From Desulfuromonas acetoxidans DSM 684 (GTDB lineage: Bacteria; Desulfobacterota; Desulfuromonadia; Desulfuromonadales; Desulfuromonadaceae): DNA of 64,000 nucleotides. Below are positions 1-64,000 of this stretch, in pieces (the first letter of the stretch is position 1; every line of letters begins with the position of its first letter). Both the position numbers and the translations under genes were made by a program. The stretch is from the NCBI RefSeq assembly GCF_000167355.1, contig NZ_AAEW02000008.1, positions 1 to 64,000 of the forward strand, read 5' to 3'. The notes beneath the pieces were generated by a model. The model saw nothing but the letters and a program-made list of their open reading frames with translations. It made no database searches and was not told where the DNA came from.

Positions 1-305
1 GAAAAAAAGAATATAGAACTACACCATCGACAAATTAGAGAAAATGTTTGTTGCGGTCAAGCGTTTTAAGTAAAAAAAAGCATTCCATGATGACGGTTGG
101 TTTCATGGTTGGCGATGAAAAGATCAGTGTTGGCGGTTGCTATTTGCCCTGATAATTGTTACACATCAACAGTTCATCTAAAGCGATGTTTTTCCGGTTA
201 AAACGATCACGAATAAAAGTATCATGTGCTCCATCGTAAAGGCCTGCAACCTGTTGTCGGGCCTTTGGTTTCATGGTGCTTTGGTTCAGGCGGAGGTTGT
301 GGTTT
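1..305. other. non-coding leader upstream of mgtE
   Basis: No convincing coding sequence is seen here. The stretch is AT-rich to about 230. It then contains a hairpin at 238-266 (arms AAAGGCC and GGCCTTT, with inner CAAC/GTTG pairing) about 40 bases before the mgtE start. There is no T-run after it, so it is not a classical terminator. A leader hairpin ahead of an Mg transporter could be regulatory, but I do not recognise an M-box. A GATAAT at 151-156 is a possible -10 element without a good -35. Confidence 0.4.
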
Positions 306-1661
306 ATGGATCAGAAAGTACAGATGTTGCTGGAAACGGTCAGGAAGCTGATTCGTCGCGGCGCTCATCCCAACCTGAACAATCTTTTGAAGAAAACCCA
401 CCCGGCGGATATCGCCCATCTGTTTCGTTACCTCGATCTCAAGGAGCAGCGGGTCCTGTTTCATCTGGTCGAAGATGTGGATACCGCCGCCGAAGTCCTC
501 TCGGAGATCGAGCACAGTGTCAGTGCCCAGTTGCTCGAACAGATCGAAAAAGAGACTATCGTTCATGTGCTGCAGCATATGCCCTACGACGATGCCGTCG
601 ATATTATCCAAAACATGCCGGAAGAGCTGGCCGAGGAAGTTCTCGACAGTATGCAGGATGACTGTTCTGATGAGATCGAACAGCTCATGCAATATCAGGA
701 GGACACTGCCGGCGGTATCATGTCGACGGAGATTTTCTCCCTGCGCGAAGATATTACCGCCCGTCAGGCCATCGAAGCACTTCAGGAGGCTGAAGATGTT
801 GAGATGGTTTTCTATCTGTATGTCACCGACATGTACAATCACCTGGTCGGCGTGCTTTCGCTGCGCCAGTTGCTGATGGTGCCTCCCGGTCGCTGTTTGC
901 GGGATATTGTGTCACCCGATGTGATCAGTGTGCGGGCGGATACCGACCAGGAAGAGGTGGCCCAGCTGGTCGCCAAATATAATATCCTGGCGATTCCGGT
1001 TGTCGACGACCACAACAAACTGCTGGGGATTATCACCGTCGATGATGTCATCGACGTCATGCGCCAAGAGGCCACCGAGGATATCTATAAAATGGCCGGT
1101 GCCAGCGAAGAGGAGCTGATGTACGGCTATAAGTCGTTTAAGATCGCTCGCTTGCGCCTGCCGTGGCTGCTGGTCAACCTGCTTGGTGGTGTGGTTACCG
1201 GTTATCTGATGTGGTGGTTTCAGTTGACACTCAAAGAGGTGATCGCCCTGATCTCCTTTATTCCGGTTATCACTGGCATGGGCGGTAACGTCGGTGGTCA
1301 ATCTGCGACGATTGTCGTACGCGGCTTTGCCACGGGACGGATCGATTTTACCACCCTGCGGCAGGTGTTTTTTAAAGAGCTGCGTGTTGGTTTGATCATG
1401 GGTTTGGTCTGTGGCCTGGTGGTGGGCGGCATCGCCATTGTCTGGCACCATAACCCCTATCTGGGGCTGGTGGTCGGTTCGGCAATGACGATCGCCATGA
1501 CCGTGGCGGCAACCATGGGTGTGCTGGCTCCGGCTTTTTTCAAACGGATCGGCATTGACCCGGCGATTGCTTCAACTCCGTTTGTTCAGACCTCCAACGA
1601 CATTACCGGTATTCTGATCTATTTCGGCATGGCAACCCTGTTTATCAGTAACCTTCACTAG
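306..1661 (+). CDS. mgtE: MgtE-family magnesium transporter
   Basis: This encodes a Mg2+ (possibly Co2+) channel of the inner membrane. The 451-residue length is typical for MgtE. Domains in order are an N-terminal helical Mg-sensing domain (about 1-125), a pair of CBS domains (about 130-250, including the VVDDHNKLLGIITVDDV segment) and a membrane domain (about 270-450) with the conserved GGNVGGQSA pore segment. The ATG at 306 was chosen because GGAGG lies 9 bases upstream. A start at 273 in the same frame would add 11 residues that do not look like the family and has no ribosome site. A leader hairpin lies just upstream. The family and function are well supported; the exact ion is inferred. 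Confidence 0.95.
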   Translation: MDQKVQMLLETVRKLIRRGAHPNLNNLLKKTHPADIAHLFRYLDLKEQRVLFHLVEDVDTAAEVLSEIEHSVSAQLLEQIEKETIVHVLQHMPYDDAVDIIQNMPEELAEEVLDSMQDDCSDEIEQLMQYQEDTAGGIMSTEIFSLREDITARQAIEALQEAEDVEMVFYLYVTDMYNHLVGVLSLRQLLMVPPGRCLRDIVSPDVISVRADTDQEEVAQLVAKYNILAIPVVDDHNKLLGIITVDDVIDVMRQEATEDIYKMAGASEEELMYGYKSFKIARLRLPWLLVNLLGGVVTGYLMWWFQLTLKEVIALISFIPVITGMGGNVGGQSATIVVRGFATGRIDFTTLRQVFFKELRVGLIMGLVCGLVVGGIAIVWHHNPYLGLVVGSAMTIAMTVAATMGVLAPAFFKRIGIDPAIASTPFVQTSNDITGILIYFGMATLFISNLH

Positions 1662-1834
1662 AAGCCTGTCGGATTTTCCATGGACCTTCTACGACCTTAT
1701 CCGATCAGCTCCTGTTTCCGATCTTTTTCGACAAAGAGCGACAGGTTGTTGCCGGCCAATAATCGAATGACTGGTCTCAATCCGCCGATTGCACGCGACT
1801 GTTTGGCGCGTCCGAAAGCCTCCAGAGCCTGACC

Positions 1835-2590
1835 ATGGATGGCAGCCCCTGCGAAGCGATTGTTCTGCGTTGTACCGATTATGGTGAAGCAGATCGCATT
1901 GTGACTCTGCTGACCCGTGATCATGGCATCTGTGGCGCTTTTGCCCGCAATGCCCGCAGCAGCCGACGCCGTTTTGGTGGTGCCTTGCACCCGTTCAGCC
2001 GTTTGCGCATCACTTGGCAGACTCGGCGCCGTGGTGGTTTGCCTCAGCTCGCTGAAGTGGAACTGCTTGATGGTGCTCACGGTCTGATGACCAATCTGGA
2101 CGGCATGGCTCTGGCTGCTTACGGTTGTGAACTGATTATGGCCCTGTGGCCGGAAGAGCAGGCCATCCCCGAAGTGTATGATCTGTTGCGCTCCTTTTTG
2201 CCTGCTGCAGCTTCTAGCGGGGCCGGTGAAACGCTTCGGTTATTGATGGAACTGCGTTTGCTTGATGCCGCAGGATTGCTGCCCCATCTCGGTCATTGTG
2301 GTGAATGCTGGGCTGTGCTGGGAGCGGGGGAATACCGCTTTGATGCGGCTCGCGGCGGCACGCTGTGCGCGGCTTGTGCATACGGACATCACGGTGGTGT
2401 GGTGGTAGATGCCCTGACCCTCGGCAGTCTGGTGCGCTTGCTTCAGGTCGACCCGTTGGTTTTCGAAGGGATTCGTCTCAGCCCGTTGACCGTCACTCAG
2501 GCGGGTGAACTGCTTCACCATTGCGTCGAAGAAACCGTTGGCCGCCCCCTGAAAAGTGAGCGCTTTCTCGCCAGTCTCAAGGGCGTTTAA
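1835..2590 (+). CDS. recO: DNA repair protein RecO
   Basis: RecO acts with RecF and RecR in loading RecA at single-stranded gaps. This 251-residue protein has the usual N-terminal OB-fold (about 1-80, starting CEAIVLRCTDYGEADRIV) and a C-terminal helical domain. It carries a four-cysteine zinc motif, C-x2-C in HCGECW and C-x2-C in LCAACA, at about 152-180. The ATG at 1835 has only a weak ribosome site, and 173 bases separate it from mgtE, so a GTG or TTG start a little upstream is possible. It lies just ahead of the glyQ promoter. Confidence 0.92.
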   Translation: MDGSPCEAIVLRCTDYGEADRIVTLLTRDHGICGAFARNARSSRRRFGGALHPFSRLRITWQTRRRGGLPQLAEVELLDGAHGLMTNLDGMALAAYGCELIMALWPEEQAIPEVYDLLRSFLPAAASSGAGETLRLLMELRLLDAAGLLPHLGHCGECWAVLGAGEYRFDAARGGTLCAACAYGHHGGVVVDALTLGSLVRLLQVDPLVFEGIRLSPLTVTQAGELLHHCVEETVGRPLKSERFLASLKGV

Positions 2591-2604
2591 ACCAGAGTTT
2601 TGCC

Positions 2605-2634
2605 TTGACATTTCCGCCTTGAATGGGCTACTAC
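2605..2634 (+). promoter_or_regulatory. sigma-70 type promoter for glyQ-glyS-ppdK
   Basis: A perfect TTGACA -35 box lies at 2605-2610. An 18-base spacer separates it from TACTAC at 2629-2634, about 105 bases ahead of the glyQ start. The position just after recO suggests that glyQ begins a new transcript. Confidence 0.45.
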
Positions 2635-2739
2635 TCTTGATTTTACAACAGGTTGCCTTTGCCGTGTATGCAATGTGACTTGTCGTGTTTGATATTCATT
2701 CCGTTCGCGGTCGATCCGGCTGCCCTCTCGGAGGTTAAT

Positions 2740-3609
2740 GTGACTTTTCAGGATTTGATTCTGTCGCTGCAGAATTACTGGGCCCAGCAAGGCTGTGTCA
2801 TCCAGCAACCCTACGATATCGAAAAAGGTGCGGGAACGTTTAACCCGGCCACGTTTCTGCGTTCCCTTGGTCCCGAGCCTTGGAACGTTGCCTATGTTGA
2901 GCCGTCACGCCGTCCCACCGACGGTCGCTACGGTGAAAACCCCAACCGGCTGCAACACTATTACCAGTTTCAGGTCATCCTCAAGCCGGCCCCGCTCAAT
3001 ATTCAGGAGCTGTACCTTGACTCCCTGAAAAGTTTTGGTATTGATTCAGCCAGCCACGACATCCGTTTTGTTGAGGACGATTGGGAATCGCCGACACTCG
3101 GTGCCTGGGGCCTGGGGTGGGAAGTGTGGCTCGATGGCATGGAAATCACCCAGTTCACCTATTTTCAGCAGGTCGGCGGGATCGATCTCAAACCGATTCC
3201 CGGTGAGATCACCTACGGCTGTGAGCGGATAGCCATGTACCTGCAGGGCGTGGATAATGTCTACGATCTGGAATGGATTGATGGCGTCAAATATGGTGAT
3301 ATTCACCACCAGACCGAAGTCGAGTTCTCGGCCTACAACTTTGAAGAAGCCGATACGGGCATGCTGTTTCAGCTGTTCGACATGTACGAAAAGGAGTGCA
3401 CCAAACTGGCACAAAAAGATCTGGTGTTCCCGGCGTATGACTTTGTTATGAAGGCGTCCCACGCGTTTAACCTGCTTGATGCTCGAGGCGCGATTTCCGT
3501 GACCGAGCGCGCGCACTACATCGGTCGGGTGCGTAATCTGTCGCGTCTGTGTGCCGAGGGCTATGTGGCACAACGCGAACGGCTGGGATTTCCGCTGCTG
3601 AAAAAATAA
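2740..3609 (+). CDS. glyQ: glycyl-tRNA synthetase alpha subunit
   Basis: This is the catalytic subunit of the bacterial alpha2beta2 glycyl-tRNA synthetase, which charges tRNA-Gly in the cytoplasm. It begins [18 protein letters not shown] and contains the family signature [17 protein letters not shown] and the [19 protein letters not shown] region (broken here only by wording). The GTG at 2740 gives 289 residues, the normal length, with CGGAGG 5 bases upstream. An in-frame ATG at 2653 would add 29 residues that do not match the family. It is followed after 94 bases by glyS, as is usual. Confidence 0.96.
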
Positions 3610-3624
3610 CGATGATACTCTCAG

Positions 3625-3643
3625 ACCACGGTTTTGCCGTGGT
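3625..3643 (+). other. hairpin between glyQ and glyS
   Basis: A perfect 7-bp stem (ACCACGG and CCGTGGT) with a 5-base loop sits 15 bases after the glyQ stop and 60 bases before glyS. Only a short TT follows, so it is a weak terminator at best. It may adjust the ratio of the two subunits or protect an RNA end. Confidence 0.4.
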
Positions 3644-3703
3644 TTGTGATTTATGGACTGTGGACGGTTCCCGGTTGTCGCCGGGACCGATGGAGTAGAT
3701 ATT

Positions 3704-5770
3704 ATGGCAAAAGAATTGTTTCTGGAGATAGGGACTGAAGAAATTCCTGCCGGGATGTTACCGGTGGCCATGCGTGATCTCGAACGAATGATGCGCAAGG
3801 AACTCACCAATGCCCGGGTTGCTTTTGGCGATGTGACTACCTATGCCACGCCGCGCCGCCTGGTGCTTTCGGTCGCTGATGTGGCCGAAGAACAGGAGCG
3901 CCAGGAACTCAACCTTTCCGGCCCGTCGGTCAAAGTCGCCTTTGATGCGGACGGCAACCCGACTAAGGCAGCGCTGGGTTTCGCCCGTTCCAATGGTGTC
4001 GACGTTTCCGAACTGACCCAACAGGAAACCGAAAAAGGAACCTATCTGTTTCTGTCCAAAGTGATTGAAGGCCAGCCGATCAAAGAACAGTTGCCGGAAA
4101 TTATGGAACGGATCGTCAGCAGTTTGTCGTTCAAGAAATCGATGCGCTGGAAAGATCTCGATGTCCGTTTTGCCCGTCCGGTCCATTGGTTGATCGCTCT
4201 GTTCGGTGGTGAGGTAATTCCGTTCTCCTGGGGCAATCTGACGTCCGGTAACACCTCCTACGGTCACCGCTTCATGGCCCCGGCTGGTTTTGACGTTACC
4301 GGCCTGGACGATTTTGTTGCCAAGGCGCGTGAGCACTTTGTCATTGTTGACCCTGAAGAGCGCAAGCAGATCATTGCTCGCGAAATCGAGCGTGTCGCCG
4401 GTGAAGAGGGTGGTGCTTTAAATGTGGACGAAGACTTGCTTGAAGAAGTGGCCTATCTGGTGGAAGATCCCACCCCGCTGTGCGGTAGCTTTGAAGAGGA
4501 GTTTTTGCAACTGCCCGATGAACTGCTGATCACCAGCATGAAGGAGCATCAGCGCTACTTCACCCTGGCCGATACTGAAGGGCGTCTGTTGCCGAAATTT
4601 ATCACCATTTCCAACACCCGGCCGACCGATCCCGACGTGGTTGTTAAAGGCAATGAGCGCGTGTTGCGTGCCCGTCTTTCCGATGCGATGTTCTTCTGGA
4701 AGGAAGACCAGAAAACCCCGTTGGAAAACCGCCTCGAAGCGTTGAAAAACGTGGTGTATCAGGCCCAGCTCGGCACCAGCTATGCCAAGGTGCAGCGCTT
4801 CACTGCTCTGGCCGAAGATCTGGCCAGCCAGTTTGACAGCGAGGTGGTTGAGCTGACCCGACGCGCCGCCCAACTGTGTAAATGCGATCTGGAAACCGGT
4901 ATGGTTTACGAGTTTCCTGAGCTGCAGGGTGTTATGGGGCGTGAATACGCTGCCATCGAAGGGGAAGACCCCCGCGTGGCCAAGGCGATCTTTGAGCACT
5001 ACCTGCCGGTTCAGGCCGGCGGTGATCTGCCCAGCGATAATGTTGGGGCGTTTGTGTCTATCGCTGACAAGATTGACACCATTTGCGGTTGCTTCGGTGT
5101 CGGCCTGATCCCGACCGGAACGGCCGATCCCTATGCACTGCGCCGTTGCGCGATCGGTGTGCTCAATATTCTGCTCGACCGTGGTTTCACCGTCTCTATC
5201 CCAGAGCTGGTGGCCAAGGCGGTCAAGCAATTGGAAGACAAGCTGAATCGCAGTGTCGAGGAAGTGACCGCGGATGTGGTCGAATTCATCCGCCTGCGTT
5301 TTGTCAATATGATGACGGGTCCGGAGACGGCTACCGATGTTGTAGAAGCCGTTCTTGCCGCTCGTTTCGACAATGTGATGGATGCCCGCCAGCGGATTGA
5401 AGCGCTGTCGGCAATGAAGCAACAACCTGAATTCGAAGCCCTGGCAGCAACATTCAAACGGGTCGGTAACATCATTAAGGGGGGTGTGACCGATGCAGTT
5501 GATGCTGAGTGCTTTGAGCAGGACTGTGAGAGAGAGATGTATGGAGCGTTACAGCAGGTTCAGCAGGACGTGGCCCGTCTAATGGCGGACGGCGACTATC
5601 CTGGTGCATTGCGTGCCATCGGTTCTCTTCGCCCAGCTGTGGATGCCTTCTTTGATGGCGTCATGGTGATGGCGGAAGATGAAGCGGTCAAACGTAATCG
5701 ACTGGCTCTGTTGACACAGGTTGCCGGGCTGTTTGCCGGTTTGGCGGATTTTTCCCGGATTGCGGCATAA
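3704..5770 (+). CDS. glyS: glycyl-tRNA synthetase beta subunit
   Basis: This is the tRNA-binding subunit of glycyl-tRNA synthetase. The 688 residues begin AKELFLEIGTEEIPAGML, the hallmark start of GlyS, and continue through the HD-like and anticodon-binding C-terminal regions. The ATG at 3704 is preceded by GGAG at 3692-3695. A start at 3653 would add 17 atypical residues. The gene is downstream of glyQ and 64 bases upstream of ppdK on the same strand, so the three genes are probably co-transcribed. No defect was seen. Confidence 0.96.
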   Translation: MAKELFLEIGTEEIPAGMLPVAMRDLERMMRKELTNARVAFGDVTTYATPRRLVLSVADVAEEQERQELNLSGPSVKVAFDADGNPTKAALGFARSNGVDVSELTQQETEKGTYLFLSKVIEGQPIKEQLPEIMERIVSSLSFKKSMRWKDLDVRFARPVHWLIALFGGEVIPFSWGNLTSGNTSYGHRFMAPAGFDVTGLDDFVAKAREHFVIVDPEERKQIIAREIERVAGEEGGALNVDEDLLEEVAYLVEDPTPLCGSFEEEFLQLPDELLITSMKEHQRYFTLADTEGRLLPKFITISNTRPTDPDVVVKGNERVLRARLSDAMFFWKEDQKTPLENRLEALKNVVYQAQLGTSYAKVQRFTALAEDLASQFDSEVVELTRRAAQLCKCDLETGMVYEFPELQGVMGREYAAIEGEDPRVAKAIFEHYLPVQAGGDLPSDNVGAFVSIADKIDTICGCFGVGLIPTGTADPYALRRCAIGVLNILLDRGFTVSIPELVAKAVKQLEDKLNRSVEEVTADVVEFIRLRFVNMMTGPETATDVVEAVLAARFDNVMDARQRIEALSAMKQQPEFEALAATFKRVGNIIKGGVTDAVDAECFEQDCEREMYGALQQVQQDVARLMADGDYPGALRAIGSLRPAVDAFFDGVMVMAEDEAVKRNRLALLTQVAGLFAGLADFSRIAA

Positions 5771-5771
5771 T

Positions 5772-5790
5772 CTTACCAACGTGTGGTAAG
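5772..5790 (+). other. hairpin between glyS and ppdK
   Basis: A perfect 7-bp stem (CTTACCA and TGGTAAG) with loop ACGTG begins 2 bases after the glyS stop. No T-run follows, so read-through into ppdK is likely. It may be an RNA-processing or stability element. Confidence 0.35.
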
Positions 5791-5834
5791 AGGCGCATTC
5801 AGGTATTACCAACATTTTGTGAGGAGGACGACTG

Positions 5835-8504
5835 ATGGCAGTCAAGTACGTGTATTTCTTCGGCGATGGCAACGCTGAAGGGACAGGATCAATGAAGAAT
5901 CTGTTGGGGGGCAAAGGGGCCAATCTGGCTGAAATGACCTCCATCGGCTTGCCGGTGCCCGCCGGTTTCACCATTACCACCGAGGTATGCACCGAGTTTT
6001 ATAAAAACGACCGCAATTATCCGGCGGAACTCAAAGGCCAGGTCGATGCCCAGCTTCAGCAAGTGGAGCAGCTCATGGGTAAGGAATTCGGCGATTCTGA
6101 AAACCCGTTGTTGGTGTCAGTACGTTCCGGTGCCCGCGCATCCATGCCGGGGATGATGGATACAGTTCTCAACCTGGGCCTGAATGATGAGACGGTTAAA
6201 GGGATTGTTAAGCAGAGTGGTGATGAGCGCTTTGCCTATGACTCTTACCGCCGCTTTATCCAAATGTACGCCAATGTTGTTAAGAACATGGATGGCGAAG
6301 TTCTCGAAGATATCCTTGAGGAGATGAAAGAGAAGCGTGGTGTGGAAGAGGATACCGCTCTGACTGCCGAAGACCTCAAGGAACTGGTCACTCTGTTCAA
6401 AAATAAATACACCGAAGAGTTGGGTGAAGCGTTCCCGACCGACCCCGAAGAGCAACTGTGGGGTGCCATCGGCGCGGTATTCGGTTCGTGGATGAACCAG
6501 CGTGCCATCACCTACCGTCGTTTGAACAATATTCCGGCCGAGTGGGGCACCGCAGTCAACGTTCAGTCCATGGTCTACGGTAATATGGGTGACGATTGCG
6601 CTACCGGCGTGGCCTTTACCCGTAACCCCTCCACCGGCGAGAACCTGTTCTTCGGTGAGTTCCTGATCAATGCTCAGGGCGAGGATGTTGTTGCCGGTAT
6701 CCGTACGCCTCAGCCGATCAATAAAGCTGGTGGTGATGGAACTTTGCCCTCCATGGAAGAGGTGATGCCCGAGAGCTATAACCAGCTCATGGAGATTCAG
6801 CAGAAGCTGGAGAAACATTACCGTGACATGCAGGACATTGAGTTTACCATCGAAAAAGGCCGTCTGTTCATGCTGCAGACCCGTAACGGCAAGCGCACCG
6901 CCAAGGCTGCGGTCAAAGTTGCCGTTGATATGGTTAAAGAGGGCCTGATCACCGAAAAGGAAGCCGTGTTACGTGTTGCTCCCGAGCAGCTTGATCAACT
7001 GCTGCACCCCTCCCTCGATCCCAATGCCGACAAAACCGTGATTGCCAAAGGTCTGCCCGCGTCTCCAGGTGCAGCCTCCGGTGAGATTGTTTTCTCTGCG
7101 GATGAAGCTGAAGAAGCTAAGGCCATGGGACTGAAGGTGATTCTGGTACGTATCGAAACCAGCCCGGAAGATATTCATGGTATGCACGCTGCCGAAGGGA
7201 TTCTGACTGCGCGTGGAGGTATGACGTCCCACGCGGCTGTTGTTGCCCGTGGTATGGGGAAATGCTGTGTATCCGGTTGTGGTGAGATCAAGATCAACTA
7301 CGATACCCAGCAATTCACCGACAGCAAGGGCAATGTCTACAAAAAAGGCGACGTTGTGACCCTTGATGGTTCCAGCGGTGAAGTGATGAGCGGCACGGTT
7401 CCCACGGTTCAACCCGAGCTCACCGGTGATTTCGGCCTGCTCATGGAGTGGGTTGATTCAATCCGTCGCCTGAAAGTTCGTACCAACGCTGATACCCCGG
7501 CCGACTCTGCGGTCGCCCGCAGCTTTGGCGCCGAAGGTATTGGTCTGTGCCGTACCGAGCATATGTTCTTCGACGCCGACCGCATCATGGCGGTTCGTGA
7601 GATGATTCTTGCCGAAGACCTCGAAGGGCGCAAAGTGGCACTGGGTAAGATCATTGGTATGCAGCGTGATGATTTCCTCGGCTTGTTCCGTGAAATGAAG
7701 GGCCTGCCGGTGACCATTCGCCTGCTTGATCCGCCGTTGCACGAGTTCCTGCCTCATACCGACAAAGAGATCGATGAGCTGGCTGCCAGCATGAGTGTTC
7801 CGGCTGAAAAGCTCAAGCAGAAGGTTGACTTCCTCCATGAGTTCAACCCGATGCTCGGTCACCGTGGCTGCCGTCTCGGTATCACCTACCCCGAGGTGTA
7901 CGACATGCAGGTGCGCGCCATCATGGAAGCCGCCTGCTCTCTGGTCAAAAACGAGGGCTACGATATCGTTCCCGAGATCATGATTCCGCTGATCAGTGGC
8001 GTCAAAGAGCTGGAAATTCTCCGCGCCAACGCTGTGAAGGTTGCAGATGAGGTGATTGCCGAGTACGACGTTAAGGTGGAATATCTGGTCGGCACCATGA
8101 TTGAGTTGCCGCGTGCCGCGATTACTGCGGATCAGGTGGCCACCCAGGCCGAATTTTTCTCCTTCGGCACCAACGATTTGACGCAAACCACCTACGGCCT
8201 GTCCCGTGACGATGCCGGTAAGTTCCTGCCGCTGTATGTTGAGCAGGAGATCTTCCCGGAAGATCCGTTTGTCGCCATTGACCAGGATGGTGTTGGTGAG
8301 CTGGTCAAAATGGGCTGTGAAAAAGGGCGTCAGACCCGTCCCAACATTAAGCTGGGTATTTGTGGTGAGCACGGTGGTGAGCCGAGCAGTGTTATCTTCT
8401 GCCACAAAATCGGTCTCGACTACGTGTCCTGCTCGCCATACCGGGTGCCTATTGCCCGTTTGGCCGCCGCTCACGCAGTACTGCTTGAAGAGCCGGAAGC
8501 CTGA
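5835..8504 (+). CDS. ppdK: pyruvate, phosphate dikinase
   Basis: PPDK interconverts pyruvate + ATP + Pi with PEP + AMP + PPi and is common in anaerobes as a route to PEP. The 889 residues are full length. An N-terminal nucleotide-binding domain starts at GDGNAEG and carries [16 protein letters not shown]. The central phosphohistidine domain has the motif [18 protein letters not shown] (catalytic His about residue 464). The C-terminal TIM barrel binds PEP, with [10 protein letters not shown] and the late [10 protein letters not shown] with its catalytic Cys. GAGGAGG precedes the ATG by 8 bases, and a strong terminator follows at 8530. Confidence 0.97.
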
Positions 8505-8529
8505 TTTTTCAAGATTCTTTGAGTACGTT

Positions 8530-8558
8530 AAAGCCCCCGCATCGCGGGGGCTTTTTTT
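8530..8558 (+). terminator. intrinsic terminator after ppdK
   Basis: An 11-bp GC-rich stem (AAAGCCCCCGC and GCGGGGGCTTT) with a 3-base loop runs into a T-rich tail at 8552-8558, 25 bases after the ppdK stop. Confidence 0.9.
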
Positions 8559-8571
8559 CTTTGGTAGGGCG

Positions 8572-9252
8572 ATGGATACAAACACAACAATTGAAGAACC
8601 GTGTCCTTTATGCCAGTCCGGTGGCAGTGTCCTGTTTGGTGAAGACCGGCGGCGCTGCTATTGGCGTTGTCCCTGTTGCAAACTGGTGTTTGTTGCGCGT
8701 TATGATCTGCCGACCTCACACGAGGAAAAAGCCGAGTACGATCTTCATGAAAACGCTCCGGAGGATGATGGTTATCGGCGTTTTCTCAGTCGCTTGTTCA
8801 ATCCGTTGCAACAGCGCCTTACCGACGATGCACTTGGGTTGGACTTTGGCTGCGGACCCGGACCGACTCTGTCGGTCATGGCCGCAGAATCTGGCCTGCC
8901 GATGAGGCTGTATGATCCGTTTTATGCCCCGGACCTCTCGGTGTTGGCGCATCGCTATGATTTTATTACCGCGACCGAGGTGGTTGAACATCTGCATCGT
9001 CCGGGGGCGGAACTCGATCGGTTATGGGATCTGCTGCAGCCGGGGGGAATCCTTGCCATCATGACCAAGCTGGTCATCGACCAGCAGGCGTTTACGACAT
9101 GGCATTATAAAAACGACCGGACCCATGTGCGCTTTTTTTCCCGTCAGACCTTTCACTGGTTAGCGGAAAAATGGCAAGCGCAACTGGCGTTTATCGATAA
9201 GGATGTTATTTTTCTGCGTAAGTCTGAGCTGAAAGAAGAGGGGGAGCGATGA
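8572..9252 (+). CDS. class I SAM-dependent methyltransferase with N-terminal zinc ribbon
   Basis: This is a predicted methyltransferase of unknown substrate, 226 residues. The front carries two Cys pairs (CPLC near 11 and CPCC near 33) that form a zinc-ribbon-like knuckle. The Rossmann core follows with motif I GLDFGCGPGPTLS (about 88-100), the acidic YDPFYAPD strand and a TATEVVEHL motif typical of Methyltransf_23-type enzymes. The ATG at 8572 lies right after the ppdK terminator; an upstream in-frame start would overlap ppdK and the terminator. The stop overlaps the next start (ATGA at 9249), so the two genes are translationally coupled. The substrate is not predictable from sequence. Confidence 0.82.
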   Translation: MDTNTTIEEPCPLCQSGGSVLFGEDRRRCYWRCPCCKLVFVARYDLPTSHEEKAEYDLHENAPEDDGYRRFLSRLFNPLQQRLTDDALGLDFGCGPGPTLSVMAAESGLPMRLYDPFYAPDLSVLAHRYDFITATEVVEHLHRPGAELDRLWDLLQPGGILAIMTKLVIDQQAFTTWHYKNDRTHVRFFSRQTFHWLAEKWQAQLAFIDKDVIFLRKSELKEEGER

Positions 9253-10214
9253 ATATTGTTGTGTTGGATGGCTATACTCTGAATTCCGGTGATCTGGACT
9301 GGGCACCGCTACAGGCCCTTGGCACGTGTGAAATCTATCCACGCACTGCGCCGGATCAAATTGTTGAGCGCGCCCGCAATGCCGAGATTGTTTTGACCAA
9401 TAAGGTGGTACTGGGCGAGAGGGAGCTGCTGGCGTTGCCGAAACTGCGTTACATTGGTGTGCTGGCGACCGGCACCAATGTCATTAATCTGGAAGTGGCT
9501 GCTCAGCGCCAAATTGTCGTTACCAATGTGCCCGCTTACAGCACCATGTCTGTAGCGCAGATGGTGTTCTCCCTGTTGCTGGAACTGGTGCAGCAGGTGG
9601 GGCATCATGACCGGCGTGTTCATGACGGGGCCTGGAGCGATAGTGTTGACTTCAGTTTTCGTGAAACCCCGTTGATGGAGTTGGACGGTCTGACGCTGGG
9701 GATTGTCGGTTTCGGCCATATCGGCCGGGCTGTGGCGCGGATTGGTGAAAGCTTTGGCATGAACGTGTTGGTGCATGTGCGTCGCTCTCACCGATTTAAG
9801 CAGTTGCATGAGGGGAATGGTCCGAGTGACGCTGAACTCGATCATTTATTCGCTCAATCCGATGTGGTCAGCCTGCATTGCCCGTTGACCGAGCAGACCC
9901 ATCATCTCGTTGATGAGCGGCGGTTGGCCTTGATGAAGCCGGGCGCAATTCTGATTAATACCGCACGTGGACCGTTGCTGGATGAAGTGGCGGTGGCCAA
10001 AGCGTTGCAGGAAGGACATTTGGGTGGCCTCGGTGTCGATGTGCTCAGCAGTGAGCCTCCGGCGACAGATAACCCATTATTGACTGCACCCCATTGTGTC
10101 ATTACTCCGCATATTGCCTGGGCAACTCTGGCGGCACGGCAACGGTTGTTGGAAACCGTGGTGGCTAATGTGGCGGCGTTTCAGGCGGGGGACCCGCAGA
10201 ATGTGGTCAATTAA
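9249..10214 (+). CDS. D-2-hydroxyacid dehydrogenase (glycerate dehydrogenase-like)
   Basis: This is an NAD(P)-dependent dehydrogenase acting on D-2-hydroxy acids, for example glycerate/hydroxypyruvate. The 321 residues show a split substrate domain and a Rossmann domain with GIVGFGHIGRAVARIG (about 153-168). The family signature LMKPGAILINTARGPLLDE (about 225-243) and the catalytic Arg (in NTARG), Glu and His (TPHIAW about 282) are present. GGGGGAG of the upstream gene end supplies the ribosome site. It overlaps the methyltransferase by 4 bases. The exact substrate cannot be fixed. Confidence 0.9.
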   Translation: MNIVVLDGYTLNSGDLDWAPLQALGTCEIYPRTAPDQIVERARNAEIVLTNKVVLGERELLALPKLRYIGVLATGTNVINLEVAAQRQIVVTNVPAYSTMSVAQMVFSLLLELVQQVGHHDRRVHDGAWSDSVDFSFRETPLMELDGLTLGIVGFGHIGRAVARIGESFGMNVLVHVRRSHRFKQLHEGNGPSDAELDHLFAQSDVVSLHCPLTEQTHHLVDERRLALMKPGAILINTARGPLLDEVAVAKALQEGHLGGLGVDVLSSEPPATDNPLLTAPHCVITPHIAWATLAARQRLLETVVANVAAFQAGDPQNVVN

Positions 10215-10243
10215 AGGGGAAATATTGTTTGTTGTTTAACGCC

Positions 10244-10851
10244 TCTCTTCTCCCGTTCAGCAGCGCCGAACATAAGGAGTGTCGCTGTGATGGTCGTCGG
10301 CAAACTGTTTGAGCGACAGCGAGTTTTTGCCGACATCACAGCGTAAGCGACTGAAGTGAGGGAACCCGTAGGGCGCAATGACGGGAGTCTATTTTATCTC
10401 CCTTTTGTCGATGCAAAAGGGAGCCGACGTGTGGGCGCGGAAGCCCGCGTCACGTGCGTACAACCATCGCAAACAGATGATGTTTTCCAGCGCGACCTAT
10501 TCCGAATGATGACCCACTGAAGATCAAAGTCAAGGTCGCCGGGTTTCGTCCCGGCAGCCGACATACTTTTGACTGGCCGCTCAAAAGTATGCAAAAACCA
10601 GCTTGAACACCTCCTGAACCTGGATCCACCTACACTGTGTCTGTTTCCGATGTGCTTCACATATCCGGCTTGCCTCCCTTTAGCTCGGCAAATCGTGCAA
10701 CTCATCAGCAATGGTGTAAAACGTTGATAACGGTTTGACGCTGCTCTCTATCTCTTCCGTGGCACCGATCAAACGGGCGGGACGGTGCCCGCCCTGCAGT
10801 CGTGTGTTATTCAGCAGCCCAGCCCTTCCGTTCAGCAGCACCGAATGTAAG
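10244..10851 (+). repeat. multi-hairpin intergenic repeat, locus A
   Basis: This roughly 600-bp stretch has no credible gene but shares a series of blocks with 37641-38495. Block X (10244-10377) holds a 17-bp stem at 10284-10304 / 10326-10342. Block Y (10396-10465) holds a perfect 10-bp stem CTCCCTTTTG / CAAAAGGGAG. Block Z (10520-10605) holds a 6-bp stem GCCGGG / CCCGGC and a 9-bp stem ATACTTTTG / CAAAAGTAT. Block W covers 10644-10732. A GGGCGGG / CCCGCCC hairpin lies near 10775-10795. The start of block X recurs at 10823-10851, so the unit is bounded by short direct repeats. Similar hairpin-rich intergenic sequences are widespread in proteobacteria and are often miscalled as small proteins. 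Confidence 0.8.
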
Positions 10852-10871
10852 TGGTCACAGGATAAACTTAT

Positions 10872-11765
10872 TTAAGACAAGGATGTGAACGAATCGAGCA
10901 GGTTTTTAAGCTGTACCGCACGCTCCGGGGCCAACCTCTCACTCTCCACCGCCAGCTGGCGGGTCTGCTCAGCCAGTTCGAGGTAGAAGGGCAGCCGCTC
11001 AGGACTATGCTCAGCCAATTGTTCCAGATGGCCACGAATGGTGTCGATATCGCCGCGAACGATGGGACCGGTCAACGCCTGATGCGGACCGAGATTCAAG
11101 GTGTTGGTGACGGCTGTCTGGAAGATGGGAGCTAAAACGGTTTTGGCCATGGCGGGATCTTCAAGGGTTTCGGCCATCAGGGTGCTTGCCTGATGGAACA
11201 GGGTGGTGACAAAATTCGAAGCCATGCAGGCGGCAGCATGATAGCGCTCTTTGTCCTCAGAGCGTAATCGGAACGGTTGGCAGCCTAACTCAAGAGACAG
11301 TTTCGCGCCGAGGGGAAACAACTCATCATTCCCTTCGACAGCGCAATAGCTGCCCGGCAACGAATTCAGTCCTTGCTCACCGCTGGCAAAAGTTTGCAAC
11401 GGATGGAGGCTCATCACCTGCCAGTGCGCTGCACGGGGATCATCCGGGCGCAAAATCGCCGCCCGATGGCGACCGCTGAAATGGATGACGGTTGGTGATG
11501 GGGTGTCCGCCAGCACATCAAGTAAGGCTTCGCCCAACGGGGCCAGTTGATCATCGCCGACACAGCATAAGACCAGCTCGGCACGGCTACAGCGTTTCAG
11601 ATCGGTGCCGGCCATCAATGATGCGCCGATAAACTCGGCGGCTTCGTGTGTGCGCTGTTGATCGCGACCAACAATGGCGGTGATCGGATAACCGGCCTGC
11701 TGCAGCAGGGCACCGACGGCCTGGCCGAGGCGTCCCGGTCCGATCAGGGCGATACGCTGTTTCAT
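10872..11765 (-). CDS. Rossmann-like and DUF2520 domain protein
   Basis: The 297-residue protein has an N-terminal NAD(P)-binding fold starting RIALIGPGRLGQAVGALLQQ and a C-terminal helical DUF2520 domain (about 150-285) with the typical YHAAACMASNFVTTL segment. The family resembles short-chain ketopantoate/pyrroline-5-carboxylate reductases, but its reaction is not established here. It is the last gene of a three-gene minus-strand operon; its start overlaps the end of the FAH gene by 4 bases (ATGA), so translation is probably coupled. The ribosome site lies within the upstream gene. Confidence 0.88.
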   Translation of the reverse strand: MKQRIALIGPGRLGQAVGALLQQAGYPITAIVGRDQQRTHEAAEFIGASLMAGTDLKRCSRAELVLCCVGDDQLAPLGEALLDVLADTPSPTVIHFSGRHRAAILRPDDPRAAHWQVMSLHPLQTFASGEQGLNSLPGSYCAVEGNDELFPLGAKLSLELGCQPFRLRSEDKERYHAAACMASNFVTTLFHQASTLMAETLEDPAMAKTVLAPIFQTAVTNTLNLGPHQALTGPIVRGDIDTIRGHLEQLAEHSPERLPFYLELAEQTRQLAVESERLAPERAVQLKNLLDSFTSLS

Positions 11766-12418
11766 CGCACGTCAACCTGCAACGTGCCGATCCCTTCAAT
11801 CTCGGCGAGCATTTTGTCGCCGGCGACGACGCGACCGACGCCGGCCGGTGTGCCGGTAAGGATCAGATCGCCCGGCTCCAGAGTGAAAGCACGGGTGATA
11901 GCAGCGATGGTTTCGGGAATACGGCGAATCATCAGACCGGTGTTGGCATCTTGACGTACCTCACCATTGACCTGCAGGCGGATGGCCAGATCGTGCGGAT
12001 CACCGACCCTGTCGGCCGGAACAAACTCGGACAACGGGCACGATGTGTCAAACCCTTTGGCCAATTCCCACGGATAGCCCTTTTCCTTCAACACTGCCTG
12101 GGTGTCGCGCAGGGTCATGTCAATGCCGATGCCGTAACCGGCAACATAATCCATGGCCTCTTCGGCGCTGACGTTGTGTGCGGTGCGACCGATGAGCACG
12201 GCCAGTTCCACCTCGTGGTGGCAGTCGTCGGAATAGCCGGGGATGACCATGGTTTCGCCGTCGTTGATCATACTGGTGGTCGGCTTGATGAACAGCACCG
12301 GATCACTGGGCACTTCATTGCCGAGTTCCTTGGCATGAGCAACATAGTTGCGTGCCAGACAGACAATTTTGCCCACGGCAATCGGTTGGGATTCTCCTTG
12401 CAGGGTGATGTGGTGCAT
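11762..12418 (-). CDS. fumarylacetoacetate hydrolase family protein
   Basis: This 218-residue FAH-fold enzyme is likely a metal-dependent hydrolase, decarboxylase or oxaloacetate tautomerase acting on 2-oxo acids. It has the family core IVCLARNYVAHAKELGN, FIKPTTSMI, the metal-binding HHEVELAVLIG (His-x-Glu-x-Glu) and LTGTPAGVGRV. The ATG at 12418 was chosen because AAGGAG lies 6-8 bases upstream, inside the tail of the preceding TRIC gene. A longer in-frame start at 12520 would add 34 Arg/Pro-rich residues unlike the family. The substrate is unknown. Confidence 0.9.
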   Translation of the reverse strand: MHHITLQGESQPIAVGKIVCLARNYVAHAKELGNEVPSDPVLFIKPTTSMINDGETMVIPGYSDDCHHEVELAVLIGRTAHNVSAEEAMDYVAGYGIGIDMTLRDTQAVLKEKGYPWELAKGFDTSCPLSEFVPADRVGDPHDLAIRLQVNGEVRQDANTGLMIRRIPETIAAITRAFTLEPGDLILTGTPAGVGRVVAGDKMLAEIEGIGTLQVDVR

Positions 12419-12419
12419 G

Positions 12420-13049
12420 TCATTTCTCCTTGGTCGGATAGGTTTTCGGTGGTGCGGTGGGCAAGGCCCAGTTGTGGCGGATGGCCAGCAGTCGCAGGCC
12501 GACCACCACACCGGCGGCAATCAGCATGACCGAGGGTCGCGACCAGCCCATGCGGTCGAGAATGTAAAACAGCACACCACCGACAATACAGGCAGAGGCG
12601 TAGATCTCTTTTTGCAGGATCAGCGGAACCTGGCTCGACAGCATGTCGCGAATCACTCCCCCTGCTGTGGCCGTCATGACGCCCATGGTCACGGCACCGA
12701 TGAACCCGGTGTGAAAATCCAAGGCTTTGCCGGTACCGATGACAACAAAGGTCCCCAGGCCGATGGCATCGAAAAACAGCAAAGGGTTGCTGTAGCGATC
12801 GAGAACGTGATGGCCGAAAAACGTCAGCAGAGCAATGGCAATGGAGATATAAAGATAGGTTTCGTCTTTGAGACAGAACGGTGGGGTGTCGCCGAGCAGG
12901 ATGTCGCGCAGGGTACCACCGCCAATGGCTGTCACCAGGCCGAGTACCAGCACGCCGAGCATGTCCATGTTGCGTCGCACCCCGGCCAGGGCACCAGACG
13001 CGGCGAAAGCCGCCGTACCGATGAGATCCAAAACGTAAAGTAAGTTCAC
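12420..13049 (-). CDS. trimeric intracellular cation channel (TRIC/UPF0126) family protein
   Basis: This 209-residue inner-membrane protein has two copies of the glycine-rich UPF0126 unit. The repeats GGGTLRDILLG (about 44-54) and AGGVIRDML (about 129-137) are the family signature, with about seven hydrophobic segments. Bacterial TRIC homologues conduct K+/Na+; function in this organism is inferred. It is first in the operon with the FAH and DUF2520 genes. Its last codons carry the ribosome site of the FAH gene. Confidence 0.9.
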   Translation of the reverse strand: MNLLYVLDLIGTAAFAASGALAGVRRNMDMLGVLVLGLVTAIGGGTLRDILLGDTPPFCLKDETYLYISIAIALLTFFGHHVLDRYSNPLLFFDAIGLGTFVVIGTGKALDFHTGFIGAVTMGVMTATAGGVIRDMLSSQVPLILQKEIYASACIVGGVLFYILDRMGWSRPSVMLIAAGVVVGLRLLAIRHNWALPTAPPKTYPTKEK

Positions 13050-13248
13050 CGCTGCCTCTATTTACCGGCTAAGTGGTCTATCTGTCCCGCGCCCGTCGCC
13101 GTTGGCGGGCTCGGACTGTTCTGTCATTGTCCGTTGGTGTATACTCAAGTGGAGTTAGGGTACTCCGGCGCTGAGCATAGCGGTTTAACCCGTAAAAATC
13201 AATCACTTGCCGAGGCGCAGCCGAGAGGGTTGCGTTGAAAGGTCGTTC

Positions 13249-14442
13249 ATGTTCATCCCTGTTGGTGATCTTCCCAATCCACCCGGTCGGGCGTATGTCA
13301 ACCTGTCGTTGATAGCCGCCAATATCATGATTTTTGCCCTGATCACTCTGCCGCTTTCCGGTATGAAGGCTGACCCGTACAATCCGGCCTTGATCGAATA
13401 CCTCCACCATCTCGGTGTGCAGAGTCTCAGCCAGGCACAACAGGTGGCCGAGCGTATTAGCGCCTATGACCTGTTTGTGTTTCAGCATGGGTTCAAACCG
13501 GCGGCTCCGCGGCTTGACGATCTGTTTTTTTCCCTGTTTCTTCATGCCGGTCTGCTGCATCTGGCGGGCAATATGCTGTTTTTGTGGATTTTTGGCGATA
13601 ATGTTGAATACCGCCTCGGCCCGTGGCTGTATCTGGTGCTCTATCTGTTTACCGGGGTCATGGCCACGGTTTTTTTTGCCCTGTTTACTTTGGACTCCTA
13701 TACACCATTGATTGGTGCCTCCGGGGCGATCTCCGGTATTCTTGGCTGCTACTTCATCTGGTTCCCACGCAATAAGGTGAAAACCTTTATTTTCTTGTTT
13801 CCGTTTATCATGACCACCATCCTGCTTCCGGCGCGGCTGGTTCTCGGTGTGTTTCTGGTGATCGACAATGTGCTACCGTTTTTATTTGTCCACAGTGGTT
13901 CCGGTGTGGCCCACGGTGCGCATATCGGTGGTTTTATTGCCGGTGGTGGTGTGGCTTATGCCATTGACCACTGGCCGGGCTTGCGTCACGGCAAGCGGTT
14001 TCACAAAAAGGTTTCCCCCTGCGAGAATCCGGAAGCCAGTGCGGCTGACCGGATTAACTGCCTGATTGACCACGATAAAATGGACGATGCCTGTGGCGTG
14101 TTTTTTGGCCTGAACCAGCGTGAGTTACGTCGAACCATCCCCTCCTATCATGTGCTGGAGATGGGGCAATATCTTATGGCGGAAAAGCACTTTGATGCGG
14201 CACTGACTCTGTATCGCCGTTTTATCAGTGACCGTCCCAGCGATGACCAGCTTGATCAGGCCTACCTGGGAGCTGGCATTGCCTTGCTCAACAAGGAAAA
14301 CTGTCATCCCAGTGCTCATCAATATTTTCTCTCTGTTCTCGACGTCAGCCACGATCAGGGGCTCGTCAATGAAGCGCGTCGTTATCTCGATGTAATTGAT
14401 GGACACTGTCGGCAGCGTGATTGGTCGCGACCAGACGCGTGA
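13249..14442 (+). CDS. rhomboid-family intramembrane serine protease with C-terminal TPR-like tail
   Basis: This protein probably cleaves membrane substrates within the bilayer. The 397 residues hold a membrane domain (about 15-255) with the conserved HLAGNMLFLWIFGDNVE segment, the catalytic serine in GASGAISG (about 160-167) and the catalytic His in GVAHGAHIGGF (about 223-233). After about 260 the chain is soluble and helical with tetratricopeptide-like features, possibly for substrate binding. The ATG at 13249 has AAAGG 6 bases upstream; a start at 13207 lacks one. It is divergent from the TRIC operon. The last codons contain a 12-bp palindrome TGGTCGCGACCA. Confidence 0.92.
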   Translation: MFIPVGDLPNPPGRAYVNLSLIAANIMIFALITLPLSGMKADPYNPALIEYLHHLGVQSLSQAQQVAERISAYDLFVFQHGFKPAAPRLDDLFFSLFLHAGLLHLAGNMLFLWIFGDNVEYRLGPWLYLVLYLFTGVMATVFFALFTLDSYTPLIGASGAISGILGCYFIWFPRNKVKTFIFLFPFIMTTILLPARLVLGVFLVIDNVLPFLFVHSGSGVAHGAHIGGFIAGGGVAYAIDHWPGLRHGKRFHKKVSPCENPEASAADRINCLIDHDKMDDACGVFFGLNQRELRRTIPSYHVLEMGQYLMAEKHFDAALTLYRRFISDRPSDDQLDQAYLGAGIALLNKENCHPSAHQYFLSVLDVSHDQGLVNEARRYLDVIDGHCRQRDWSRPDA

Positions 14443-14443
14443 T

Positions 14444-14460
14444 GGGTGAGAAGCTCACCC
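14444..14460. other. short hairpin between convergent genes
   Basis: A 7-bp stem GGGTGAG / CTCACCC with loop AAG starts 2 bases after the rhomboid stop and lies between converging genes. There is no T-run on either strand, so terminator function is uncertain. Confidence 0.35.
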
Positions 14461-14494
14461 TGTGGAAGGATTGAAGGCGGCGTACTGTTGAGGA

Positions 14495-15661
14495 TTATTG
14501 TACTTTGGGCGTAAAACTGCAGAAATTGTTTTTGCCTTGGTGTTTGGCGCGGTACATGGCGGTGTCGGCGCATTGCAACAGGCCCTCTGCGGTTGTCGCA
14601 TCTTGCGGGTAGCAGGCAATGCCGATGCTGGCATTGATCGACACGTCATGGCCGTCAATCTCAACGGTTGGTTGGAGCTGTTCAAATAACTTTTTGGCCA
14701 TCAGTTCACCATCATTGCCGTTATGAACCGTGGACAGCAGGACAACAAACTCATCACCGCTCAGCCGGGCGACGGTGTCGCTTTTGCGGACTGCGCTTTC
14801 CAGCCGTGTTGCGACCTCACACAGATAATCATCCCCTCCGGAATGGCCAAAACGATCATTGACGGACTTGAACTTATCCAGGTCGATAAACAGCAGTGCC
14901 AGATGGTCGTTATCCCGTTCAGCACGTTTGACCGTTTGGTTGATCCGGTCCATAAACAGCCGCCGGTTGGGAAGGCCGGTCAGGGCGTCGTAATACGCCA
15001 ATTGTTCGATTTTTTTCTGGGCGCGGTGAAACTCCGTGATATCTTCAATGCTTATAAAAACTTCGTCGGGACGGTTTCTGCCGCTGAAAAACTGAGGGAC
15101 CGCATCGACACGAATCCAGCATTGTCGTCTGTGTCGTGGATGGGTAAAGCCCATGATCACGTCTTTAACGACTTCACCGCGATTCAAGGCGACGATTCCC
15201 GGATACTGCCGCCAGGGGAATTCACTGCCGTCTTCACTGAATAGTTTACCTTTCAGGGAGCGGATCGACATGCTGATGAGTTGTTCCAAGGGCATGCCGG
15301 TGATCTCTTCTGCAGCCGGGTTGGCAGAAACGACATGGCCATCGGCGGCCACATAGATAACACCCTGCGTCAGGTTTTCATACAATGCCCGAAAGCGGTG
15401 TTGGCTCTGATGCAGTTGCTTTTCGGAATATAAAAATGTGATGAGAAAACGTGAAGCGACCAGGTAGAGTATCGCACCACTGACCAAGATGAATACGCCA
15501 TCGCGGATATCTTTAAGACAGGGGATGCTGGGGAGGCAACAGTTGTCCATCAGCCAATTGGAACCATAGATCCACAGCGTGCTTGTGACCAGGTAAACAA
15601 TGGTTACCTGCAGCGCTGTGATCTTACGGCACATCTTTTTGAATTTGGCATAGGTGGTCAT
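14495..15661 (-). CDS. membrane-anchored PAS-GGDEF diguanylate cyclase
   Basis: This predicted cyclic di-GMP synthase has 388 residues. Two N-terminal membrane segments (about 20-40 and 55-75) are followed by a PAS domain (about 95-220) and a GGDEF domain (about 225-385). The active-site motif is SGDEF, a common active variant of GGDEF, and is preceded by an RKSD inhibitory site (RxxD) at the proper five-residue distance. The start at 15661 was chosen over an in-frame codon at 15763 because the longer version would start upstream of the predicted promoter. GGAGG lies 13 bases upstream, a little far. It is a single-gene unit. Confidence 0.9.
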   Translation of the reverse strand: MTTYAKFKKMCRKITALQVTIVYLVTSTLWIYGSNWLMDNCCLPSIPCLKDIRDGVFILVSGAILYLVASRFLITFLYSEKQLHQSQHRFRALYENLTQGVIYVAADGHVVSANPAAEEITGMPLEQLISMSIRSLKGKLFSEDGSEFPWRQYPGIVALNRGEVVKDVIMGFTHPRHRRQCWIRVDAVPQFFSGRNRPDEVFISIEDITEFHRAQKKIEQLAYYDALTGLPNRRLFMDRINQTVKRAERDNDHLALLFIDLDKFKSVNDRFGHSGGDDYLCEVATRLESAVRKSDTVARLSGDEFVVLLSTVHNGNDGELMAKKLFEQLQPTVEIDGHDVSINASIGIACYPQDATTAEGLLQCADTAMYRAKHQGKNNFCSFTPKVQ

Positions 15662-15694
15662 GGTGTGGTGGCAGCCTCCGGTGATTTTAATTTG

Positions 15695-15722
15695 AGTATA
15701 GCATCTCCTGAAACTGTAGCAA
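15695..15722 (-). promoter_or_regulatory. sigma-70 type promoter for the PAS-GGDEF gene
   Basis: Read on the minus strand, TTGCTA is followed by 16 bases and TATACT, with the predicted start of transcription near 15688, about 27 bases before the ATG at 15661. Confidence 0.45.
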
Positions 15723-15800
15723 AACTGAGTCGTTATTCTTTTTTTCGGCTCGTTATTGACCAAATGTTAGATATCTCTCTGATTTTAAGGAGAATGGTGC

Positions 15801-16691
15801 ATGTATTATTTTCTCGATTATGAAGAACCATTGTTTCGGCCACCCTCTGAAGGGCGGTCATTGATCTTGCAGGCGACCATCGGCTGCAGTCAGAATCAGT
15901 GTCGCTTTTGCGGCATGTATAAAATGAAACAGTTTCGTATTCGGTCTGTCGATGAACTGGCCGATGACCTTCGCTGTTTGCCACTGGAGATGCGTCAAAC
16001 GGTCCAGCGGGTGTTTCTCGCTGACGGCGATGCCCTGATCTATCCCTTTGACGGATTGATCGAGGTTCTCGATCTGTTACAGCGGGAATTACCCGCACTG
16101 ACCCGCGTTTCCAGTTATGCCTCACCCAAAAGTTTGGTGAGTAAGTCACCCGAGGAGTTGCGGCAACTGCGCAGCAAGAAGTTGCGTATTCTCTATTTTG
16201 GTCTGGAAAGTGGTGATGATGAAACATTGCGGTTGGCGAATAAAGGCTATGATGCCGAGACCATGCGAGACCAGGCGCTCAAGGCACGTCAGGCCGGAAT
16301 GAAGCTGTCGGTCACGGCGATTCTCGGTCTTGCCGGACGCCAACGCAGCCATGAACATGCTGTCGCCACCGCCGCGTGGGTCAATGCCGTGTCGCCGGAA
16401 TACTTCTCATTGCTGACCATGTTTCATCGTCACAATGAGGCCTTTTATCGCAGTATTGAACCGCTCAGCTATGGTGAAATTCTTCAGGAAGCCGTCGAGA
16501 TGCTCGAACACCTGCATCCGCAGCGCACGATTCTGCGCTCCAACCATGTGTCCAACTTTCTCAATCTGGCCGGCAGTTATCCAAAGGACCGCCAGGCGTT
16601 GCTTGACACGGCGCGTCAGGCATTGGAGCGGGGGAGGCAAAATACGCGTTGGTTTGAGGAAATTCCCGCTTATCACGAGCAGATGTATTGA
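15801..16691 (+). CDS. radical SAM protein
   Basis: This predicted radical S-adenosylmethionine enzyme has 296 residues. The iron-sulfur motif is CSQNQCRFC (C-x4-C-x2-C, about 29-37), followed by GMYK; this spacing is typical of one group of Elp3-like radical SAM proteins rather than the classical C-x3-C-x2-C. Later landmarks are FLADGDALIYP and ILYFGLESGDDETL. AAGGAG lies 9 bases before the ATG. It stands alone, divergent from the cyclase and convergent with the desulfoferrodoxin gene. The substrate is unknown. Confidence 0.88.
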   Translation: MYYFLDYEEPLFRPPSEGRSLILQATIGCSQNQCRFCGMYKMKQFRIRSVDELADDLRCLPLEMRQTVQRVFLADGDALIYPFDGLIEVLDLLQRELPALTRVSSYASPKSLVSKSPEELRQLRSKKLRILYFGLESGDDETLRLANKGYDAETMRDQALKARQAGMKLSVTAILGLAGRQRSHEHAVATAAWVNAVSPEYFSLLTMFHRHNEAFYRSIEPLSYGEILQEAVEMLEHLHPQRTILRSNHVSNFLNLAGSYPKDRQALLDTARQALERGRQNTRWFEEIPAYHEQMY

Positions 16692-16730
16692 AATGATAGT
16701 GGAAAGTGCTGAGTTCTGAGTTGAAAGTAA

Positions 16731-16770
16731 CAAGGCGAAGCTCGCAGGTGCGAACTTCGCCTTGTTTGTT
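16731..16770. terminator. bidirectional terminator between radical SAM and dfx genes
   Basis: A perfect 10-bp stem CAAGGCGAAG / CTTCGCCTTG encloses an inner TCGC/GCGA stem and sits between two convergent genes. The T-tract after it (TTGTTTGTT) is modest. Confidence 0.7.
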
Positions 16771-16794
16771 AGAGCAAAGGTGCCTGAAAAGAGA

Positions 16795-17175
16795 TCAGGC
16801 TTCCGCTTTCCACAGACCGTGCAGGTTGCAATATTCGCGGGCGGTAATTTTTTCTGCAGAGACGCAGAATGTGGCTTGCGGCTTGTCACCGGGGTTGAGG
16901 AACGCGCGATAGCTCTTGCCGTCGGCAATCAGCTCAATCCACTCAATGTAATGCTCATCGGTCATGGGATGTTCAACACTGCCGACAGTAATGGTGTAAC
17001 CGGTGTCGGTTTTTTCGATGACCGGTACGTGTTTTTCCTGTGCTGCATCAGTGGTATTGGCATCAAGCAGTTCCATGTCGCTGCCGCAGCAGACCAGAGC
17101 GCCGGCCCCCGTGTGCAGAACTTCAACAATGTTGCCACAAACTTCACATTTATACACGCCTTGTTGCGATGTCAT
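16795..17175 (-). CDS. dfx: desulfoferrodoxin (superoxide reductase)
   Basis: This enzyme reduces superoxide to peroxide without producing oxygen and is typical of anaerobes. The 126 residues have the N-terminal rubredoxin-like iron site (C-x2-C in YKCEVC and the CC pair at about 29-30) and the catalytic centre II with EKHVPV (first His), [15 protein letters not shown] (further His) and the C-terminal C-N-L-H ligand pair. AAGGAGG precedes the ATG by 6 bases. It lies 58 bases downstream of the ppx-like gene on the same strand, so the two may share a transcript. Confidence 0.96.
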
Positions 17176-17233
17176 ACATCCTCCTTAGCATTGGTGTGAA
17201 TTAATAAGACTAAATGGTTTTTAACGACAGCGT

Positions 17234-18166
17234 TCAGTGTAGCAAACTGGTTTGATTACGCAATAGATCATCGTGACCATTTTCCTGTTGGCGGCGGTGC
17301 AGTTCGAGAATAATGCCGTCGGCCAAGCCAAATTTTGGGACGAAGATTTTTTCAATCCCGGCCCATTTCATGGCAGACAGATAAATTTTGGCGGCCGGGA
17401 CAATCACATCGGCCCGGCTGGGCTTGAGTTTGAAGCGCGTGACGCGTTCACTTTCATCCAAGACTTTAAGCTTCTGGTAGACCTTTTTCAACTGATCGCG
17501 ACTCATGGCCTGTTGTTCGGAGCGCTTGGCCAAGCGATGCAGCCGGCCGATGTTGCCGCCACTGCCGATACCCAAAACTTGTTTTTGCTGAACATGTTCT
17601 TCAATCCAGTCCTGCATGCGGCCCCACTCCGATTTATCCACTGCATTTTCCAGCAGCCGCACCGTGCCGAGGCGAAACGATTCATTGACCTCCAGTTCGC
17701 CATCGGTATAGAGGTTCAATTCTGTGCTGCCGCCGCCGACATCAATATACAGAAAGGATTCGCAGCCGTGGGGCAGCAGTCGGTCCGGGCGGTTGGCAAA
17801 GATCAGTTCCGCCTCTTTTTTGCCATTGATAATTTCCAGTTCAATGCCGCATTGCTGGCGAATCTGCTCCACCACATCAAGACCGTTATCCGCTTCGCGC
17901 ATGGCGCTGGTGGCACAGGCTTTGATATCAAGAGGTTGAAACACCGAAATCAGGTTGGAAAACGCATGCAACGTCTGAGTCAGGCAGCGGGCACTTTCAT
18001 CACTGAGACGATTGAGGGTGAAAACATCACTGCCAAGGCGCAACGGCACACGCAGCAGCAGTTCTTTTTCAGCGACGGGATGATCACCTTCCTTAATGCG
18101 GGCAATCAGCAGACGAACGGCATTGGAACCCACATCAATGGCGGCATAACAGGGATGCTGTTTCAT
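17234..18166 (-). CDS. ppx: Ppx/GppA-family phosphatase
   Basis: This is a predicted exopolyphosphatase or guanosine pentaphosphate phosphatase of the actin-like ATPase fold. The 310 residues cover only the two-lobed catalytic core, as in short Ppx2-type proteins. Motifs are AAIDVGSNAVRLLIA (phosphate 1), ATSAMREADNG, YIDVGGGSTELN (phosphate 2, about 140-151) and GIGSGGNIGRL. The ribosome site AAAGGAAC lies 6 bases upstream of the ATG. Polyphosphate or (p)ppGpp metabolism is the probable role, but the two cannot be told apart here. Confidence 0.88.
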   Translation of the reverse strand: MKQHPCYAAIDVGSNAVRLLIARIKEGDHPVAEKELLLRVPLRLGSDVFTLNRLSDESARCLTQTLHAFSNLISVFQPLDIKACATSAMREADNGLDVVEQIRQQCGIELEIINGKKEAELIFANRPDRLLPHGCESFLYIDVGGGSTELNLYTDGELEVNESFRLGTVRLLENAVDKSEWGRMQDWIEEHVQQKQVLGIGSGGNIGRLHRLAKRSEQQAMSRDQLKKVYQKLKVLDESERVTRFKLKPSRADVIVPAAKIYLSAMKWAGIEKIFVPKFGLADGIILELHRRQQENGHDDLLRNQTSLLH

Positions 18167-18484
18167 AAAACGTTCCTTTCCGGCTGCGACAGCGTCCCCG
18201 GTGCGGAGTGGGGTCTAACTATCGCGTCATTATTATGAAAGGCGTGTTTTGTTTGATTTGTATAAGAGTCATGCGGAACACACTGAAATCAAACGATATT
18301 GAACACCATACTATCATATTGGGAAAATAATCGTCGAACACTGACTTGACGCAACTTATTCAGGATGCTAAATATTAATCCACTTAGTGGTTGTGTTTGC
18401 CGCAGAACGAATGATTTGCCCATCAAGACGCTGCCATCGTGACCACGATGACTTGTTTCACCCGAAGTACACAGGAGAAGTGAC
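18167..18484. other. intergenic region with promoter and palindrome, upstream of aldo/keto reductase
   Basis: No gene is seen. A promoter match (18346-18374) and a 16-bp palindrome CATCGTGACCACGATG (18435-18450, arms of 7) lie ahead of the aldo/keto reductase gene at 18485. The left half contains the upstream region of the ppx-like gene, in which no clear promoter was identified. Confidence 0.5.
18346..18374 (+). promoter_or_regulatory. sigma-70 type promoter for aldo/keto reductase
   Basis: TTGACG and TAAATA are separated by 17 bases, giving a leader of about 100 bases. The palindrome at 18435-18450 would fall inside the transcript, about 35 bases before the start codon. Confidence 0.45.
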
Positions 18485-19471
18485 ATGTTGACACGACAGT
18501 TAGGAACTCAGGGATTAGAAGTTTCCGCCTTAGGCCTCGGTTGTATGGGAATGTCCGATTTTTATGGCAATCGTGACGACGAAGAATCCATCGCCACACT
18601 ACAGCGGGCGGTTGAGCTGGGGGTCACGTTGTTTGACACCGCTGATATGTATGGACCATTTACCAATGAGCAGTTAGTGGGCAAGGTGCTCAAAGCGCAT
18701 CGTGATAAGATTATCCTCGCCACCAAATTCGGCATTATCCGCAGTGACGATCCCAACCATCGCGGCATCTGCGGCCGACCCGACTATGTCCACACAGCCT
18801 GTGACGCCTCGCTGCAACGCCTCGGTGTCGACCATATCGATCTCTATTACCAGCACCGCGTTGATAGTGACGTGCCCATTGAAGAAACCGTTGGTGCTAT
18901 GGCTGAACTGGTCACCGCAGGCAAAGTGCGCTTTCTAGGTTTATCCGAAGCAGCAGCTGATACTGTGCGTCGCGCTCATGCCGTTCACTCCATCAGCGCG
19001 TTGCAAACCGAATATTCCCTGTGGAGTCGCGATATTGAGGATGACGTTTTACCGACTTTGCGTGAGTTGGGCATCGGCCTGGTGCCGTACAGCCCGCTGG
19101 GGCGCGGATTTCTCTCCGGCCAGATCCGCTCCATTGATAATTTTCCCGAAGGCGACTATCGCGCCATGTCGCCACGTTTCCAGGGTGAGAATTTCAACAA
19201 AAACTTGCAACTGGTCGATGCCGTTAAAGCCATGGCTGAGACCAAAGGAGTGACACCCAGTCAACTGGCCCTGGCCTGGGTGTTGGCCCAGGGCGATGAT
19301 GTTGTGCCGATTCCCGGCACCAAGCGGCGCCGTTACCTCGAAGAAAACCTTGGGGCGTTGTCTGTGGTGTTGACAGCGGAAGATTTGGCTGAGCTGGAAA
19401 TGCTTCTGCCTAAAGGGGCGGCTAGTGGCACCCGTTATCCGGGAGAGATGATGTCATTAGTGAACCGATAA
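18485..19471 (+). CDS. aldo/keto reductase
   Basis: This NADPH-dependent oxidoreductase of the AKR superfamily (group 13-like) has 328 residues. The catalytic tetrad is visible: Asp in [10 protein letters not shown], Tyr in the same MYG, Lys in LATKFG and His in YYQHRVD. The C-terminal nucleotide-binding segment [15 protein letters not shown] is intact. AGGAG lies 7 bases before the ATG. A terminator follows. The physiological substrate is unknown; these enzymes often detoxify carbonyl compounds. Confidence 0.93.
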
Positions 19472-19504
19472 CACTGTATAGCTTTGAAAATATTAGAGAA
19501 GTGA

Positions 19505-19542
19505 GAAGGCCAATGTGAACAGATGCATTGGTCTTCTTTTTT
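19505..19542 (+). terminator. intrinsic terminator after aldo/keto reductase
   Basis: An 11-bp stem (GAAGGCCAATG and CATTGGTCTTC, one G-T pair) with a 10-base loop is followed by six T residues. Confidence 0.88.
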
Positions 19543-19649
19543 ATGTATCGTATTTTTTTAGAGATATTTGAAAAAATTTCCAATGACTCGATTCTTTTGA
19601 TATGGCCGATGGTACGGTCTACCTCTGAGACCTGGAAAGGATTGAAGCG

Positions 19650-20099
19650 ATGCGACGATCTGTGCTTTTTATTTTGCTCCTTAGTTTGTCTGTTCCAGGC
19701 TTTGCGGTGATGTCCCGTGAGCCGCAAGCAATTTATGATTCTGACGATGTGGTCGAACTTCATGAAACCCTGTATGACAAACACAGCCGTGAGAAGATTG
19801 ATGGTGTGGTTGAAAGTTATTCCGATTCAGGTGTTTTGTTGCAGGAACTGGTGTGCGTTGACGGGCGTCCCCATGGGATTACCAAGGAATATTATGACTC
19901 TGGTGCGTTAAAAAGTGAAATCTCCTATCGGCACGGTCTCTATGATGGGTTGAGTAAATTCTATTATGAAACCGGTGGTTTGGAGTTTGAGGTGCCTTCC
20001 CGTAACGACTTGGTGCATGGTACAATGATCCGTTACAATCAGGATGGGAGCATTGCCTCACAAGAGTGCTATGTGGATGGTGTCCTCCAAGAGGAGTGA
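19650..20099 (+). CDS. exported MORN-repeat/YwqK-like protein
   Basis: This 149-residue protein has a signal peptide (about 1-19, RRSVLFILLLSLSVPGFA). It then has repeated short units of the form G-x-x-x-x-Y-x-x-x-G-x-L (for example ITKEYYDSGALKSE and LSKFYYETGGLEFE), as in MORN-2 repeats of the YwqK family. That family includes proposed antitoxins, but the signal peptide argues for an envelope role here. It is the first of five same-strand exported-protein genes ending at 22892. The flanking DNA is noticeably AT-rich. Confidence 0.75.
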   Translation: MRRSVLFILLLSLSVPGFAVMSREPQAIYDSDDVVELHETLYDKHSREKIDGVVESYSDSGVLLQELVCVDGRPHGITKEYYDSGALKSEISYRHGLYDGLSKFYYETGGLEFEVPSRNDLVHGTMIRYNQDGSIASQECYVDGVLQEE

Positions 20100-20141
20100 T
20101 CTTGCGCTGCCGCCGACTTTTACGAATGCATTGAGGATAAC

Positions 20142-21013
20142 GTGATTGATATGGCCCGCTATCTAAAAATTTTGGTCGTCATTGTTGTATTGAGTGCTAC
20201 ACAGGGTTACGCCAACAGTGAGGACATTGCCCGTATCCACGATCTCAATCCCATTTTGGATCGGGAAGAAATCATTAAACTCGCCAGCAAAGTCAAACAG
20301 GAGACGGATACTCGCCAGATCTATGGTGCTGATTCGCCAGAGTTTCTGGAAACCTACGGCAAGCTGATGATTAACGGTACGTTGCGCGGAACGGGCAATG
20401 TCGTTGTCCATAATGAGAGGGCGAATTCCGTTATTGTGACAACTGCAGCACATTGTTTTCATGGGGACGAAGCCGAAACCGCTCAGATCACGATAGAATT
20501 TACCAAGAGAAATGGCACCATGATCCAGCGAGCACTTACGCCGTATAAAATCAATGCCGAAGACGATTATGCGATCTTGAAGCTCGACCGGCCAATTGCC
20601 AATAGCCTGATCAAACCGTTATTGATTGCAGATTATGCTTACGACGAGGTCATGGATACGGATTATTACACGATGAATCCTTATTCGATTACTTACGCCG
20701 GTTATAATGCCGTTCCGGCAAGGGGAATGGCGGTAACAACCTCACCTACGATCAAGACTGCCGCATGACAGGAAGAGGAGACCGCTGGCTGGTTAATACC
20801 GACTGTGTCGCATATCCAGGAGCCTCTGGCGGTGCTTTTGTTATCACCGTGACTGATGAGGACAACAATAACCGGGTAACCGATTATTTTGTCGGTGTGA
20901 ATCATTCTATTAGTGTTAATAATCTTGCGGAAGAGCGTCCACAAGTTGCGTGCTTTGTAGATCATAGCGCCATGTATGACGATTTGCTGTCTGCCCTTGG
21001 CGAGAGTCAGTAA
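20142..21013 (+). pseudogene. trypsin-like serine protease, split by a one-base frameshift
   Basis: This is an exported S1-fold serine protease read in two frames. The first part (20142-20768, GTG start, GAGG 5 bases upstream) has a signal peptide, the catalytic His in VTTAAHCFHG and the Asp in EDDYAILKLD. The second part, up to 21013, has the catalytic Ser in YPGASGGAF. Adding one G to the GGGG run at 20722-20725 joins them into one intact chain reading on through NNLTYDQDCR to the serine motif, about 290 residues. As written, the first frame stops at 20768 and an ATG at 20765 overlaps it. It is either a real mutation or a homopolymer sequencing error; all triad residues survive. Confidence 0.8.
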
Positions 21014-21031
21014 AAATTGAAGGGAAAATTT

Positions 21032-21367
21032 ATGAAGCTACCAGTTAGTGTTTGTCTTCTCCTGTTGTGGGCGACGGCAGCTTTTGCCATGCAATCACCG
21101 GAGAGTGCTGATCATGATCGTTGTTTTCATCAGTACAAAGACAATCCTGTCGGAATGCACGAAGACAGTATCTGCCTTGATTTGGCGGACAGGTATCCGG
21201 CGGGATTTTGTGATCTGAAATACCTGATTGGCCGCTCTTACCAGCTCGATGGTCAACAGGAGAAAGCCGCAAAATATTTCAAGCAGGTTAAGGCTGCGGA
21301 CAGAGAATACAGTAACGAAGCTGCTGAGCGTTTATCCCAACTCAATCAGCCTCCTGAGCCTGAATAG
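21032..21367 (+). CDS. small exported protein of unknown function
   Basis: The 111-residue protein has a clear signal peptide (KLPVSVCLLLLWATAAFA, cleavage about residue 19). The rest is a soluble domain with four cysteines and a C-terminal helical stretch (GRSYQLDGQQEKAAKYFKQ) resembling a single tetratricopeptide unit. GAAGGG lies 8 bases before the ATG. It begins 18 bases after the protease and 9 bases separate it from the next gene, so it is part of the same transcript. No family was recognised. Confidence 0.7.
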   Translation: MKLPVSVCLLLLWATAAFAMQSPESADHDRCFHQYKDNPVGMHEDSICLDLADRYPAGFCDLKYLIGRSYQLDGQQEKAAKYFKQVKAADREYSNEAAERLSQLNQPPEPE

Positions 21368-21376
21368 AGGTCGACG

Positions 21377-22024
21377 ATGCGTAACAGTCTCCTCTTTTTG
21401 CTTGTTGTGCTGCTTTTGAGCGGCTGTATTCCCCGCAGCAGAACCGACATTCCTGCGTTCTCGGGAACTCTGGTGGATAGTATCAGCGGAGTGCCCTTAG
21501 GCGGTGCTTCAATCAATGAGCAAGCTGATCCGGCTGCTGAAGGCTGGACGCCACAATCGTTGCGGACGGAAGACGACGGTCGCTTCAATTATCCGGCACT
21601 GACCTCCGGAACCGTGTACCAATTACCCGCTCCCGGTGCAGGTTGGCCGGTCAGTCGGACTATGATTTTTCATAAGGAGGGTTATCGTGACACGACTTGC
21701 CGCTGTACGAACATGTCGTTGTTCGGTAAGGAGAACGAGGCGGTGATCCCGCTGGTGCGGATAGATCAGTCCGAATTGTCAACGGAGGAACCGCTCCTGC
21801 TTCACCTCAGCGACAGCATTGTCTGCCAGGCTTTTGTCGGCAGCCAGGTTCTGTATCAAGACACGCTTTACCTGATTGGCGAAATTTATCGGCAGGGGCA
21901 ATACGATGGCAATCCGTTGCTGCTCACTCTTCGGTCTGTTCCTCCAAATGAAGGGGGCATTGTTCTGGCTGTTGAGGACTACCGGGTTCAGTTGGCTCCT
22001 CCAGTTCAACCAGCAGAAGAATGA
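21377..22024 (+). CDS. predicted lipoprotein of unknown function
   Basis: The 215-residue protein has a lipoprotein signal with lipobox LLSGC (Cys about residue 17). The N-terminal part after the anchor (FSGTLVDSISGVPLGGASIN...DGRFNYPAL) looks like a carboxypeptidase-regulatory or transthyretin-like beta domain. The rest (about 110-215) is unrecognised and contains a CRC pair. It lies between the small exported protein and the 22077 gene in a tight run. Surface attachment is inferred. Confidence 0.72.
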   Translation: MRNSLLFLLVVLLLSGCIPRSRTDIPAFSGTLVDSISGVPLGGASINEQADPAAEGWTPQSLRTEDDGRFNYPALTSGTVYQLPAPGAGWPVSRTMIFHKEGYRDTTCRCTNMSLFGKENEAVIPLVRIDQSELSTEEPLLLHLSDSIVCQAFVGSQVLYQDTLYLIGEIYRQGQYDGNPLLLTLRSVPPNEGGIVLAVEDYRVQLAPPVQPAEE

Positions 22025-22076
22025 GGTTGCTATGGGGTTGCCACGACTGTCTGCTTTTTTGTGGGAGGAGAGGGGC

Positions 22077-22892
22077 ATGGTTAAAATATTCGGACTGGGG
22101 CTTCTGGCCCTCCAACTGTTCATCGTCCCGCTTGCGTGGGCTGATTCTCTCGTCGATATCCCCAAGGGAACGGTTTTCGAACTTCTTGAAGAACTGGAGA
22201 TTCCGGCGAATCGCGATTTTGCTCTGTTGGGACAAAGCGCGTTGGACGAGGCATTCAATTCCACCGGGCAAATTCTCAATGACCAGACCGGACGACCTTT
22301 GAACGCTCCCGGCAATCTTGCCTCAGCTACAGGCTACCTGACCTTTTATCGCTATTACAATCGTCTCTTTGAAAGCTACGAGGCAACGTATCTCAACTGT
22401 CTCGAACGCCATCGCATCTACGCCCGAATGCCCGGATCGGTCCCTTCGACAGCGGTTGTGGTTCAGCAAGGGCATGGCAATGTGGCCATCGTCAATCAGG
22501 GGCGAAGTCACTCTGATGAAATTTACAGCGCGATTGGCGAGAACTCTTGCATCCCGCCTAATCATACCGTTGCCGCCTTGGTCATGGACCGCAAAAAAGC
22601 GCAGGGTGGTGGATTCTTCGCTGAAGGTTACCGGTTTAAAGTCCGTGACGTTCGATGGCGGTCCGGACGCTATTACCACGTTGTCACGATCACGTTTGAC
22701 CATAAAATTGTTCAAGGATTGGTGGTTGTCACCACTCATGATCCTGAAACCATCCCCATGTCCGCCTTGAGTGGCGAGCACTCCACGGCAGAAGGGTTCT
22801 GGGCCTCCGTTGGCGAGAGCCTGGTGGATATGACTCGCATCGGTGGCGATTACTTCAGCATTGAATTGCCGGAAAAACACTATTACGAGTGA
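22077..22892 (+). CDS. exported protein of unknown function
   Basis: The 271-residue protein has a signal peptide (VKIFGLGLLALQLFIVPLAWA). The mature part opens with IPKGTVFELLEELEIPANRDF, cut here for length, a pattern seen in periplasmic proteins whose role I cannot name. ATG 22077 is preceded by GGAGGAGAGG and puts the signal peptide at the very N-terminus. An alternative ATG at 22032 would add 15 residues. It is the last gene of the exported cluster, separated by 52 bases from the lipoprotein gene. No enzyme motif was recognised. Confidence 0.7.
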   Translation: MVKIFGLGLLALQLFIVPLAWADSLVDIPKGTVFELLEELEIPANRDFALLGQSALDEAFNSTGQILNDQTGRPLNAPGNLASATGYLTFYRYYNRLFESYEATYLNCLERHRIYARMPGSVPSTAVVVQQGHGNVAIVNQGRSHSDEIYSAIGENSCIPPNHTVAALVMDRKKAQGGGFFAEGYRFKVRDVRWRSGRYYHVVTITFDHKIVQGLVVVTTHDPETIPMSALSGEHSTAEGFWASVGESLVDMTRIGGDYFSIELPEKHYYE

Positions 22893-23000
22893 CCTCTGCC
22901 TTCATTACCAAACCTTCCTTTAAGCAGACCTTTTTCAGTTCATCTTGCTAGTGTGGCAATGCCTCCAAGTCACGTTCACCGTTCATCAGGAAATAACTTT

Positions 23001-23029
23001 TTGACAAAAAAGACCGATTGGTCTTAAAT
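23001..23029 (+). promoter_or_regulatory. promoter with embedded TetR operator
   Basis: TTGACA at 23001-23006 is followed after 17 bases by TTAAAT at 23024-23029. The operator AAGACCGATTGGTCTT (23010-23025) fills the spacer and touches the -10, ideal for repression. Transcription would begin near 23036, at or next to the start codon, hinting at a leaderless mRNA. Confidence 0.55.
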
Positions 23030-23630
23030 GGCCCCTATGGGAAAAGGTGACGAGACACGACAGCGCATTTTGCGGCAGACTTCCGGGCTGTTTAATACCA
23101 AAGGGTATTACAGCACAACCTTATCTGAAATTATGCAGGCCACCGGCTTGAAAAAGGGCGGTTTGTATAATCATTTTGCCAGCAAGGAAGATTTGGCGCT
23201 GGAGGTGTTCCATTACAACGTTGGCCTGATGGCAGACTGGTTTCACGATCAGGTCGTGCGTCAGACAACATGGACCGCCAAGCTGCGGGCGCTGTATCGG
23301 GTTGGGCTGGCTGTCAGCCAGGATGAGCCGCTGCGCGGTGGTTGTCCGATCCTCAATGCGTCCATTGAGGCCGACGATTCCTATCCGCCGCTCAAACAGG
23401 CGGCTGTTCACGCCATGCAGCGGCTGCGAACGCTGGTTATTTCACTCCTTGAAGGGGGCATGGCTGCCGGCGAGTTTCGCGCCGATTGTGATGTTGAACA
23501 GGTGGCCAGCTTTGTGCTGGCGGCTGCCGAAGGCAGTATTTTTCTGGCTAAGCTCCACGATTCTTTATATCCGGCGGAGCAGGTTGTGGCGCAACTGGAT
23601 GGCTACCTGGAGAGTTTGCGGCCCAGGTAA
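23028..23630 (+). CDS. TetR/AcrR-family transcriptional regulator (NemR-like operator)
   Basis: This 200-residue repressor has an N-terminal helix-turn-helix (about 12-55, TKGYYSTTLSEIMQATGLKK) and a TetR C-terminal ligand domain (about 80-195) with the GGCPILNASIEADD stretch. The start could be 23028 or the ATG at 23037; neither has a ribosome site, and the predicted transcription start favours 23037. Matching inverted repeats lie before this gene and before the FabF gene, so it probably represses both. The operator resembles that of NemR, which responds to electrophiles; the ligand here is unknown. Confidence 0.88.
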   Translation: MAPMGKGDETRQRILRQTSGLFNTKGYYSTTLSEIMQATGLKKGGLYNHFASKEDLALEVFHYNVGLMADWFHDQVVRQTTWTAKLRALYRVGLAVSQDEPLRGGCPILNASIEADDSYPPLKQAAVHAMQRLRTLVISLLEGGMAAGEFRADCDVEQVASFVLAAAEGSIFLAKLHDSLYPAEQVVAQLDGYLESLRPR

Positions 23631-23648
23631 TTTTTTTTGCCAACAAAG

Positions 23649-23662
23649 AGACCGATCGGTCT
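23649..23662. promoter_or_regulatory. second TetR operator
   Basis: This perfect 14-bp palindrome AGACCGATCGGTCT lies between the tetR stop and the fabF start. It shares GACCGATyGGTC with the site at 23010-23025, so both are probably bound by the TetR protein. Confidence 0.7.
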
Positions 23663-23684
23663 TTTTGTGTGGAGGAGATCAAAA

Positions 23685-24941
23685 ATGACACAATTACGAC
23701 GGGTGGTCGTCACAGGCATGGGCGTGGTTTCAGCCCTCGGGCAAGGAGTGGAGGAGTTTTGGTCCGGTCTGGTGGCCGGGAAGGGTGGCATTCGTGCCTT
23801 GGACGATGAAAGTCTGGCGGCTTTTTCCACACGCATTGCCGCGCAAATCACGGCGTATCATCCCACCTTGCTCGAACGCAGCGAGACACGTGACTGGGAT
23901 CGCTCTTTGTTGTTTGCCGTCGATGCCGCGCATCAGGCGGTCAGCGATGCCGGGTTGGTGGTGGATGAAGACAATGCCGCACGCACCGGCGTCTATATCG
24001 GCTCAGGCATCGGCGGCATTGAAACCCTCAACCGCACCTGCGAAACCCTGGTGACCAGTGGCCGCAAGCGCACCAGCCCCTATTTTATTCCGATGATGAT
24101 TCCCAACATGGCTGCCGGATTGGTGGCCATGGAGTTTGGTGCCCAGGGGCCGTGCCTGGGATTGGTCAGTGCCTGTGCCACCGGCAACCATGCCATCGGC
24201 GAAGCCTGTCTGGCCATTGCAGCGGGTCGCGCCGACCGGATGATCGCCGGTGGCAGTGAAGCGCCGCTGACGCCTCTGGCCATGGCCGGATTTTGCAGTA
24301 TGAAAGCCATGTCGACCCGCAACGACGTGCCGCAGGAAGCCTGCGCGCCGTTTGATCAGCGGCGTGACGGTTTTGTCATGGGCGAGGGGGCAGGAATTCT
24401 TGTTCTCGAAGAGCTGGAGCAGGCACTGGCGCGTGGCGCCACCATCTATGCGGAGGTGTGCGGCTACGGTTCAAGTTGCGATGCCTACCATCTCACGGCA
24501 CCACATCCTGACGGGCGTGGTGCGCTGTCTGCCATGCGTCAGGCTTTGACCATGGCAGGTTGGCAACCTGAGCAGGTGGATTACATCAACGCCCACGGCA
24601 CCGGTACGCCCATAGGCGACCGCGTCGAAACGCGCGCCATCAAGCAACTGATGGGCAAAGAGCATCCGCAGGTCGCGGTAAGCTCCACCAAGTCCGCTAC
24701 CGGCCATCTGCTCGGCGCGGCGGGTGGCATTGAAGTCGTTGCCGTGATCCAGAGCCTCAATCACAACCTGATCCCGCCGACGCTGAATCTCCACCAGCCC
24801 GATCCCGAATGCGATCTCGATTACGTGCCGCTGGTTGCCCGACCGCAACCGGTCACCAGGGCTTTATCCAACGGCTTTGGCTTTGGTGGGCATAATGCGG
24901 TCTTGGCACTGGCTGCCTGGAATCAGGGAAAGGAAAACTAA
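23685..24941 (+). CDS. fabF: beta-ketoacyl-ACP synthase II (FabF-type)
   Basis: This condensing enzyme of fatty-acid or related acyl-chain synthesis has 418 residues. The catalytic Cys is in LVSACATGNHAIGEA (about 166) and the two His are in NAHGTGTPIGD (about 306) and SATGHLLGAAGG (about 342). The C-terminal GFGFGGHNAVL loop is intact. GGAGGAG lies 7 bases before the ATG at 23685; a start at 23637 would lie in the tetR-fabF operator region. Because it sits behind a TetR and next to a thioesterase relic, it may be an accessory paralogue, not the main fabF. Confidence 0.9.
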   Translation: MTQLRRVVVTGMGVVSALGQGVEEFWSGLVAGKGGIRALDDESLAAFSTRIAAQITAYHPTLLERSETRDWDRSLLFAVDAAHQAVSDAGLVVDEDNAARTGVYIGSGIGGIETLNRTCETLVTSGRKRTSPYFIPMMIPNMAAGLVAMEFGAQGPCLGLVSACATGNHAIGEACLAIAAGRADRMIAGGSEAPLTPLAMAGFCSMKAMSTRNDVPQEACAPFDQRRDGFVMGEGAGILVLEELEQALARGATIYAEVCGYGSSCDAYHLTAPHPDGRGALSAMRQALTMAGWQPEQVDYINAHGTGTPIGDRVETRAIKQLMGKEHPQVAVSSTKSATGHLLGAAGGIEVVAVIQSLNHNLIPPTLNLHQPDPECDLDYVPLVARPQPVTRALSNGFGFGGHNAVLALAAWNQGKEN

Positions 24942-25105
24942 ATGACCAGCACCCCGTATTGCCTGGAGCTTGCGGTTCGCTTCAGCGACATCGACAGCAA
25001 TGGCCACGTCAACACTCAGCATTACAACAGCTATTGCAATGAGCCATGATGCTCCTGTTTCGCGCTGCCGGAAAGGGATATCACGGTGAACTTAAATACG
25101 GCCGA
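24942..25105 (+). pseudogene. truncated hotdog-fold acyl-CoA thioesterase remnant
   Basis: The ATG follows the fabF stop directly and has AAGGA upstream. The peptide runs through VRFSDIDSNGHVNTQHYNSY, the 4HBT thioesterase signature including the catalytic Asp, then stops at 25049 after 35 residues. One extra base near 25045 would continue it as AMMLLFRAAGKGYHGELKYG, plausible family sequence, before it runs into the terminator hairpin. A full enzyme has about 130-140 residues, so the gene is both frameshifted and cut off. It is probably non-functional. Confidence 0.7.
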
Positions 25106-25126
25106 TGCAATGCACTGCATCGGCCG
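25099..25126. terminator. bidirectional terminator between thioesterase remnant and phoA
   Basis: An 11-bp stem CGGCCGATGCA / TGCATCGGCCG with a 6-base loop lies between converging genes and is followed by CTTGATGTTTT. Confidence 0.75.
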
Positions 25127-25149
25127 CTTGATGTTTTATCCTGTAGCGA

Positions 25150-26658
25150 TTACTTCTCCAGCACGGATTGCATTACCGGATACAGATCGGTGTTATCCGC
25201 ATACGGGCCACGCACCGGGTCGTCGTTGGTCGCCCGTTGCGCCAGTTGCTCGGCATGGGGGCCGCGTGCGAACAGCGGCACCAGCGAGTTGGTGTGGCTG
25301 GTGTGATGCCATTCGAGGCCGGGCAGTTTTCCGGCACCGTTATTGGTGACCGGGTTCCAGCGCGGGTCGGAGTCTGGGCCGGTGAGGTAGCCGCATTCGT
25401 GATCGGCGGTGACCAGAACCAGGGTATCCTGCCAGGAGCTGTGTTGCTCTACCCAGTCGCAGACGGCGGCGACGGTGCGGTCGAAGTCGACCTGTTCTTC
25501 GATGAGCCGGTCGGACTGGTTATCGTGACTGGCCCAGTCGATGGCACCGCCTTCGATCATCAAGAAGAAGCCTTGTTCGTTGTTGTCGAGCACGTTGAGG
25601 GCGGCCTGACTCATTTCGACCAGGGTTGGAACCGTGGTGATCAGCGGTACGGTGTAGGGTTTAACTGTTTCTGTGGTCACGTGGCTGCCGTAATCGCCAT
25701 CGCCTTCGAGTTTGCGCTCCTGTTGCAGGGTTTTGGCGATGCGCGGTACGCCGAGCAGACGCTTGGGCGTGGAGCCTTTCGCCAGGTTTTGAAATTCGTT
25801 GCGGCTTTCAATCAGCGTCCAGTGGTCGTTAATGCCGTCACCATCGGCATCGCCACCAACCGCCGCTTCCTGCAGTTGGTGCCACAGTTTTTCGCCGCCG
25901 ACATACTGGTAACTTTCCGGTGTTGCCAGCAGTTGGCCATCGTTGTCGTACCACGGATGGCCGCCGCCCATCAGTACGTCGACACCACTGTCGAGGATCA
26001 TCTCACGGGCGATCTCTTCGTAGTTACGACGGCTGACGTTATGCACAACAAAACCGGCCGGGGTGGCGTGGCTCAACGGCACACTGGTGACAATTCCGGT
26101 GGATTTCCCCTGCTTTTCAGCGATTTCCACAATGTTATCCACAGGCTGACGTTGGCAATCCACACCCAGGCCAGCCCTGTAGGTTTTGGTGCCGCAGGCC
26201 AGAGCGGTAGCTGCGGCCGCAGAATCTGTGGCCCCTTCCTTGACGTTGGCGAAGCCGCTCCAAACCTGATCACCATCGTAGTTGCCACCATTGAGATAGG
26301 TGCTCATGGCCATTTTGATATCAAAATCACGGTAAGGCGGCGCGTTGGTTTCGCCTGTGCGGTAGAGGCTGCCGGCGCGCAGATGGTTGAAGCCCATGCC
26401 GTCGCCAATCAACAGAATAACATTTTTAGCGTGGGACGTTGGGGCTGCTTCCATCCGTTGAGGTTGCGCAGCTGTGGAAGGTGCGGTTTCAGATTCCACA
26501 GTGGCATATGCAGGCTGCTCGTTGTGGGTGTAGGCATGGTGGCTGGTTTCCGGTTCACACTGATTGTTGCAGCCGCTGAGCCAGGGTAGCGTGGCAAAGG
26601 TCAGAACAATCAGGGCATCGCGTAACGGGCGATGACTTTTATGCAGAGATATCATCAT
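25150..26658 (-). CDS. phoA: alkaline phosphatase, lipoprotein type
   Basis: This phosphomonoesterase releases phosphate from organic esters outside the inner membrane. The 502 residues start with a lipoprotein signal (lipobox LSGC, about residues 27-30). The catalytic core has the metal site LIGDGMGFNHL, the nucleophile Ser in GATDSAAAATALACG (about 145-158) and the late metal site TADHECGYLTG. It is the last gene of the phytase/TonB locus, 54 bases after phytase. It could finish the phosphate release that phytase begins. The exact localisation (inner or outer membrane) is not certain. Confidence 0.93.
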   Translation of the reverse strand: MMISLHKSHRPLRDALIVLTFATLPWLSGCNNQCEPETSHHAYTHNEQPAYATVESETAPSTAAQPQRMEAAPTSHAKNVILLIGDGMGFNHLRAGSLYRTGETNAPPYRDFDIKMAMSTYLNGGNYDGDQVWSGFANVKEGATDSAAAATALACGTKTYRAGLGVDCQRQPVDNIVEIAEKQGKSTGIVTSVPLSHATPAGFVVHNVSRRNYEEIAREMILDSGVDVLMGGGHPWYDNDGQLLATPESYQYVGGEKLWHQLQEAAVGGDADGDGINDHWTLIESRNEFQNLAKGSTPKRLLGVPRIAKTLQQERKLEGDGDYGSHVTTETVKPYTVPLITTVPTLVEMSQAALNVLDNNEQGFFLMIEGGAIDWASHDNQSDRLIEEQVDFDRTVAAVCDWVEQHSSWQDTLVLVTADHECGYLTGPDSDPRWNPVTNNGAGKLPGLEWHHTSHTNSLVPLFARGPHAEQLAQRATNDDPVRGPYADNTDLYPVMQSVLEK

Positions 26659-26712
26659 GGTCCTATCCTATGAATGCTTGGTAAAAGAATTCAAGCGTGT
26701 CTTCGTGTTTGG

Positions 26713-27807
26713 CTACAGGTCGTCACCGGCAATCTGCTCCCAGGTGTAGATCTGGAAGGTGCAGTTGTCGGACATGGCGACAAACATCCCTTGGGGGAAA
26801 TTTTTGCCCAAGGGTGTCGACGTGGCCTCAGAGCCGTCACTTTCGCAGGTGGCCAGTTCCACCACCTTGAGCAGCGGGTGGTGATGAGGATCGTCGGTCG
26901 TTCCCTGACGCGGGAAGATGTGAAACTCGTTGGCCTGTTGGTCCGACACCAGAATGTACCCCTGGCCGTTGGGCTGGGTATAGATGGAGATCCCTTCGTG
27001 ATCGCCGGCAAACCCCTTGGTCGCGAACAAGGCCAGCTCTTTGTTGCCCTGCGATGGATCAGCGTAGTACTTGCGCACACCGACCCCTTCGTCGGAATAG
27101 TAGATGTAGCCCAGCGCATCATCTAAGGCAATGGCTTCGATTTCGTTGAGGCCGCTGAAAGTGCCGAAGCGGCGCACCAGGGTGGCGCTGAGTTGGCCGC
27201 TGCCGTCATCGTGAAGCAGATACTGCCACAGATAGCTGCCGGAGGGGCCGTTTTTTCGGCCGACAATGGCGAAGATCGCCCCATCTGAGGGTCGTTTGTA
27301 CAGGGAGATGCCCATCAGGGCGCGCTGATCTTCGCCCTGCTCGCCGACAAACATATCGAGGCCACCGTTGTCGATGGCGGTCATATCCGGCAGGCTGAAC
27401 ACGCGCAGCTTGCTGGTCAGGCGCTCGGTGGCCACGGCAATATCCACGGACTTGCCGCCCAGCATCAGGCCGTATTCAATGTCAACATTGTTGGGCCGCT
27501 TCAGGGCAACGGTCTTGTCTTTGAGCATGTGTCCTTTGAGGTCAAATACGTACAGTCCGCCATTGCGATCCTTGTCAGTACCGACGATGAGACTTTTGGC
27601 CGCGTCGTGCGGGTTGATCCAGATGGCCGGGTCATCGGTGTCGTTAGGCGTCATGTCCGTGACCTTTTTCGGATGGATGATCGGTGTATCGCAGTTGCGT
27701 TGATACGGGGCGTCATCATCGGCGGTGACGAGCGCCGGTAGCCCCAGTGTCGTGACCAGCAGGGCCACGCTCAGGGTGCGGGTGAATGTTGTGAACACAG
27801 AATTCAT
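26713..27807 (-). CDS. beta-propeller phytase (3-phytase)
   Basis: This enzyme removes phosphates from phytate in a calcium-dependent way. The 364 residues have a signal peptide (cleaved about residue 29 after ALVTA). They then form a six-bladed propeller with typical family strings TDDPAIWINP, YVFDLKGHML, RPNNVDIEYG, IVGRKNGPSG, GLNEIEAIALDDALGYIYYSDE and AGDHEGISIY. Acidic clusters that hold Ca2+ and phosphate are present. Its neighbours are tonB, 33 bases upstream, and phoA downstream. Linkage of this phytase family with TonB-dependent receptor genes is known from other bacteria. Confidence 0.93.
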   Translation of the reverse strand: MNSVFTTFTRTLSVALLVTTLGLPALVTADDDAPYQRNCDTPIIHPKKVTDMTPNDTDDPAIWINPHDAAKSLIVGTDKDRNGGLYVFDLKGHMLKDKTVALKRPNNVDIEYGLMLGGKSVDIAVATERLTSKLRVFSLPDMTAIDNGGLDMFVGEQGEDQRALMGISLYKRPSDGAIFAIVGRKNGPSGSYLWQYLLHDDGSGQLSATLVRRFGTFSGLNEIEAIALDDALGYIYYSDEGVGVRKYYADPSQGNKELALFATKGFAGDHEGISIYTQPNGQGYILVSDQQANEFHIFPRQGTTDDPHHHPLLKVVELATCESDGSEATSTPLGKNFPQGMFVAMSDNCTFQIYTWEQIAGDDL

Positions 27808-27840
27808 TGCAAGCTCCTCAATATTTTTCTCAATTCAGGG

Positions 27841-28497
27841 TTAATTGATGGCAAAACGAATCGGCACGGTGATCCAGGTGGCCACGGCGGACTGATCAAG
27901 CATGCCGGGCTTGAAGCGCCAACTGCTCACTGCTTGCAGGGCGGCTTCATCAAACACGCCGGGCGGGTTGGCCTGCACCACCGACGCCTGATGGACCGAG
28001 CCATCGGTGGCGACGAGAAATTTCACCATCACCACGCCGCTGACTTTCTGTTGGCGCGCCTTGTATGGATACACCGGTTCGCGGCGGCTGATCACCTGCG
28101 GCATGGTGTCCACCTGGCTGATGTCAAACTCGCTCTGCGGGGCACTGACCGGGTTAAAGGCCATGCCGCCCAGTTTCATGTCGCTCACCGCCGCTTCGAA
28201 TTGCGGTTGCGGCATCTGCATTGGCGGTGCCTTGGGTGGCGGTTGTTGACTGCGCGTCGGCAATGCCGGTGGTGTTTTCGGTAACTCCTTGGGCGGTGGC
28301 GGCTGCTTGTGCTGTTCCTCGGGGGGCGGAGGCGGCGGTGCCTGACGCAGGTTGTTAAAGGTGAAGGCGCTGCGCGTGGTCTCTTCGTCGGCGTTGCCAT
28401 CGATCTGCGACAACAGCGGAATCAACAGAAACAGCACCAGATTAGTGGCCACGGCAGCGGCCAGGGCCGTGACGAGCAGGGGGCGCTTTTTTGCCAT
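27841..28497 (-). CDS. tonB: TonB-family energy transducer
   Basis: This periplasm-spanning protein passes proton-motive energy to outer-membrane receptors. The 218 residues show an N-terminal membrane anchor (about 8-28), a proline-rich spacer (about 50-90, APPPPPPEEQ and QPPPKAPP) and a C-terminal TonB domain (about 135-217, with EPVYPYKARQQKVSGVVMV and SWRFKPG). The ATG at 28497 overlaps the exbD stop region; a start at 28524 would add nine residues without support. The ribosome site AGGGG lies in the exbD end. It serves the receptor at 33063. Confidence 0.92.
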   Translation of the reverse strand: MAKKRPLLVTALAAAVATNLVLFLLIPLLSQIDGNADEETTRSAFTFNNLRQAPPPPPPEEQHKQPPPPKELPKTPPALPTRSQQPPPKAPPMQMPQPQFEAAVSDMKLGGMAFNPVSAPQSEFDISQVDTMPQVISRREPVYPYKARQQKVSGVVMVKFLVATDGSVHQASVVQANPPGVFDEAALQAVSSWRFKPGMLDQSAVATWITVPIRFAIN

Positions 28498-28498
28498 A

Positions 28499-28912
28499 TC
28501 AGGCCCCTTTTTTCGCCGCAACACTGAGGTTTTTCACCCCGGCCAGACGACAGGCATCCAACACCTGGATCACCAGGCCGGAGCGGCTGCTGCGATCTGC
28601 GGCCAACACCACCGATCCGTTGGGGTTCTGCATCAGAAAACGCTCCATATAGGACTGCACCGAGCGCACATCAATGGGCTTGCCTTCGATGACAACGATA
28701 TTGTCGGCGGTGATGGCCAGCACCATGTTGGTGCTGTCACGTGTTTCAGCGGTCTGGGCGATGGGGCGCTGCACATCGACCCCGGCTTCGCGGACGAACG
28801 AGGTGGTGACGACAAAGAAAATCAGCAGAATGAAAATCATGTCGATCAACGGCGACATGTTGAGTTCTGCGGGTTTGCGCCGCTGGCGGCGACTGAGACT
28901 GACTCGAGCCAT
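28499..28912 (-). CDS. exbD: ExbD/TolR biopolymer transport protein
   Basis: This proton-channel partner of ExbB has 137 residues. One membrane helix near the N-terminus (about 20-42) carries the essential Asp in NMSPLIDMIFILLIFF, followed by a periplasmic domain (about 60-137). The gene sits between exbB (2-base gap) and tonB (1-base gap), so it is translated as part of a tight run. Confidence 0.93.
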   Translation of the reverse strand: MARVSLSRRQRRKPAELNMSPLIDMIFILLIFFVVTTSFVREAGVDVQRPIAQTAETRDSTNMVLAITADNIVVIEGKPIDVRSVQSYMERFLMQNPNGSVVLAADRSSRSGLVIQVLDACRLAGVKNLSVAAKKGA

Positions 28913-28914
28913 AA

Positions 28915-29505
28915 TTACAGCCCTCCTTGTTGCAGCAGACGCAGGCTGAAGCGCTGCATCCGCTCTTTCATCTGTTCGGCGCGGCGGTAGAGCAGGGCGC
29001 CGAGAATTAACCCCGGCACCGCGACCACCAGACCGGCCTGGGTGGTGATCAGGGCCTCGGAGATCCCGGCGGCCATGGCGCGGGCATTGCCGGTGCCGAA
29101 CACGGAAATGACATTAAAGGTGGTGATCATGCCGCTGACCGTACCGAGCAGGCCCATCAACGGTGCGGCGCTGGCCAGCACCAAAATCGTGCCGATAAAA
29201 CGATCCACTTCATTGCTCTGGCGTTGCTGCAACTGCAGCAGGTGGTCGCGATCCAGGCTCTGGTGCTCGCGCAGCCAGATAAACTGGCGCAGGATGTTCT
29301 GTTGCCAGAAAGCACCGATGTAGCGTTGTTCAATCAGCGCCTGACGGCATTGTTTGAGGCTGACCTCTTCTCGGCGGGCCTGAAAAAACAGCAGGCCTTT
29401 GTAGAAGATCATCAGCCACATCACCAGCGAACTGACCAGCAGCGGCCACATCACCAGCCCGCCGTGGCGGATCATGTCAAGGCTTTCGCCAAGCAGGTTA
29501 CTCAT
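28915..29505 (-). CDS. exbB: MotA/TolQ/ExbB proton channel
   Basis: This inner-membrane channel component of the TonB energising complex has 196 residues with three membrane segments. The conserved core is PLMGLLGTVSGMITTFNVI followed by GISEALITTQAGLVVAVPG (about 115-165). It overlaps the end of the larger TtpC-like gene by 8 bases. Having both a short ExbB and a long TtpC relative together matches TonB2-type systems described in Vibrio and Shewanella. Confidence 0.93.
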   Translation of the reverse strand: MSNLLGESLDMIRHGGLVMWPLLVSSLVMWLMIFYKGLLFFQARREEVSLKQCRQALIEQRYIGAFWQQNILRQFIWLREHQSLDRDHLLQLQQRQSNEVDRFIGTILVLASAAPLMGLLGTVSGMITTFNVISVFGTGNARAMAAGISEALITTQAGLVVAVPGLILGALLYRRAEQMKERMQRFSLRLLQQGGL

Positions 29506-30919
29506 GGTTGCTATCCTGCGGTTGCGGCGTGATACGCCCGGTTTTCAGCAGGGTGATCTTGAACGCCGTGCCTTTTTCTTCCATGTCGCCAATCAACACA
29601 TCCACGCGCCGCTCAAACAGATGATGCAGCAGCATGATGGGGATGGCCACGGCCAGACCGACTTGGGTGGTGATCAATGCCTCGGAGATGCCACCGGACA
29701 TCATCTTTGGATCGCCGGTGCCGAACACGGTGATCACCTGGAAGGTGCTGATCATACCGGTAACAGTCCCGAGCAAGCCGAGCAGTGGGGCAATGGCAGC
29801 AAACATGGCCATGGTGGGCAGAAACTTCTCAAAGCGCGGCATCTGTTTCATCAAGGCTTCTTCAAGGGCGTTGTCGAGAACCTCCTGCGTCTGGCCGATC
29901 TGCTTCAGGCAACTGGCGAGGATCTGGCAGGTGGGGGCGTTTTTCTTCTCCCGGCAGAACATCTCACCCTCTTTGATCTGATCCAACTCCACATAACGGG
30001 TGACCTGGTGAAGGATGGTGTCGGAGTTGGCGCGAATGCGCAGGAAGAACGCCAGACGCTCAGCGGCCAGCAGCAGAGCGATGACGCCGATAGCCAGAAT
30101 CGGCCACACCAGAAAACCGCCTGATTCAAGCCATTCGCCGAAACTTTTGCTCTGGGTCATCTGCAGAAATACCGCGCCACCGGAGATGTCCAACGGCAGG
30201 TGGCTGTGCTCGCCACTGAAAAAGCGATCAATGGCATTCAGTGCTGGACCGGGAATCTCACCGGCGACCGCTACCAGTTCACGTCCGTCACTGTTGGCTT
30301 GCAGGTAACCGGCGTTGTCGCGGTCTCGGTAAACGGCACCCAGCGCACCGATACGGGCGATCTCGCCACGAACAACATTGCCGTCTTCGGCAAAAAATTC
30401 ACCATTGCCCAGAGTGACCTGGCTGCCGGCTGTGGCATAGGCGCGACACAGGGCTGTGAGGGCGCGAATCTCATCCATGCCGGGGAAGTTTTTCTTCTCG
30501 AGGATGGTATCAATGGTCTGACGTTGTTGGACAAACTCGGCACCCAGCGGACTGTGCTCAAAAAGGTCATTGACCCGTTTGGCGGCCCCGAGAACCGTGC
30601 CCTGAATCCCTTCAATCTCTTCCTGCTCGGCAGCCAGTTCCTGATTGAGCTTCTGCTCGACCTTGCTCAGTTTAGCCAGATCTTGCTGGGCGACGCTGAG
30701 CTGTTGTTTCTGTTGTTTTACCTTGCTGCGCAGTTGGCTGAGGGCCTTTTTTAGATCGGCTTCGTCCTGATGTATCAGCTGTTCGATCATGGCCGCGCGG
30801 GACAGCCCCTGCTGGTTCATGGTGGTCAGAGAATCGCTGATCTCCTGCCAGGAGGCGGCAAAAGAGCTGTGAGCAACCAGCAGCAGAGCTGCAATGACTA
30901 AAGTTTTCAATGTTTTCAT
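29498..30919 (-). CDS. TtpC-like ExbB protein with periplasmic extension
   Basis: This is a MotA/TolQ/ExbB-family protein of 473 residues with a signal peptide (about 1-21). A long periplasmic N-terminal coiled-coil region (about 25-110, rich in KQQKQQLSVAQQDLAKL) is followed by a globular segment and then a C-terminal ExbB channel domain (about 270-460, with PLLGLLGTVTGMISTFQVI and GISEALITTQVGLAVAIP). The architecture matches TtpC of TonB2 systems, which is required for TonB2-dependent uptake. It overlaps DUF3450 by 1 base and exbB by 8. Confidence 0.9.
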   Translation of the reverse strand: MKTLKTLVIAALLLVAHSSFAASWQEISDSLTTMNQQGLSRAAMIEQLIHQDEADLKKALSQLRSKVKQQKQQLSVAQQDLAKLSKVEQKLNQELAAEQEEIEGIQGTVLGAAKRVNDLFEHSPLGAEFVQQRQTIDTILEKKNFPGMDEIRALTALCRAYATAGSQVTLGNGEFFAEDGNVVRGEIARIGALGAVYRDRDNAGYLQANSDGRELVAVAGEIPGPALNAIDRFFSGEHSHLPLDISGGAVFLQMTQSKSFGEWLESGGFLVWPILAIGVIALLLAAERLAFFLRIRANSDTILHQVTRYVELDQIKEGEMFCREKKNAPTCQILASCLKQIGQTQEVLDNALEEALMKQMPRFEKFLPTMAMFAAIAPLLGLLGTVTGMISTFQVITVFGTGDPKMMSGGISEALITTQVGLAVAIPIMLLHHLFERRVDVLIGDMEEKGTAFKITLLKTGRITPQPQDSNHE

Positions 30920-31698
30920 TACACGCCCTCCGTGCTACGAACCGCTTCGGGCAGCGGCAGATCAATCAGTTCTGCGGCACGTTTCTGTTCAATGATGTCG
31001 ATGGTGACGCGCACGGTGTCGCGATACTCTTCCGGCAATGGTTTCCACACCCGCTCCTGCACATCCCACTGGCCGACTTTGTCGCCGTTGGGACTGAGGT
31101 AAAACAGGCCGACACGCCCCAGACGCAGCACCTGGACCATGGTGTCGCCGCTGGCCAGAGACAGGGTTTGTTCGGTGACTTCAACACTGTTGCCGTAGTC
31201 GGCTTCCACCTGCAACGCTTCGAGGACTCGGCGCAGTTTTTCACTCAGCGCCAGATCAGGGTCGGTAAGGGACTGGTCGAGAAATGCCAGACGTTCGCTG
31301 CGTTCCTGGTCAAGAAACGGCAGGTCCTTGGCGACATCGTTGTGCAGTTGTTCCACACTGCTGTCGAGAAATGGTTCCAGTTCTTTGCGCAGCAGGGTCA
31401 TCTGTTCTTTTTGCCGTTTAAGGTCGGCAATGGTGGTCTGCTTGTGATCAACGTATTGGCGATATTTCTTGGTTTGAAAGCGGTTCCATTCCAGTTGGGT
31501 CTTCTGGTCAAGCAGGTCGTTGACCAGGGCCTGACGTTGTTCGGACCACTGTTCCACCTTGTCCTGAGTGGCGACTTCCTGTTTGAGGGTGGCGGTGCTT
31601 TGTTGTTGGATCTGTGCCGGGTCGGCAGCTAGAGCCTGCAGGGGCAGGGTGCTGATGGCCAGGGTCAGGCACAGGGTTTTCCATGCTGTGTTCATCAT
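30919..31698 (-). CDS. DUF3450 periplasmic coiled-coil protein
   Basis: The 259-residue exported protein (signal peptide about 1-24) has a long coiled-coil region (about 30-120) and a small C-terminal domain including VLRLGRVGLFYLSPNG. DUF3450 genes regularly stand next to ttpC, exbB, exbD and tonB in other proteobacteria, which suggests a structural part of the same energising complex. The exact role is unknown. It is 65 bases after the TPR gene. Confidence 0.88.
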   Translation of the reverse strand: MMNTAWKTLCLTLAISTLPLQALAADPAQIQQQSTATLKQEVATQDKVEQWSEQRQALVNDLLDQKTQLEWNRFQTKKYRQYVDHKQTTIADLKRQKEQMTLLRKELEPFLDSSVEQLHNDVAKDLPFLDQERSERLAFLDQSLTDPDLALSEKLRRVLEALQVEADYGNSVEVTEQTLSLASGDTMVQVLRLGRVGLFYLSPNGDKVGQWDVQERVWKPLPEEYRDTVRVTIDIIEQKRAAELIDLPLPEAVRSTEGV

Positions 31699-31763
31699 CG
31701 GTACTCCATCGTGTGTGACTGCATCAGGACCGTTTGCATCCTGAGAAAAATGAGCGGTTGTTT

Positions 31764-32984
31764 TTAGATTGCAGCGTTACTCTCCTGTTCGGCCTGGGCG
31801 AGGAGATCAAGGACATCCAGGGCGTTGCGGGCCTGAGACCGGAAACGTCGGTCGCCAAGGGCCTGCTTAAAATGGGTGCGGGCCGTTTCCCATTGGCCCA
31901 GATGCCAGGCGGCATAGCCTTGCAGCAGGTGTTGCCGCGGGCGGGCTGTCGTCGGTGACAGCGCCAGAAGTTGTTGATAGCTGCCCCGGTCGTAGAGCAG
32001 TTGCGCCTTGAGGCTGTGCAGCTCGCTGTTTTTCGGCGAGCGGTGCAGTGCCGCATCCACTTCAGCCAGGGCCTCATCGTAGGCATAGCCCTGATGATAA
32101 AGGCGGGCAATCTTCAGGCTGTTTTCCGGGGTTGGGGTGTCTTGGTAGGCGCGTTTGAGCAAGTCGGCAGCGCGCAGCGGTGCTCTCAGGTAGCCGTAAA
32201 GCCCGGCCAGTTGCGTCAGATCGTCGCGGTTGTCGCCGTGCAGACGCAGGGTGACTTCGAGGGCGGATGCCGCCTGTTTATACTTTTCCTGCTGCAGGGC
32301 GATCTGGGCTTTGAGGCGCCAGTAGGGTTCGTGCTCGGGCTGTTGCTGCAGCAGGCGGTCGAGAAGCTGTTGGCCTTGCTGCCACTCTTTGAGCTCAATG
32401 TGGCAGGAGAGCAGCAATTCGTACCAGTTGGCTTTAATTGTTGCCCCACTGTTGATCAGGCTGGTCAGGCTTTGTTTGGCCTGGCGGTAATGTTCCCCCT
32501 GAATAAAGGCGACGGCAGACTGATAAAGCAGTTGGGGGTCTTTGGCCTGCTGTAATTGGTAGCTGTGGGAAAATTGACGTCCGGCCTGATCGTAATGGCC
32601 GTCGAGGTAATAGCAGGTGGCCAGATTGATCGACAGTTGGGCATCGTCCGGTTGCAGTTTCAGAGCCGTGGCAAAGGCCTCGGCGGCTTTTGGGTAGTCA
32701 TTTAGCTGGTGGTAGCAGGCGCCGAGCAGCGAGTAAAACGGGTACGGGATGTCGTCGGGATACTCGGTCGTGTAACTGTGGATCATGGTGACGCATTGCT
32801 GTGCATCGCCGACTTGCAGGGCTTTTTGCGCCTGATACAGATGTTTATTCTGACGGAAGGTCAGCTTGGCGTCGGCCGAGGTCGCCAGACCGCATACGAG
32901 CATCAGGAGCAGCACAGCTCCGGCGAGCCAGCGGTGGATTGTGTCTTGTGTGGGGGAAAAGAGAGTCACGTGTCTACCTGTCAT
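31764..32984 (-). CDS. exported TPR-repeat protein of the TonB locus
   Basis: The 406-residue protein has a signal peptide (about 15-38, LAGAVLLLMLVCGLATSADA). Consecutive tetratricopeptide repeats follow from about residue 45 to 390, such as YPFYSLLGACYHQLNDYPKA and AQLSINLATCYYLDGHYDQA. Such TPR proteins accompany DUF3450/TtpC systems and probably scaffold the complex. The start at 32984 has no clear ribosome site; a GTG at 32969 is an alternative. The receptor gene ends 78 bases upstream. Confidence 0.82.
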   Translation of the reverse strand: MTGRHVTLFSPTQDTIHRWLAGAVLLLMLVCGLATSADAKLTFRQNKHLYQAQKALQVGDAQQCVTMIHSYTTEYPDDIPYPFYSLLGACYHQLNDYPKAAEAFATALKLQPDDAQLSINLATCYYLDGHYDQAGRQFSHSYQLQQAKDPQLLYQSAVAFIQGEHYRQAKQSLTSLINSGATIKANWYELLLSCHIELKEWQQGQQLLDRLLQQQPEHEPYWRLKAQIALQQEKYKQAASALEVTLRLHGDNRDDLTQLAGLYGYLRAPLRAADLLKRAYQDTPTPENSLKIARLYHQGYAYDEALAEVDAALHRSPKNSELHSLKAQLLYDRGSYQQLLALSPTTARPRQHLLQGYAAWHLGQWETARTHFKQALGDRRFRSQARNALDVLDLLAQAEQESNAAI

Positions 32985-33062
32985 TGTAAAACAACCCGAC
33001 CCCTGGCTGGCAGGGGTCGGGACAGTATTGAATCAACCGTACGTCGCTGATGCGACAGGCGG

Positions 33063-35825
33063 CTAGAAGTTGAACTTGAGGCCGAAGCGTGCCGACCAGC
33101 CGTACTCTTCGTACTGGCTGTTGCGGCCCGACTGATCGTAGTAGGCATCAAGCGGTTCGTCGGTCAGGTTGATGAAGTTGGCATACAGGGTGTACTTGTC
33201 CATGAAGGTATAGGCTGTGGACAGATCGACCTGGAAGTGATCGTCGATGTAGCGGTCCTCAAATTTCTCTTCACCCAAATCGTCCAAGTATTCGCTGCGG
33301 TAGGTTCCGCTGAGGCGTACAAAGAAGCCGTATTTCTCGTAGGACAACGCTACGCTGCCGACGGTGTCGGAGTGACGCATCATGTCGACGGTGCGCCCTT
33401 CGCCGCCCTCTTCCGAGGGCAAGACGTCTACTTCGCTGTCGGACAGAGTCAGATTCCCCTCGATGGAGAAGCCATCGAGCGCACCGGGCAGGAAGCTGAG
33501 TTTTTGCTGGTAGGCCAACTCAATGCCGTAGACTTCCCCTTCGTCGCCGTTGCGGAAGGTGGTCAGCTCGTAATCACCCATGTCCGCAGTTTGCTCGTAG
33601 ATGAAGTTGTCGATGTCTTTGTAGAACACGCCGATGGACGCCATGCCGAGAGAATCAGGCATGTAGTAAGTCAGAGTGGCATCCCAGTTCATCGCTTCGT
33701 AGGGATCGAGATCGGGGTTGCCAATCTCGATGTTGCCGTCGTCATCGGTGAATTTGCCGTAGTACATCTGGTCCCACTGCGGACGGGAGATGGTGTTGGT
33801 CCAGGCCAGATACAGGATCAGGTCGTCGCTGAAACGCACCTTGCTGTGCAGGCTGGGCAGGATGTTGGTGTAGTCGTTGGTTTTCTTCTGTGCGCTGTAG
33901 GTTTCGGTGTCTTCATCAAACGCGTTGCCCCGGCATTCCAGGTCGGTGTACTCAACGCGCACACCGGGCAGCAGGGTGAAACGGCCGAAATCGGCTTCGC
34001 CCATGATGTAACCGGCGTAGACATTCTCGTCGGTTTCGTAGTCTTCGGCAACGGAGTCCTCAAGAGCGTACTCGATGGTGCCGAAATCATCTTTCAAGCT
34101 GTCAAACAGGTCGTCAACGTCATCATCGATGAGCGGAAGATCGGTGTTTTCGTGACGGCCACCGGTGGTCAGCCCTTCAAGGGTAGCCAGAGCTGCCGGG
34201 GCATCTTCGTAAACCGTCATCTCCAGGTCATTGGTTTTATTGCGCAGGGTGACGTGAATACCGGTTTTCAGATACGACTGAAACGAGGTGTTGAGCTCTT
34301 TCTTGACGTTGGCCGCAAAGATCCACGCTTCTTCTTCGACCAGTTGTTCGCTGTCCTCAATGGCGTCGAGCTCGTAGATGCTCAGGTCGTTCATGTCGCC
34401 GCTGTTTACAGTGATGTTGGGTGTGTCCCCATCGGCGTCGCTGTAAGTGTAGTTGAGGTCGCTGGTCTCGTAGAGGTACTGTTTGTCGAACGGTGTGTCC
34501 TGCTCGGCATAAGAGTACGCGGCTTTGTAGTCGATGGTCCAGGTGTCGACCTCGTTTTCACCGCCGACGGAGAGCGCCCAGTTCATTTGGGTTTCTTCGC
34601 GGTTTTTCAGTTGCAGCTCGGTGGTCGGATACAGTTCCGTCGCGTCGTCTTCGTAATCTTCACCCACGATCAGGCCGGTGGACGAGGTGTCCGGCAGCAT
34701 CATCATATCCTTGATAATGCTACGGCGACGGTATTCGTGGTCGGTAAACTCGCTGTACAGGCCGCGCAAAAAGTAGCTGTTGTTGTCGTTGGGCTTGTAT
34801 TCAAGGTTGGTGGTAAAACCGAGGCGCTCACGTGTAAGATCGTATTCACGATACTGCAGTTCTTCGGTGACCCACTCGTTATCATCGTTCAATTCCCAGG
34901 GGTCGGCTTCGACGTCGTCGGAACCGAACTCACGCTTGTCGTAGCTGACGGAGAACAGAGCGCCAAACTGGTCGTTGGCACCGAACACGTCGCCAAAGGT
35001 CAGTTCGCCGGTTTCGGTCAGCTCGTCACTGATGTCGCTGTAGTTGCCGCCGACGGAGCCGCGAATGGTGCGCTCGTTACGGTCATAAGCGCTGGGCGAA
35101 ACAATTTCAATGTGGCCACCGATGCTGTCCGCCGGCATGTCGGCGGTTAGCGCTTTGGTGACGATCAGCGAGCCGGCAACGTTGGTTGGGATGACGTCGA
35201 GCAGAACCGCACGGGTGCCGTCTTCAGCCGAAGCCAGGGTGATGCCGTCGATGGAGGCGCTGTTCAGGTGCGGATCGATACCGCGGACAATGACAAAGCG
35301 GCCTTCGCCCATATCGCGTTCAATGGAAACGCCGGGGATGCGGTTCAACGCTTCGGCAGCATTCTGGTCTGGGAAGCGGCCGATGGCGTCCGAGGCGACA
35401 ATGTTTTGCAGGTTGGGGGCGTTTTTCTGCTGGTTAAGAGCACGCGCCTGACCAACGGCCTGACCGCTGACCACCATCTCATCCATCTGCATCCCTTCAC
35501 TACCGAAATCGACGTCAAGGCTGCTGGTGCTGCCTTCTGCAACCGTCACCTGGCGGGTGACATTGCTGTAGCCCAGATAGCTGAAGGTCAGAGAGTGCTC
35601 GCCGGTTGCCAGGTTGATGCTGTAGTTGCCGGCGCGGTCAGTTACGGTTTTGGTCTGGCCATTGTCCGCGCTGACGAGCACGCCCATCAAATTGATATCG
35701 TTCACAGAATCCTGTACCTGGCCGGCCACGCGTCCATTGGCCGCCAGGACGGTCTGAGCCATTGTGGTCAGTAGTAAGAGCGTCATCACCAGAAAAGTGA
35801 TAACGCGGGTCTGTCGTGGCATCAT
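33063..35825 (-). CDS. TonB-dependent outer-membrane receptor, candidate phytate/organophosphate receptor
   Basis: This 920-residue gated outer-membrane transporter has a signal peptide (about 1-28), a carboxypeptidase-regulatory-like beta domain (about 30-105), a TonB-box-like DEMVVSG (about 114-120), a plug domain (about 130-240, RFPDQNAAEALNRIPGVSIE) and a 22-strand barrel ending GWSARFGLKFNF. AAGGAG lies 6 bases before the ATG. It heads the nine-gene minus-strand locus ending with phytase and phoA. Phytate or its products as substrate is an inference from this context only. The barrel loops are markedly acidic (many Asp and Glu), odd for a receptor of a polyanion unless Ca2+ bridges it. 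Confidence 0.88.
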   Translation of the reverse strand: MMPRQTRVITFLVMTLLLLTTMAQTVLAANGRVAGQVQDSVNDINLMGVLVSADNGQTKTVTDRAGNYSINLATGEHSLTFSYLGYSNVTRQVTVAEGSTSSLDVDFGSEGMQMDEMVVSGQAVGQARALNQQKNAPNLQNIVASDAIGRFPDQNAAEALNRIPGVSIERDMGEGRFVIVRGIDPHLNSASIDGITLASAEDGTRAVLLDVIPTNVAGSLIVTKALTADMPADSIGGHIEIVSPSAYDRNERTIRGSVGGNYSDISDELTETGELTFGDVFGANDQFGALFSVSYDKREFGSDDVEADPWELNDDNEWVTEELQYREYDLTRERLGFTTNLEYKPNDNNSYFLRGLYSEFTDHEYRRRSIIKDMMMLPDTSSTGLIVGEDYEDDATELYPTTELQLKNREETQMNWALSVGGENEVDTWTIDYKAAYSYAEQDTPFDKQYLYETSDLNYTYSDADGDTPNITVNSGDMNDLSIYELDAIEDSEQLVEEEAWIFAANVKKELNTSFQSYLKTGIHVTLRNKTNDLEMTVYEDAPAALATLEGLTTGGRHENTDLPLIDDDVDDLFDSLKDDFGTIEYALEDSVAEDYETDENVYAGYIMGEADFGRFTLLPGVRVEYTDLECRGNAFDEDTETYSAQKKTNDYTNILPSLHSKVRFSDDLILYLAWTNTISRPQWDQMYYGKFTDDDGNIEIGNPDLDPYEAMNWDATLTYYMPDSLGMASIGVFYKDIDNFIYEQTADMGDYELTTFRNGDEGEVYGIELAYQQKLSFLPGALDGFSIEGNLTLSDSEVDVLPSEEGGEGRTVDMMRHSDTVGSVALSYEKYGFFVRLSGTYRSEYLDDLGEEKFEDRYIDDHFQVDLSTAYTFMDKYTLYANFINLTDEPLDAYYDQSGRNSQYEEYGWSARFGLKFNF

Positions 35826-37550
<1,725 letters not shown>

Positions 37551-37576
37551 TTTTTGATCAATCGTGATATGCTTTT

Positions 37577-37607
37577 GGCTCCGATTCCTCCTGCAGGGAT
37601 CGGAGCC
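37577..37607 (+). terminator. terminator-like hairpin after gdhA
   Basis: A 9-bp stem GGCTCCGAT / ATCGGAGCC with inner CC/GG pairing lies 26 bases after the gdhA stop. The T-run after it is short (ATTTG). Confidence 0.65.
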
Positions 37608-37640
37608 ATTTGTGCATTAAGAAAATGTTCGTATCTTAGC

Positions 37641-38495
37641 GAAGCCCTCCCGTACTGAAGTGAGGGAATTCGAAGAGCGCGAAGCCCGGGAGCCCACGTC
37701 ATGTGGGGAGCAACAGCGAGAACGGCTGAAGTGCGCTGGAGCAATTTGTTCCGTATGGTGGACCACAGAAGAACAAAATCAAGGTCAAGATCGCCGGGTT
37801 TCGCCCCGGCAGGCGACATCCTTTTGGCAAGCCGCCCAAAAGGATGCAAAAGCCGGCTAGGGATTCACAGTGATTTCTTGATTTAGATAGGATGAATCGT
37901 TTTCCGTTATGCTTCACTGATTCGGCTCGTTGCCCTTGAGGTCAACGAATCGTGGGCTTCATCAGCGATGGCATTGACGGTGATAAAAAACAGGAGCTTG
38001 AACAACCAAGTTGTGCTGGCACCCTGGCAAAGAGGGAGTGGGCTTTGCCCACCCCAAGGGCAGTAAAATTGAACAGCCCGCGATAAACGAATAGAGCCCC
38101 CAAGCTCTCCCGTACTGCAGCGCCGAACGCAAGGAGCTGGAGCCGTGATGATCGTCGGCAACTGTTTGAGCGTCAGCGAGTTTTGCCGACATCACGGCGG
38201 AAGCGGATGGAGTGAGGGAACCCGTAAGGGCGCATTGGGGTTGTTATGAATCAGAAGAACGAGAGGTGTTGCGTGAGATTTATTGCGTCAGCAAGGCAGA
38301 GGGAGGAGCTATAGTCGTTCTATGGCGACGACCGATAACGCCGCTGACGTGAAAAAGATCCGCAACAACTCCGTGAAGGCTGATTTATGACAACCCCTTG
38401 GGAGTCGATTTTGCGTTCCTTTTGTCGACGCAAAAGGGACCCGAGTGTGGGCGCGGAAGCCCACGTCACGTGGGCACCAACATTGAGAACGGAAA
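37641..38495 (+). repeat. multi-hairpin intergenic repeat, locus B
   Basis: This gene-free region carries the same blocks as 10244-10851, in the same strand and cyclic order. A short fusion of the block X start and end (37641-37666) is followed by the block Y end, block Z (37770-37858: stems GCCGGG/CCCGGC and ATCCTTTTGG/CCAAAAGGAT), block W (37901-37985) and a GTGGGC/GCCCAC hairpin. A full block X comes next (38103-38236, stem 38142-38161/38183-38198), then an inserted element, then block Y (38411-38495). Two stem base pairs differ from locus A by compensatory changes. Confidence 0.8.
38237..38397. mobile_element. 161-bp inverted-repeat element (MITE-like) inserted in repeat locus B
   Basis: The ends GGGGTTGTTATGAATCAG and CTGATTTATGACAACCCC are 18-base inverted repeats with two mismatches. 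The inside is imperfectly palindromic (GCGTCAGC against GCTGACGT and a GTTGCG/CGCAAC pair). It sits exactly between blocks X and Y, which are close together in locus A. It has no coding capacity and the target duplication is unclear (perhaps TT). A matching transposase was not found in the window. Confidence 0.6.
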
Positions 38496-38567
38496 AGGGT
38501 TCGCTGTAGCAACCAGTTCAAACACCGCAAACCACAAAACACCAAATTACTCTACAGAGGAATTTCA

Positions 38568-41180
38568 ATGGATTCAGCATTACGCGTCACCTCCGGCTAC
38601 GACAGCCTCGACCAGATTCTCGACGGACTCCGCATCGGCGACAACGTGGTGTGGGAAGTTGACAGCATCGATGACTACCGCTATTTCATCGGACCCTATG
38701 TCGACCATGCCCTCAAAGAGAATCGACGGGTGATCTACATGCGCTTCGGTGAGCACGAGCCGCTGCTCGGGGCGTCACCCCACATTCGGGTGTGCTCCAT
38801 CGATCCACGCCAGGGCTTTGAACATTTCGCCACCCGCATCCATGAAATCCTCCGCGACGAAGGCACCGGCGCTTTTTACGTTTTCGATTGCCTGTCGGAA
38901 CTGCTTTCCGCCTGGACCACCGACCACATGGTCGGCAACTTTTTCTGGGTCACCTGCCCGTATCTGTTCGAGCTGGATACCGTGGCTTATTTTGCCCTGA
39001 TCCGCCATAGTCACTCGTTTGAAACCCTCGACCGCATCCGTCAGACCACCCAGGTGCTGGTCGATGTCTACCAGGCCGATGGACATTTCTACGTCCACCC
39101 ACGCAAGGTTTGGCAACGCCACTCGCCGACCATGTTCCTGCCGCATCGCAAACACGGTGACCGCTTCATTCCCATCACCAACAGTTGGGAAGCAACTAAG
39201 CTGCTACGTACCCATGGTCGTCGTGAGGGGTACGGTACCCGCTATCTCGATCACTGGCATCAGTTGTTTCTCGAAGCCGAACGCCTGGATCGCGAACAGG
39301 CTGAACCGCGCGAACAACTGACCATGATTCGTCATATTTGCCGTCATATGATTGGCCGCGATGAACGCGTGCTGGCGCTCGCCGAACGCTATTTCTCCTT
39401 GTCTGATCTCATCAACATTCGTTCGCGTATCATCGGTACCGGCTTTATCGGCGGCAAGGCCGTCGGTATGTTGCTCGCTAACCATATCCTCAGTAAAGAA
39501 TTGTCGTTTACCTGGCGCGATGCTCTGGAACCTCATGATTCCTTTTATGTGGGTTCCAACGTCTACTACAGCTACATCGTCCACAATGGCTGGTGGAAAT
39601 TGTTCATGGAGCAAAAAAACACTGATGGCTATTTTTCCGCTGCTGAGACGTTACGCGAGTGCATGATGCAGGGCGTGTTTCCTGAATCGATCCGCGAAGG
39701 GTTCCGGCGCATGCTGGAATATTTTGGACAATACCCGATTATCGTCCGTTCCAGTTCCTTACTGGAAGACGGTTTCGGCAATGCCTTTGCCGGAAAATAC
39801 GATAGTTTTTTCCGCACCAACCAGGGTACCCCGGAAGAGCGGCTGGAGATGTTTGAGGATGCGGTGCGGCGGATTTTTGCCAGTGCCATGAGCGAAGAGG
39901 CGCTGGCCTATCGCCTGCAGCGCGGACTCGATCAGAGCGACGAGCAGATGGCGTTGCTGGTGCAGCGGGTGTCCGGCAGCTACCATGAGCGCTATTACTT
40001 TCCGGAACTGGCCGGGGTCGGCGTGTCGTACAACAGTTTTGTCTGGGATCGTGACATGGAACCCACCGCCGGGATGTTGCGCCTGGTTCTCGGTCTGGGA
40101 ACCCGTGCCGTCGATCGGGTTGATGGTGACTATCCGTGCATTGTCGCTCTGGATGCGCCAATGAAGCGCCCGGTCAAAGGCGTGGAAGACGTGCGCAAGT
40201 TTTCCCAGCGTGATGTCGATGTGCTCAATGTTGAGGAAAACGCGCTGCAGACAGTGTCTACCCTGCGCCTTTCCGGGGCATTACCTGAAATGCCATGGTC
40301 TCTGTATGGTGTGCGCGATACTGAAACCAGCAGCCTTATCCGCAGTCGCACCCGGCAAAAAGAGGATGTCTGGCTGCTCACCTTTGAGCGGTTTCTGGCG
40401 CAGACCGATTTTTGCGCCATGATGCAGAACGCCTTGAAAACACTGGAAAATGCCTACGATTATCCGGTGGATATTGAATTTACTGCCAGTGTTGATACCC
40501 AGCAGACCATCCGTTTGTGCGTGGTGCAGTGCCGTCCGTTGCAGACCAAGGGCATTCAGACTCTGGGTCAGTTGCCGACCGATCTCGATGACGAGCAAGT
40601 GATCTTTCGTAACGAGGGCAATTTTATGGGTGGCAATGTTGCCCACCAATTGAGCTGGATTATCTGGGTCGAGCCTGATGAATATGCCCGTCTCGGCCAT
40701 GCGGATAAATTTGAGGTGGCCCGCCTTATTGGCCGCCTCAACAAGCGCATTGCCGATCGACAGGACAACAAAACCATGCTGCTCGGACCAGGACGCTGGG
40801 GGACATCAACACCGAGTCTCGGCGTGCCAATTGCCTTCAACGAAATTAACAACATGACCATTGTTGGCGAAGTGGCCTTTGAAAGCGGCGGCATGATGCC
40901 GGAGCTATCCTACGGCTCCCACTTTTTCCAGGATCTGGTCGAGAGCGAGATCTTTTATCTGGCGCTTTATCCGGAGCGCCGCGATTGCCAGTTTAACCGT
41001 CAGCGATTATTGAACTTCCACAATGTGTTTGAAGGTTTAATGCCGGCCAGCAGTCGGTTTAAAAAGGTGGTGAAGGTGCTGCAGGTGGAGGATGCCGGAC
41101 TGTATGTCCGTTCTGATGTGGTCAGTCAGCAACTGGTGTGCTACAGCGAAAACGGCGATTATGCTGAATTGCCGGTTTAG
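38568..41180 (+). CDS. PEP/pyruvate-binding domain protein with RecA/KaiC-like N-terminus
   Basis: This large 870-residue protein is of uncertain role. The N-terminus (about 1-230) begins SGYDSLDQILDGLRIGDNVV, the layout of a KaiC/RecA-like domain, but where the Walker A loop GxxxxGKT should be there is EVDSIDDYRYF, so ATP binding there is doubtful. From about 290 to 650 it has a PEP-synthase/PPDK ATP-grasp domain with GTGFIGGKAVGM and YPIIVRSSSLLEDGFGNAF. No phosphohistidine (TSH) domain or PEP barrel is seen. It may be a phosphotransferase or kinase. AGAGGA lies 7 bases before the ATG. Confidence 0.8.
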   Translation: MDSALRVTSGYDSLDQILDGLRIGDNVVWEVDSIDDYRYFIGPYVDHALKENRRVIYMRFGEHEPLLGASPHIRVCSIDPRQGFEHFATRIHEILRDEGTGAFYVFDCLSELLSAWTTDHMVGNFFWVTCPYLFELDTVAYFALIRHSHSFETLDRIRQTTQVLVDVYQADGHFYVHPRKVWQRHSPTMFLPHRKHGDRFIPITNSWEATKLLRTHGRREGYGTRYLDHWHQLFLEAERLDREQAEPREQLTMIRHICRHMIGRDERVLALAERYFSLSDLINIRSRIIGTGFIGGKAVGMLLANHILSKELSFTWRDALEPHDSFYVGSNVYYSYIVHNGWWKLFMEQKNTDGYFSAAETLRECMMQGVFPESIREGFRRMLEYFGQYPIIVRSSSLLEDGFGNAFAGKYDSFFRTNQGTPEERLEMFEDAVRRIFASAMSEEALAYRLQRGLDQSDEQMALLVQRVSGSYHERYYFPELAGVGVSYNSFVWDRDMEPTAGMLRLVLGLGTRAVDRVDGDYPCIVALDAPMKRPVKGVEDVRKFSQRDVDVLNVEENALQTVSTLRLSGALPEMPWSLYGVRDTETSSLIRSRTRQKEDVWLLTFERFLAQTDFCAMMQNALKTLENAYDYPVDIEFTASVDTQQTIRLCVVQCRPLQTKGIQTLGQLPTDLDDEQVIFRNEGNFMGGNVAHQLSWIIWVEPDEYARLGHADKFEVARLIGRLNKRIADRQDNKTMLLGPGRWGTSTPSLGVPIAFNEINNMTIVGEVAFESGGMMPELSYGSHFFQDLVESEIFYLALYPERRDCQFNRQRLLNFHNVFEGLMPASSRFKKVVKVLQVEDAGLYVRSDVVSQQLVCYSENGDYAELPV

Positions 41181-41189
41181 AGGGCTGGC

Positions 41190-41381
41190 TCAGATGATCG
41201 GTCCCTGATAGTCCAGAGTTGACCAGAAATAACCGAGAGCGCCGAAGGCGACGGTAACCACCAAAAGGAACACGGCAATGAGGCTCATGACCATGCCGTT
41301 GCGGTATTCTTTGCGGCGGATGAAATGCCAGGCCAGGTAGAAAAACAGGAAGCTGGCCGGGGCGGACAGAAACATCATCAT
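41190..41381 (-). CDS. small membrane protein of unknown function
   Basis: The 63-residue protein has two hydrophobic segments (about 3-19 and 31-52) joined by a basic RRKEYRNG loop. AAGGAG precedes the start, about 12 bases from the first of three successive ATG codons. It is convergent with the 38568 gene with a 9-base gap. The codon pattern and ribosome site support a real gene, but no family is recognised. Confidence 0.6.
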   Translation of the reverse strand: MMMFLSAPASFLFFYLAWHFIRRKEYRNGMVMSLIAVFLLVVTVAFGALGYFWSTLDYQGPII

Positions 41382-41748
41382 GGTGAAACAGGGCTCCTTG
41401 ATTAGGGCGTTTCGAAACGGCCCCTGTTATAGCGAATTTTCGGAGTGGGTTCAAGAGGTGAGGGAGGTTTTGTAGTTGGTGGTTTTTAACACGGAGGCTC
41501 GGAGACATGGAGAAGGGCAACCCCGTTTCGCCTCACGATGACTTCACGATCAAGTCGGATAAAGGCCAAGATTTATTTTGGGAGAATCAAAAGAAAGCCC
41601 CAAAAACATTCGCGAATAAATTCTCTCCTACAAATATGGATTTGAGAATGTTCAGATCTTATCCGAAGTTATCGAGGCCTTTATCGTGAGGCTAAGAAAA
41701 AAGGTCTGCCATGAGGTTTTCTCCGTGTCTCAGTGGTGAAAAAATCAT
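41382..41748. repeat. non-coding stretch bounded by imperfect inverted repeats
   Basis: Between 41491 and 41742 lies a segment with related, inverted ends. The left end carries AACACGGAGGCTCGGAGACA and the right end TTCTCCGTGTCTCAGTGGTG. Ends of this kind (CTCCGTGTCTC...GTGGTGAA) are common around small, often decayed intergenic elements in Geobacter-type genomes. A 60-codon open frame at 41507 looks spurious. A second frame (YKYGFENVQILSEVIEAF) may be a relic of a small protein, but I cannot name it. Confidence 0.45.
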
Positions 41749-43176
41749 TCAAGTTGCCTGCCGCATATGCGCATAGGCATCCAACGCCTGCTGGCGTGAG
41801 ACTTTGATATCAACCATCGGCTCAGGATAGGTTCCACCAAGCGTAATCCCACATTCCTGCAACAAACCCTTCGGAGCTTGCCACGGGCAGAACAGATAGC
41901 GGTTCGGCAGCTTGGCCAGTTCCGGCACAAAGTGGCGGGTGTAGTCGCCGTGGGGATCAAACTTCTGGCCTTGGGTGACCGGATTGAAGATGCGGAAGTA
42001 GGGTGCGGCATCCGCTCCGCAGCCAGCAATCCACTGCCAGCTAGCACTGTTGTTGGCCAGATCAGCATCGAGCAGACAGTCCCAGAACCACGCGGCGCCA
42101 TGGTGCCAGTGGATGCCGAGATTTTTCACCAGAAATGATCCCACCACCATGCGCACCCGGTTGTGCATGGTGCCGGTCTGCCATAGCTCGCGCATCCCGG
42201 CATCCACAAACGGAATGCCGGTCAGCCCCTGCTGCCAGCGGTTGAGTTTCTCTGCATCATCGTGCCAGGGGAAGAGGTTGAAGCGACGGTCGAGATTGAT
42301 CCGATCCATATCGGGATGGTGGAATAGCTGGGTAACGGAAAACTCCCGCCAAGCGAGTTGACGTTGAAACGCCAGGGCGTCTTCGTGGCCGATGGCTTGC
42401 GCGTCATGCCACAGTTGATGCACGGAAATCTCCCCCCAATGGATAGCCGGTGACAGACGAGAGACGTGGGGCTGCGCTGGTAAATCGCGCCCCTCACCAT
42501 AACCGAGCAATTCTTCTTCCATAAAGGTCTGCCAGCGTTGCTGAGCGCCAGCTTCTCCCGGTTGCCAGTGGTGGAGGACTTTGTCCGCCCATGGATGGTT
42601 AGGTCGCAATTCGAGGTCCGCCAGTTTCAAGGCGCTGTACGGTGTTACCGCAGCCAGAGCGATTTCGGCAGGTCGGGGCAGGGGGGACCGGACCGGCACA
42701 CTGTCGCGGGCGTGGCGGTAAAATGGTGTGAATATCTGATAGGGCGTCTGGTCTCTTTTCAGCACCTGCCATGGTTCCCACAGCAGTGAACCGTTGTCAC
42801 TGTGGACGGTGATGCCCAGCCCTTGCAGTTTCTCTTTAATTATCCTGTCGCGATTGATCCGCCATGGCTCATAGCAGCGGTTCCAGGTCACGGTCCGGCA
42901 GTCATAGTGCTGAACCAGTTGTTCAAGAAGAGTATCAGCCGGGCCCCGAAACAGTTGCAGGTGGCCATCAAGTTGTTGATTGAGGGCGTCCAGACTGCGG
43001 TGCAGCCAGCAGCGGCTGGCCGCGCCCATGCGCTGATCTGCGGCATGTTCATCATCGAGAATATAAATGGGGATGACCGGACCGAGGCGTGTTGCTGTGA
43101 GCAGGGCCGGGTTGTCATGCAGGCGTAGATCCTGGCGGAACCACATGATGACTGGGGCAGATGGCGCAGAAGGCAT
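41749..43176 (-). CDS. phrB: deoxyribodipyrimidine photolyase
   Basis: This light-driven flavoenzyme splits UV-induced pyrimidine dimers. The 475 residues show the N-terminal antenna domain (about 8-135, IMWFRQDLRLHDNPAL) and the FAD-binding helical domain (about 200-470). Signatures include GLTGIPFVDAGMRELWQTG, MHNRVRMVVGSFLVKNL and GCGADAAPYFRIFNP. AGGAAAA lies close before the ATG. It starts 10 bases after the ABC1 kinase gene and is the last gene of a three-gene operon facing the B12-type MerR regulator, which suggests light induction. Confidence 0.95.
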   Translation of the reverse strand: MPSAPSAPVIMWFRQDLRLHDNPALLTATRLGPVIPIYILDDEHAADQRMGAASRCWLHRSLDALNQQLDGHLQLFRGPADTLLEQLVQHYDCRTVTWNRCYEPWRINRDRIIKEKLQGLGITVHSDNGSLLWEPWQVLKRDQTPYQIFTPFYRHARDSVPVRSPLPRPAEIALAAVTPYSALKLADLELRPNHPWADKVLHHWQPGEAGAQQRWQTFMEEELLGYGEGRDLPAQPHVSRLSPAIHWGEISVHQLWHDAQAIGHEDALAFQRQLAWREFSVTQLFHHPDMDRINLDRRFNLFPWHDDAEKLNRWQQGLTGIPFVDAGMRELWQTGTMHNRVRMVVGSFLVKNLGIHWHHGAAWFWDCLLDADLANNSASWQWIAGCGADAAPYFRIFNPVTQGQKFDPHGDYTRHFVPELAKLPNRYLFCPWQAPKGLLQECGITLGGTYPEPMVDIKVSRQQALDAYAHMRQAT

Positions 43177-43186
43177 AAGTGTTTTC

Positions 43187-44776
43187 CTATTTCAAACGTA
43201 GACCGCGCCAAGTCAGCAGACCGGCGACGGCTAAAGCAATCCACGATGCGTTCTGTGCCCAGGATTGCGGGGCGCGTTGCAGGTAGAAGGCGACGGCCAG
43301 CCAGAAAATGATTATTGCCAGGCGGCGCAATAGCTTAGCCAGATGGTGCAGCAGGTACTGACGGTCGGCATTGGCCATGCGCACCACCAGATCACCTTGT
43401 TCGGCGAGTTCCGTTACCCGCCGTGCCCGGCTCAGGGTCAAAGGCAGTTGTGCGACCTCCTTGATCAGCTTGTCAAGGCCGAGAGAATTTTCACCTAAAG
43501 CCCGCGGCAGGTTGTTTTTGAGGATCGGCAGGATGTCTTTGACGCCGTTAAAGTTTGTGACGTACTGAGTCCCCAGGCCCTCAATCAGCGAGCTGACGCG
43601 CATGACGTAAATAATATCCTGCGGCAGCTTGAACGGCTGATCGTGGAGCACGTCAAGCACACCGAACGCCAGTTCCTGCATGCTTGATGCATCAAGTTGT
43701 TCACTGTCGAAGATGTCAAACAACCGTTCGGCCACCTCGCTCATGTGACGTGGATCTGATTCTTCGGTGAGGATGCCGAGGCGGCGCGTGGCGCTGACCA
43801 GCAGATCGTAGTCGCGCTCGTAAGCGGCCTTGACCGCGTAGATCATCGCCTGACGCATGGCCTGGGGAATCCGACTGACCATGCCGAAGTCGAGAAACAC
43901 CAGTTGCCCCTGTTCCGTCACCAGCAGGTTGCCGGGATGCGGGTCGGCGTGAAAGATCCCCTTGACCAGCATCTGTTCGGTGTAGAACATCACCAGATGC
44001 TGCATCAGCTCTTCGAACGACACCGACATTTTTTTTACCGCTGCTACATTGTCGATGCGCACACCCTCTTCAAAACTCATCACCAGGGCAAACTCGCTGC
44101 AATAGGCCGGGTAGGGTGTCGGAAAGCGGATCATCTCCGGTTGATGGTCGTTGTAGATCTGGCGGAACTGTTCGAGGTTGGCCAACTCGCGGCTCATGTT
44201 GACCTCTTCGAGAATCACCTGAGTAAAGGCGCGTAGCACCGATTCGATGGAGTGACGGGTCTGGTCGGTGAACAGTGGCTGAAACAGGTGCATGAACAGG
44301 TTGAGAAGAACGATGTCAATGCGCACGATCCAGCGAATGTCGGCGCGCAGCAGTTTGACCGCCACCCAGTCGCCCTCTTTTTTCAGCCGTGCCCGATGGA
44401 CCTGGCCGATGGAGGCGCTTGCGATGGGCTGTTCGTCAAAGGCGCTGAAATAGGTCTTGTCACCGAAGGCGTTCTCCATGACCTGGCGTCTTTGGGCGTC
44501 GTTCATCGGTGGCATCTGGTCGTGGAGCTGACGCAGTGCGGCCAGATAGTCGCTGTCGAAAAAGTCCGCACGGGTGGCGAGGACCTGGGCCAGCTTCAGA
44601 AAGCTGGTTCCCAGGGTGCGGATGGTGGCCACCAGCTCGTGTGGTGACAGTGGTTGCCACAACAGCCACCGATCGCGGCGGCGAAACAACAAAAACACCG
44701 TGACCAGAAAGCGGAAGATGCGATAACTGCGCAGTGGATGACACTGGCGCAGAATGAGCAAAATCAACCGGCCCAC
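43187..44776 (-). CDS. ABC1/UbiB-family atypical kinase
   Basis: The 529-residue protein has kinase-like motifs VAVKLLRADI (ATP Lys), ADPHPGNLLV (catalytic-loop type) and FLDFGMVSR (metal-binding DFG), as in UbiB/ADCK proteins. Two hydrophobic helices at the C-terminus (about 475-525) anchor it in the membrane. Family members support quinone biosynthesis or lipid homeostasis as ATPases. The GTG start at 44776 follows the stop of the phasin-like gene with no gap, and AAGGA lies in that gene's last codons. In this position it belongs to the photolyase operon. Confidence 0.9.
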   Translation of the reverse strand: MGRLILLILRQCHPLRSYRIFRFLVTVFLLFRRRDRWLLWQPLSPHELVATIRTLGTSFLKLAQVLATRADFFDSDYLAALRQLHDQMPPMNDAQRRQVMENAFGDKTYFSAFDEQPIASASIGQVHRARLKKEGDWVAVKLLRADIRWIVRIDIVLLNLFMHLFQPLFTDQTRHSIESVLRAFTQVILEEVNMSRELANLEQFRQIYNDHQPEMIRFPTPYPAYCSEFALVMSFEEGVRIDNVAAVKKMSVSFEELMQHLVMFYTEQMLVKGIFHADPHPGNLLVTEQGQLVFLDFGMVSRIPQAMRQAMIYAVKAAYERDYDLLVSATRRLGILTEESDPRHMSEVAERLFDIFDSEQLDASSMQELAFGVLDVLHDQPFKLPQDIIYVMRVSSLIEGLGTQYVTNFNGVKDILPILKNNLPRALGENSLGLDKLIKEVAQLPLTLSRARRVTELAEQGDLVVRMANADRQYLLHHLAKLLRRLAIIIFWLAVAFYLQRAPQSWAQNASWIALAVAGLLTWRGLRLK

Positions 44777-45052
44777 TTAACGATCCAGTTCCTTTTTCAA
44801 CTGTTCAAGATCTTCTTTTGTGGCCAGGCCCAATTCATCGATCACTTCCTTGAGCAGTCCTTTTAATGTTTGACGCAGGCTTTCGCGCTCTTCTGCGCCT
44901 TTTTCGGCCAGATCATCAAGAAACGTGCGCGCAGTGTTTTCGGCTTTACCCTGCCAATCTTTGAGCTCTTCGCTGTTTTTTTCAATCTGCTCTTTTGCCG
45001 CCAGGGCGCCGCCGAGAGCAACATAAAAAAGTTGTTCCAATTTGTTTTCCAT
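44777..45052 (-). CDS. phasin-like coiled-coil protein
   Basis: The 91-residue protein has a short amphipathic/hydrophobic front (LEQLFYVALGGALAAKEQ) followed by a highly charged coiled coil to the C-terminus. It resembles phasin or PhaI-type granule-associated proteins often encoded beside ABC1 kinases. The ATG at 45052 was chosen because GGAGGAT lies just upstream; a longer start at 45118 would add 22 residues and overlap the promoter. It is the first gene of the operon with the ABC1 kinase and photolyase. Confidence 0.8.
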   Translation of the reverse strand: MENKLEQLFYVALGGALAAKEQIEKNSEELKDWQGKAENTARTFLDDLAEKGAEERESLRQTLKGLLKEVIDELGLATKEDLEQLKKELDR

Positions 45053-45071
45053 AACATCCTCCATATTTCTA

Positions 45072-45099
45072 TTGTTATTGATTGCGTTTTCCTTATAGT
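45072..45099 (+). promoter_or_regulatory. sigma-70 type promoter of the MerR/B12 gene
   Basis: TTGTTA at 45072-45077, a 16-base spacer and TATAGT at 45094-45099 lie 37 bases before the MerR start. A divergent minus-strand promoter is suggested by TGGACA near 45125 and AATACT or TACTAT near 45096-45101. Confidence 0.45.
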
Positions 45100-45118
45100 A
45101 TTTAGTGATATTCATCAT

Positions 45119-45131
45119 TTGTCCAGGACAA
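45119..45131. promoter_or_regulatory. palindromic operator candidate in the light-module divergent promoter
   Basis: TTGTCC-A-GGACAA is a perfect 6-bp inverted repeat. It overlaps the ribosome site of the MerR gene (AGGA) and the proposed -35 of the divergent photolyase operon, so binding could silence both. Confidence 0.5.
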
Positions 45132-45135
45132 AACC

Positions 45136-46008
45136 ATGCTCACTGTTCAACAACTCAGTCAGGAACTCGGCGTCAGCGTCGATACGTTACGTGTCTGGGA
45201 GAGACGCTACGGCTTTCCCCAACCGCAACGCGACAGACGCGGCCATCGTCGCTATCCTTTGGATCAGGTGGCACAGTTGCACATTGTGCGTAAATTGCAA
45301 TCGTTGGGTTATCGTCCCAACAGCCTGTTTGCCATGTCTGCTGATGAGCGCCATCAGTTGCTTGATTCCTATGTGGCTGAAGATGAAAATCGTGCCCGTG
45401 GCTTTCAATCTCTGGTGTTATCGGCGTCGCTGGATGAGCTGGAGCAGGTGCTGCGCTATCACCTGGCCACGACTACCATCGAGCATTTTATCCTTCATTG
45501 TAGCGCAGAGGTGCTGGCCTGTCTTGATCGTGGTTGGATATCGGGGGAATTGACCATTGCCCGTGAGCATGCCATCTCTGACCGGATACAGAAGATCTTG
45601 CTCGAAATTCTTGGTCAGCAACAGGATACCGATGTGGCATCGCCCCTGATGCTGTTTGTTACCATTAACGGTGAGCGCCATCATCTGGCTTTGCTGATGG
45701 CGGCGGTGCTGTTTTCGCGTCAAGGGGTGCGTTGTCAGTGGCTGTTAGAGGATTTACCCATGTCGGAATTGCCGGATCTCGTTTATGCCACCGCCTGTCA
45801 CGGTGTTGCCCTTTCGTTCAGCAGCCATTATTCGTCGCTGCAGGCGCGCAGTGATCTGGTGACATTGCGTCGCATGTTGCCCGAGAGCTGTCATATTGTT
45901 GCTGGAGGCAGCGGGATCGCCAGTGTTTACCAGATCCCTGGAACGACTGTGGTTGATGACCTTGGTGAGGTGGAGGCGGTCAGCCGCACACTCTTTCAAC
46001 GTAAGTGA
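45136..46008 (+). CDS. MerR-family regulator with CarH/LitR-type B12-binding domain
   Basis: This is a predicted light-sensing repressor using adenosylcobalamin. The 290 residues have a MerR winged helix (about 1-68, VQQLSQELGVSVDTLRVWER), a four-helix bundle with the CarH/LitR signature W-x9-E-H (WISGELTIAREH, about 135-146) and a cobalamin-binding Rossmann domain (about 170-290). In the B12 domain the E-x-H-x-x-G motif appears as ERHHLAL, keeping the His ligand position but not the Gly. AGGA overlaps the palindrome just before the ATG. It is divergent from the photolyase operon, which it probably controls. Confidence 0.88.
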   Translation: MLTVQQLSQELGVSVDTLRVWERRYGFPQPQRDRRGHRRYPLDQVAQLHIVRKLQSLGYRPNSLFAMSADERHQLLDSYVAEDENRARGFQSLVLSASLDELEQVLRYHLATTTIEHFILHCSAEVLACLDRGWISGELTIAREHAISDRIQKILLEILGQQQDTDVASPLMLFVTINGERHHLALLMAAVLFSRQGVRCQWLLEDLPMSELPDLVYATACHGVALSFSSHYSSLQARSDLVTLRRMLPESCHIVAGGSGIASVYQIPGTTVVDDLGEVEAVSRTLFQRK

Positions 46009-46031
46009 TCATTCTGCCCGGGAGGTGTTTT

Positions 46032-46988
46032 ATGGAAAGCCGCATTCGTCTTGGTGTCAGTTCCTGTCTGTTGGGTGCCAAAGTCCGCTTTGACGGCGGC
46101 CACAAACGGGATCGCTATCTGACGGACGTGCTTGGTGGCTATGTTGATTACGTGCCGGTGTGTCCGGAAGTCGAGGTCGGACTTCCCATCCCCCGTCCGG
46201 CGTTGCGCCTGGTGCGTGATAGCCATCAAGATGTGCGGCTGCGTTTTTCCAAAGGTGGCGAAGATATCACCGATAAAATGCAGTGTTGGGCGCACCAGCG
46301 TGTCCAGCAGCTGGAGTCTGAACAACTCGATGGTTTTATCTTCAAGGCCAAATCACCGAGCAGCGGTATGGAGCGGGTTAAAATTTATCCCGAATCTGGT
46401 GGTATGCCCGATCATCATGGTATTGGGATGTTCGCGCGGATCTTTATGGAGCACTTTCCCCTGCTGCCGGTCGAGGAGGAGGGCCGTCTGCACGACCCCA
46501 AACTGCGTGAAAATTTCATTACGCGGATTTTCACCATGAAACGCTTGCGTGAAACTCTGGCCGCCGGCTCTGGTTATGGGGGAATGGTTGACTTTCACAG
46601 CCGTCACAAGTTATTGATTCTCGCCCACAGCGAAAAGATCTACCGCGAAATGGGCCGTCTGGTTGCCCATGGCAAAACTCTGCCTTTTGAGACCTTTCAA
46701 GATCAGTATCGCACCTTATTGCTCAAGGCCATGTCTTTGAAGACAACGGAGAAAAAGCAGGTGAACGTTTTGCAGCATATTCTTGGATATTTCAAAAAGC
46801 AGTTAAGCGCTGATGAAAAATCTGAAGTGCTGGAAAAAGTAGAGGATTACCGCAATGGCCTGGTTCCGCTGATTGTACCCATCACGTTGCTTAATCATTA
46901 TGTGCGTAAATATAAACAAGATTATCTGCAGGAGCAGGTTTATCTCAATCCACACCCTAAAGAGTTGAAATTGCTCAACCATGTTTGA
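46032..46988 (+). CDS. DUF523-DUF1722 (YbgA-type) protein
   Basis: The 318-residue protein has an N-terminal DUF523 domain (about 1-150, LGVSSCLLGAKVRFDGGHKR, PVCPEVEVGLPIPRPALRL) with conserved cysteines. The C-terminal DUF1722 domain (about 185-310) contains GYGGMVDFHSRHKLLILAHS. Related ybgA genes neighbour photolyase and LitR-type regulators in other bacteria. The function is unproven; DUF523 has been linked to thiouracil desulfuration. GGGAGG lies 7 bases before the ATG at 46032. It is 23 bases after the MerR gene, so the two are co-transcribed. Confidence 0.9.
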   Translation: MESRIRLGVSSCLLGAKVRFDGGHKRDRYLTDVLGGYVDYVPVCPEVEVGLPIPRPALRLVRDSHQDVRLRFSKGGEDITDKMQCWAHQRVQQLESEQLDGFIFKAKSPSSGMERVKIYPESGGMPDHHGIGMFARIFMEHFPLLPVEEEGRLHDPKLRENFITRIFTMKRLRETLAAGSGYGGMVDFHSRHKLLILAHSEKIYREMGRLVAHGKTLPFETFQDQYRTLLLKAMSLKTTEKKQVNVLQHILGYFKKQLSADEKSEVLEKVEDYRNGLVPLIVPITLLNHYVRKYKQDYLQEQVYLNPHPKELKLLNHV

Positions 46989-47385
46989 CTCTGTTGTTTG
47001 AAGTTCCGTTTTCCCACTGCCTTTACCTTTTTAAAATCTCAGTTAAGATTGTTAGAGTTTTTCTTAACCGCGGAACGTTCTTTAATAAAGGTGGCAGTGG
47101 TGCGAGATTTTATACCTCAATGGGAACTTGGGACGAGAATCCCTTTCTTCACGACCGGTGCCGCTCATACCTTTTGCGCCTCTTTTCTTGGGACTGACGT
47201 TTCTTCTTGCTTCTTTTCTCGTGTCCCAACCTCGCGTTTCGTCCTGAGGTGGGATTGTTCTGTAAAACGGATCACGCCGCACATTCGTTTGAACACGAGT
47301 GTTATGGTTGCTCCATTATCCAATGGCGCGGTTGCCGTAAACGGTGATCAGATTTGTCTGTACCATCAAATGATGAGGGCGTCCC
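46989..47385. other. intergenic region without recognised gene
   Basis: Short open frames here show no protein-like features. The stretch holds related short words, TTGGGACGAGAA near 47129 and the inverse TTCTCGTGTCCCAA near 47215, which can pair, and another TTGGGACTGA near 47189. It may be a relic element or the leader of the GGDEF-EAL gene. I see no transposase. Confidence 0.4.
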
Positions 47386-50373
47386 ATGATTCGTGAACCT
47401 CAGCCTCATTGGCAAAAAAAATCGTATCGTTCGGTGGCTCTGGCCGTCACGATCGTTTTTTTGGTTGTGGTGTTGACGGGCATCTTATTTGTGGTGCAAG
47501 TCAAGCAGCATGTGGTTGATCTGGTGGCGCAGCAGAGTTTTAAAACGGATCAGCACGTGCTTAAAACGTTGCTTGACGACCCTTTGCAACGAAATGATCT
47601 CGCCCAGATGAAACGGATTCTCAAGGATTTCTTCGAAGGGAATCCGGACTATGTCGTTATCCGTCTTTATGATCCAGACAAAAGCCCATTATTTTCAGCG
47701 ACTCGGCCCGTCGAACAAAGCCAGCTTACCTTGCAGGCTGAAATCACTGTAGGAGAGTCTCAACGACGTGTCCATTTGGTTGTGATAAAAGAAGTGGTGG
47801 TTTCCACACAATGGTTGCCTTATCGAGGGTGGAGAGCCATTGCGTTAATTGTTTTGGGTTGCGTGGTGCTCAGTCAGCTTATGTGGTTGTTTATCAAGCG
47901 ATTTGGCCTTGATCCCCTTTATGCCGGGGTCTTGCGAGAACAGCACTATTATCGCAGCCTGTTTGACCAGGCTCAAGAAGCCATTTTGGTCATGTCGCAA
48001 AGCGGTGAACTGCTACGTTTTAATAACGCCGCACGACGCTTGTTCAAGTTGCCGGAAACGATGGAAACCGGCAATCTGCGTCAGTTCCATGATAAGACAA
48101 ACTGGCTGAAGATTCGCTCCTTTATAAAAATGATCAAACAGCAGGGGCATCACACTGAAACGGCTTACCTCCCGTCTATAGATTTGTGCGTTGAGATTCT
48201 CGGCAGTCAGATTGTTTTGGAAGAGCAGACGCTGATTCAGTTGGTGATTCTCGATATTACCGAACAGTATCACAGTCAACTTAAACTCAAAGAGCTGCAG
48301 GAAGAGCTCGAACGAAGTCTTGATGAGTACCGGACCTTATTTGATTACAGTGTTGACGGACTGACGGTCCGTAACCTTAACGGCGAGTTGCTGCTGTGTA
48401 ATAAATCCTATGAAGAGATGCTTGGTCGCACGTTTGCGGAACTGAATCATCAGCATTTCACCAAATTGTGTGATCCCCAGGAAAAAAGTGCCCTCAGCGA
48501 GAAATACCGTGAGGCACTTGAGGGGAAATCCATTCTGTTTGAATTCACCTATGAACATAAGGATGGCCATCACTTTCCTGTTGAAATTCGCAGTATTGTC
48601 ATTGACTACCGGGGCGAACCTTGTGTCTTGACTGCGGTTCGCGATATTAGTGAACGGCGTGAAAAAGACCAGCGCTTGCGGGAACTGTCAGCGGTTGTCG
48701 ATCACAGTAACGATGCGGTGATGATCATGGATGACTCTGGGAATGTCCTTGCCGTGAACAAAACGTTTTGCGACCTCAGCGGCTATTCAGAGGAGGACTT
48801 ACTCAACAGACTTCCCCTGTTTCTCAGGGCGGAACGTCATGACCGTGTGTTCTATACCGACTTAGTTAAGCAGTTGCGAGACGAAGGGCGCTGGGAAGGA
48901 GAGATCTGGATACGGCACCATCGCGGGCACAGCCTGCCGCAATGGCTGCGGATCGAAACAGTGGAAGAACCCGAAAACAAAACAACACGCTACGTTGCGG
49001 TGAGCGCTGATTTAAGTGAAGAAAAGGCCTGGGAAGAAAAAATGCTGCAGCTGGCTCAAACCGATCCACTGACTGGCTCGGCCAACCGGGTGCTGTTTCG
49101 CGATCGTCTGCAGCAGGCCATCAAGCGTGCTCAGAGCCGCAAAGGGATGGAGGTCCAGGTCTTTTCTCTTGATCTGGATTATTTTAAACGGATCAATGAT
49201 TCTCTCGGCCATGTGGCTGGTGACCGTATGCTGATTGAGGTTGCCGCGCGTCTGAAACGTGTCAGCCGCGGGCAGGATACCATCTCGCGGCTCAGTGGCG
49301 ACGAATTTGCCATTCTGGTGACCTGTCTCAATGATGAGGTGGATGCGACGCGTATGGCCCAGAAGATGTTGCAGGCGATTTCTGAACCGATGATGATCGA
49401 TGGGGCTGAACTGATTATCACTGCCAGCATTGGCGTGGCTCTTTATCCGGGAGATGGCGACGATGATGTGACGTTGATGGCCAATGCCGACAATGCCATG
49501 CATCAGGCCAAACGCCAGGGACGCAGCCGGATGTGCTATTTCTCTGCCGAGTTGGCGGATAAAGCTCAGGAGTATCTGACCATTGAGTCGAAGTTGCGCC
49601 GGGCACTCGAAAACAGCGAATTGCAGCTCTACTACCAACCGCAGGTTGATCTGGCCACCGGCGATATTGTCGCCGCAGAAGCGTTGCTGCGTTGGCACAG
49701 TGACGAGCTGGGCTGGGTGTCGCCGGACCGCATGATTCCGGTGGCGGAAGAAGGTGGTTTGATCATTGCTCTGGGCCGCTGGATTATTGAGGAGTGTTGT
49801 CGAACGATTAGAGGATACCACCGGAGCTCGGGGAATTGGTTTCCTATTGCCGTCAACGTGTCGGCCCGCCAGTTTCTTGAGCCCGGATTTACCGACGAGC
49901 TTGTTGAAATTGTGAGGTTTTATGACATTCCCCCCTCACTTCTGGAATTGGAATTGACGGAAAGTATGATGCTTGATGATGTCGGCAAAGCGATTGAGAC
50001 CATGAAAGCGTTAAGCTTTAAAGGGTTCAAGATTGCTCTGGATGACTTTGGCACCGGTTATACATCGCTTGCCTATCTGAAACAGTTTCCGGTGTCAAAG
50101 CTCAAGTTGGACCGTGCGTTTGTCACTGATGTCCATCGGGACGTCAATGATGCTGCTATTGCAGAAGCGCTGGTCACCTTCACCCGTGTCATGGGACTGA
50201 GCCTCGTTGCCGAGGGAATTGAAGAATCGGTGCAACATGAGTGTCTCAATCTCATGGGGTTCCGTTTTGGCCAAGGCTATCTGTTTTCCAGGCCGCTACC
50301 CAAGGACCAATTTATCAGCCTGCTGGAGACTAAGTTGGGTGTTTCTTTTGTGCGAACGATCCCACCTGATTGA
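47386..50373 (+). CDS. membrane PAS-GGDEF-EAL protein
   Basis: This 995-residue cyclic di-GMP enzyme has an N-terminal extracytoplasmic sensor between two membrane helices (about 15-40 and 145-170). Three PAS-like domains (about 185-300, 310-425 and 430-545) follow, then GGDEF (about 555-715) and EAL (about 730-985). The GGDEF motif is SGDEF with an RGQD inhibitory site. The EAL domain keeps AEALLRW, the metal-binding DDFGTGYTSLAYL and ESMMLDD, so hydrolysis looks possible. It is thus probably bifunctional or switchable. GAGGG precedes the ATG by about 8 bases. Confidence 0.92.
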   Translation: MIREPQPHWQKKSYRSVALAVTIVFLVVVLTGILFVVQVKQHVVDLVAQQSFKTDQHVLKTLLDDPLQRNDLAQMKRILKDFFEGNPDYVVIRLYDPDKSPLFSATRPVEQSQLTLQAEITVGESQRRVHLVVIKEVVVSTQWLPYRGWRAIALIVLGCVVLSQLMWLFIKRFGLDPLYAGVLREQHYYRSLFDQAQEAILVMSQSGELLRFNNAARRLFKLPETMETGNLRQFHDKTNWLKIRSFIKMIKQQGHHTETAYLPSIDLCVEILGSQIVLEEQTLIQLVILDITEQYHSQLKLKELQEELERSLDEYRTLFDYSVDGLTVRNLNGELLLCNKSYEEMLGRTFAELNHQHFTKLCDPQEKSALSEKYREALEGKSILFEFTYEHKDGHHFPVEIRSIVIDYRGEPCVLTAVRDISERREKDQRLRELSAVVDHSNDAVMIMDDSGNVLAVNKTFCDLSGYSEEDLLNRLPLFLRAERHDRVFYTDLVKQLRDEGRWEGEIWIRHHRGHSLPQWLRIETVEEPENKTTRYVAVSADLSEEKAWEEKMLQLAQTDPLTGSANRVLFRDRLQQAIKRAQSRKGMEVQVFSLDLDYFKRINDSLGHVAGDRMLIEVAARLKRVSRGQDTISRLSGDEFAILVTCLNDEVDATRMAQKMLQAISEPMMIDGAELIITASIGVALYPGDGDDDVTLMANADNAMHQAKRQGRSRMCYFSAELADKAQEYLTIESKLRRALENSELQLYYQPQVDLATGDIVAAEALLRWHSDELGWVSPDRMIPVAEEGGLIIALGRWIIEECCRTIRGYHRSSGNWFPIAVNVSARQFLEPGFTDELVEIVRFYDIPPSLLELELTESMMLDDVGKAIETMKALSFKGFKIALDDFGTGYTSLAYLKQFPVSKLKLDRAFVTDVHRDVNDAAIAEALVTFTRVMGLSLVAEGIEESVQHECLNLMGFRFGQGYLFSRPLPKDQFISLLETKLGVSFVRTIPPD

Positions 50374-50380
50374 GATGAAA

Positions 50381-50396
50381 ATCACCGTTTGGTGAT
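50381..50396 (+). terminator. short hairpin after the GGDEF-EAL gene
   Basis: A 6-bp stem ATCACC / GGTGAT with loop GTTT lies 7 bases after the stop. It is AT-flanked without a long T-run, so it is a weak terminator candidate. Confidence 0.3.
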
Positions 50397-50521
50397 AAAT
50401 GATTTGATCCTGGTGTCTGAGGATGGTTTTATGGGGCAGTGTCTTTCCCTGGGCATTGCGCTTCACGGTGATGTCTGACGGGACAATTTCAGCCTCAAAA
50501 ACCTGACAGAGATCACCGCCC

Positions 50522-51211
50522 ATGCCCTCATCTCAATCCATACCCGATCAACAAGGCCTGCATCTCTATATCCCCCTCTCCGGGCGGGAGATTCGGCGAA
50601 TTCGCCGTGGCAGCCTGGTGCGCAGTTTTGGCAGTTTTCTCGGCGCATTGCTACCGGTGCTGGCACTGTGCGTAGTGGCCGTGCTGGTGACGATGCTGTT
50701 CGGCCAACCGTGGTGGCACGGAGCTTTGTTGCTCGTTGCCATGGTGCTGGTGGCTGATATGGTGTTGGGGCGGCGGCGGATCGGTTGGTTGCGGCGCAAT
50801 GTGACCATGATGCTGACGGGAGCAGCCGGTTATTTTGTCACCATGCCCTGGCATCCGCAGTTTCTTCCGTCAACCTGGAGCTCTGTTGATATTCAGGCGA
50901 CGGCCGCCACGTTTTTCCTGTTGTGCGGAGTCCTGTTTCTGATTGTCGTCCAACGCCTGGCTCAGGCCGGTATTCAGTATGCGCAACGTGCTTTTTTATT
51001 TAAAAAGGATGATCAGTCGCCAAAAGCACTGCAGGCGGATCTCAATCACCAGGGCGTCACCGCCTTTGATCCTTTCTTTGAATCCCTTGAAGAGAGTGGC
51101 CGCCCCTATATGACCCGGGCCGAGGTGCTGGCCATTGTCACGGTTCTCAATCAGTATCGTGCCCGCATGGAACACGAAGAAAACCGCGACAAAGGATCGA
51201 CTAGCCCTTGA
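50522..51211 (+). CDS. membrane protein of unknown function
   Basis: The 229-residue protein has an Arg-rich juxtamembrane stretch (REIRRIRRGSLVRSF, about 22-36) and about four membrane segments between 40 and 155. A cytoplasmic tail follows with FDPFFESLEESGRPYMTRAEV. No family was recognised. Its 3' end overlaps the convergent rtcB gene by 11 bases. GAGAT before the ATG is a weak ribosome site. Confidence 0.7.
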   Translation: MPSSQSIPDQQGLHLYIPLSGREIRRIRRGSLVRSFGSFLGALLPVLALCVVAVLVTMLFGQPWWHGALLLVAMVLVADMVLGRRRIGWLRRNVTMMLTGAAGYFVTMPWHPQFLPSTWSSVDIQATAATFFLLCGVLFLIVVQRLAQAGIQYAQRAFLFKKDDQSPKALQADLNHQGVTAFDPFFESLEESGRPYMTRAEVLAIVTVLNQYRARMEHEENRDKGSTSP

Positions 51212-52295
51212 TGTTGATCAACGGTTTGATGTGGGCATGCACCGTTACCAGATCTTTTTGCTGTTCCATAACGGTAAAGATATTTTTGTAGGCCAACGGC
51301 GATTCGTCGAGGGTCTTTTTGCTGACTCGGGCGACAATGCCGTCCATGCTGCGACTGAATTCCTGCATGCTCAACTGATCCTTAGCCGCTTTGCGGCTCA
51401 ATACCCGTCCGGCTCCGTGCGAACTCGACCATAACGACAGCGGATTGCCTTTGCCTTCAACAATGAACGAGCCGTCCCGCATATTGCCGGGAATTACGCC
51501 CATCATACCTGCCTCAGCGTGGGTGGCACCCTTGCGGTGAATCCACAAACCGTCTTTTTCCTCGGCGTGATTATGATTGCGATTGATCAGCTCTGACCAC
51601 TGCGCCTTGCCGGTGCAATAACGTTGAATCTGCTCCACCACCCGACCAATAATTTCATGGCGGTTCTGTAAGGCAAAAGCCAGGCAGAAGGCCAGGTCCA
51701 TCAGATAGTCACGTCCCGCTGCCGAATCCACCGCCAGGCCATCGTGGCCCTGACGCGCTTTTGTCCCTCCGGCAGCCTGTTTCATGTAATGTCCGGCCAC
51801 CGAATGGCCGAGGTTGCGTGACCCGGAATGGACGATGATCCATACTTGGTCGTTGCCGTTATGGCCGATCTCAATAAAGTGATTGCCGCTGCCCAGTGAG
51901 CCCAGCTGCAGCAGGCCGTTTTCAGCAAATAATTTAGCCAGAAAAGGGCTGCGGGGAAGATGTTCATGGTTCCAGGTGGTTTCCTGGCGGTTGTGGTGAA
52001 ACCCCACCGGCACAGCTTGGTAAATGGCGTTGAAGATTGCCTCACCATGGGCATGAATCTCTGTTGCGTCAAAGGTTGTTGGTACCGCGCACATACCACA
52101 GCCGATATCGTAGCCCACCCAGGCCGGGACAATGACATCCTGCGTCGCAATAACACCGCCGATGGGCAGGGCATAACCGAGGTGGGCGTCGGCCATCAAT
52201 GCACCGCGCACGGCATACTCCTGTTTGAGAGCCGTGTAAAACTGATCGAGGGTGGCTCCATCAGGAGCATCGGCAAAGATGTGATGTGGTTTCAT
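51201..52295 (-). CDS. rtcB: RtcB-family RNA ligase
   Basis: This GTP- and Mn-dependent ligase joins 2',3'-cyclic-phosphate and 5'-OH RNA ends in RNA repair. The 364 residues make a short RtcB. Metal and catalytic motifs are GYDIGCGMCA (about 83-92), GSGNHFIEI, HSGSRNLG, NHNHAEE and the SSHGAGRVLSR segment that holds the guanylated His in studied enzymes. The ribosome site is weak. It is 20 bases downstream of the FadL-type gene on the same strand and overlaps the tail of the opposite gene by 11 bases. No archease or rtcA gene is adjacent. Confidence 0.92.
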   Translation of the reverse strand: MKPHHIFADAPDGATLDQFYTALKQEYAVRGALMADAHLGYALPIGGVIATQDVIVPAWVGYDIGCGMCAVPTTFDATEIHAHGEAIFNAIYQAVPVGFHHNRQETTWNHEHLPRSPFLAKLFAENGLLQLGSLGSGNHFIEIGHNGNDQVWIIVHSGSRNLGHSVAGHYMKQAAGGTKARQGHDGLAVDSAAGRDYLMDLAFCLAFALQNRHEIIGRVVEQIQRYCTGKAQWSELINRNHNHAEEKDGLWIHRKGATHAEAGMMGVIPGNMRDGSFIVEGKGNPLSLWSSSHGAGRVLSRKAAKDQLSMQEFSRSMDGIVARVSKKTLDESPLAYKNIFTVMEQQKDLVTVHAHIKPLINIKG

Positions 52296-52315
52296 CTCAA
52301 TGTATGCTTTTCGTT

Positions 52316-53614
52316 TCAGTAGCGGCGTGTCACCATCACATGGCTGGTAAACTGCGAGACTTCGGCACTGTAACCATGATGGCAGAACAGGCCGTTATCG
52401 CCATAGGCTTTTTTCTTTAACGCCCACTCCAGGGCAAGGTCAACCTGCCACTTTTGCCATTTCAGTCCGGCACCGGTTGTCACATGATCGGTCACAATGG
52501 CCGGGAAAAACGGGAAGAGGTTTTTTCCCGGAATGGGATCATTGCCGTGATTATACCCCAACCGCAGGCGCAGGTTGTCGGTGCAGCGATATTCCAGCCC
52601 TACGGCCAACACCCATTGGTCGCGCCATGACATGGGGTAGCTGTAAGCCAATGATGCGGGCACTTGGTCGTTGCCCCTCTGGTGAAGTTTCAAGCGGACA
52701 TTCTTAACGGCATTGGACCAGTTGATCCAGTCGACATCCACGGCCACTTTTACGGTGTCACCAATCAGGTAGCTGAAGCCGAGACCAGCCTGACGTGGCC
52801 AGTTAAATCCAGACAATTCGGCATCGTAATCGACCAATCCTTCACCCAGTGCCGAGTAATTGATTTGCGCATTGCCGTCTTTATAGGTCAGTTTTGATTC
52901 GGTCAGGTAAGCACCGCCAACCGTCAAATTTCCCCACTGATATTGAAAGCCCAACCGCAGACCCGTTGCCCAGGCGCGCGAGTCTTTCAACCTCATGCCG
53001 AAAAAAGCAAACTCATTGGTGCCGTCGCCATCGTCATCAACGGCCAGACTGGTATGGGGGAACATATCCATTTTTGCTGTGGCATAACCGCCCTGCAAAC
53101 AGATTCCCAGTTTCAGGCGGCGGTCTTCACTGTGCCAGGCCAGCGTCGGCGTGGCTTTCATGTAACTGATGTCACTGGACAGCTCATCATACTCCTGGGA
53201 CATGGCCACCTGATCGGCAAACGGCATACGCAGGCTTTCATAGCGCAAACCCATGCCGCCCTGAGCGAAAAAACCAAGACCGAAGATGAAAGGGGAATTT
53301 TTGATGGGCTGGGCCCAGGCCAGCAGCGGCAGGTGAAACAGTTGTTCATCGGCCAGGAGATTGTTGCCGTGCTGATCCTGATGATGGTTGCGTGGCTGCA
53401 GCATACTGTCGCCGACACTGATTTCGCTACCGCAGCAGCCGCTGAGCCCGGCAGGGTTAATGTTCATGGCCGTGACATTATCAACCAAGGCCAAGTCCGC
53501 TCCCCCCATGGCGCTGGAGACAGCACCATAACCGATCATATTCATGCCGTTTGTCGCCCAAGCTGTGGTGGAAAAGCCCACGAGCATGACAAACAGAAGC
53601 ATTAAAATACGCAT
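52316..53614 (-). CDS. OmpP1/FadL-type outer-membrane transporter
   Basis: This beta-barrel for hydrophobic compounds has 432 residues. A signal peptide (about 1-20) precedes the FadL-like N-terminal stretch GMNMIGYGAVSSAMGGADLA, with NINPAGLSG. The barrel ends in aromatic TRRY. The adjacent CC (LSGCCGSE) near residue 60 is unusual for a barrel protein. GGGAGAG lies 6 bases before the ATG. It is followed by rtcB after 20 bases. The substrate, fatty acids or aromatic hydrocarbons, cannot be assigned. Confidence 0.88.
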   Translation of the reverse strand: MRILMLLFVMLVGFSTTAWATNGMNMIGYGAVSSAMGGADLALVDNVTAMNINPAGLSGCCGSEISVGDSMLQPRNHHQDQHGNNLLADEQLFHLPLLAWAQPIKNSPFIFGLGFFAQGGMGLRYESLRMPFADQVAMSQEYDELSSDISYMKATPTLAWHSEDRRLKLGICLQGGYATAKMDMFPHTSLAVDDDGDGTNEFAFFGMRLKDSRAWATGLRLGFQYQWGNLTVGGAYLTESKLTYKDGNAQINYSALGEGLVDYDAELSGFNWPRQAGLGFSYLIGDTVKVAVDVDWINWSNAVKNVRLKLHQRGNDQVPASLAYSYPMSWRDQWVLAVGLEYRCTDNLRLRLGYNHGNDPIPGKNLFPFFPAIVTDHVTTGAGLKWQKWQVDLALEWALKKKAYGDNGLFCHHGYSAEVSQFTSHVMVTRRY

Positions 53615-53846
53615 GTCTCTCCCGGCGGAGTGATAACAATCCGGTCGCCTTTCTTCCAGGCATCCGAGTTGGCGGGGTGGTTGTCAGTGAGATTGATATT
53701 GCATTGTAGATAAAGTTTTAAACAAGGCTTGGCACGAGTTGAAAACTTTTAGCCCCTGGATTCTTTGTAGCATTTTTATGCTGTGAATGCGAGGGTTTAG
53801 CAGCCGAAGGGATATTATTCCGTTTATGGTTGGATTGGTGATGTCT

Positions 53847-54488
53847 TTAGCCGGCCAGTGAGAAGGCGCCGCGAATGCCCTCAATGACCATTTGCGTTCC
53901 GATTGATGCCAGAATCAGACCCATCATCCGGGTGATCACGCCCAAGGCGCTGGGTCCGATGAAAAAAACCAGTTTTTCACCGAAAATAAACAGGATGTAG
54001 GTTAGAACACAGAGCACTCCGAACATGGAGATGGTCACCAGCAGTTCGGTGATACCGCCACCCGAAGAAAAATTCATGGCCGTGGCAATGGTGCCGGGAC
54101 CGGCAAGGATTGGCATCGCCAGCGGCGAAACGGCAATACCGAGAGAGTCTTCGGCAGGTTTTTGCTTTTCGGCATGGCTCGGGTGCTGAACACTCGAATG
54201 GTTGCCCTGCAGCATGTGAAATCCGACCAGAAAAACCAGTAAGCCGCCGGTGAGGCGAAATGCCGGCAAGGTCAAGCCGAACAGTTCAAAAATGATTTTT
54301 CCGGCCACGGAAAACAGGGCGACAATTGCAAAGGCCAGTAGCAGGGCGCGTAAGGCGATGGCCGCTGTGGTTTTAGTGTCATCGTCACTGGTCAGGCCAA
54401 TAAACACCGGCACGTTGGCAATGGGGTTCATAATGGCAAAAAAGCCCATGAAAACAGTGAATGCGTGCAGCCAGATATTTTGTATCAT
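53847..54488 (-). CDS. MarC-family integral membrane protein
   Basis: The 213-residue protein has about six membrane segments and MarC/UPF0056 signatures FFAIMNPIANVPVFIGLT (about 16-33) and VSPLAMPILAGPGTIATAM (about 121-139). A hydrophilic loop at about 95-115 is longer than the core requires. The function of this family is unsettled; it was once linked to multiple antibiotic resistance. No strong ribosome site was seen. A 16-bp palindrome AGAACATGTTTGTTCT lies 126 bases upstream (54614-54629). Confidence 0.9.
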   Translation of the reverse strand: MIQNIWLHAFTVFMGFFAIMNPIANVPVFIGLTSDDDTKTTAAIALRALLLAFAIVALFSVAGKIIFELFGLTLPAFRLTGGLLVFLVGFHMLQGNHSSVQHPSHAEKQKPAEDSLGIAVSPLAMPILAGPGTIATAMNFSSGGGITELLVTISMFGVLCVLTYILFIFGEKLVFFIGPSALGVITRMMGLILASIGTQMVIEGIRGAFSLAG

Positions 54489-54613
54489 ACTTTCAGCTCA
54501 TGTCTGTCAATGCTTAAAATTCGCCTGAATGACGTGGAATGGTGCGAGGCGAAGCCATACCCGAAAATCTGGTGATGATAGCGCATTTGTCCCGTTGATG
54601 AAGAGAGATCTTC

Positions 54614-54629
54614 AGAACATGTTTGTTCT
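54614..54629. promoter_or_regulatory. 16-bp palindrome upstream of marC
   Basis: AGAACA-TGTT-TGTTCT is a perfect 6-bp inverted repeat with a 4-base spacer in the gap between the btuD stop and the marC start. It could bind a regulator, which I cannot name. Confidence 0.3.
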
Positions 54630-54721
54630 CACTATAACGTGGACCGGACCCCGACTGCAAGTTTGGCTATTGTGGACTTCAAACCTTGTTGCGTTTTCTC
54701 TGGAGTGTTGTGGTGGGATTG

Positions 54722-55504
54722 TCAGAAGGTCTCCGGCCAGAACCAGCGTTGGTTGTCGTGTCCTTCCAGCATCCGATAACGTAGCCCGAACAAGGTCGAC
54801 AGGTCGCCGGTGGTCAATTGCGTCGTTGGAATATGACGCAACAGCCGCCCTTCGTGCAACAACATGGCCCGGTCGGCCCACTGCAGGGCGAGGTTGATGT
54901 CATGCATGCTGAAAATCACGGTAGTGCGCTTCTCACGACTGGCGGCGCGCAATTTATCCATCAATTGCACCTGATGTTTGGGATCGAGGTTGTTGGTGGG
55001 TTCGTCGAGCAGCAGGATGGCCGGTTGTTGGGCCAGGGCGCGGGCGATCACTGCCATCTGCACCTGACCGCCGCTCAATTTGGTCATGGGCGTGTAGGCC
55101 AGATCGATGAGTTCCATGTGATTCAGGCTCTGTTCAACCAATTCCAGGTCGGTTGCTGAAGGACGAGCCGACCAACCGCCTTGATGGGGCAGGCGACCGA
55201 GCAGCACGTAGTCAAACACCGTCAGGGTCGGCGGCGGGGAGTTCTGAGCCACATAGGCGCAGTAGTGGGCGATACGTCGCGGCCCAAGCTGACGCAGGGA
55301 TTGATCAAGCGGTGCACCGAGGACGATGTTGCCACTGTCAGGCGTCAGAATCCCGGCCATCAGTTTGAGCAGGGTCGATTTACCGGAGCCGTTAACGCCG
55401 AGCAGGGCGGTGAGTTGGCCGTCGGCCAGGGTGGCGTCCAGACCATTGAGCACCGGATGACCGCCGCGATAGGCAAAATGCAGGTGATGCAGGGTCAGGT
55501 CCAT
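54722..55504 (-). CDS. btuD: cobalamin ABC transporter ATP-binding protein
   Basis: This ATPase of the inner-membrane B12 importer has 260 residues with Walker A GVNGSGKST, signature LSGGQVQMAVIARAL, Walker B ILLLDEPTNNLD and the H-loop MHDIN, all intact. The ATG at 55504 has GGGAG upstream and overlaps btuC by 10 bases; a start at 55651 would add 49 residues read in another frame of btuC. The sequence alone is FecE/FhuC/BtuD-like; cobalamin is inferred from the riboswitch on this operon. Confidence 0.9.
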   Translation of the reverse strand: MDLTLHHLHFAYRGGHPVLNGLDATLADGQLTALLGVNGSGKSTLLKLMAGILTPDSGNIVLGAPLDQSLRQLGPRRIAHYCAYVAQNSPPPTLTVFDYVLLGRLPHQGGWSARPSATDLELVEQSLNHMELIDLAYTPMTKLSGGQVQMAVIARALAQQPAILLLDEPTNNLDPKHQVQLMDKLRAASREKRTTVIFSMHDINLALQWADRAMLLHEGRLLRHIPTTQLTTGDLSTLFGLRYRMLEGHDNQRWFWPETF

Positions 55505-56526
55505 GGTTGCTCCCGGCTGAACAAAAGCACGAGGAACAACGGTGCGCCGAGGAACGCGGTGACCACCCCGGCGGGAAAGGTCAGCGGTGCGAACACGGTG
55601 CGCCCGATGAGGTCGGCGAGCAGCAACAAAATGGCGCCGCTCAGGGCGCACAACGGCAGCCGTGCCACCACATTATCGCCAACCAGTAACCGCACCAGAT
55701 GGGGGGCAACCAGGCCGATGAAGCTGATGACACCGAGCAGGGTGACGGTGGTGGCGGTCATCAGTGCCACCAGAGTGACCCCGGCCAGCCGCAACCGGAT
55801 GACATTCAGGCCGAGGGTGGTGGCGGTGTCGTGACCGCACAGCAGGGCGTTGAAGGTGCGGCGCTGACTCCACAGTGCCACCAAACCAATCAGCGTGACC
55901 AGAGCCAGCAGACGCAGATCGCGCCAGTCGGCACGCCCGACATCGCCGAAACTCCAGTGGACGATGGCGGCCAGCTGGGTGTCGTCGGCCAGATATTGCA
56001 ACAGGGTGGTGGCGGCGACAAACAGGGCGCTGAGCGCTACCCCGGCAAGGATGATGGTTTCACGTCCGCAGTTACGCCACAGACTCAAGGCGAGGATCAG
56101 CAGGGTGGTGGCCATGGCGCCGCTAAACGCCAGGCCGGTGACCAGCCACGGCGACACGGTCAGCGCCGGACCCGACGACAGCAGCCAGATGCCGCACGCT
56201 GCGCCGAACGACGCGCCCTGGGAGATGCCCAGGGTGGAGGGAGAGGCCAGTGGATTGTTCAGTAACACCTGGAGGATGAGCCCGGCCGTGGCCAGAGCCG
56301 CGCCGCCGAGAATGGCGCTGCAGGCGCGCGGCAGGCGGATGTGCAGCAGGACGCGTTGCGACGCGCTGAGGGAATGGCCGTCACCGCACCACAGCTGACG
56401 CCAGTCCACATCCATGGCGCCGCTGGTCAGGGCGAGCAGGGTGATCAGGCCCAGCACCAGCAGGGTCGCCAGCCAGCCCACGGTCAAACGACGCTGGCGC
56501 TGATGATAGGCGTGGCGCAGGCTCAT
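55495..56526 (-). CDS. btuC: cobalamin ABC transporter permease (FecCD family)
   Basis: The 343-residue inner-membrane permease has about ten helices and the family segments IRLPRACSAILGGAALATAG (coupling/early region), GISQGASFGAACG and FIGLVAPHLVRLLVGD. It overlaps btuD by 10 bases and btuF by 4 bases (ATGA), so the genes are translated together. The cobalamin assignment comes from the operon's riboswitch. Confidence 0.92.
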   Translation of the reverse strand: MSLRHAYHQRQRRLTVGWLATLLVLGLITLLALTSGAMDVDWRQLWCGDGHSLSASQRVLLHIRLPRACSAILGGAALATAGLILQVLLNNPLASPSTLGISQGASFGAACGIWLLSSGPALTVSPWLVTGLAFSGAMATTLLILALSLWRNCGRETIILAGVALSALFVAATTLLQYLADDTQLAAIVHWSFGDVGRADWRDLRLLALVTLIGLVALWSQRRTFNALLCGHDTATTLGLNVIRLRLAGVTLVALMTATTVTLLGVISFIGLVAPHLVRLLVGDNVVARLPLCALSGAILLLLADLIGRTVFAPLTFPAGVVTAFLGAPLFLVLLFSREQPWT

Positions 56527-57635
56527 GATGACGGTCTAGCCTCTGCGGTGAACGGCGCGAACGGGCCGAACAGTTCCGCCATCTCCCGGTAGAGCGGTGC
56601 GCCGACAAAGAAGCGGTAAAAGCGGTCAGCCGTGGCCGCGATATCGACATCGGCAAACGCCTCGGGGTAGAGGATGGTGGCCATGTAATGGGTTTCGGCC
56701 AGCACCGTATCGGGGCTGGCTGCGTAGTAATGGGGAATGATGCGATACAGACGCTGGTTGCGTACCGCGCTGAGCGCGGCAAACGCCGGATGGTTGAGGT
56801 CGTTGTGTACCAGAGACGCACCGCTGGCACAGATGAAGATTACCTCGGGATCGGCCTTGATTAAACTTTCCGCAGCCATAGAAAAGCGCCCTTTGATCAG
56901 GTTCTTTGGGGGCGTGATGGCGTCGGCGATGTTGTGGGCGTTGAGCAGCACAAACGGCGGATAGTCGCGGCTGGTGCCGAGCAGGCCGTGGGCGACGCGG
57001 AAATTGAGGCCGCCGATATAGCATGTCGTGGATGAGGTGTGCCCTTTGATGCGCTGGTGCAGATCATCCAGGCTGGCGTCGATGAATGCCTTGATCTGTT
57101 CGGCGCGCTCCCGGCGTTCACAGATCGTTGCAATCAGATTCAGCGATTGTTCAAACCGATGGCGCTGGCTGGTCAGGTTGCCGTTGTGCACCATCACCAC
57201 CGGAACGCCGGTCTGTTGTTGGAGGCGATCGGCGGCCTGCGGCGTGCCCCAGCCCATGAAGATGACGTCGGGCTGCAGTGTGACCAGCGCCTCAGCGTCG
57301 ATCTGACGGCGTGAACCGATACCGGGCAATTCGCCGAGCTGGGGATGGGCCAGTCGATAGGAGCGGCCGCTGCCACCCAGCCACTGACGCGGATCTTTTT
57401 CCTCCTGCTCCACGCCGACCACCTGCGAGGCAAGGTTCAGATAGCACAGCATACTCAGAGCGGAATGGATGCCCACCAGCCGCTGGGCCGGAACGGGCAC
57501 CTCCACGTGGCGTCCGGCCAGGTCCGTTACCGTGCGCGAGCCACGATGATCAGTGGCCGCGCCGGCAAACGAATTGGTCAGGATGATCAACAGTCCGACC
57601 ACCACACATCTGGCAATGATTCGTAACGGCATCAT
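56523..57635 (-). CDS. btuF: cobalamin ABC transporter substrate-binding protein
   Basis: This periplasmic TroA/BtuF-like binding protein has 370 residues with a signal peptide (about 1-26, IARCVVVGLLIILTNSFAGA). Landmarks are TVTDLAGRHVEVPVPAQRLV, PDVIFMGWGTPQAA and PEVIFICASGASLV. The ATG at 57635 lies 11 bases after the receptor stop; an in-frame GTG at 57659 would overlap the receptor gene and has no ribosome site. The chain is longer than E. coli BtuF, as in many FecB-like proteins. The ligand is inferred from the riboswitch. Confidence 0.88.
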   Translation of the reverse strand: MMPLRIIARCVVVGLLIILTNSFAGAATDHRGSRTVTDLAGRHVEVPVPAQRLVGIHSALSMLCYLNLASQVVGVEQEEKDPRQWLGGSGRSYRLAHPQLGELPGIGSRRQIDAEALVTLQPDVIFMGWGTPQAADRLQQQTGVPVVMVHNGNLTSQRHRFEQSLNLIATICERRERAEQIKAFIDASLDDLHQRIKGHTSSTTCYIGGLNFRVAHGLLGTSRDYPPFVLLNAHNIADAITPPKNLIKGRFSMAAESLIKADPEVIFICASGASLVHNDLNHPAFAALSAVRNQRLYRIIPHYYAASPDTVLAETHYMATILYPEAFADVDIAATADRFYRFFVGAPLYREMAELFGPFAPFTAEARPSS

Positions 57636-57646
57636 CGTTATATCCG

Positions 57647-59773
57647 TTAAAAGGTGCACTGCAGTCCCACAACAATATTGCGGCCCGGTTCGTAGATCCA
57701 GGTCGCCTGGCTGGAACGCAGATGGCTGCGGTAGCCGCGGTCAAGCAGGTTTTTGAGGCTGACGTTCAGGTCGATGGCGTCAAACATGGCCCAGGCCCCA
57801 AGGTTGAGCCCGGCATGCAGATCAACAGTGGTATAGCCCGGCGTCTCTTTTTCGCTGTCCGACACATTGCGTTGACGGTCGTAGAGGGTGGCCTGGGCGC
57901 GCAGGGTGTAGCGCATGCCGTTGCTCAACGGCGCAGCGTAGCGCAGACCGATGCGGCCGTTGAGCGGGGCAATGGCACTGAGATGATCATTCGTGTCACG
58001 ATCTTTGCCTTCCACCCAGGCGATGGCCGTTTCCACATCCAGCCGTGATGTCAGACTGATGGTGGCTTCGGCATCGATGCCGTACAGCTCCGCATCCTCG
58101 ACATTGACGTAACCGTAGGTGGGAATAGAGCCGAGGAATGAACTGTCCTGTTTGACCAGATCAATGTAGTCATCAATGCGGTTGTAAAACACACTGACAT
58201 AGCCACTGGCGCGGGATGACAGGTATTTGAGACCCAGATCGGCATTGTAGGTGTATTCGGCATCCAGATCCGGGTTGCCGATAATCACCTGACTGCCGCC
58301 GCCACGGGTGGAATAGCGCTCAAACAGATCCGGAGCACGAAACGCTGTGGCCAGATTAGCGGTCAGGTGCAGGGTGTTGCTCAGGGCGTAGAGTGAACCG
58401 AGGCTGAATGTGACGGCTTGATCTGTTTCGCGGGAAAATTTATTGACCGACGCGATTGTGGCGGCACCGTTGCTGCCGTAGCTGGTCTGGCTCATGGTGA
58501 CATCGTCGGCATCGGCGGCAAAGTAATCGTAGCGACCGCCGAGGGTCAGGCTCCAATCTTCGCTGATCATGATTTCATCCTGGGCAAACAGCCCCAGATG
58601 GTCACGTTCGCCGTCGGGCAAAGGCTGAAAAGTGAGCAGCTTTTTCAGCGATTCGTTGGTGGTGCTGAAGATCTGCTGCGATTCATTGGAATCCGTGGTT
58701 TCATGGACAATCTCCAGGCCGGTGACCCACTGTTGATTCCGTCCCGGCGCAAAGGTGGCCTGCAGCGAGCCGCCGGTGGCGGTGGTGTCGATGGTGTTTT
58801 GCTTCAGGTTGTGGACCTGTTTGGCCGTGTTGGGAAAATCGCCGACAAAGCGCCGTTTCTGATCGACATGAAACACACGGGTTTCCAGACGCTGTACTGC
58901 ACCGAGGTCGGTGCCGACATAACCGAGTTTATAGCTGCGGGTATTGTACAGGGTAAAGTGGGATTCCGGCGCGCTCGGGTCTTTTTGCGCCACCCCCATG
59001 TCGTTGATGTCGTTAATGCGCAGCTCCGCCTTGACCGTGTGGTGGTCGTTGATGTTGTAGAGGGTTTTCAAGTCGAGGCTTTTATTCTCAAACTGGCTGT
59101 GAGGCAGCTCGTCGCCATCGCCCACTTCATAGTCGTCGTGATCCTCGGCCGCCACATTGAGGCGGATGCCGAGGCCGTGACCACCGGCGTTGACCGTGTA
59201 ATTGCCGACCACACCGTCATCCACCGATGAATAGCGTGTGCCGATGTGGTGCTGCGCCTGCCAGGTGTCGCCATCGGCCAGAGCCACCTCCTTGGTGATG
59301 ACGTTGATGACGCCGCCGAGGGCGTCGCTGCCATAGAGCACGGAGGAGGGACCCTTGACCACTTCGATCCGATCAATGTCGCTGCTGTCGATAAACGGTG
59401 TCAGCGGCGCGCGTCCCGCCCACAGGTTGGTCTCGCGGTCGCCGTCGAAAAGCACCAGCACCCGGTTGGTGCCCATGCCGCGAATGGTTGGCGTGGTTTC
59501 CCACGGCCCGGCGCCGCTCAAGGTGACGCCGGCCACGCCGTCGAGCAGATCGGTGAAGGTGGTGGCGTTCTGTTCCTGAATCTCTTGCTGATCGACAACA
59601 CTGATCGTCACCGGCGTGGCAAAGGCGGAATTTTCCGAGCGGGTGGCGGTGACCACCATGTCATCGAGCCGGATGCTGTCCGTTGTTGCATCGGCAAACG
59701 CGCTGGAGAGACTCAGTGTCGTAATCAGCAGACATATAAAAAGGACATAACGAATAATGTGGCGATTTTTCAT
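57647..59773 (-). CDS. btuB: TonB-dependent receptor, cobalamin type
   Basis: This outer-membrane receptor has 708 residues with a signal peptide (about 1-27), TonB box DDMVVTATRSE (about 37-47), a plug domain (about 50-160, including GPSSVLYGSDALGGVINVIT) and a barrel ending NIVVGLQCTF. The penultimate Cys is unusual. It is the first gene after the cobalamin riboswitch and terminator, followed closely by the periplasmic binding protein. That control supports cobalamin or a corrinoid precursor as substrate; sequence alone would allow a siderophore. Confidence 0.9.
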   Translation of the reverse strand: MKNRHIIRYVLFICLLITTLSLSSAFADATTDSIRLDDMVVTATRSENSAFATPVTISVVDQQEIQEQNATTFTDLLDGVAGVTLSGAGPWETTPTIRGMGTNRVLVLFDGDRETNLWAGRAPLTPFIDSSDIDRIEVVKGPSSVLYGSDALGGVINVITKEVALADGDTWQAQHHIGTRYSSVDDGVVGNYTVNAGGHGLGIRLNVAAEDHDDYEVGDGDELPHSQFENKSLDLKTLYNINDHHTVKAELRINDINDMGVAQKDPSAPESHFTLYNTRSYKLGYVGTDLGAVQRLETRVFHVDQKRRFVGDFPNTAKQVHNLKQNTIDTTATGGSLQATFAPGRNQQWVTGLEIVHETTDSNESQQIFSTTNESLKKLLTFQPLPDGERDHLGLFAQDEIMISEDWSLTLGGRYDYFAADADDVTMSQTSYGSNGAATIASVNKFSRETDQAVTFSLGSLYALSNTLHLTANLATAFRAPDLFERYSTRGGGSQVIIGNPDLDAEYTYNADLGLKYLSSRASGYVSVFYNRIDDYIDLVKQDSSFLGSIPTYGYVNVEDAELYGIDAEATISLTSRLDVETAIAWVEGKDRDTNDHLSAIAPLNGRIGLRYAAPLSNGMRYTLRAQATLYDRQRNVSDSEKETPGYTTVDLHAGLNLGAWAMFDAIDLNVSLKNLLDRGYRSHLRSSQATWIYEPGRNIVVGLQCTF

Positions 59774-59851
59774 GGTGAAACACTCCCTGAGTAATTACAA
59801 AAAATACATAGGATAAAAAACGGGGAGGATTCAGACCATCAGGCGAGGTGG

Positions 59852-59890
59852 AAAACAAAAAAGAGCCCGTAACCAGACGGTTACGGGCTC
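59852..59890 (-). terminator. riboswitch-controlled intrinsic terminator
   Basis: A perfect 12-bp stem GAGCCCGTAACC / GGTTACGGGCTC with a 4-base loop is followed on the minus strand by TTTTTTG. It stands between the riboswitch and the btuB start, as expected for attenuation when cobalamin is bound. Confidence 0.85.
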
Positions 59891-59957
59891 CCATTGTGAC
59901 CCTTGACCTTGCGCATGTCGACCGAATCATCCCCTTCGGTACTGTTGACATTAAACC

Positions 59958-60126
59958 ACGATAGCAGGTCTTCTGACTTCCGGATCATCCTCCAATCGCG
60001 CCTTCCCGAAGTCATTCTTCAGTGGCGTTATGCGATTGTTGTCCCCGGTTACAGCGGTGGGTCCGTTCCCGATTTTCACGGGATTCCCTTTTCAGCAGCC
60101 GCGGAGGCTTGGTGGCTCCTATGGCT
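59958..60126 (-). ncRNA. cobalamin riboswitch
   Basis: Read on the minus strand, the conserved parts occur in order: GGGAA...GTGAAAATC...ACGGACCCACCGCTGTAA, the B12-box core GCCACTG, GGGAAGGCGC, GATGATCCGGAAGTCAG and AAGACCTGCTATC. They match the cobalamin riboswitch consensus. The terminator at 59852-59890 follows after about 70 bases. Cobalamin binding should reduce expression of btuB and the genes behind it. No clear promoter was found in 60127-60275. Confidence 0.93.
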
Positions 60127-60275
60127 GAACACTGTCGTGGTGAACGTATTTAATTGTTGTGAGCTATGTCCTGTCGTGTATACAAAAAGGCCATGGCGGA
60201 GATAGGTATAGCTGATTTGCGGCGATGCTCGCAACAGCTTTCTTGTTTTTAGGGGAAAAAATAATTCTCAAAGAG

Positions 60276-62102
60276 TCAGGCGCAGGCCGCCGTCTGGTGC
60301 TGTTGTACCGCCAGGTAGTTCGCGTAACCTTGCCGTCCCATGTAGCGTTGCAACTGTTTGCGTTCGGTCTGTTGCAAATCGACCAGCAGCAGGCCGTCAA
60401 TCACATGACCGAAATCCGGATCAAGATTAAAGGCCAGCAGCTTGCCGCCAAGGCTCAGGTAGTGGCGCAGCAGCACCGGGATACCGCGGCTGTCGCTCTC
60501 CAGGTCGGCAATCAGCGCGGAGATCTCGTCCATATCGCGCAGCAACGGGTCGCTCTGCTGCGCGGATAGGCCTTGGATCTTCAGCGGTGTCACCGGCACC
60601 GGCAGGCGCGGCGATACCAGCCCGGACCATTCCTTAACCATGAAGTAGCGTGTCAACGTGTCGACCATCAGGTGGCGCGAGTTGGCGGTGTAGTCGTTGG
60701 AGATACTCACCGGGCCGAACAGGTAACGGTAATGTGGATTGTTGACCAGATAATGACCGATCCCTTTCCACAGTAGCAGCAATGGTGCATAAGAGCGCTG
60801 GTATTCCGGGCGGATAAACGAGCGTCCCAGCTCCAGGGCGTTGTGCAGCCGCTCCAAAAGTTGCGGTTGAAAATTGAACAGCGTTGAGGTGTAGAGGCCT
60901 TCGGCGCCGTAGTGGCCGAGCAGGTCATCCACCCGTCCGATGCGGTAGGCGCCGACCAGCTCGCCTTGTTTGTGGTTCCACAAGCACAGGTGGGTATAGG
61001 TTTCGTCAAAACGATCAAGATCAATGCTGTGGCCGGTTCCTTCACCCACATCGCGGAAGGTGACTTCCCGCAATCGGCCGATTTCGTTGAGGAGCCCAGG
61101 GGCTTGTGCCGCAGTGAATTCGACGACGGCAAAGTCACCACTGTGCACCAGGTGCTGCGCCTCGGGCAGGGCGGCAATTTCGTTTTTCAGGGTCTCAGCA
61201 GGCCGGGGCGCGGAAATGGGCTGCGGCTCGTCGTTTTCTGATTTGGCCACGGTTTTTGCGCGGGTGTTCGTTGCCAGGTTCAGGCCATAGGTGCGCAGAC
61301 GCAGATAGTTGTTTAACTCCTGACTGGTCGCAAAGCCGATCAGTTTTTTGCTGGGCAGCAGATTGCCGATGCGCAGTGGCAAGGTTTGTCCTGCTTTGTT
61401 CAACAACATGTGCGGCAACAGCAGGGTACGCAGGCGTGGATGAAGGCGTCCCGCCCATTGAAACAACGCCCCGTTTTCACCGGGAAAGAACACGGGGAGT
61501 ACCGGGGCCTTACTGCGACGGACCAGGCGCGGCAGGGTCGAACTCCAGACCGGATCAGTTATCTCGCCCGTCGCTTGACGGGAGGACACTTCTCCGGCAG
61601 GAAAGATCACCAGCATGCCGCCTTGTTTCAACCAGTTCAACGATTGACGTAATGGGGTCAGGTTGGTGCGGGCCGCGTCAGCGCCACCAAACGGATCGAC
61701 ATTGATCAGCTGATCGCGCAATTGCGGAATGCCGCTGAGCATGAAGTTGGCCATCACCTTGAAATCCGGGCGCACTTTGCCGAGTAAGGCCATGAGGATC
61801 AGCCCCTCAATACCGCCGAACGGATGGTTGGCAATCAGGATGCATGGCCCTGAGGTTGGGATGCGTGCCTGTTCGTGGTCGCTCAACTGATAACGAACGT
61901 CAAGGGTGTTCAATGCCTGTTCGGCGAAAGAGATCTCAGTGTCTTGGGCGCTGACCCGGTCGTAAAGTCGCTGGCAACGCTGTAGGCCCAGCAGGTGTTC
62001 CGCCATCATCAACAAAGGTTTTTTCAACCGCGCCGGGACACTGGAAACGGGTTGTCGCGAAAGAAGAAAAGGACTCGCCAGAGTATTGTCTGTTCCGATC
62101 AT
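60276..62102 (-). CDS. olsF: bifunctional acyltransferase, OlsF-type ornithine-lipid synthase
   Basis: The 608-residue protein joins two acyltransferase domains. The N-terminal half (about 25-275) is PlsC/LPLAT-like with ILIANHPFGGIEGLIL and VIFPAGEVSSRQ. The C-terminal half (about 300-600) is OlsB-like (GNAT/hemolysin fold) with TFRDVGEGTGHSIDLDRFDE, ELGRSFIRPEYQ and LLLWKGIGHYL. OlsF enzymes make phosphorus-free ornithine lipids in two steps. This is of interest beside the phosphate-scavenging locus, though the two are not adjacent. A promoter was not identified. Confidence 0.85.
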   Translation of the reverse strand: MIGTDNTLASPFLLSRQPVSSVPARLKKPLLMMAEHLLGLQRCQRLYDRVSAQDTEISFAEQALNTLDVRYQLSDHEQARIPTSGPCILIANHPFGGIEGLILMALLGKVRPDFKVMANFMLSGIPQLRDQLINVDPFGGADAARTNLTPLRQSLNWLKQGGMLVIFPAGEVSSRQATGEITDPVWSSTLPRLVRRSKAPVLPVFFPGENGALFQWAGRLHPRLRTLLLPHMLLNKAGQTLPLRIGNLLPSKKLIGFATSQELNNYLRLRTYGLNLATNTRAKTVAKSENDEPQPISAPRPAETLKNEIAALPEAQHLVHSGDFAVVEFTAAQAPGLLNEIGRLREVTFRDVGEGTGHSIDLDRFDETYTHLCLWNHKQGELVGAYRIGRVDDLLGHYGAEGLYTSTLFNFQPQLLERLHNALELGRSFIRPEYQRSYAPLLLLWKGIGHYLVNNPHYRYLFGPVSISNDYTANSRHLMVDTLTRYFMVKEWSGLVSPRLPVPVTPLKIQGLSAQQSDPLLRDMDEISALIADLESDSRGIPVLLRHYLSLGGKLLAFNLDPDFGHVIDGLLLVDLQQTERKQLQRYMGRQGYANYLAVQQHQTAACA

Positions 62103-62216
62103 ATCGCTCCATCCTGCGATTTGGGTGATCCGTCATATAAACAGGAGCGTGTTGGAAACAGGTTGAAATCGGATTAGGTTTTGTTGAGGATAACGGGGAC
62201 GGCTAAAGATAAAAAA

Positions 62217-62254
62217 AGCGAACCGCACTGAAAGATGCGGTTCGCTTTTTTTTT
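62217..62254. terminator. bidirectional terminator between PEP-CTERM gene and olsF
   Basis: An 11-bp stem AGCGAACCGCA / TGCGGTTCGCT with an 8-base loop is flanked by A7 on one side and T9 on the other, so it can work in both directions. On the minus strand it follows the PEP-CTERM gene. Confidence 0.9.
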
Positions 62255-62276
62255 ACAGGTTGTATTTTGTCTGTAA

Positions 62277-63068
62277 TTAGCTGTTGCGTCGCCGAGCCAA
62301 AGCCAATCCGATCAGTCCGGCGCCCAAAAGCAGCCAGGTACCGGGCTCGGGAACAACAACGCCGTGTCCCATCAAGTTGTCATTACCGCAGCCCATGGTG
62401 AAGTGGGAATAGAATTCCGAACCATGACCGAGGAACGATAGATCAAAGCCGGTGAGCAGATAATGGGTTTCCCCTTCAAAGGCGGTAACCGTGTCATTAA
62501 GATTGCTGTCGAGAAAAGCAAAAGAGCCGGTAAGCAATGCGGCATCGTCATTATCTTCAGCATTATACTGCCATGGACTGGAACCTTCGTTCTGCTGATA
62601 GTAAGCGGTTTGCAGCACACTTGTCTCATCCAGTTGATAAGCCGTGTAAGATCCCGTTGCCATATCGAGATCAAGGACAAAGTTATAGCCGTAGCTGCCG
62701 ATATGGGTGTTGTTGCCATCGGTGTCTGAACGGTGGATGTCGCCGTAAGCGGGGAGATCATTTTCAGAGTCGACAACAGCGATGAAAATATCGCCGGAGG
62801 TATAGCCGTTGACACCTGTCGAAAAATTAAATCCACCGGACAAAGACAAGGTGTTTTCGCTATCAATGAAAAAAGCTTCCAGATCCCAGACCTGATTCTT
62901 GACCATCCCCGGTTCAACTTCCTGATCTTCACCTGTTCCATACCAAGCTGCGCTGGTTGCGTTGCCGTCGAAGATCGTAATGTCATTTCCCAGAGGTGTG
63001 GCCGAGGCGGGGGCAGCAGTCAGGCCAGCCATAAGGAGAATCAAAGCCGAGATACAGAGGTTTTTCAT
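62277..63068 (-). CDS. PEP-CTERM sorting-domain protein
   Basis: The 263-residue exported protein has a signal peptide (about 1-23). A beta-rich middle domain follows with the FTMGCGNDNLMGHG segment, common in one PEP-CTERM group. The C-terminal sorting tail is VPEPGTWLLLGAGLIGLALARRR: the PEP motif, a hydrophobic helix and a basic end. An exosortase should process it and couple it to exopolysaccharide export; no exosortase gene is in the window. A sigma-54 promoter match lies upstream. The middle domain's role is unknown. Confidence 0.92.
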   Translation of the reverse strand: MKNLCISALILLMAGLTAAPASATPLGNDITIFDGNATSAAWYGTGEDQEVEPGMVKNQVWDLEAFFIDSENTLSLSGGFNFSTGVNGYTSGDIFIAVVDSENDLPAYGDIHRSDTDGNNTHIGSYGYNFVLDLDMATGSYTAYQLDETSVLQTAYYQQNEGSSPWQYNAEDNDDAALLTGSFAFLDSNLNDTVTAFEGETHYLLTGFDLSFLGHGSEFYSHFTMGCGNDNLMGHGVVVPEPGTWLLLGAGLIGLALARRRNS

Positions 63069-63504
63069 TGTTGAACGTCCCTTAAAAGAGTGAGGTGAGC
63101 CGTTCTGCAGACCTTTAACGATGTCGATGAGACTTATTTTTACGTCAGTGTCTTATAAAGGGCTCAACTGTAATGAATAGCTATGCCGCTTATTTTGCAA
63201 TATGTGTTCCTGAATCTTTTGGGGCGCACGCGGGAGAGGGGAAAAGACTTTTGTTCTTAGTGATTTCTCTATGATTCAAACAGGTTACTGATTTATTGTT
63301 AGACGAGCTCGGTAGGGAAATGTGGGCTATCGCGCTGGCGGAGAATCGGAGAAGAAGGATGTGTCGATTTTCTTTACATAATTCTTTGTGCTGAATGGGA
63401 TTTTTTGCGACTTGATCAGTCTTATGTCTTTTAGACATGCCTGTATTCGGCCTGTGGGGAGTGTAAGCTTTTCCGACAACAGCGGCGACGTTTTTCCGGG
63501 CCTG
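63069..63504. other. non-coding region upstream of PEP-CTERM gene
   Basis: This is AT-rich with no gene supported. It holds the sigma-54 promoter candidate (63196-63211) and a leader of about 117 bases for the PEP-CTERM gene. Short frames on either strand lack ribosome sites and protein-like composition. Confidence 0.5.
63196..63211 (-). promoter_or_regulatory. sigma-54 promoter candidate of the PEP-CTERM gene
   Basis: On the minus strand AGGAAC-ACATA-TTGCA matches TGGCAC-N5-TTGCA, with both the -24 GG and the -12 GC ten bases apart. Transcription would start near 63185. PEP-CTERM genes in other bacteria are driven by sigma-54 with the PrsK/PrsR pair. Confidence 0.6.
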
Positions 63505-63801
63505 TTAAAGATAGGCCAGCCAATACCAGAGGGTGATTCCCAGCCACAATGCGGCCAACAAAATCCAGTAAATAAACTGGTAGCGGCTATAGCGCACCAG
63601 ATAGGCCAATGATGCAAGACCCAAAGCCAAAAATGCGAACCCCAATATCACTGCATTGTTGCCGGTTGCGGTATGAATGATGCCGGTTCGTGGATCGCCG
63701 GTTGTGATGGCTTTCTCCGAGAGGGCAATATAACTCAGGCTTACAAAGCCTATGGCAAAGGCGATCCCGCCGAAGATTTCTACACCGAGGAGTTTTTTCA
63801 T
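63505..63801 (-). CDS. small membrane protein of unknown function
   Basis: The 98-residue protein has three hydrophobic segments (about 6-28, 49-68 and 75-96) and a polar loop with TGDPRTGIIHTATGNN at about 33-48. It starts 13 bases after the stop of the MFS transporter and probably shares its transcript. The ribosome site is poor. No family was recognised. Confidence 0.65.
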   Translation of the reverse strand: MKKLLGVEIFGGIAFAIGFVSLSYIALSEKAITTGDPRTGIIHTATGNNAVILGFAFLALGLASLAYLVRYSRYQFIYWILLAALWLGITLWYWLAYL

Positions 63802-63814
63802 GGCATGACCACGC

Positions 63815-64000
63815 TCAATGTTCTGTTGGTGCGGGCAGGGTTAGAGCAACACCGATCGCTGCGGCTGTTAACAGCGCCGAAGCCAGATAGCTGCTGCTGA
63901 AAGAACCGCTGCGTTCGGCGACCACCCCGGCCACGGCCGGTCCTACGGCCTGACCGACAGCAAAACAAAAGGTGATGATTGAAAACCCGGCGGCAGCGCG
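63815..64000 (-). CDS. MFS transporter, YbfB/YjiJ-like, C-terminal part (runs off the window)
   Basis: Only the last 61 residues are present, in frame from the window edge to the stop at 63815. They read GFSIITFCFAVGQAVGPAVA followed by VVAERSGSFSSSYLASALL and a short tail. This gives two hydrophobic helices and the GQAVGPAVAG motif, typical of the end of 12-helix YbfB/YjiJ transporters. The rest lies to the right of the window. The substrate is unknown. Confidence 0.75.
   Translation of the reverse strand, partial: RAAAGFSIITFCFAVGQAVGPAVAGVVAERSGSFSSSYLASALLTAAAIGVALTLPAPTEH

What the first reader, a model, noticed from the sequence alone, without database searches (positions are those of the whole stretch)
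10244..10851. Hairpin-rich intergenic unit with base-pair covariation (locus A)
Five or more stems occur in a 600-base gene-free stretch and recur at 37641-38495. In block X, pair T10286-A10340 here is C38144-G38196 there. In block Z, pair A10565-T10588 here is C37820-G37843 there. Both changes preserve pairing inside otherwise conserved stems, so the fold is under selection. The unit is bounded by direct repeats of its own start (10244-10275 and 10823-10851), suggesting head-to-tail or recombination-based spread. It could be a structured RNA or a non-autonomous mobile element acting as single-stranded hairpins.
Basis: seen in the sequence. Interest (0 to 1): 0.7.

Follow-up and report, generated by a model that had tools for sequence, protein, structure and literature searches.

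The report
Ancient hairpin repeat arrays between genes
A bacterium carries scores of long intergenic repeats built from hairpins; sister species keep them in the same places while their fold is preserved, which points to an unknown job for folded DNA or RNA.

Summary
Locus A (10244-10851) is one unit of a repeat family with 119 matches in its own genome, mostly in head-to-tail arrays of period about 580. In a sister species 11 of 12 placeable elements lie in the same gap and orientation, yet array lengths differ up to about sixfold. Paired columns diverge half as much as unpaired ones. There is no coding signal, no Rfam family, and no phage, plasmid or transposase link in the searches made. 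Best reading: a very long, composite REP/BIME-like repeat whose fold is maintained and whose arrays grow and shrink in place; not an element now moving. Whether the folded form is DNA or RNA is open. The most conserved hairpin ends in a C(GNA)G or C(GNNA)G cap; an exact cap motif occurs in at least 118 stretches of other genomes from several phyla, with arms that vary but mostly stay complementary.

The parts
10244..10851 (+). Locus A: one full repeat unit (the query unit of this study), between the 3' ends of two convergent ORFs (9249-10214 + and 10872-11765 -)
10250..10387 (+).
10283..10343 (+). Cap hairpin: lower stem CGCTGTGAT.., 5'-side bulge, upper stem GTCGGCAA/TTGCCGAC, cap TGTTTGAGC(GACA)GCGAG; loop GACA at 10315-10318 closed by C-G
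   Evidence: pair T10286-A10340 covaries
10398..10423 (+). Y hairpin CTCCCTTTTG..CAAAAGGGAG; stem pairs of several Watson-Crick types among copies
   Evidence: module B1
10427..10456 (+). W hairpin GGGC..GCCC with outer ACGTG/CACGTG arms
   Evidence: module B1
10538..10555 (+). Z1 hairpin GCCGGG..CCCGGC, preceded by AAGATCAAAGTCAAGG; commonest left edge of arrays
10562..10591 (+). Z2 hairpin CATACTTTTG..CAAAAGTATG; pair A10565-T10588 covaries
   Evidence: module B2
10670..10691 (+). V hairpin TTGCC..GGCAA
   Evidence: module B3
10775..10794 (+). U hairpin GGGCGGG..CCCGCCC
   Evidence: module U
10823..10851 (+). Second copy of the unit's start: the junction sequence of the head-to-tail arrays
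37641..38548 (+). Locus B: diverged, mosaic copy (modules B, A, insert, B fragment) between ORFs 36201-37550 and 38568-41180
38237..38397 (+). Insert module: 161-nt near-complete hairpin with GGGGTTGT.. ends; 22 of 22 copies in the selected loci sit 2-3 bases before the same unit position (136-140); copies are 83-98.8% identical to this one

Best explanation
Locus A is one unit of an old, vertically inherited, hairpin-built intergenic repeat family: in kind a REP/BIME-like repeat, but about 580-600 bp long, made of about seven different hairpin modules and arranged head-to-tail. Shown: many copies, array structure, sites and orientation shared across species, length change in place, pair-preserving substitutions. 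Inferred: the copies are kept because the folded hairpins are recognised by a host factor, as REP/BIME sites are, and unequal exchange between units changes array length. I lean to folded DNA (cruciform or exposed single strand) over RNA, about 0.4 to 0.3, because orientation to the genes is random and the best-conserved cap has the form of the known hyperstable DNA loops d(cGNAg)/d(cGNNAg). How the family first spread is not known.
For: 119 matches in own genome; Z motif with up to 3 mismatches: G000 104, G008 162, G007 43, G002 17, reversed control 0. Module A, 31 pairs over 99 copies: 96.1% of cells Watson-Crick, 13 pairs with two or more WC types (pairs chosen from the same data). Shared sites: when both sides changed, the pair stays standard in 27 of 32 (G008) and 7 of 9 (G007); paired columns diverge 0.064 versus unpaired 0.137, and 0.095 versus 0.203. 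Sites: 11 of 12 placeable G000 elements (17 in all) and 11 of 11 placeable G008 elements (19 in all) shared, same orientation; G007 5 of 6. Copies scatter around a common consensus: G007-G007 0.774, G007-G008 0.800; G000-G000 0.840, G000-G008 0.846; G000-G007 0.791, against 4-fold sites 0.615 for G000-G007. Two arrays are 97.0% (1333 bp) and 98.5% (597 bp) identical between G000 and G008 beside silent sites at 0.719 and 0.786. No coding signal. Cap tetraloops 71 GNYA to 2 GNRA.
Against: 4 of 10 G000-G008 pairs are less conserved than flanking 4-fold sites (0.83-0.895 against 0.93-0.94), so sequence at a site also turns over. One-sided pair-breaking changes are frequent (A-C 25 and other 56 in G008; 17 and 33 in G007). 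G008 copies are more alike among themselves (0.880) than to G000 (0.846) or G007 (0.800), so some homogenisation exists. G-T exceeds A-C on the + strand in the Y/W hairpins (60 to 3), module A (47 to 22) and the insert (24 to 1), which fits RNA; the other modules do not agree (66 to 45, 21 to 55, 21 to 18). No protein partner found. The convergent-gene bias is strong only in the best-scoring arrays (25 of 41) and uneven in unselected stretches (G000 4 of 17, G008 10 of 19, G007 2 of 7). Genes are my own ORF picks, not curated.
Confidence: 0.6

Rival explanations
1. The arrays encode structured RNA: each unit, or the whole array, is transcribed from the + strand and works as a folded RNA.
For: One-strand G-T excess in the Y/W hairpins (60 to 3) and in the 161-nt insert (24 to 1 on consensus Watson-Crick pairs shared by both strands' folds; further fixed G-T pairs). 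Covariation in long-range stems of module A.
Against: No Rfam match above gathering score on the element, only weak ones below it. Orientation to co-directional neighbours random, 11 same and 12 opposite. Z-motif number 17 to 162 between sister species is odd for an RNA gene. Tetraloops avoid GNRA, 2 of 73.
Confidence: 0.25
2. A non-autonomous mobile element moved by a single-strand transposase (IS200/IS605- or RAYT-like) and still spreading.
For: High, lineage-specific copy number; hairpins; 4 Y1 transposase matches in the genome; short gaps in more distant relatives (42 to 174 bp at sites A and B).
Against: Sites shared: 11 of 12 and 11 of 11 placeable. No clear unit at 20 fetched Y1 regions of four species (best match E 0.059, 48 bases, L153); no Y1 protein in the far cap-motif loci by phmmer with four G000 proteins. 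No match in phage or plasmid collections; exact cap motif absent from viral contigs. Array edges are ragged.
Confidence: 0.12
3. Neutral relics: old repeats whose palindromes are kept perfect by template-switch mutation and gene conversion, with no function.
For: Turnover at 4 of 10 sites; near-identical units within an array or between neighbouring loci, up to 98%; higher identity inside G008 (0.880) than to other species; frequent one-sided breaks.
Against: In G007 and G002 copies are no more alike within than between genomes (0.774 and 0.810 within; 0.788-0.826 to G000, G001, G008 and each other). Unpaired columns also diverge less than silent sites overall (0.137 against 0.19; 0.203 against 0.385). 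Stem columns 108 apart covary (pair 16/124: GC 45, AT 39).
Confidence: 0.15

Closest known systems
REP / BIME repeats (GTAG and CGTC families; PMC3733652 passages, PMC2817692 listing)
   Same: Many intergenic palindromic copies, clusters, few between divergent genes, no coding capacity
   Different: REPs are 20-40 bp with 5-13 bp stems and a GTAG or CGTC tag, mostly in head-to-head dimers; here the unit is about 580-600 bp, about seven hairpins, head-to-tail, practically without GTAG tag (2 of 97) and without a linked transposase in the loci checked
MRSC-65-2 motif (PMC11109978, passages)
   Same: Single long covarying stem, dozens of copies per genome, many phyla; authors say the structure may be relevant as DNA
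   Different: Its conserved UYCCGG repeat was found near only 2 of 125 cap motifs; its figure and alignment were not seen, so identity is neither shown nor excluded
'Multicopy nucleotide sequences' of Geobacter and Pelobacter genomes (PMC2700814, PMC2996986, PMC3543383; passages)
   Same: Intergenic multicopy, some palindromic, probably related bacteria (recalled taxonomy)
   Different: Alignments are in supplements that could not be opened here; the passages speak of palindromic families and direct repeats of 6 to 42 nt; relation untested
Phage N4 hairpin promoters (PMC12633501, passages)
   Different: A phage promoter read by a virion polymerase; no such role is implied here

Membership tests
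REP (GTAG type, RAYT-linked) | GTAG/GTGG tetranucleotide at the hairpin foot | tested here: not met
   2 of 97 copies with GTAG or GTGG in the 26 nt searched beside the cap hairpin; the other hairpins were not tested
REP (GTAG type, RAYT-linked) | Copies flanking a Y1/RAYT gene | tested here: not met
   No clear unit at 20 fetched Y1 regions of G000, G008, G007, G002 (best E 0.059)
REP (CGTC type) | CGTC tag at the foot | tested here: inconclusive
   CGTC within 26 nt in 58 of 97 copies, shuffled expectation 6.2
REP (CGTC type) | 8-9 bp stem with 4-5 nt loop, CCA-like tail (PMC3733652, passages) | tested here: not met
   Cap hairpin has two stems, a bulge and about 60 nt; tail not tested
BIME | Mosaic of several palindromic modules in extragenic DNA | tested here: met
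   Modules A, insert and B in varying combinations
BIME | Alternating orientation of units | tested here: not met
   Head-to-tail in the arrays of G000, G008, G007, G002; one opposite neighbour pair in G009 (L125) and head-to-head pairs in distant relatives
BIME | Bound by gyrase, IHF or similar host proteins | not testable with these tools
   needs experiment
MITE / IS200-605-derived element | Defined ends, site polymorphism between close relatives | tested here: not met
   Ragged ends; 11 of 12 placeable sites shared
Known structured RNA (Rfam 15) | Covariance-model match | tested here: not met
   Window at gathering: only a cobalamin riboswitch elsewhere; relaxed: 2 weak matches on locus A, 4 in five other loci, all below gathering score
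Coding repeat | Codon periodicity, frame-keeping indels | tested here: not met
   Module B, 137 copies: codon-position variability 0.110/0.114/0.119; 107 of 111 deletions are 1 nt

The most novel reading that the evidence does not exclude
The cap hairpin is the visible part of an undescribed, phylum-spanning structural signal: an invariant C(GNA)G- or C(GNNA)G-type cap (CTGTYTGAGCG-N-AGCGAGTTTTT in the exact form searched) on a long bulged stem whose arms may have almost any sequence so long as they pair, used by unrelated bacteria as a folded single-strand address for a common but unknown factor; the bacteria studied here have built it into arrays of 580-bp units.
Probability: 0.3. Interest if true: 0.8.

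Novelty: new variant of a known kind. Interest (0 to 1): 0.55.

Why it matters
Bacterial intergenic DNA usually turns over fast. A repeat family that keeps sites and orientation across species while its array length changes, and whose base pairs survive through compensatory changes, makes the old question of what REP-like repeats do for their host testable: delete one conserved array, or find the protein that binds the cap. If the cap hairpin is one signal across phyla, there should be one widespread partner to find.

Tried and rejected
Non-autonomous element of a RAYT: Y1 genes exist in 36 of 40 genomes searched, so presence does not discriminate, and no clear unit lies near those checked. 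Convergent-gene preference: 25 of 41 placed loci in the best-scoring set looked decisive, but unselected stretches gave a weaker and uneven excess, so I do not rest on it. Same-strand preference (11 of 14 in the selected set, counted by eye) vanished in unselected stretches (11 to 12). Terminator role: terminator-like sites between gene and array 10 of 65 in the selected loci and 3 of 42 in windows of about 47 bp in unselected ones, against 9 of 450 (40 bp) and 52 of 450 (60 bp) without arrays: no clear difference; my terminator test is crude. It also found terminator-like sites inside 26 (+) and 40 (-) of 47 full copies, without a shuffle control. Strand test in far phyla (GT 19, AC 44) is not informative because the 5' bulge shifts the register. 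UYCCGG identity with MRSC-65-2: 2 of 125. Replication-strand bias: strand counts 59/45 in G000, 21/22 in G007, 10/7 in G002, 111/51 in G008; origin unknown, left open. Literature: no paper for Desulfuromonas with 'intergenic repeat' or 'repetitive extragenic palindromic', none relevant among 4 for the cap strings; two searches gave nothing useful.

Papers: PMC2700814, PMC2996986, PMC3543383, PMC3733652, PMC11109978, PMC6006769, PMC10527192, PMC12633501, PMC5090098: passages only; PMC8049555: abstract and outline; PMC2817692: search listing. Nakano et al. 2002 was seen as a reference title only. Template-switch correction, the d(cGNAg) triloop class and N4 details beyond the passages are recalled.

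Full report
What was checked. Locus A and locus B were read. The stems and the two covarying pairs are at the stated coordinates. The one ORF of 100 aa or more inside locus A (105 aa, minus strand) has no coding support: over 137 copies of module B variability by codon position is flat (0.110, 0.114, 0.119) and 107 of 111 deletions relative to consensus are of one base.

Size of the family. The 608-base unit has 119 matches in its own genome (G000, 3.82 Mb, 51 contigs; 40 of 118 first-look candidates were scored, so this is not a full count). A 37-base pattern over the Z hairpins, up to 3 mismatches, gives 104 sites in G000, 162 in G008, 43 in G007, 17 in G002, and none for the reversed control. 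Of 58 genomes searched with the unit (own included, up to ten candidates scored each), 30 match; outside the family the matches are weak. No match in 50,697 phage or 72,556 plasmid records. Rfam gives nothing above gathering score on the element.

Anatomy. Most fetched loci hold head-to-tail arrays with a period near 580 bases that overlap by the junction sequence CTCCCGTTCAGCAGCnCCGAACGCAAG. Array edges are ragged; the commonest left edge lies just before the Z1 hairpin, in a few cases after a short hexanucleotide run. Locus A, running from junction to junction, is a permuted single unit. The modules are: A (a closing stem, an inner stem and the cap hairpin), Y and W hairpins, Z1 and Z2, V, U. 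In many units a 161-nt insert sits between A and the rest: 22 copies in the selected loci, all 2-3 bases before unit position 136-140 (the five further hits are the palindrome matching its own complement). Copies are 85-97.5% identical to the window copy in the selected loci and 83-98.8% in the unselected stretches. It folds into one long hairpin.

Covariation. On 47 full copies RNAalifold gives -298.6 kcal/mol, of which 146.7 is the covariation term. In module A, pairs found in the folds of both strands: 31 pairs, 99 copies, 96.1% Watson-Crick, 13 pairs with two or more Watson-Crick types each in two or more copies. On 44 sequences reaching more distant genomes the folding gain is small (covariation term -1.5 of -20.4 kcal/mol), but 11 of 24 predicted pairs include double changes that keep the pair; one pair is CG 20, UA 14, AU 5. 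Comparing shared sites only, when both sides changed the pair remains standard in 27 of 32 (G000-G008) and 7 of 9 (G000-G007), and paired columns diverge about half as much as unpaired (0.064 and 0.137; 0.095 and 0.203). Against this, one-sided changes were wobble 43, A-C 25, other mismatch 56 (G008) and 27, 17, 33 (G007). In multi-unit arrays the aligned units may not be strictly orthologous, and the structure was derived from the same family, so these counts lean towards it.

Which strand and which molecule. G-T versus A-C departures on the + strand: module A 47 to 22, Y/W 60 to 3, Z 66 to 45, V 21 to 55, U 21 to 18; insert 24 to 1 on consensus Watson-Crick pairs shared by both strands' folds. 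The sharpest modules therefore look as if the + strand is the one that folds, as RNA or as single-strand DNA; others do not. Orientation to co-directional neighbours is random: 11 same, 12 opposite over 1.26 Mb of unselected sequence from three species, whose sites partly correspond. The cap loop is C(GNA)G or C(GNNA)G in 67 of 99 module A copies; of the other 32, 21 are printed and 20 of these carry a longer variant. Among tetraloops in the loci of this order 71 are GNYA and 2 GNRA, unlike the RNA favourite GNRA. d(cGNNAg) is a selected stable DNA tetraloop (title of Nakano et al. 2002 in the reference list of PMC5090098); PMC10527192 states that a CGCGAAGCG segment forms an extraordinarily stable hairpin and lists one with a two-base-pair stem at 76.5 C, without its sequence. 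The N4 P1 promoter printed in PMC12633501 holds the same GCGAAGC cap. This makes a DNA form attractive, not proven.

Shared sites. Stretches of G000 (498 kb), G008 (600 kb) and G007 (160 kb) were compared by reciprocal best protein hits. Of 17 G000 elements 12 were placeable in G008: 11 occupied in the same orientation, 1 empty (a 112-base fragment); two of the 11 share one G008 array. Of 19 G008 elements 11 were placeable in G000, all occupied, same orientation. Of 7 G007 elements 6 were placeable in G000, 5 occupied, 1 empty; of 7 G000 C8 elements 4 were placeable in G007, all occupied. Locus A is 601 bases in G000, 1660 in G008, 389 in G007; locus B 862, 2264, 848. More distant relatives have short gaps at these sites: 147 and 126 bases at B in G011 and G013; 106, 42 and 174 bases at A in G009, G013 and G011. 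In G002, a same-genus genome, the gap at A is 355 bases without a match, and B is partly occupied.

Constraint or turnover. 4-fold sites agree at 0.810 (G000-G008) and 0.615 (G000-G007) over the C8 stretch. Elements at shared sites agree at 0.807-0.985 (10 pairs, G008) and 0.819-0.885 (5 pairs, G007). Against local silent sites the element is more conserved in 6 of 10 and 5 of 5 pairs and less in 4 of 10; two of the six are nearly equal (0.818 to 0.809, 0.807 to 0.786). Two arrays stand out: 1333 bases at 97.0% beside silent sites at 0.719, and 597 bases at 98.5% beside 0.786. Mean identity of module B copies at different loci: within G007 0.774, G007 to G008 0.800, G007 to G000 0.791; within G002 0.810, to G000 0.817; within G000 0.840, to G008 0.846; but within G008 0.880. 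So most species show no homogenisation of their own, G008 some. Detection by similarity sets a floor, so absolute levels should be read with care.

Position relative to genes. In the best-scoring set of G000, 25 loci lie between convergent, 14 between co-directional, 2 between divergent genes, 3 at edges. Unselected stretches: G000 4, 11, 2; G008 10, 8, 1; G007 2, 4, 1, against backgrounds of 59/285/59, 67/325/68 and 21/84/22 gene pairs. High-scoring arrays favour convergent gaps; for the family as a whole this is clear only in G008.

How far the family reaches. A covariance model of module A hits 71 of 277 genomes of the class, 31 of 82 genera, own included, with strict filters; in distant families the element is tandem with period 278 (L225) or in head-to-head pairs (L231, L229). 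The 81 distinct left arms pair with their own right arms at 81.2% over eight positions, with shuffled partners at 47.3%, best of four registers in both. Whether all these are one family by descent, or the same solution reached repeatedly, is not settled.

Enzymes. Four Y1 transposase matches lie in G000. No clear unit lies at the 20 Y1 regions fetched from four species; the best match is 48 bases at E 0.059 in L153. None of the far cap-motif loci has a Y1 protein by phmmer with four G000 proteins; this search is narrow.

Verdict. The finding is real and more interesting than an isolated pair of loci: a very long composite REP/BIME-like repeat with conserved fold and shared sites. It fails the tag and transposase tests that define GTAG REPs, so it may work like such repeats without being filed as one. 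The molecule that folds and the partner that reads it are unknown.

Noticed in passing
window 38237-38397: 161-nt near-complete hairpin at one fixed junction of the repeat unit, up to 98.8% identical to a copy in the sister species, with G-T to A-C departures 24 to 1: the strongest hint of a strand-specific fold in the family.
   Followed up: partly
G000 C1:50952-52284 and C1:162988-163584 (in L160, L166): Two non-coding arrays 97.0% and 98.5% identical to the sister species although flanking silent sites are only 0.719 and 0.786 identical.
   Followed up: partly
L263-L376 (genome-contig scan): An invariant hairpin cap with varying but mostly complementary arms in many phyla; Ralstonia records carry at least two arm families on the same cap.
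   Followed up: partly
L073, L069 upstream of the array: Short hexanucleotide runs (TCAAGG, GCAAGA) directly before the Z1 hairpin, as if the array edge seeds a microsatellite.
   Followed up: no
window 59946-60151 (-): Cobalamin riboswitch, 120.6 bits.
   Followed up: no
G000 C8:70414-71807 (L138): Two Y1 transposase ORFs of 237 aa in tandem, nearly identical in the 60 residues printed, about 6 kb beyond the window, without repeat units beside them.
   Followed up: partly
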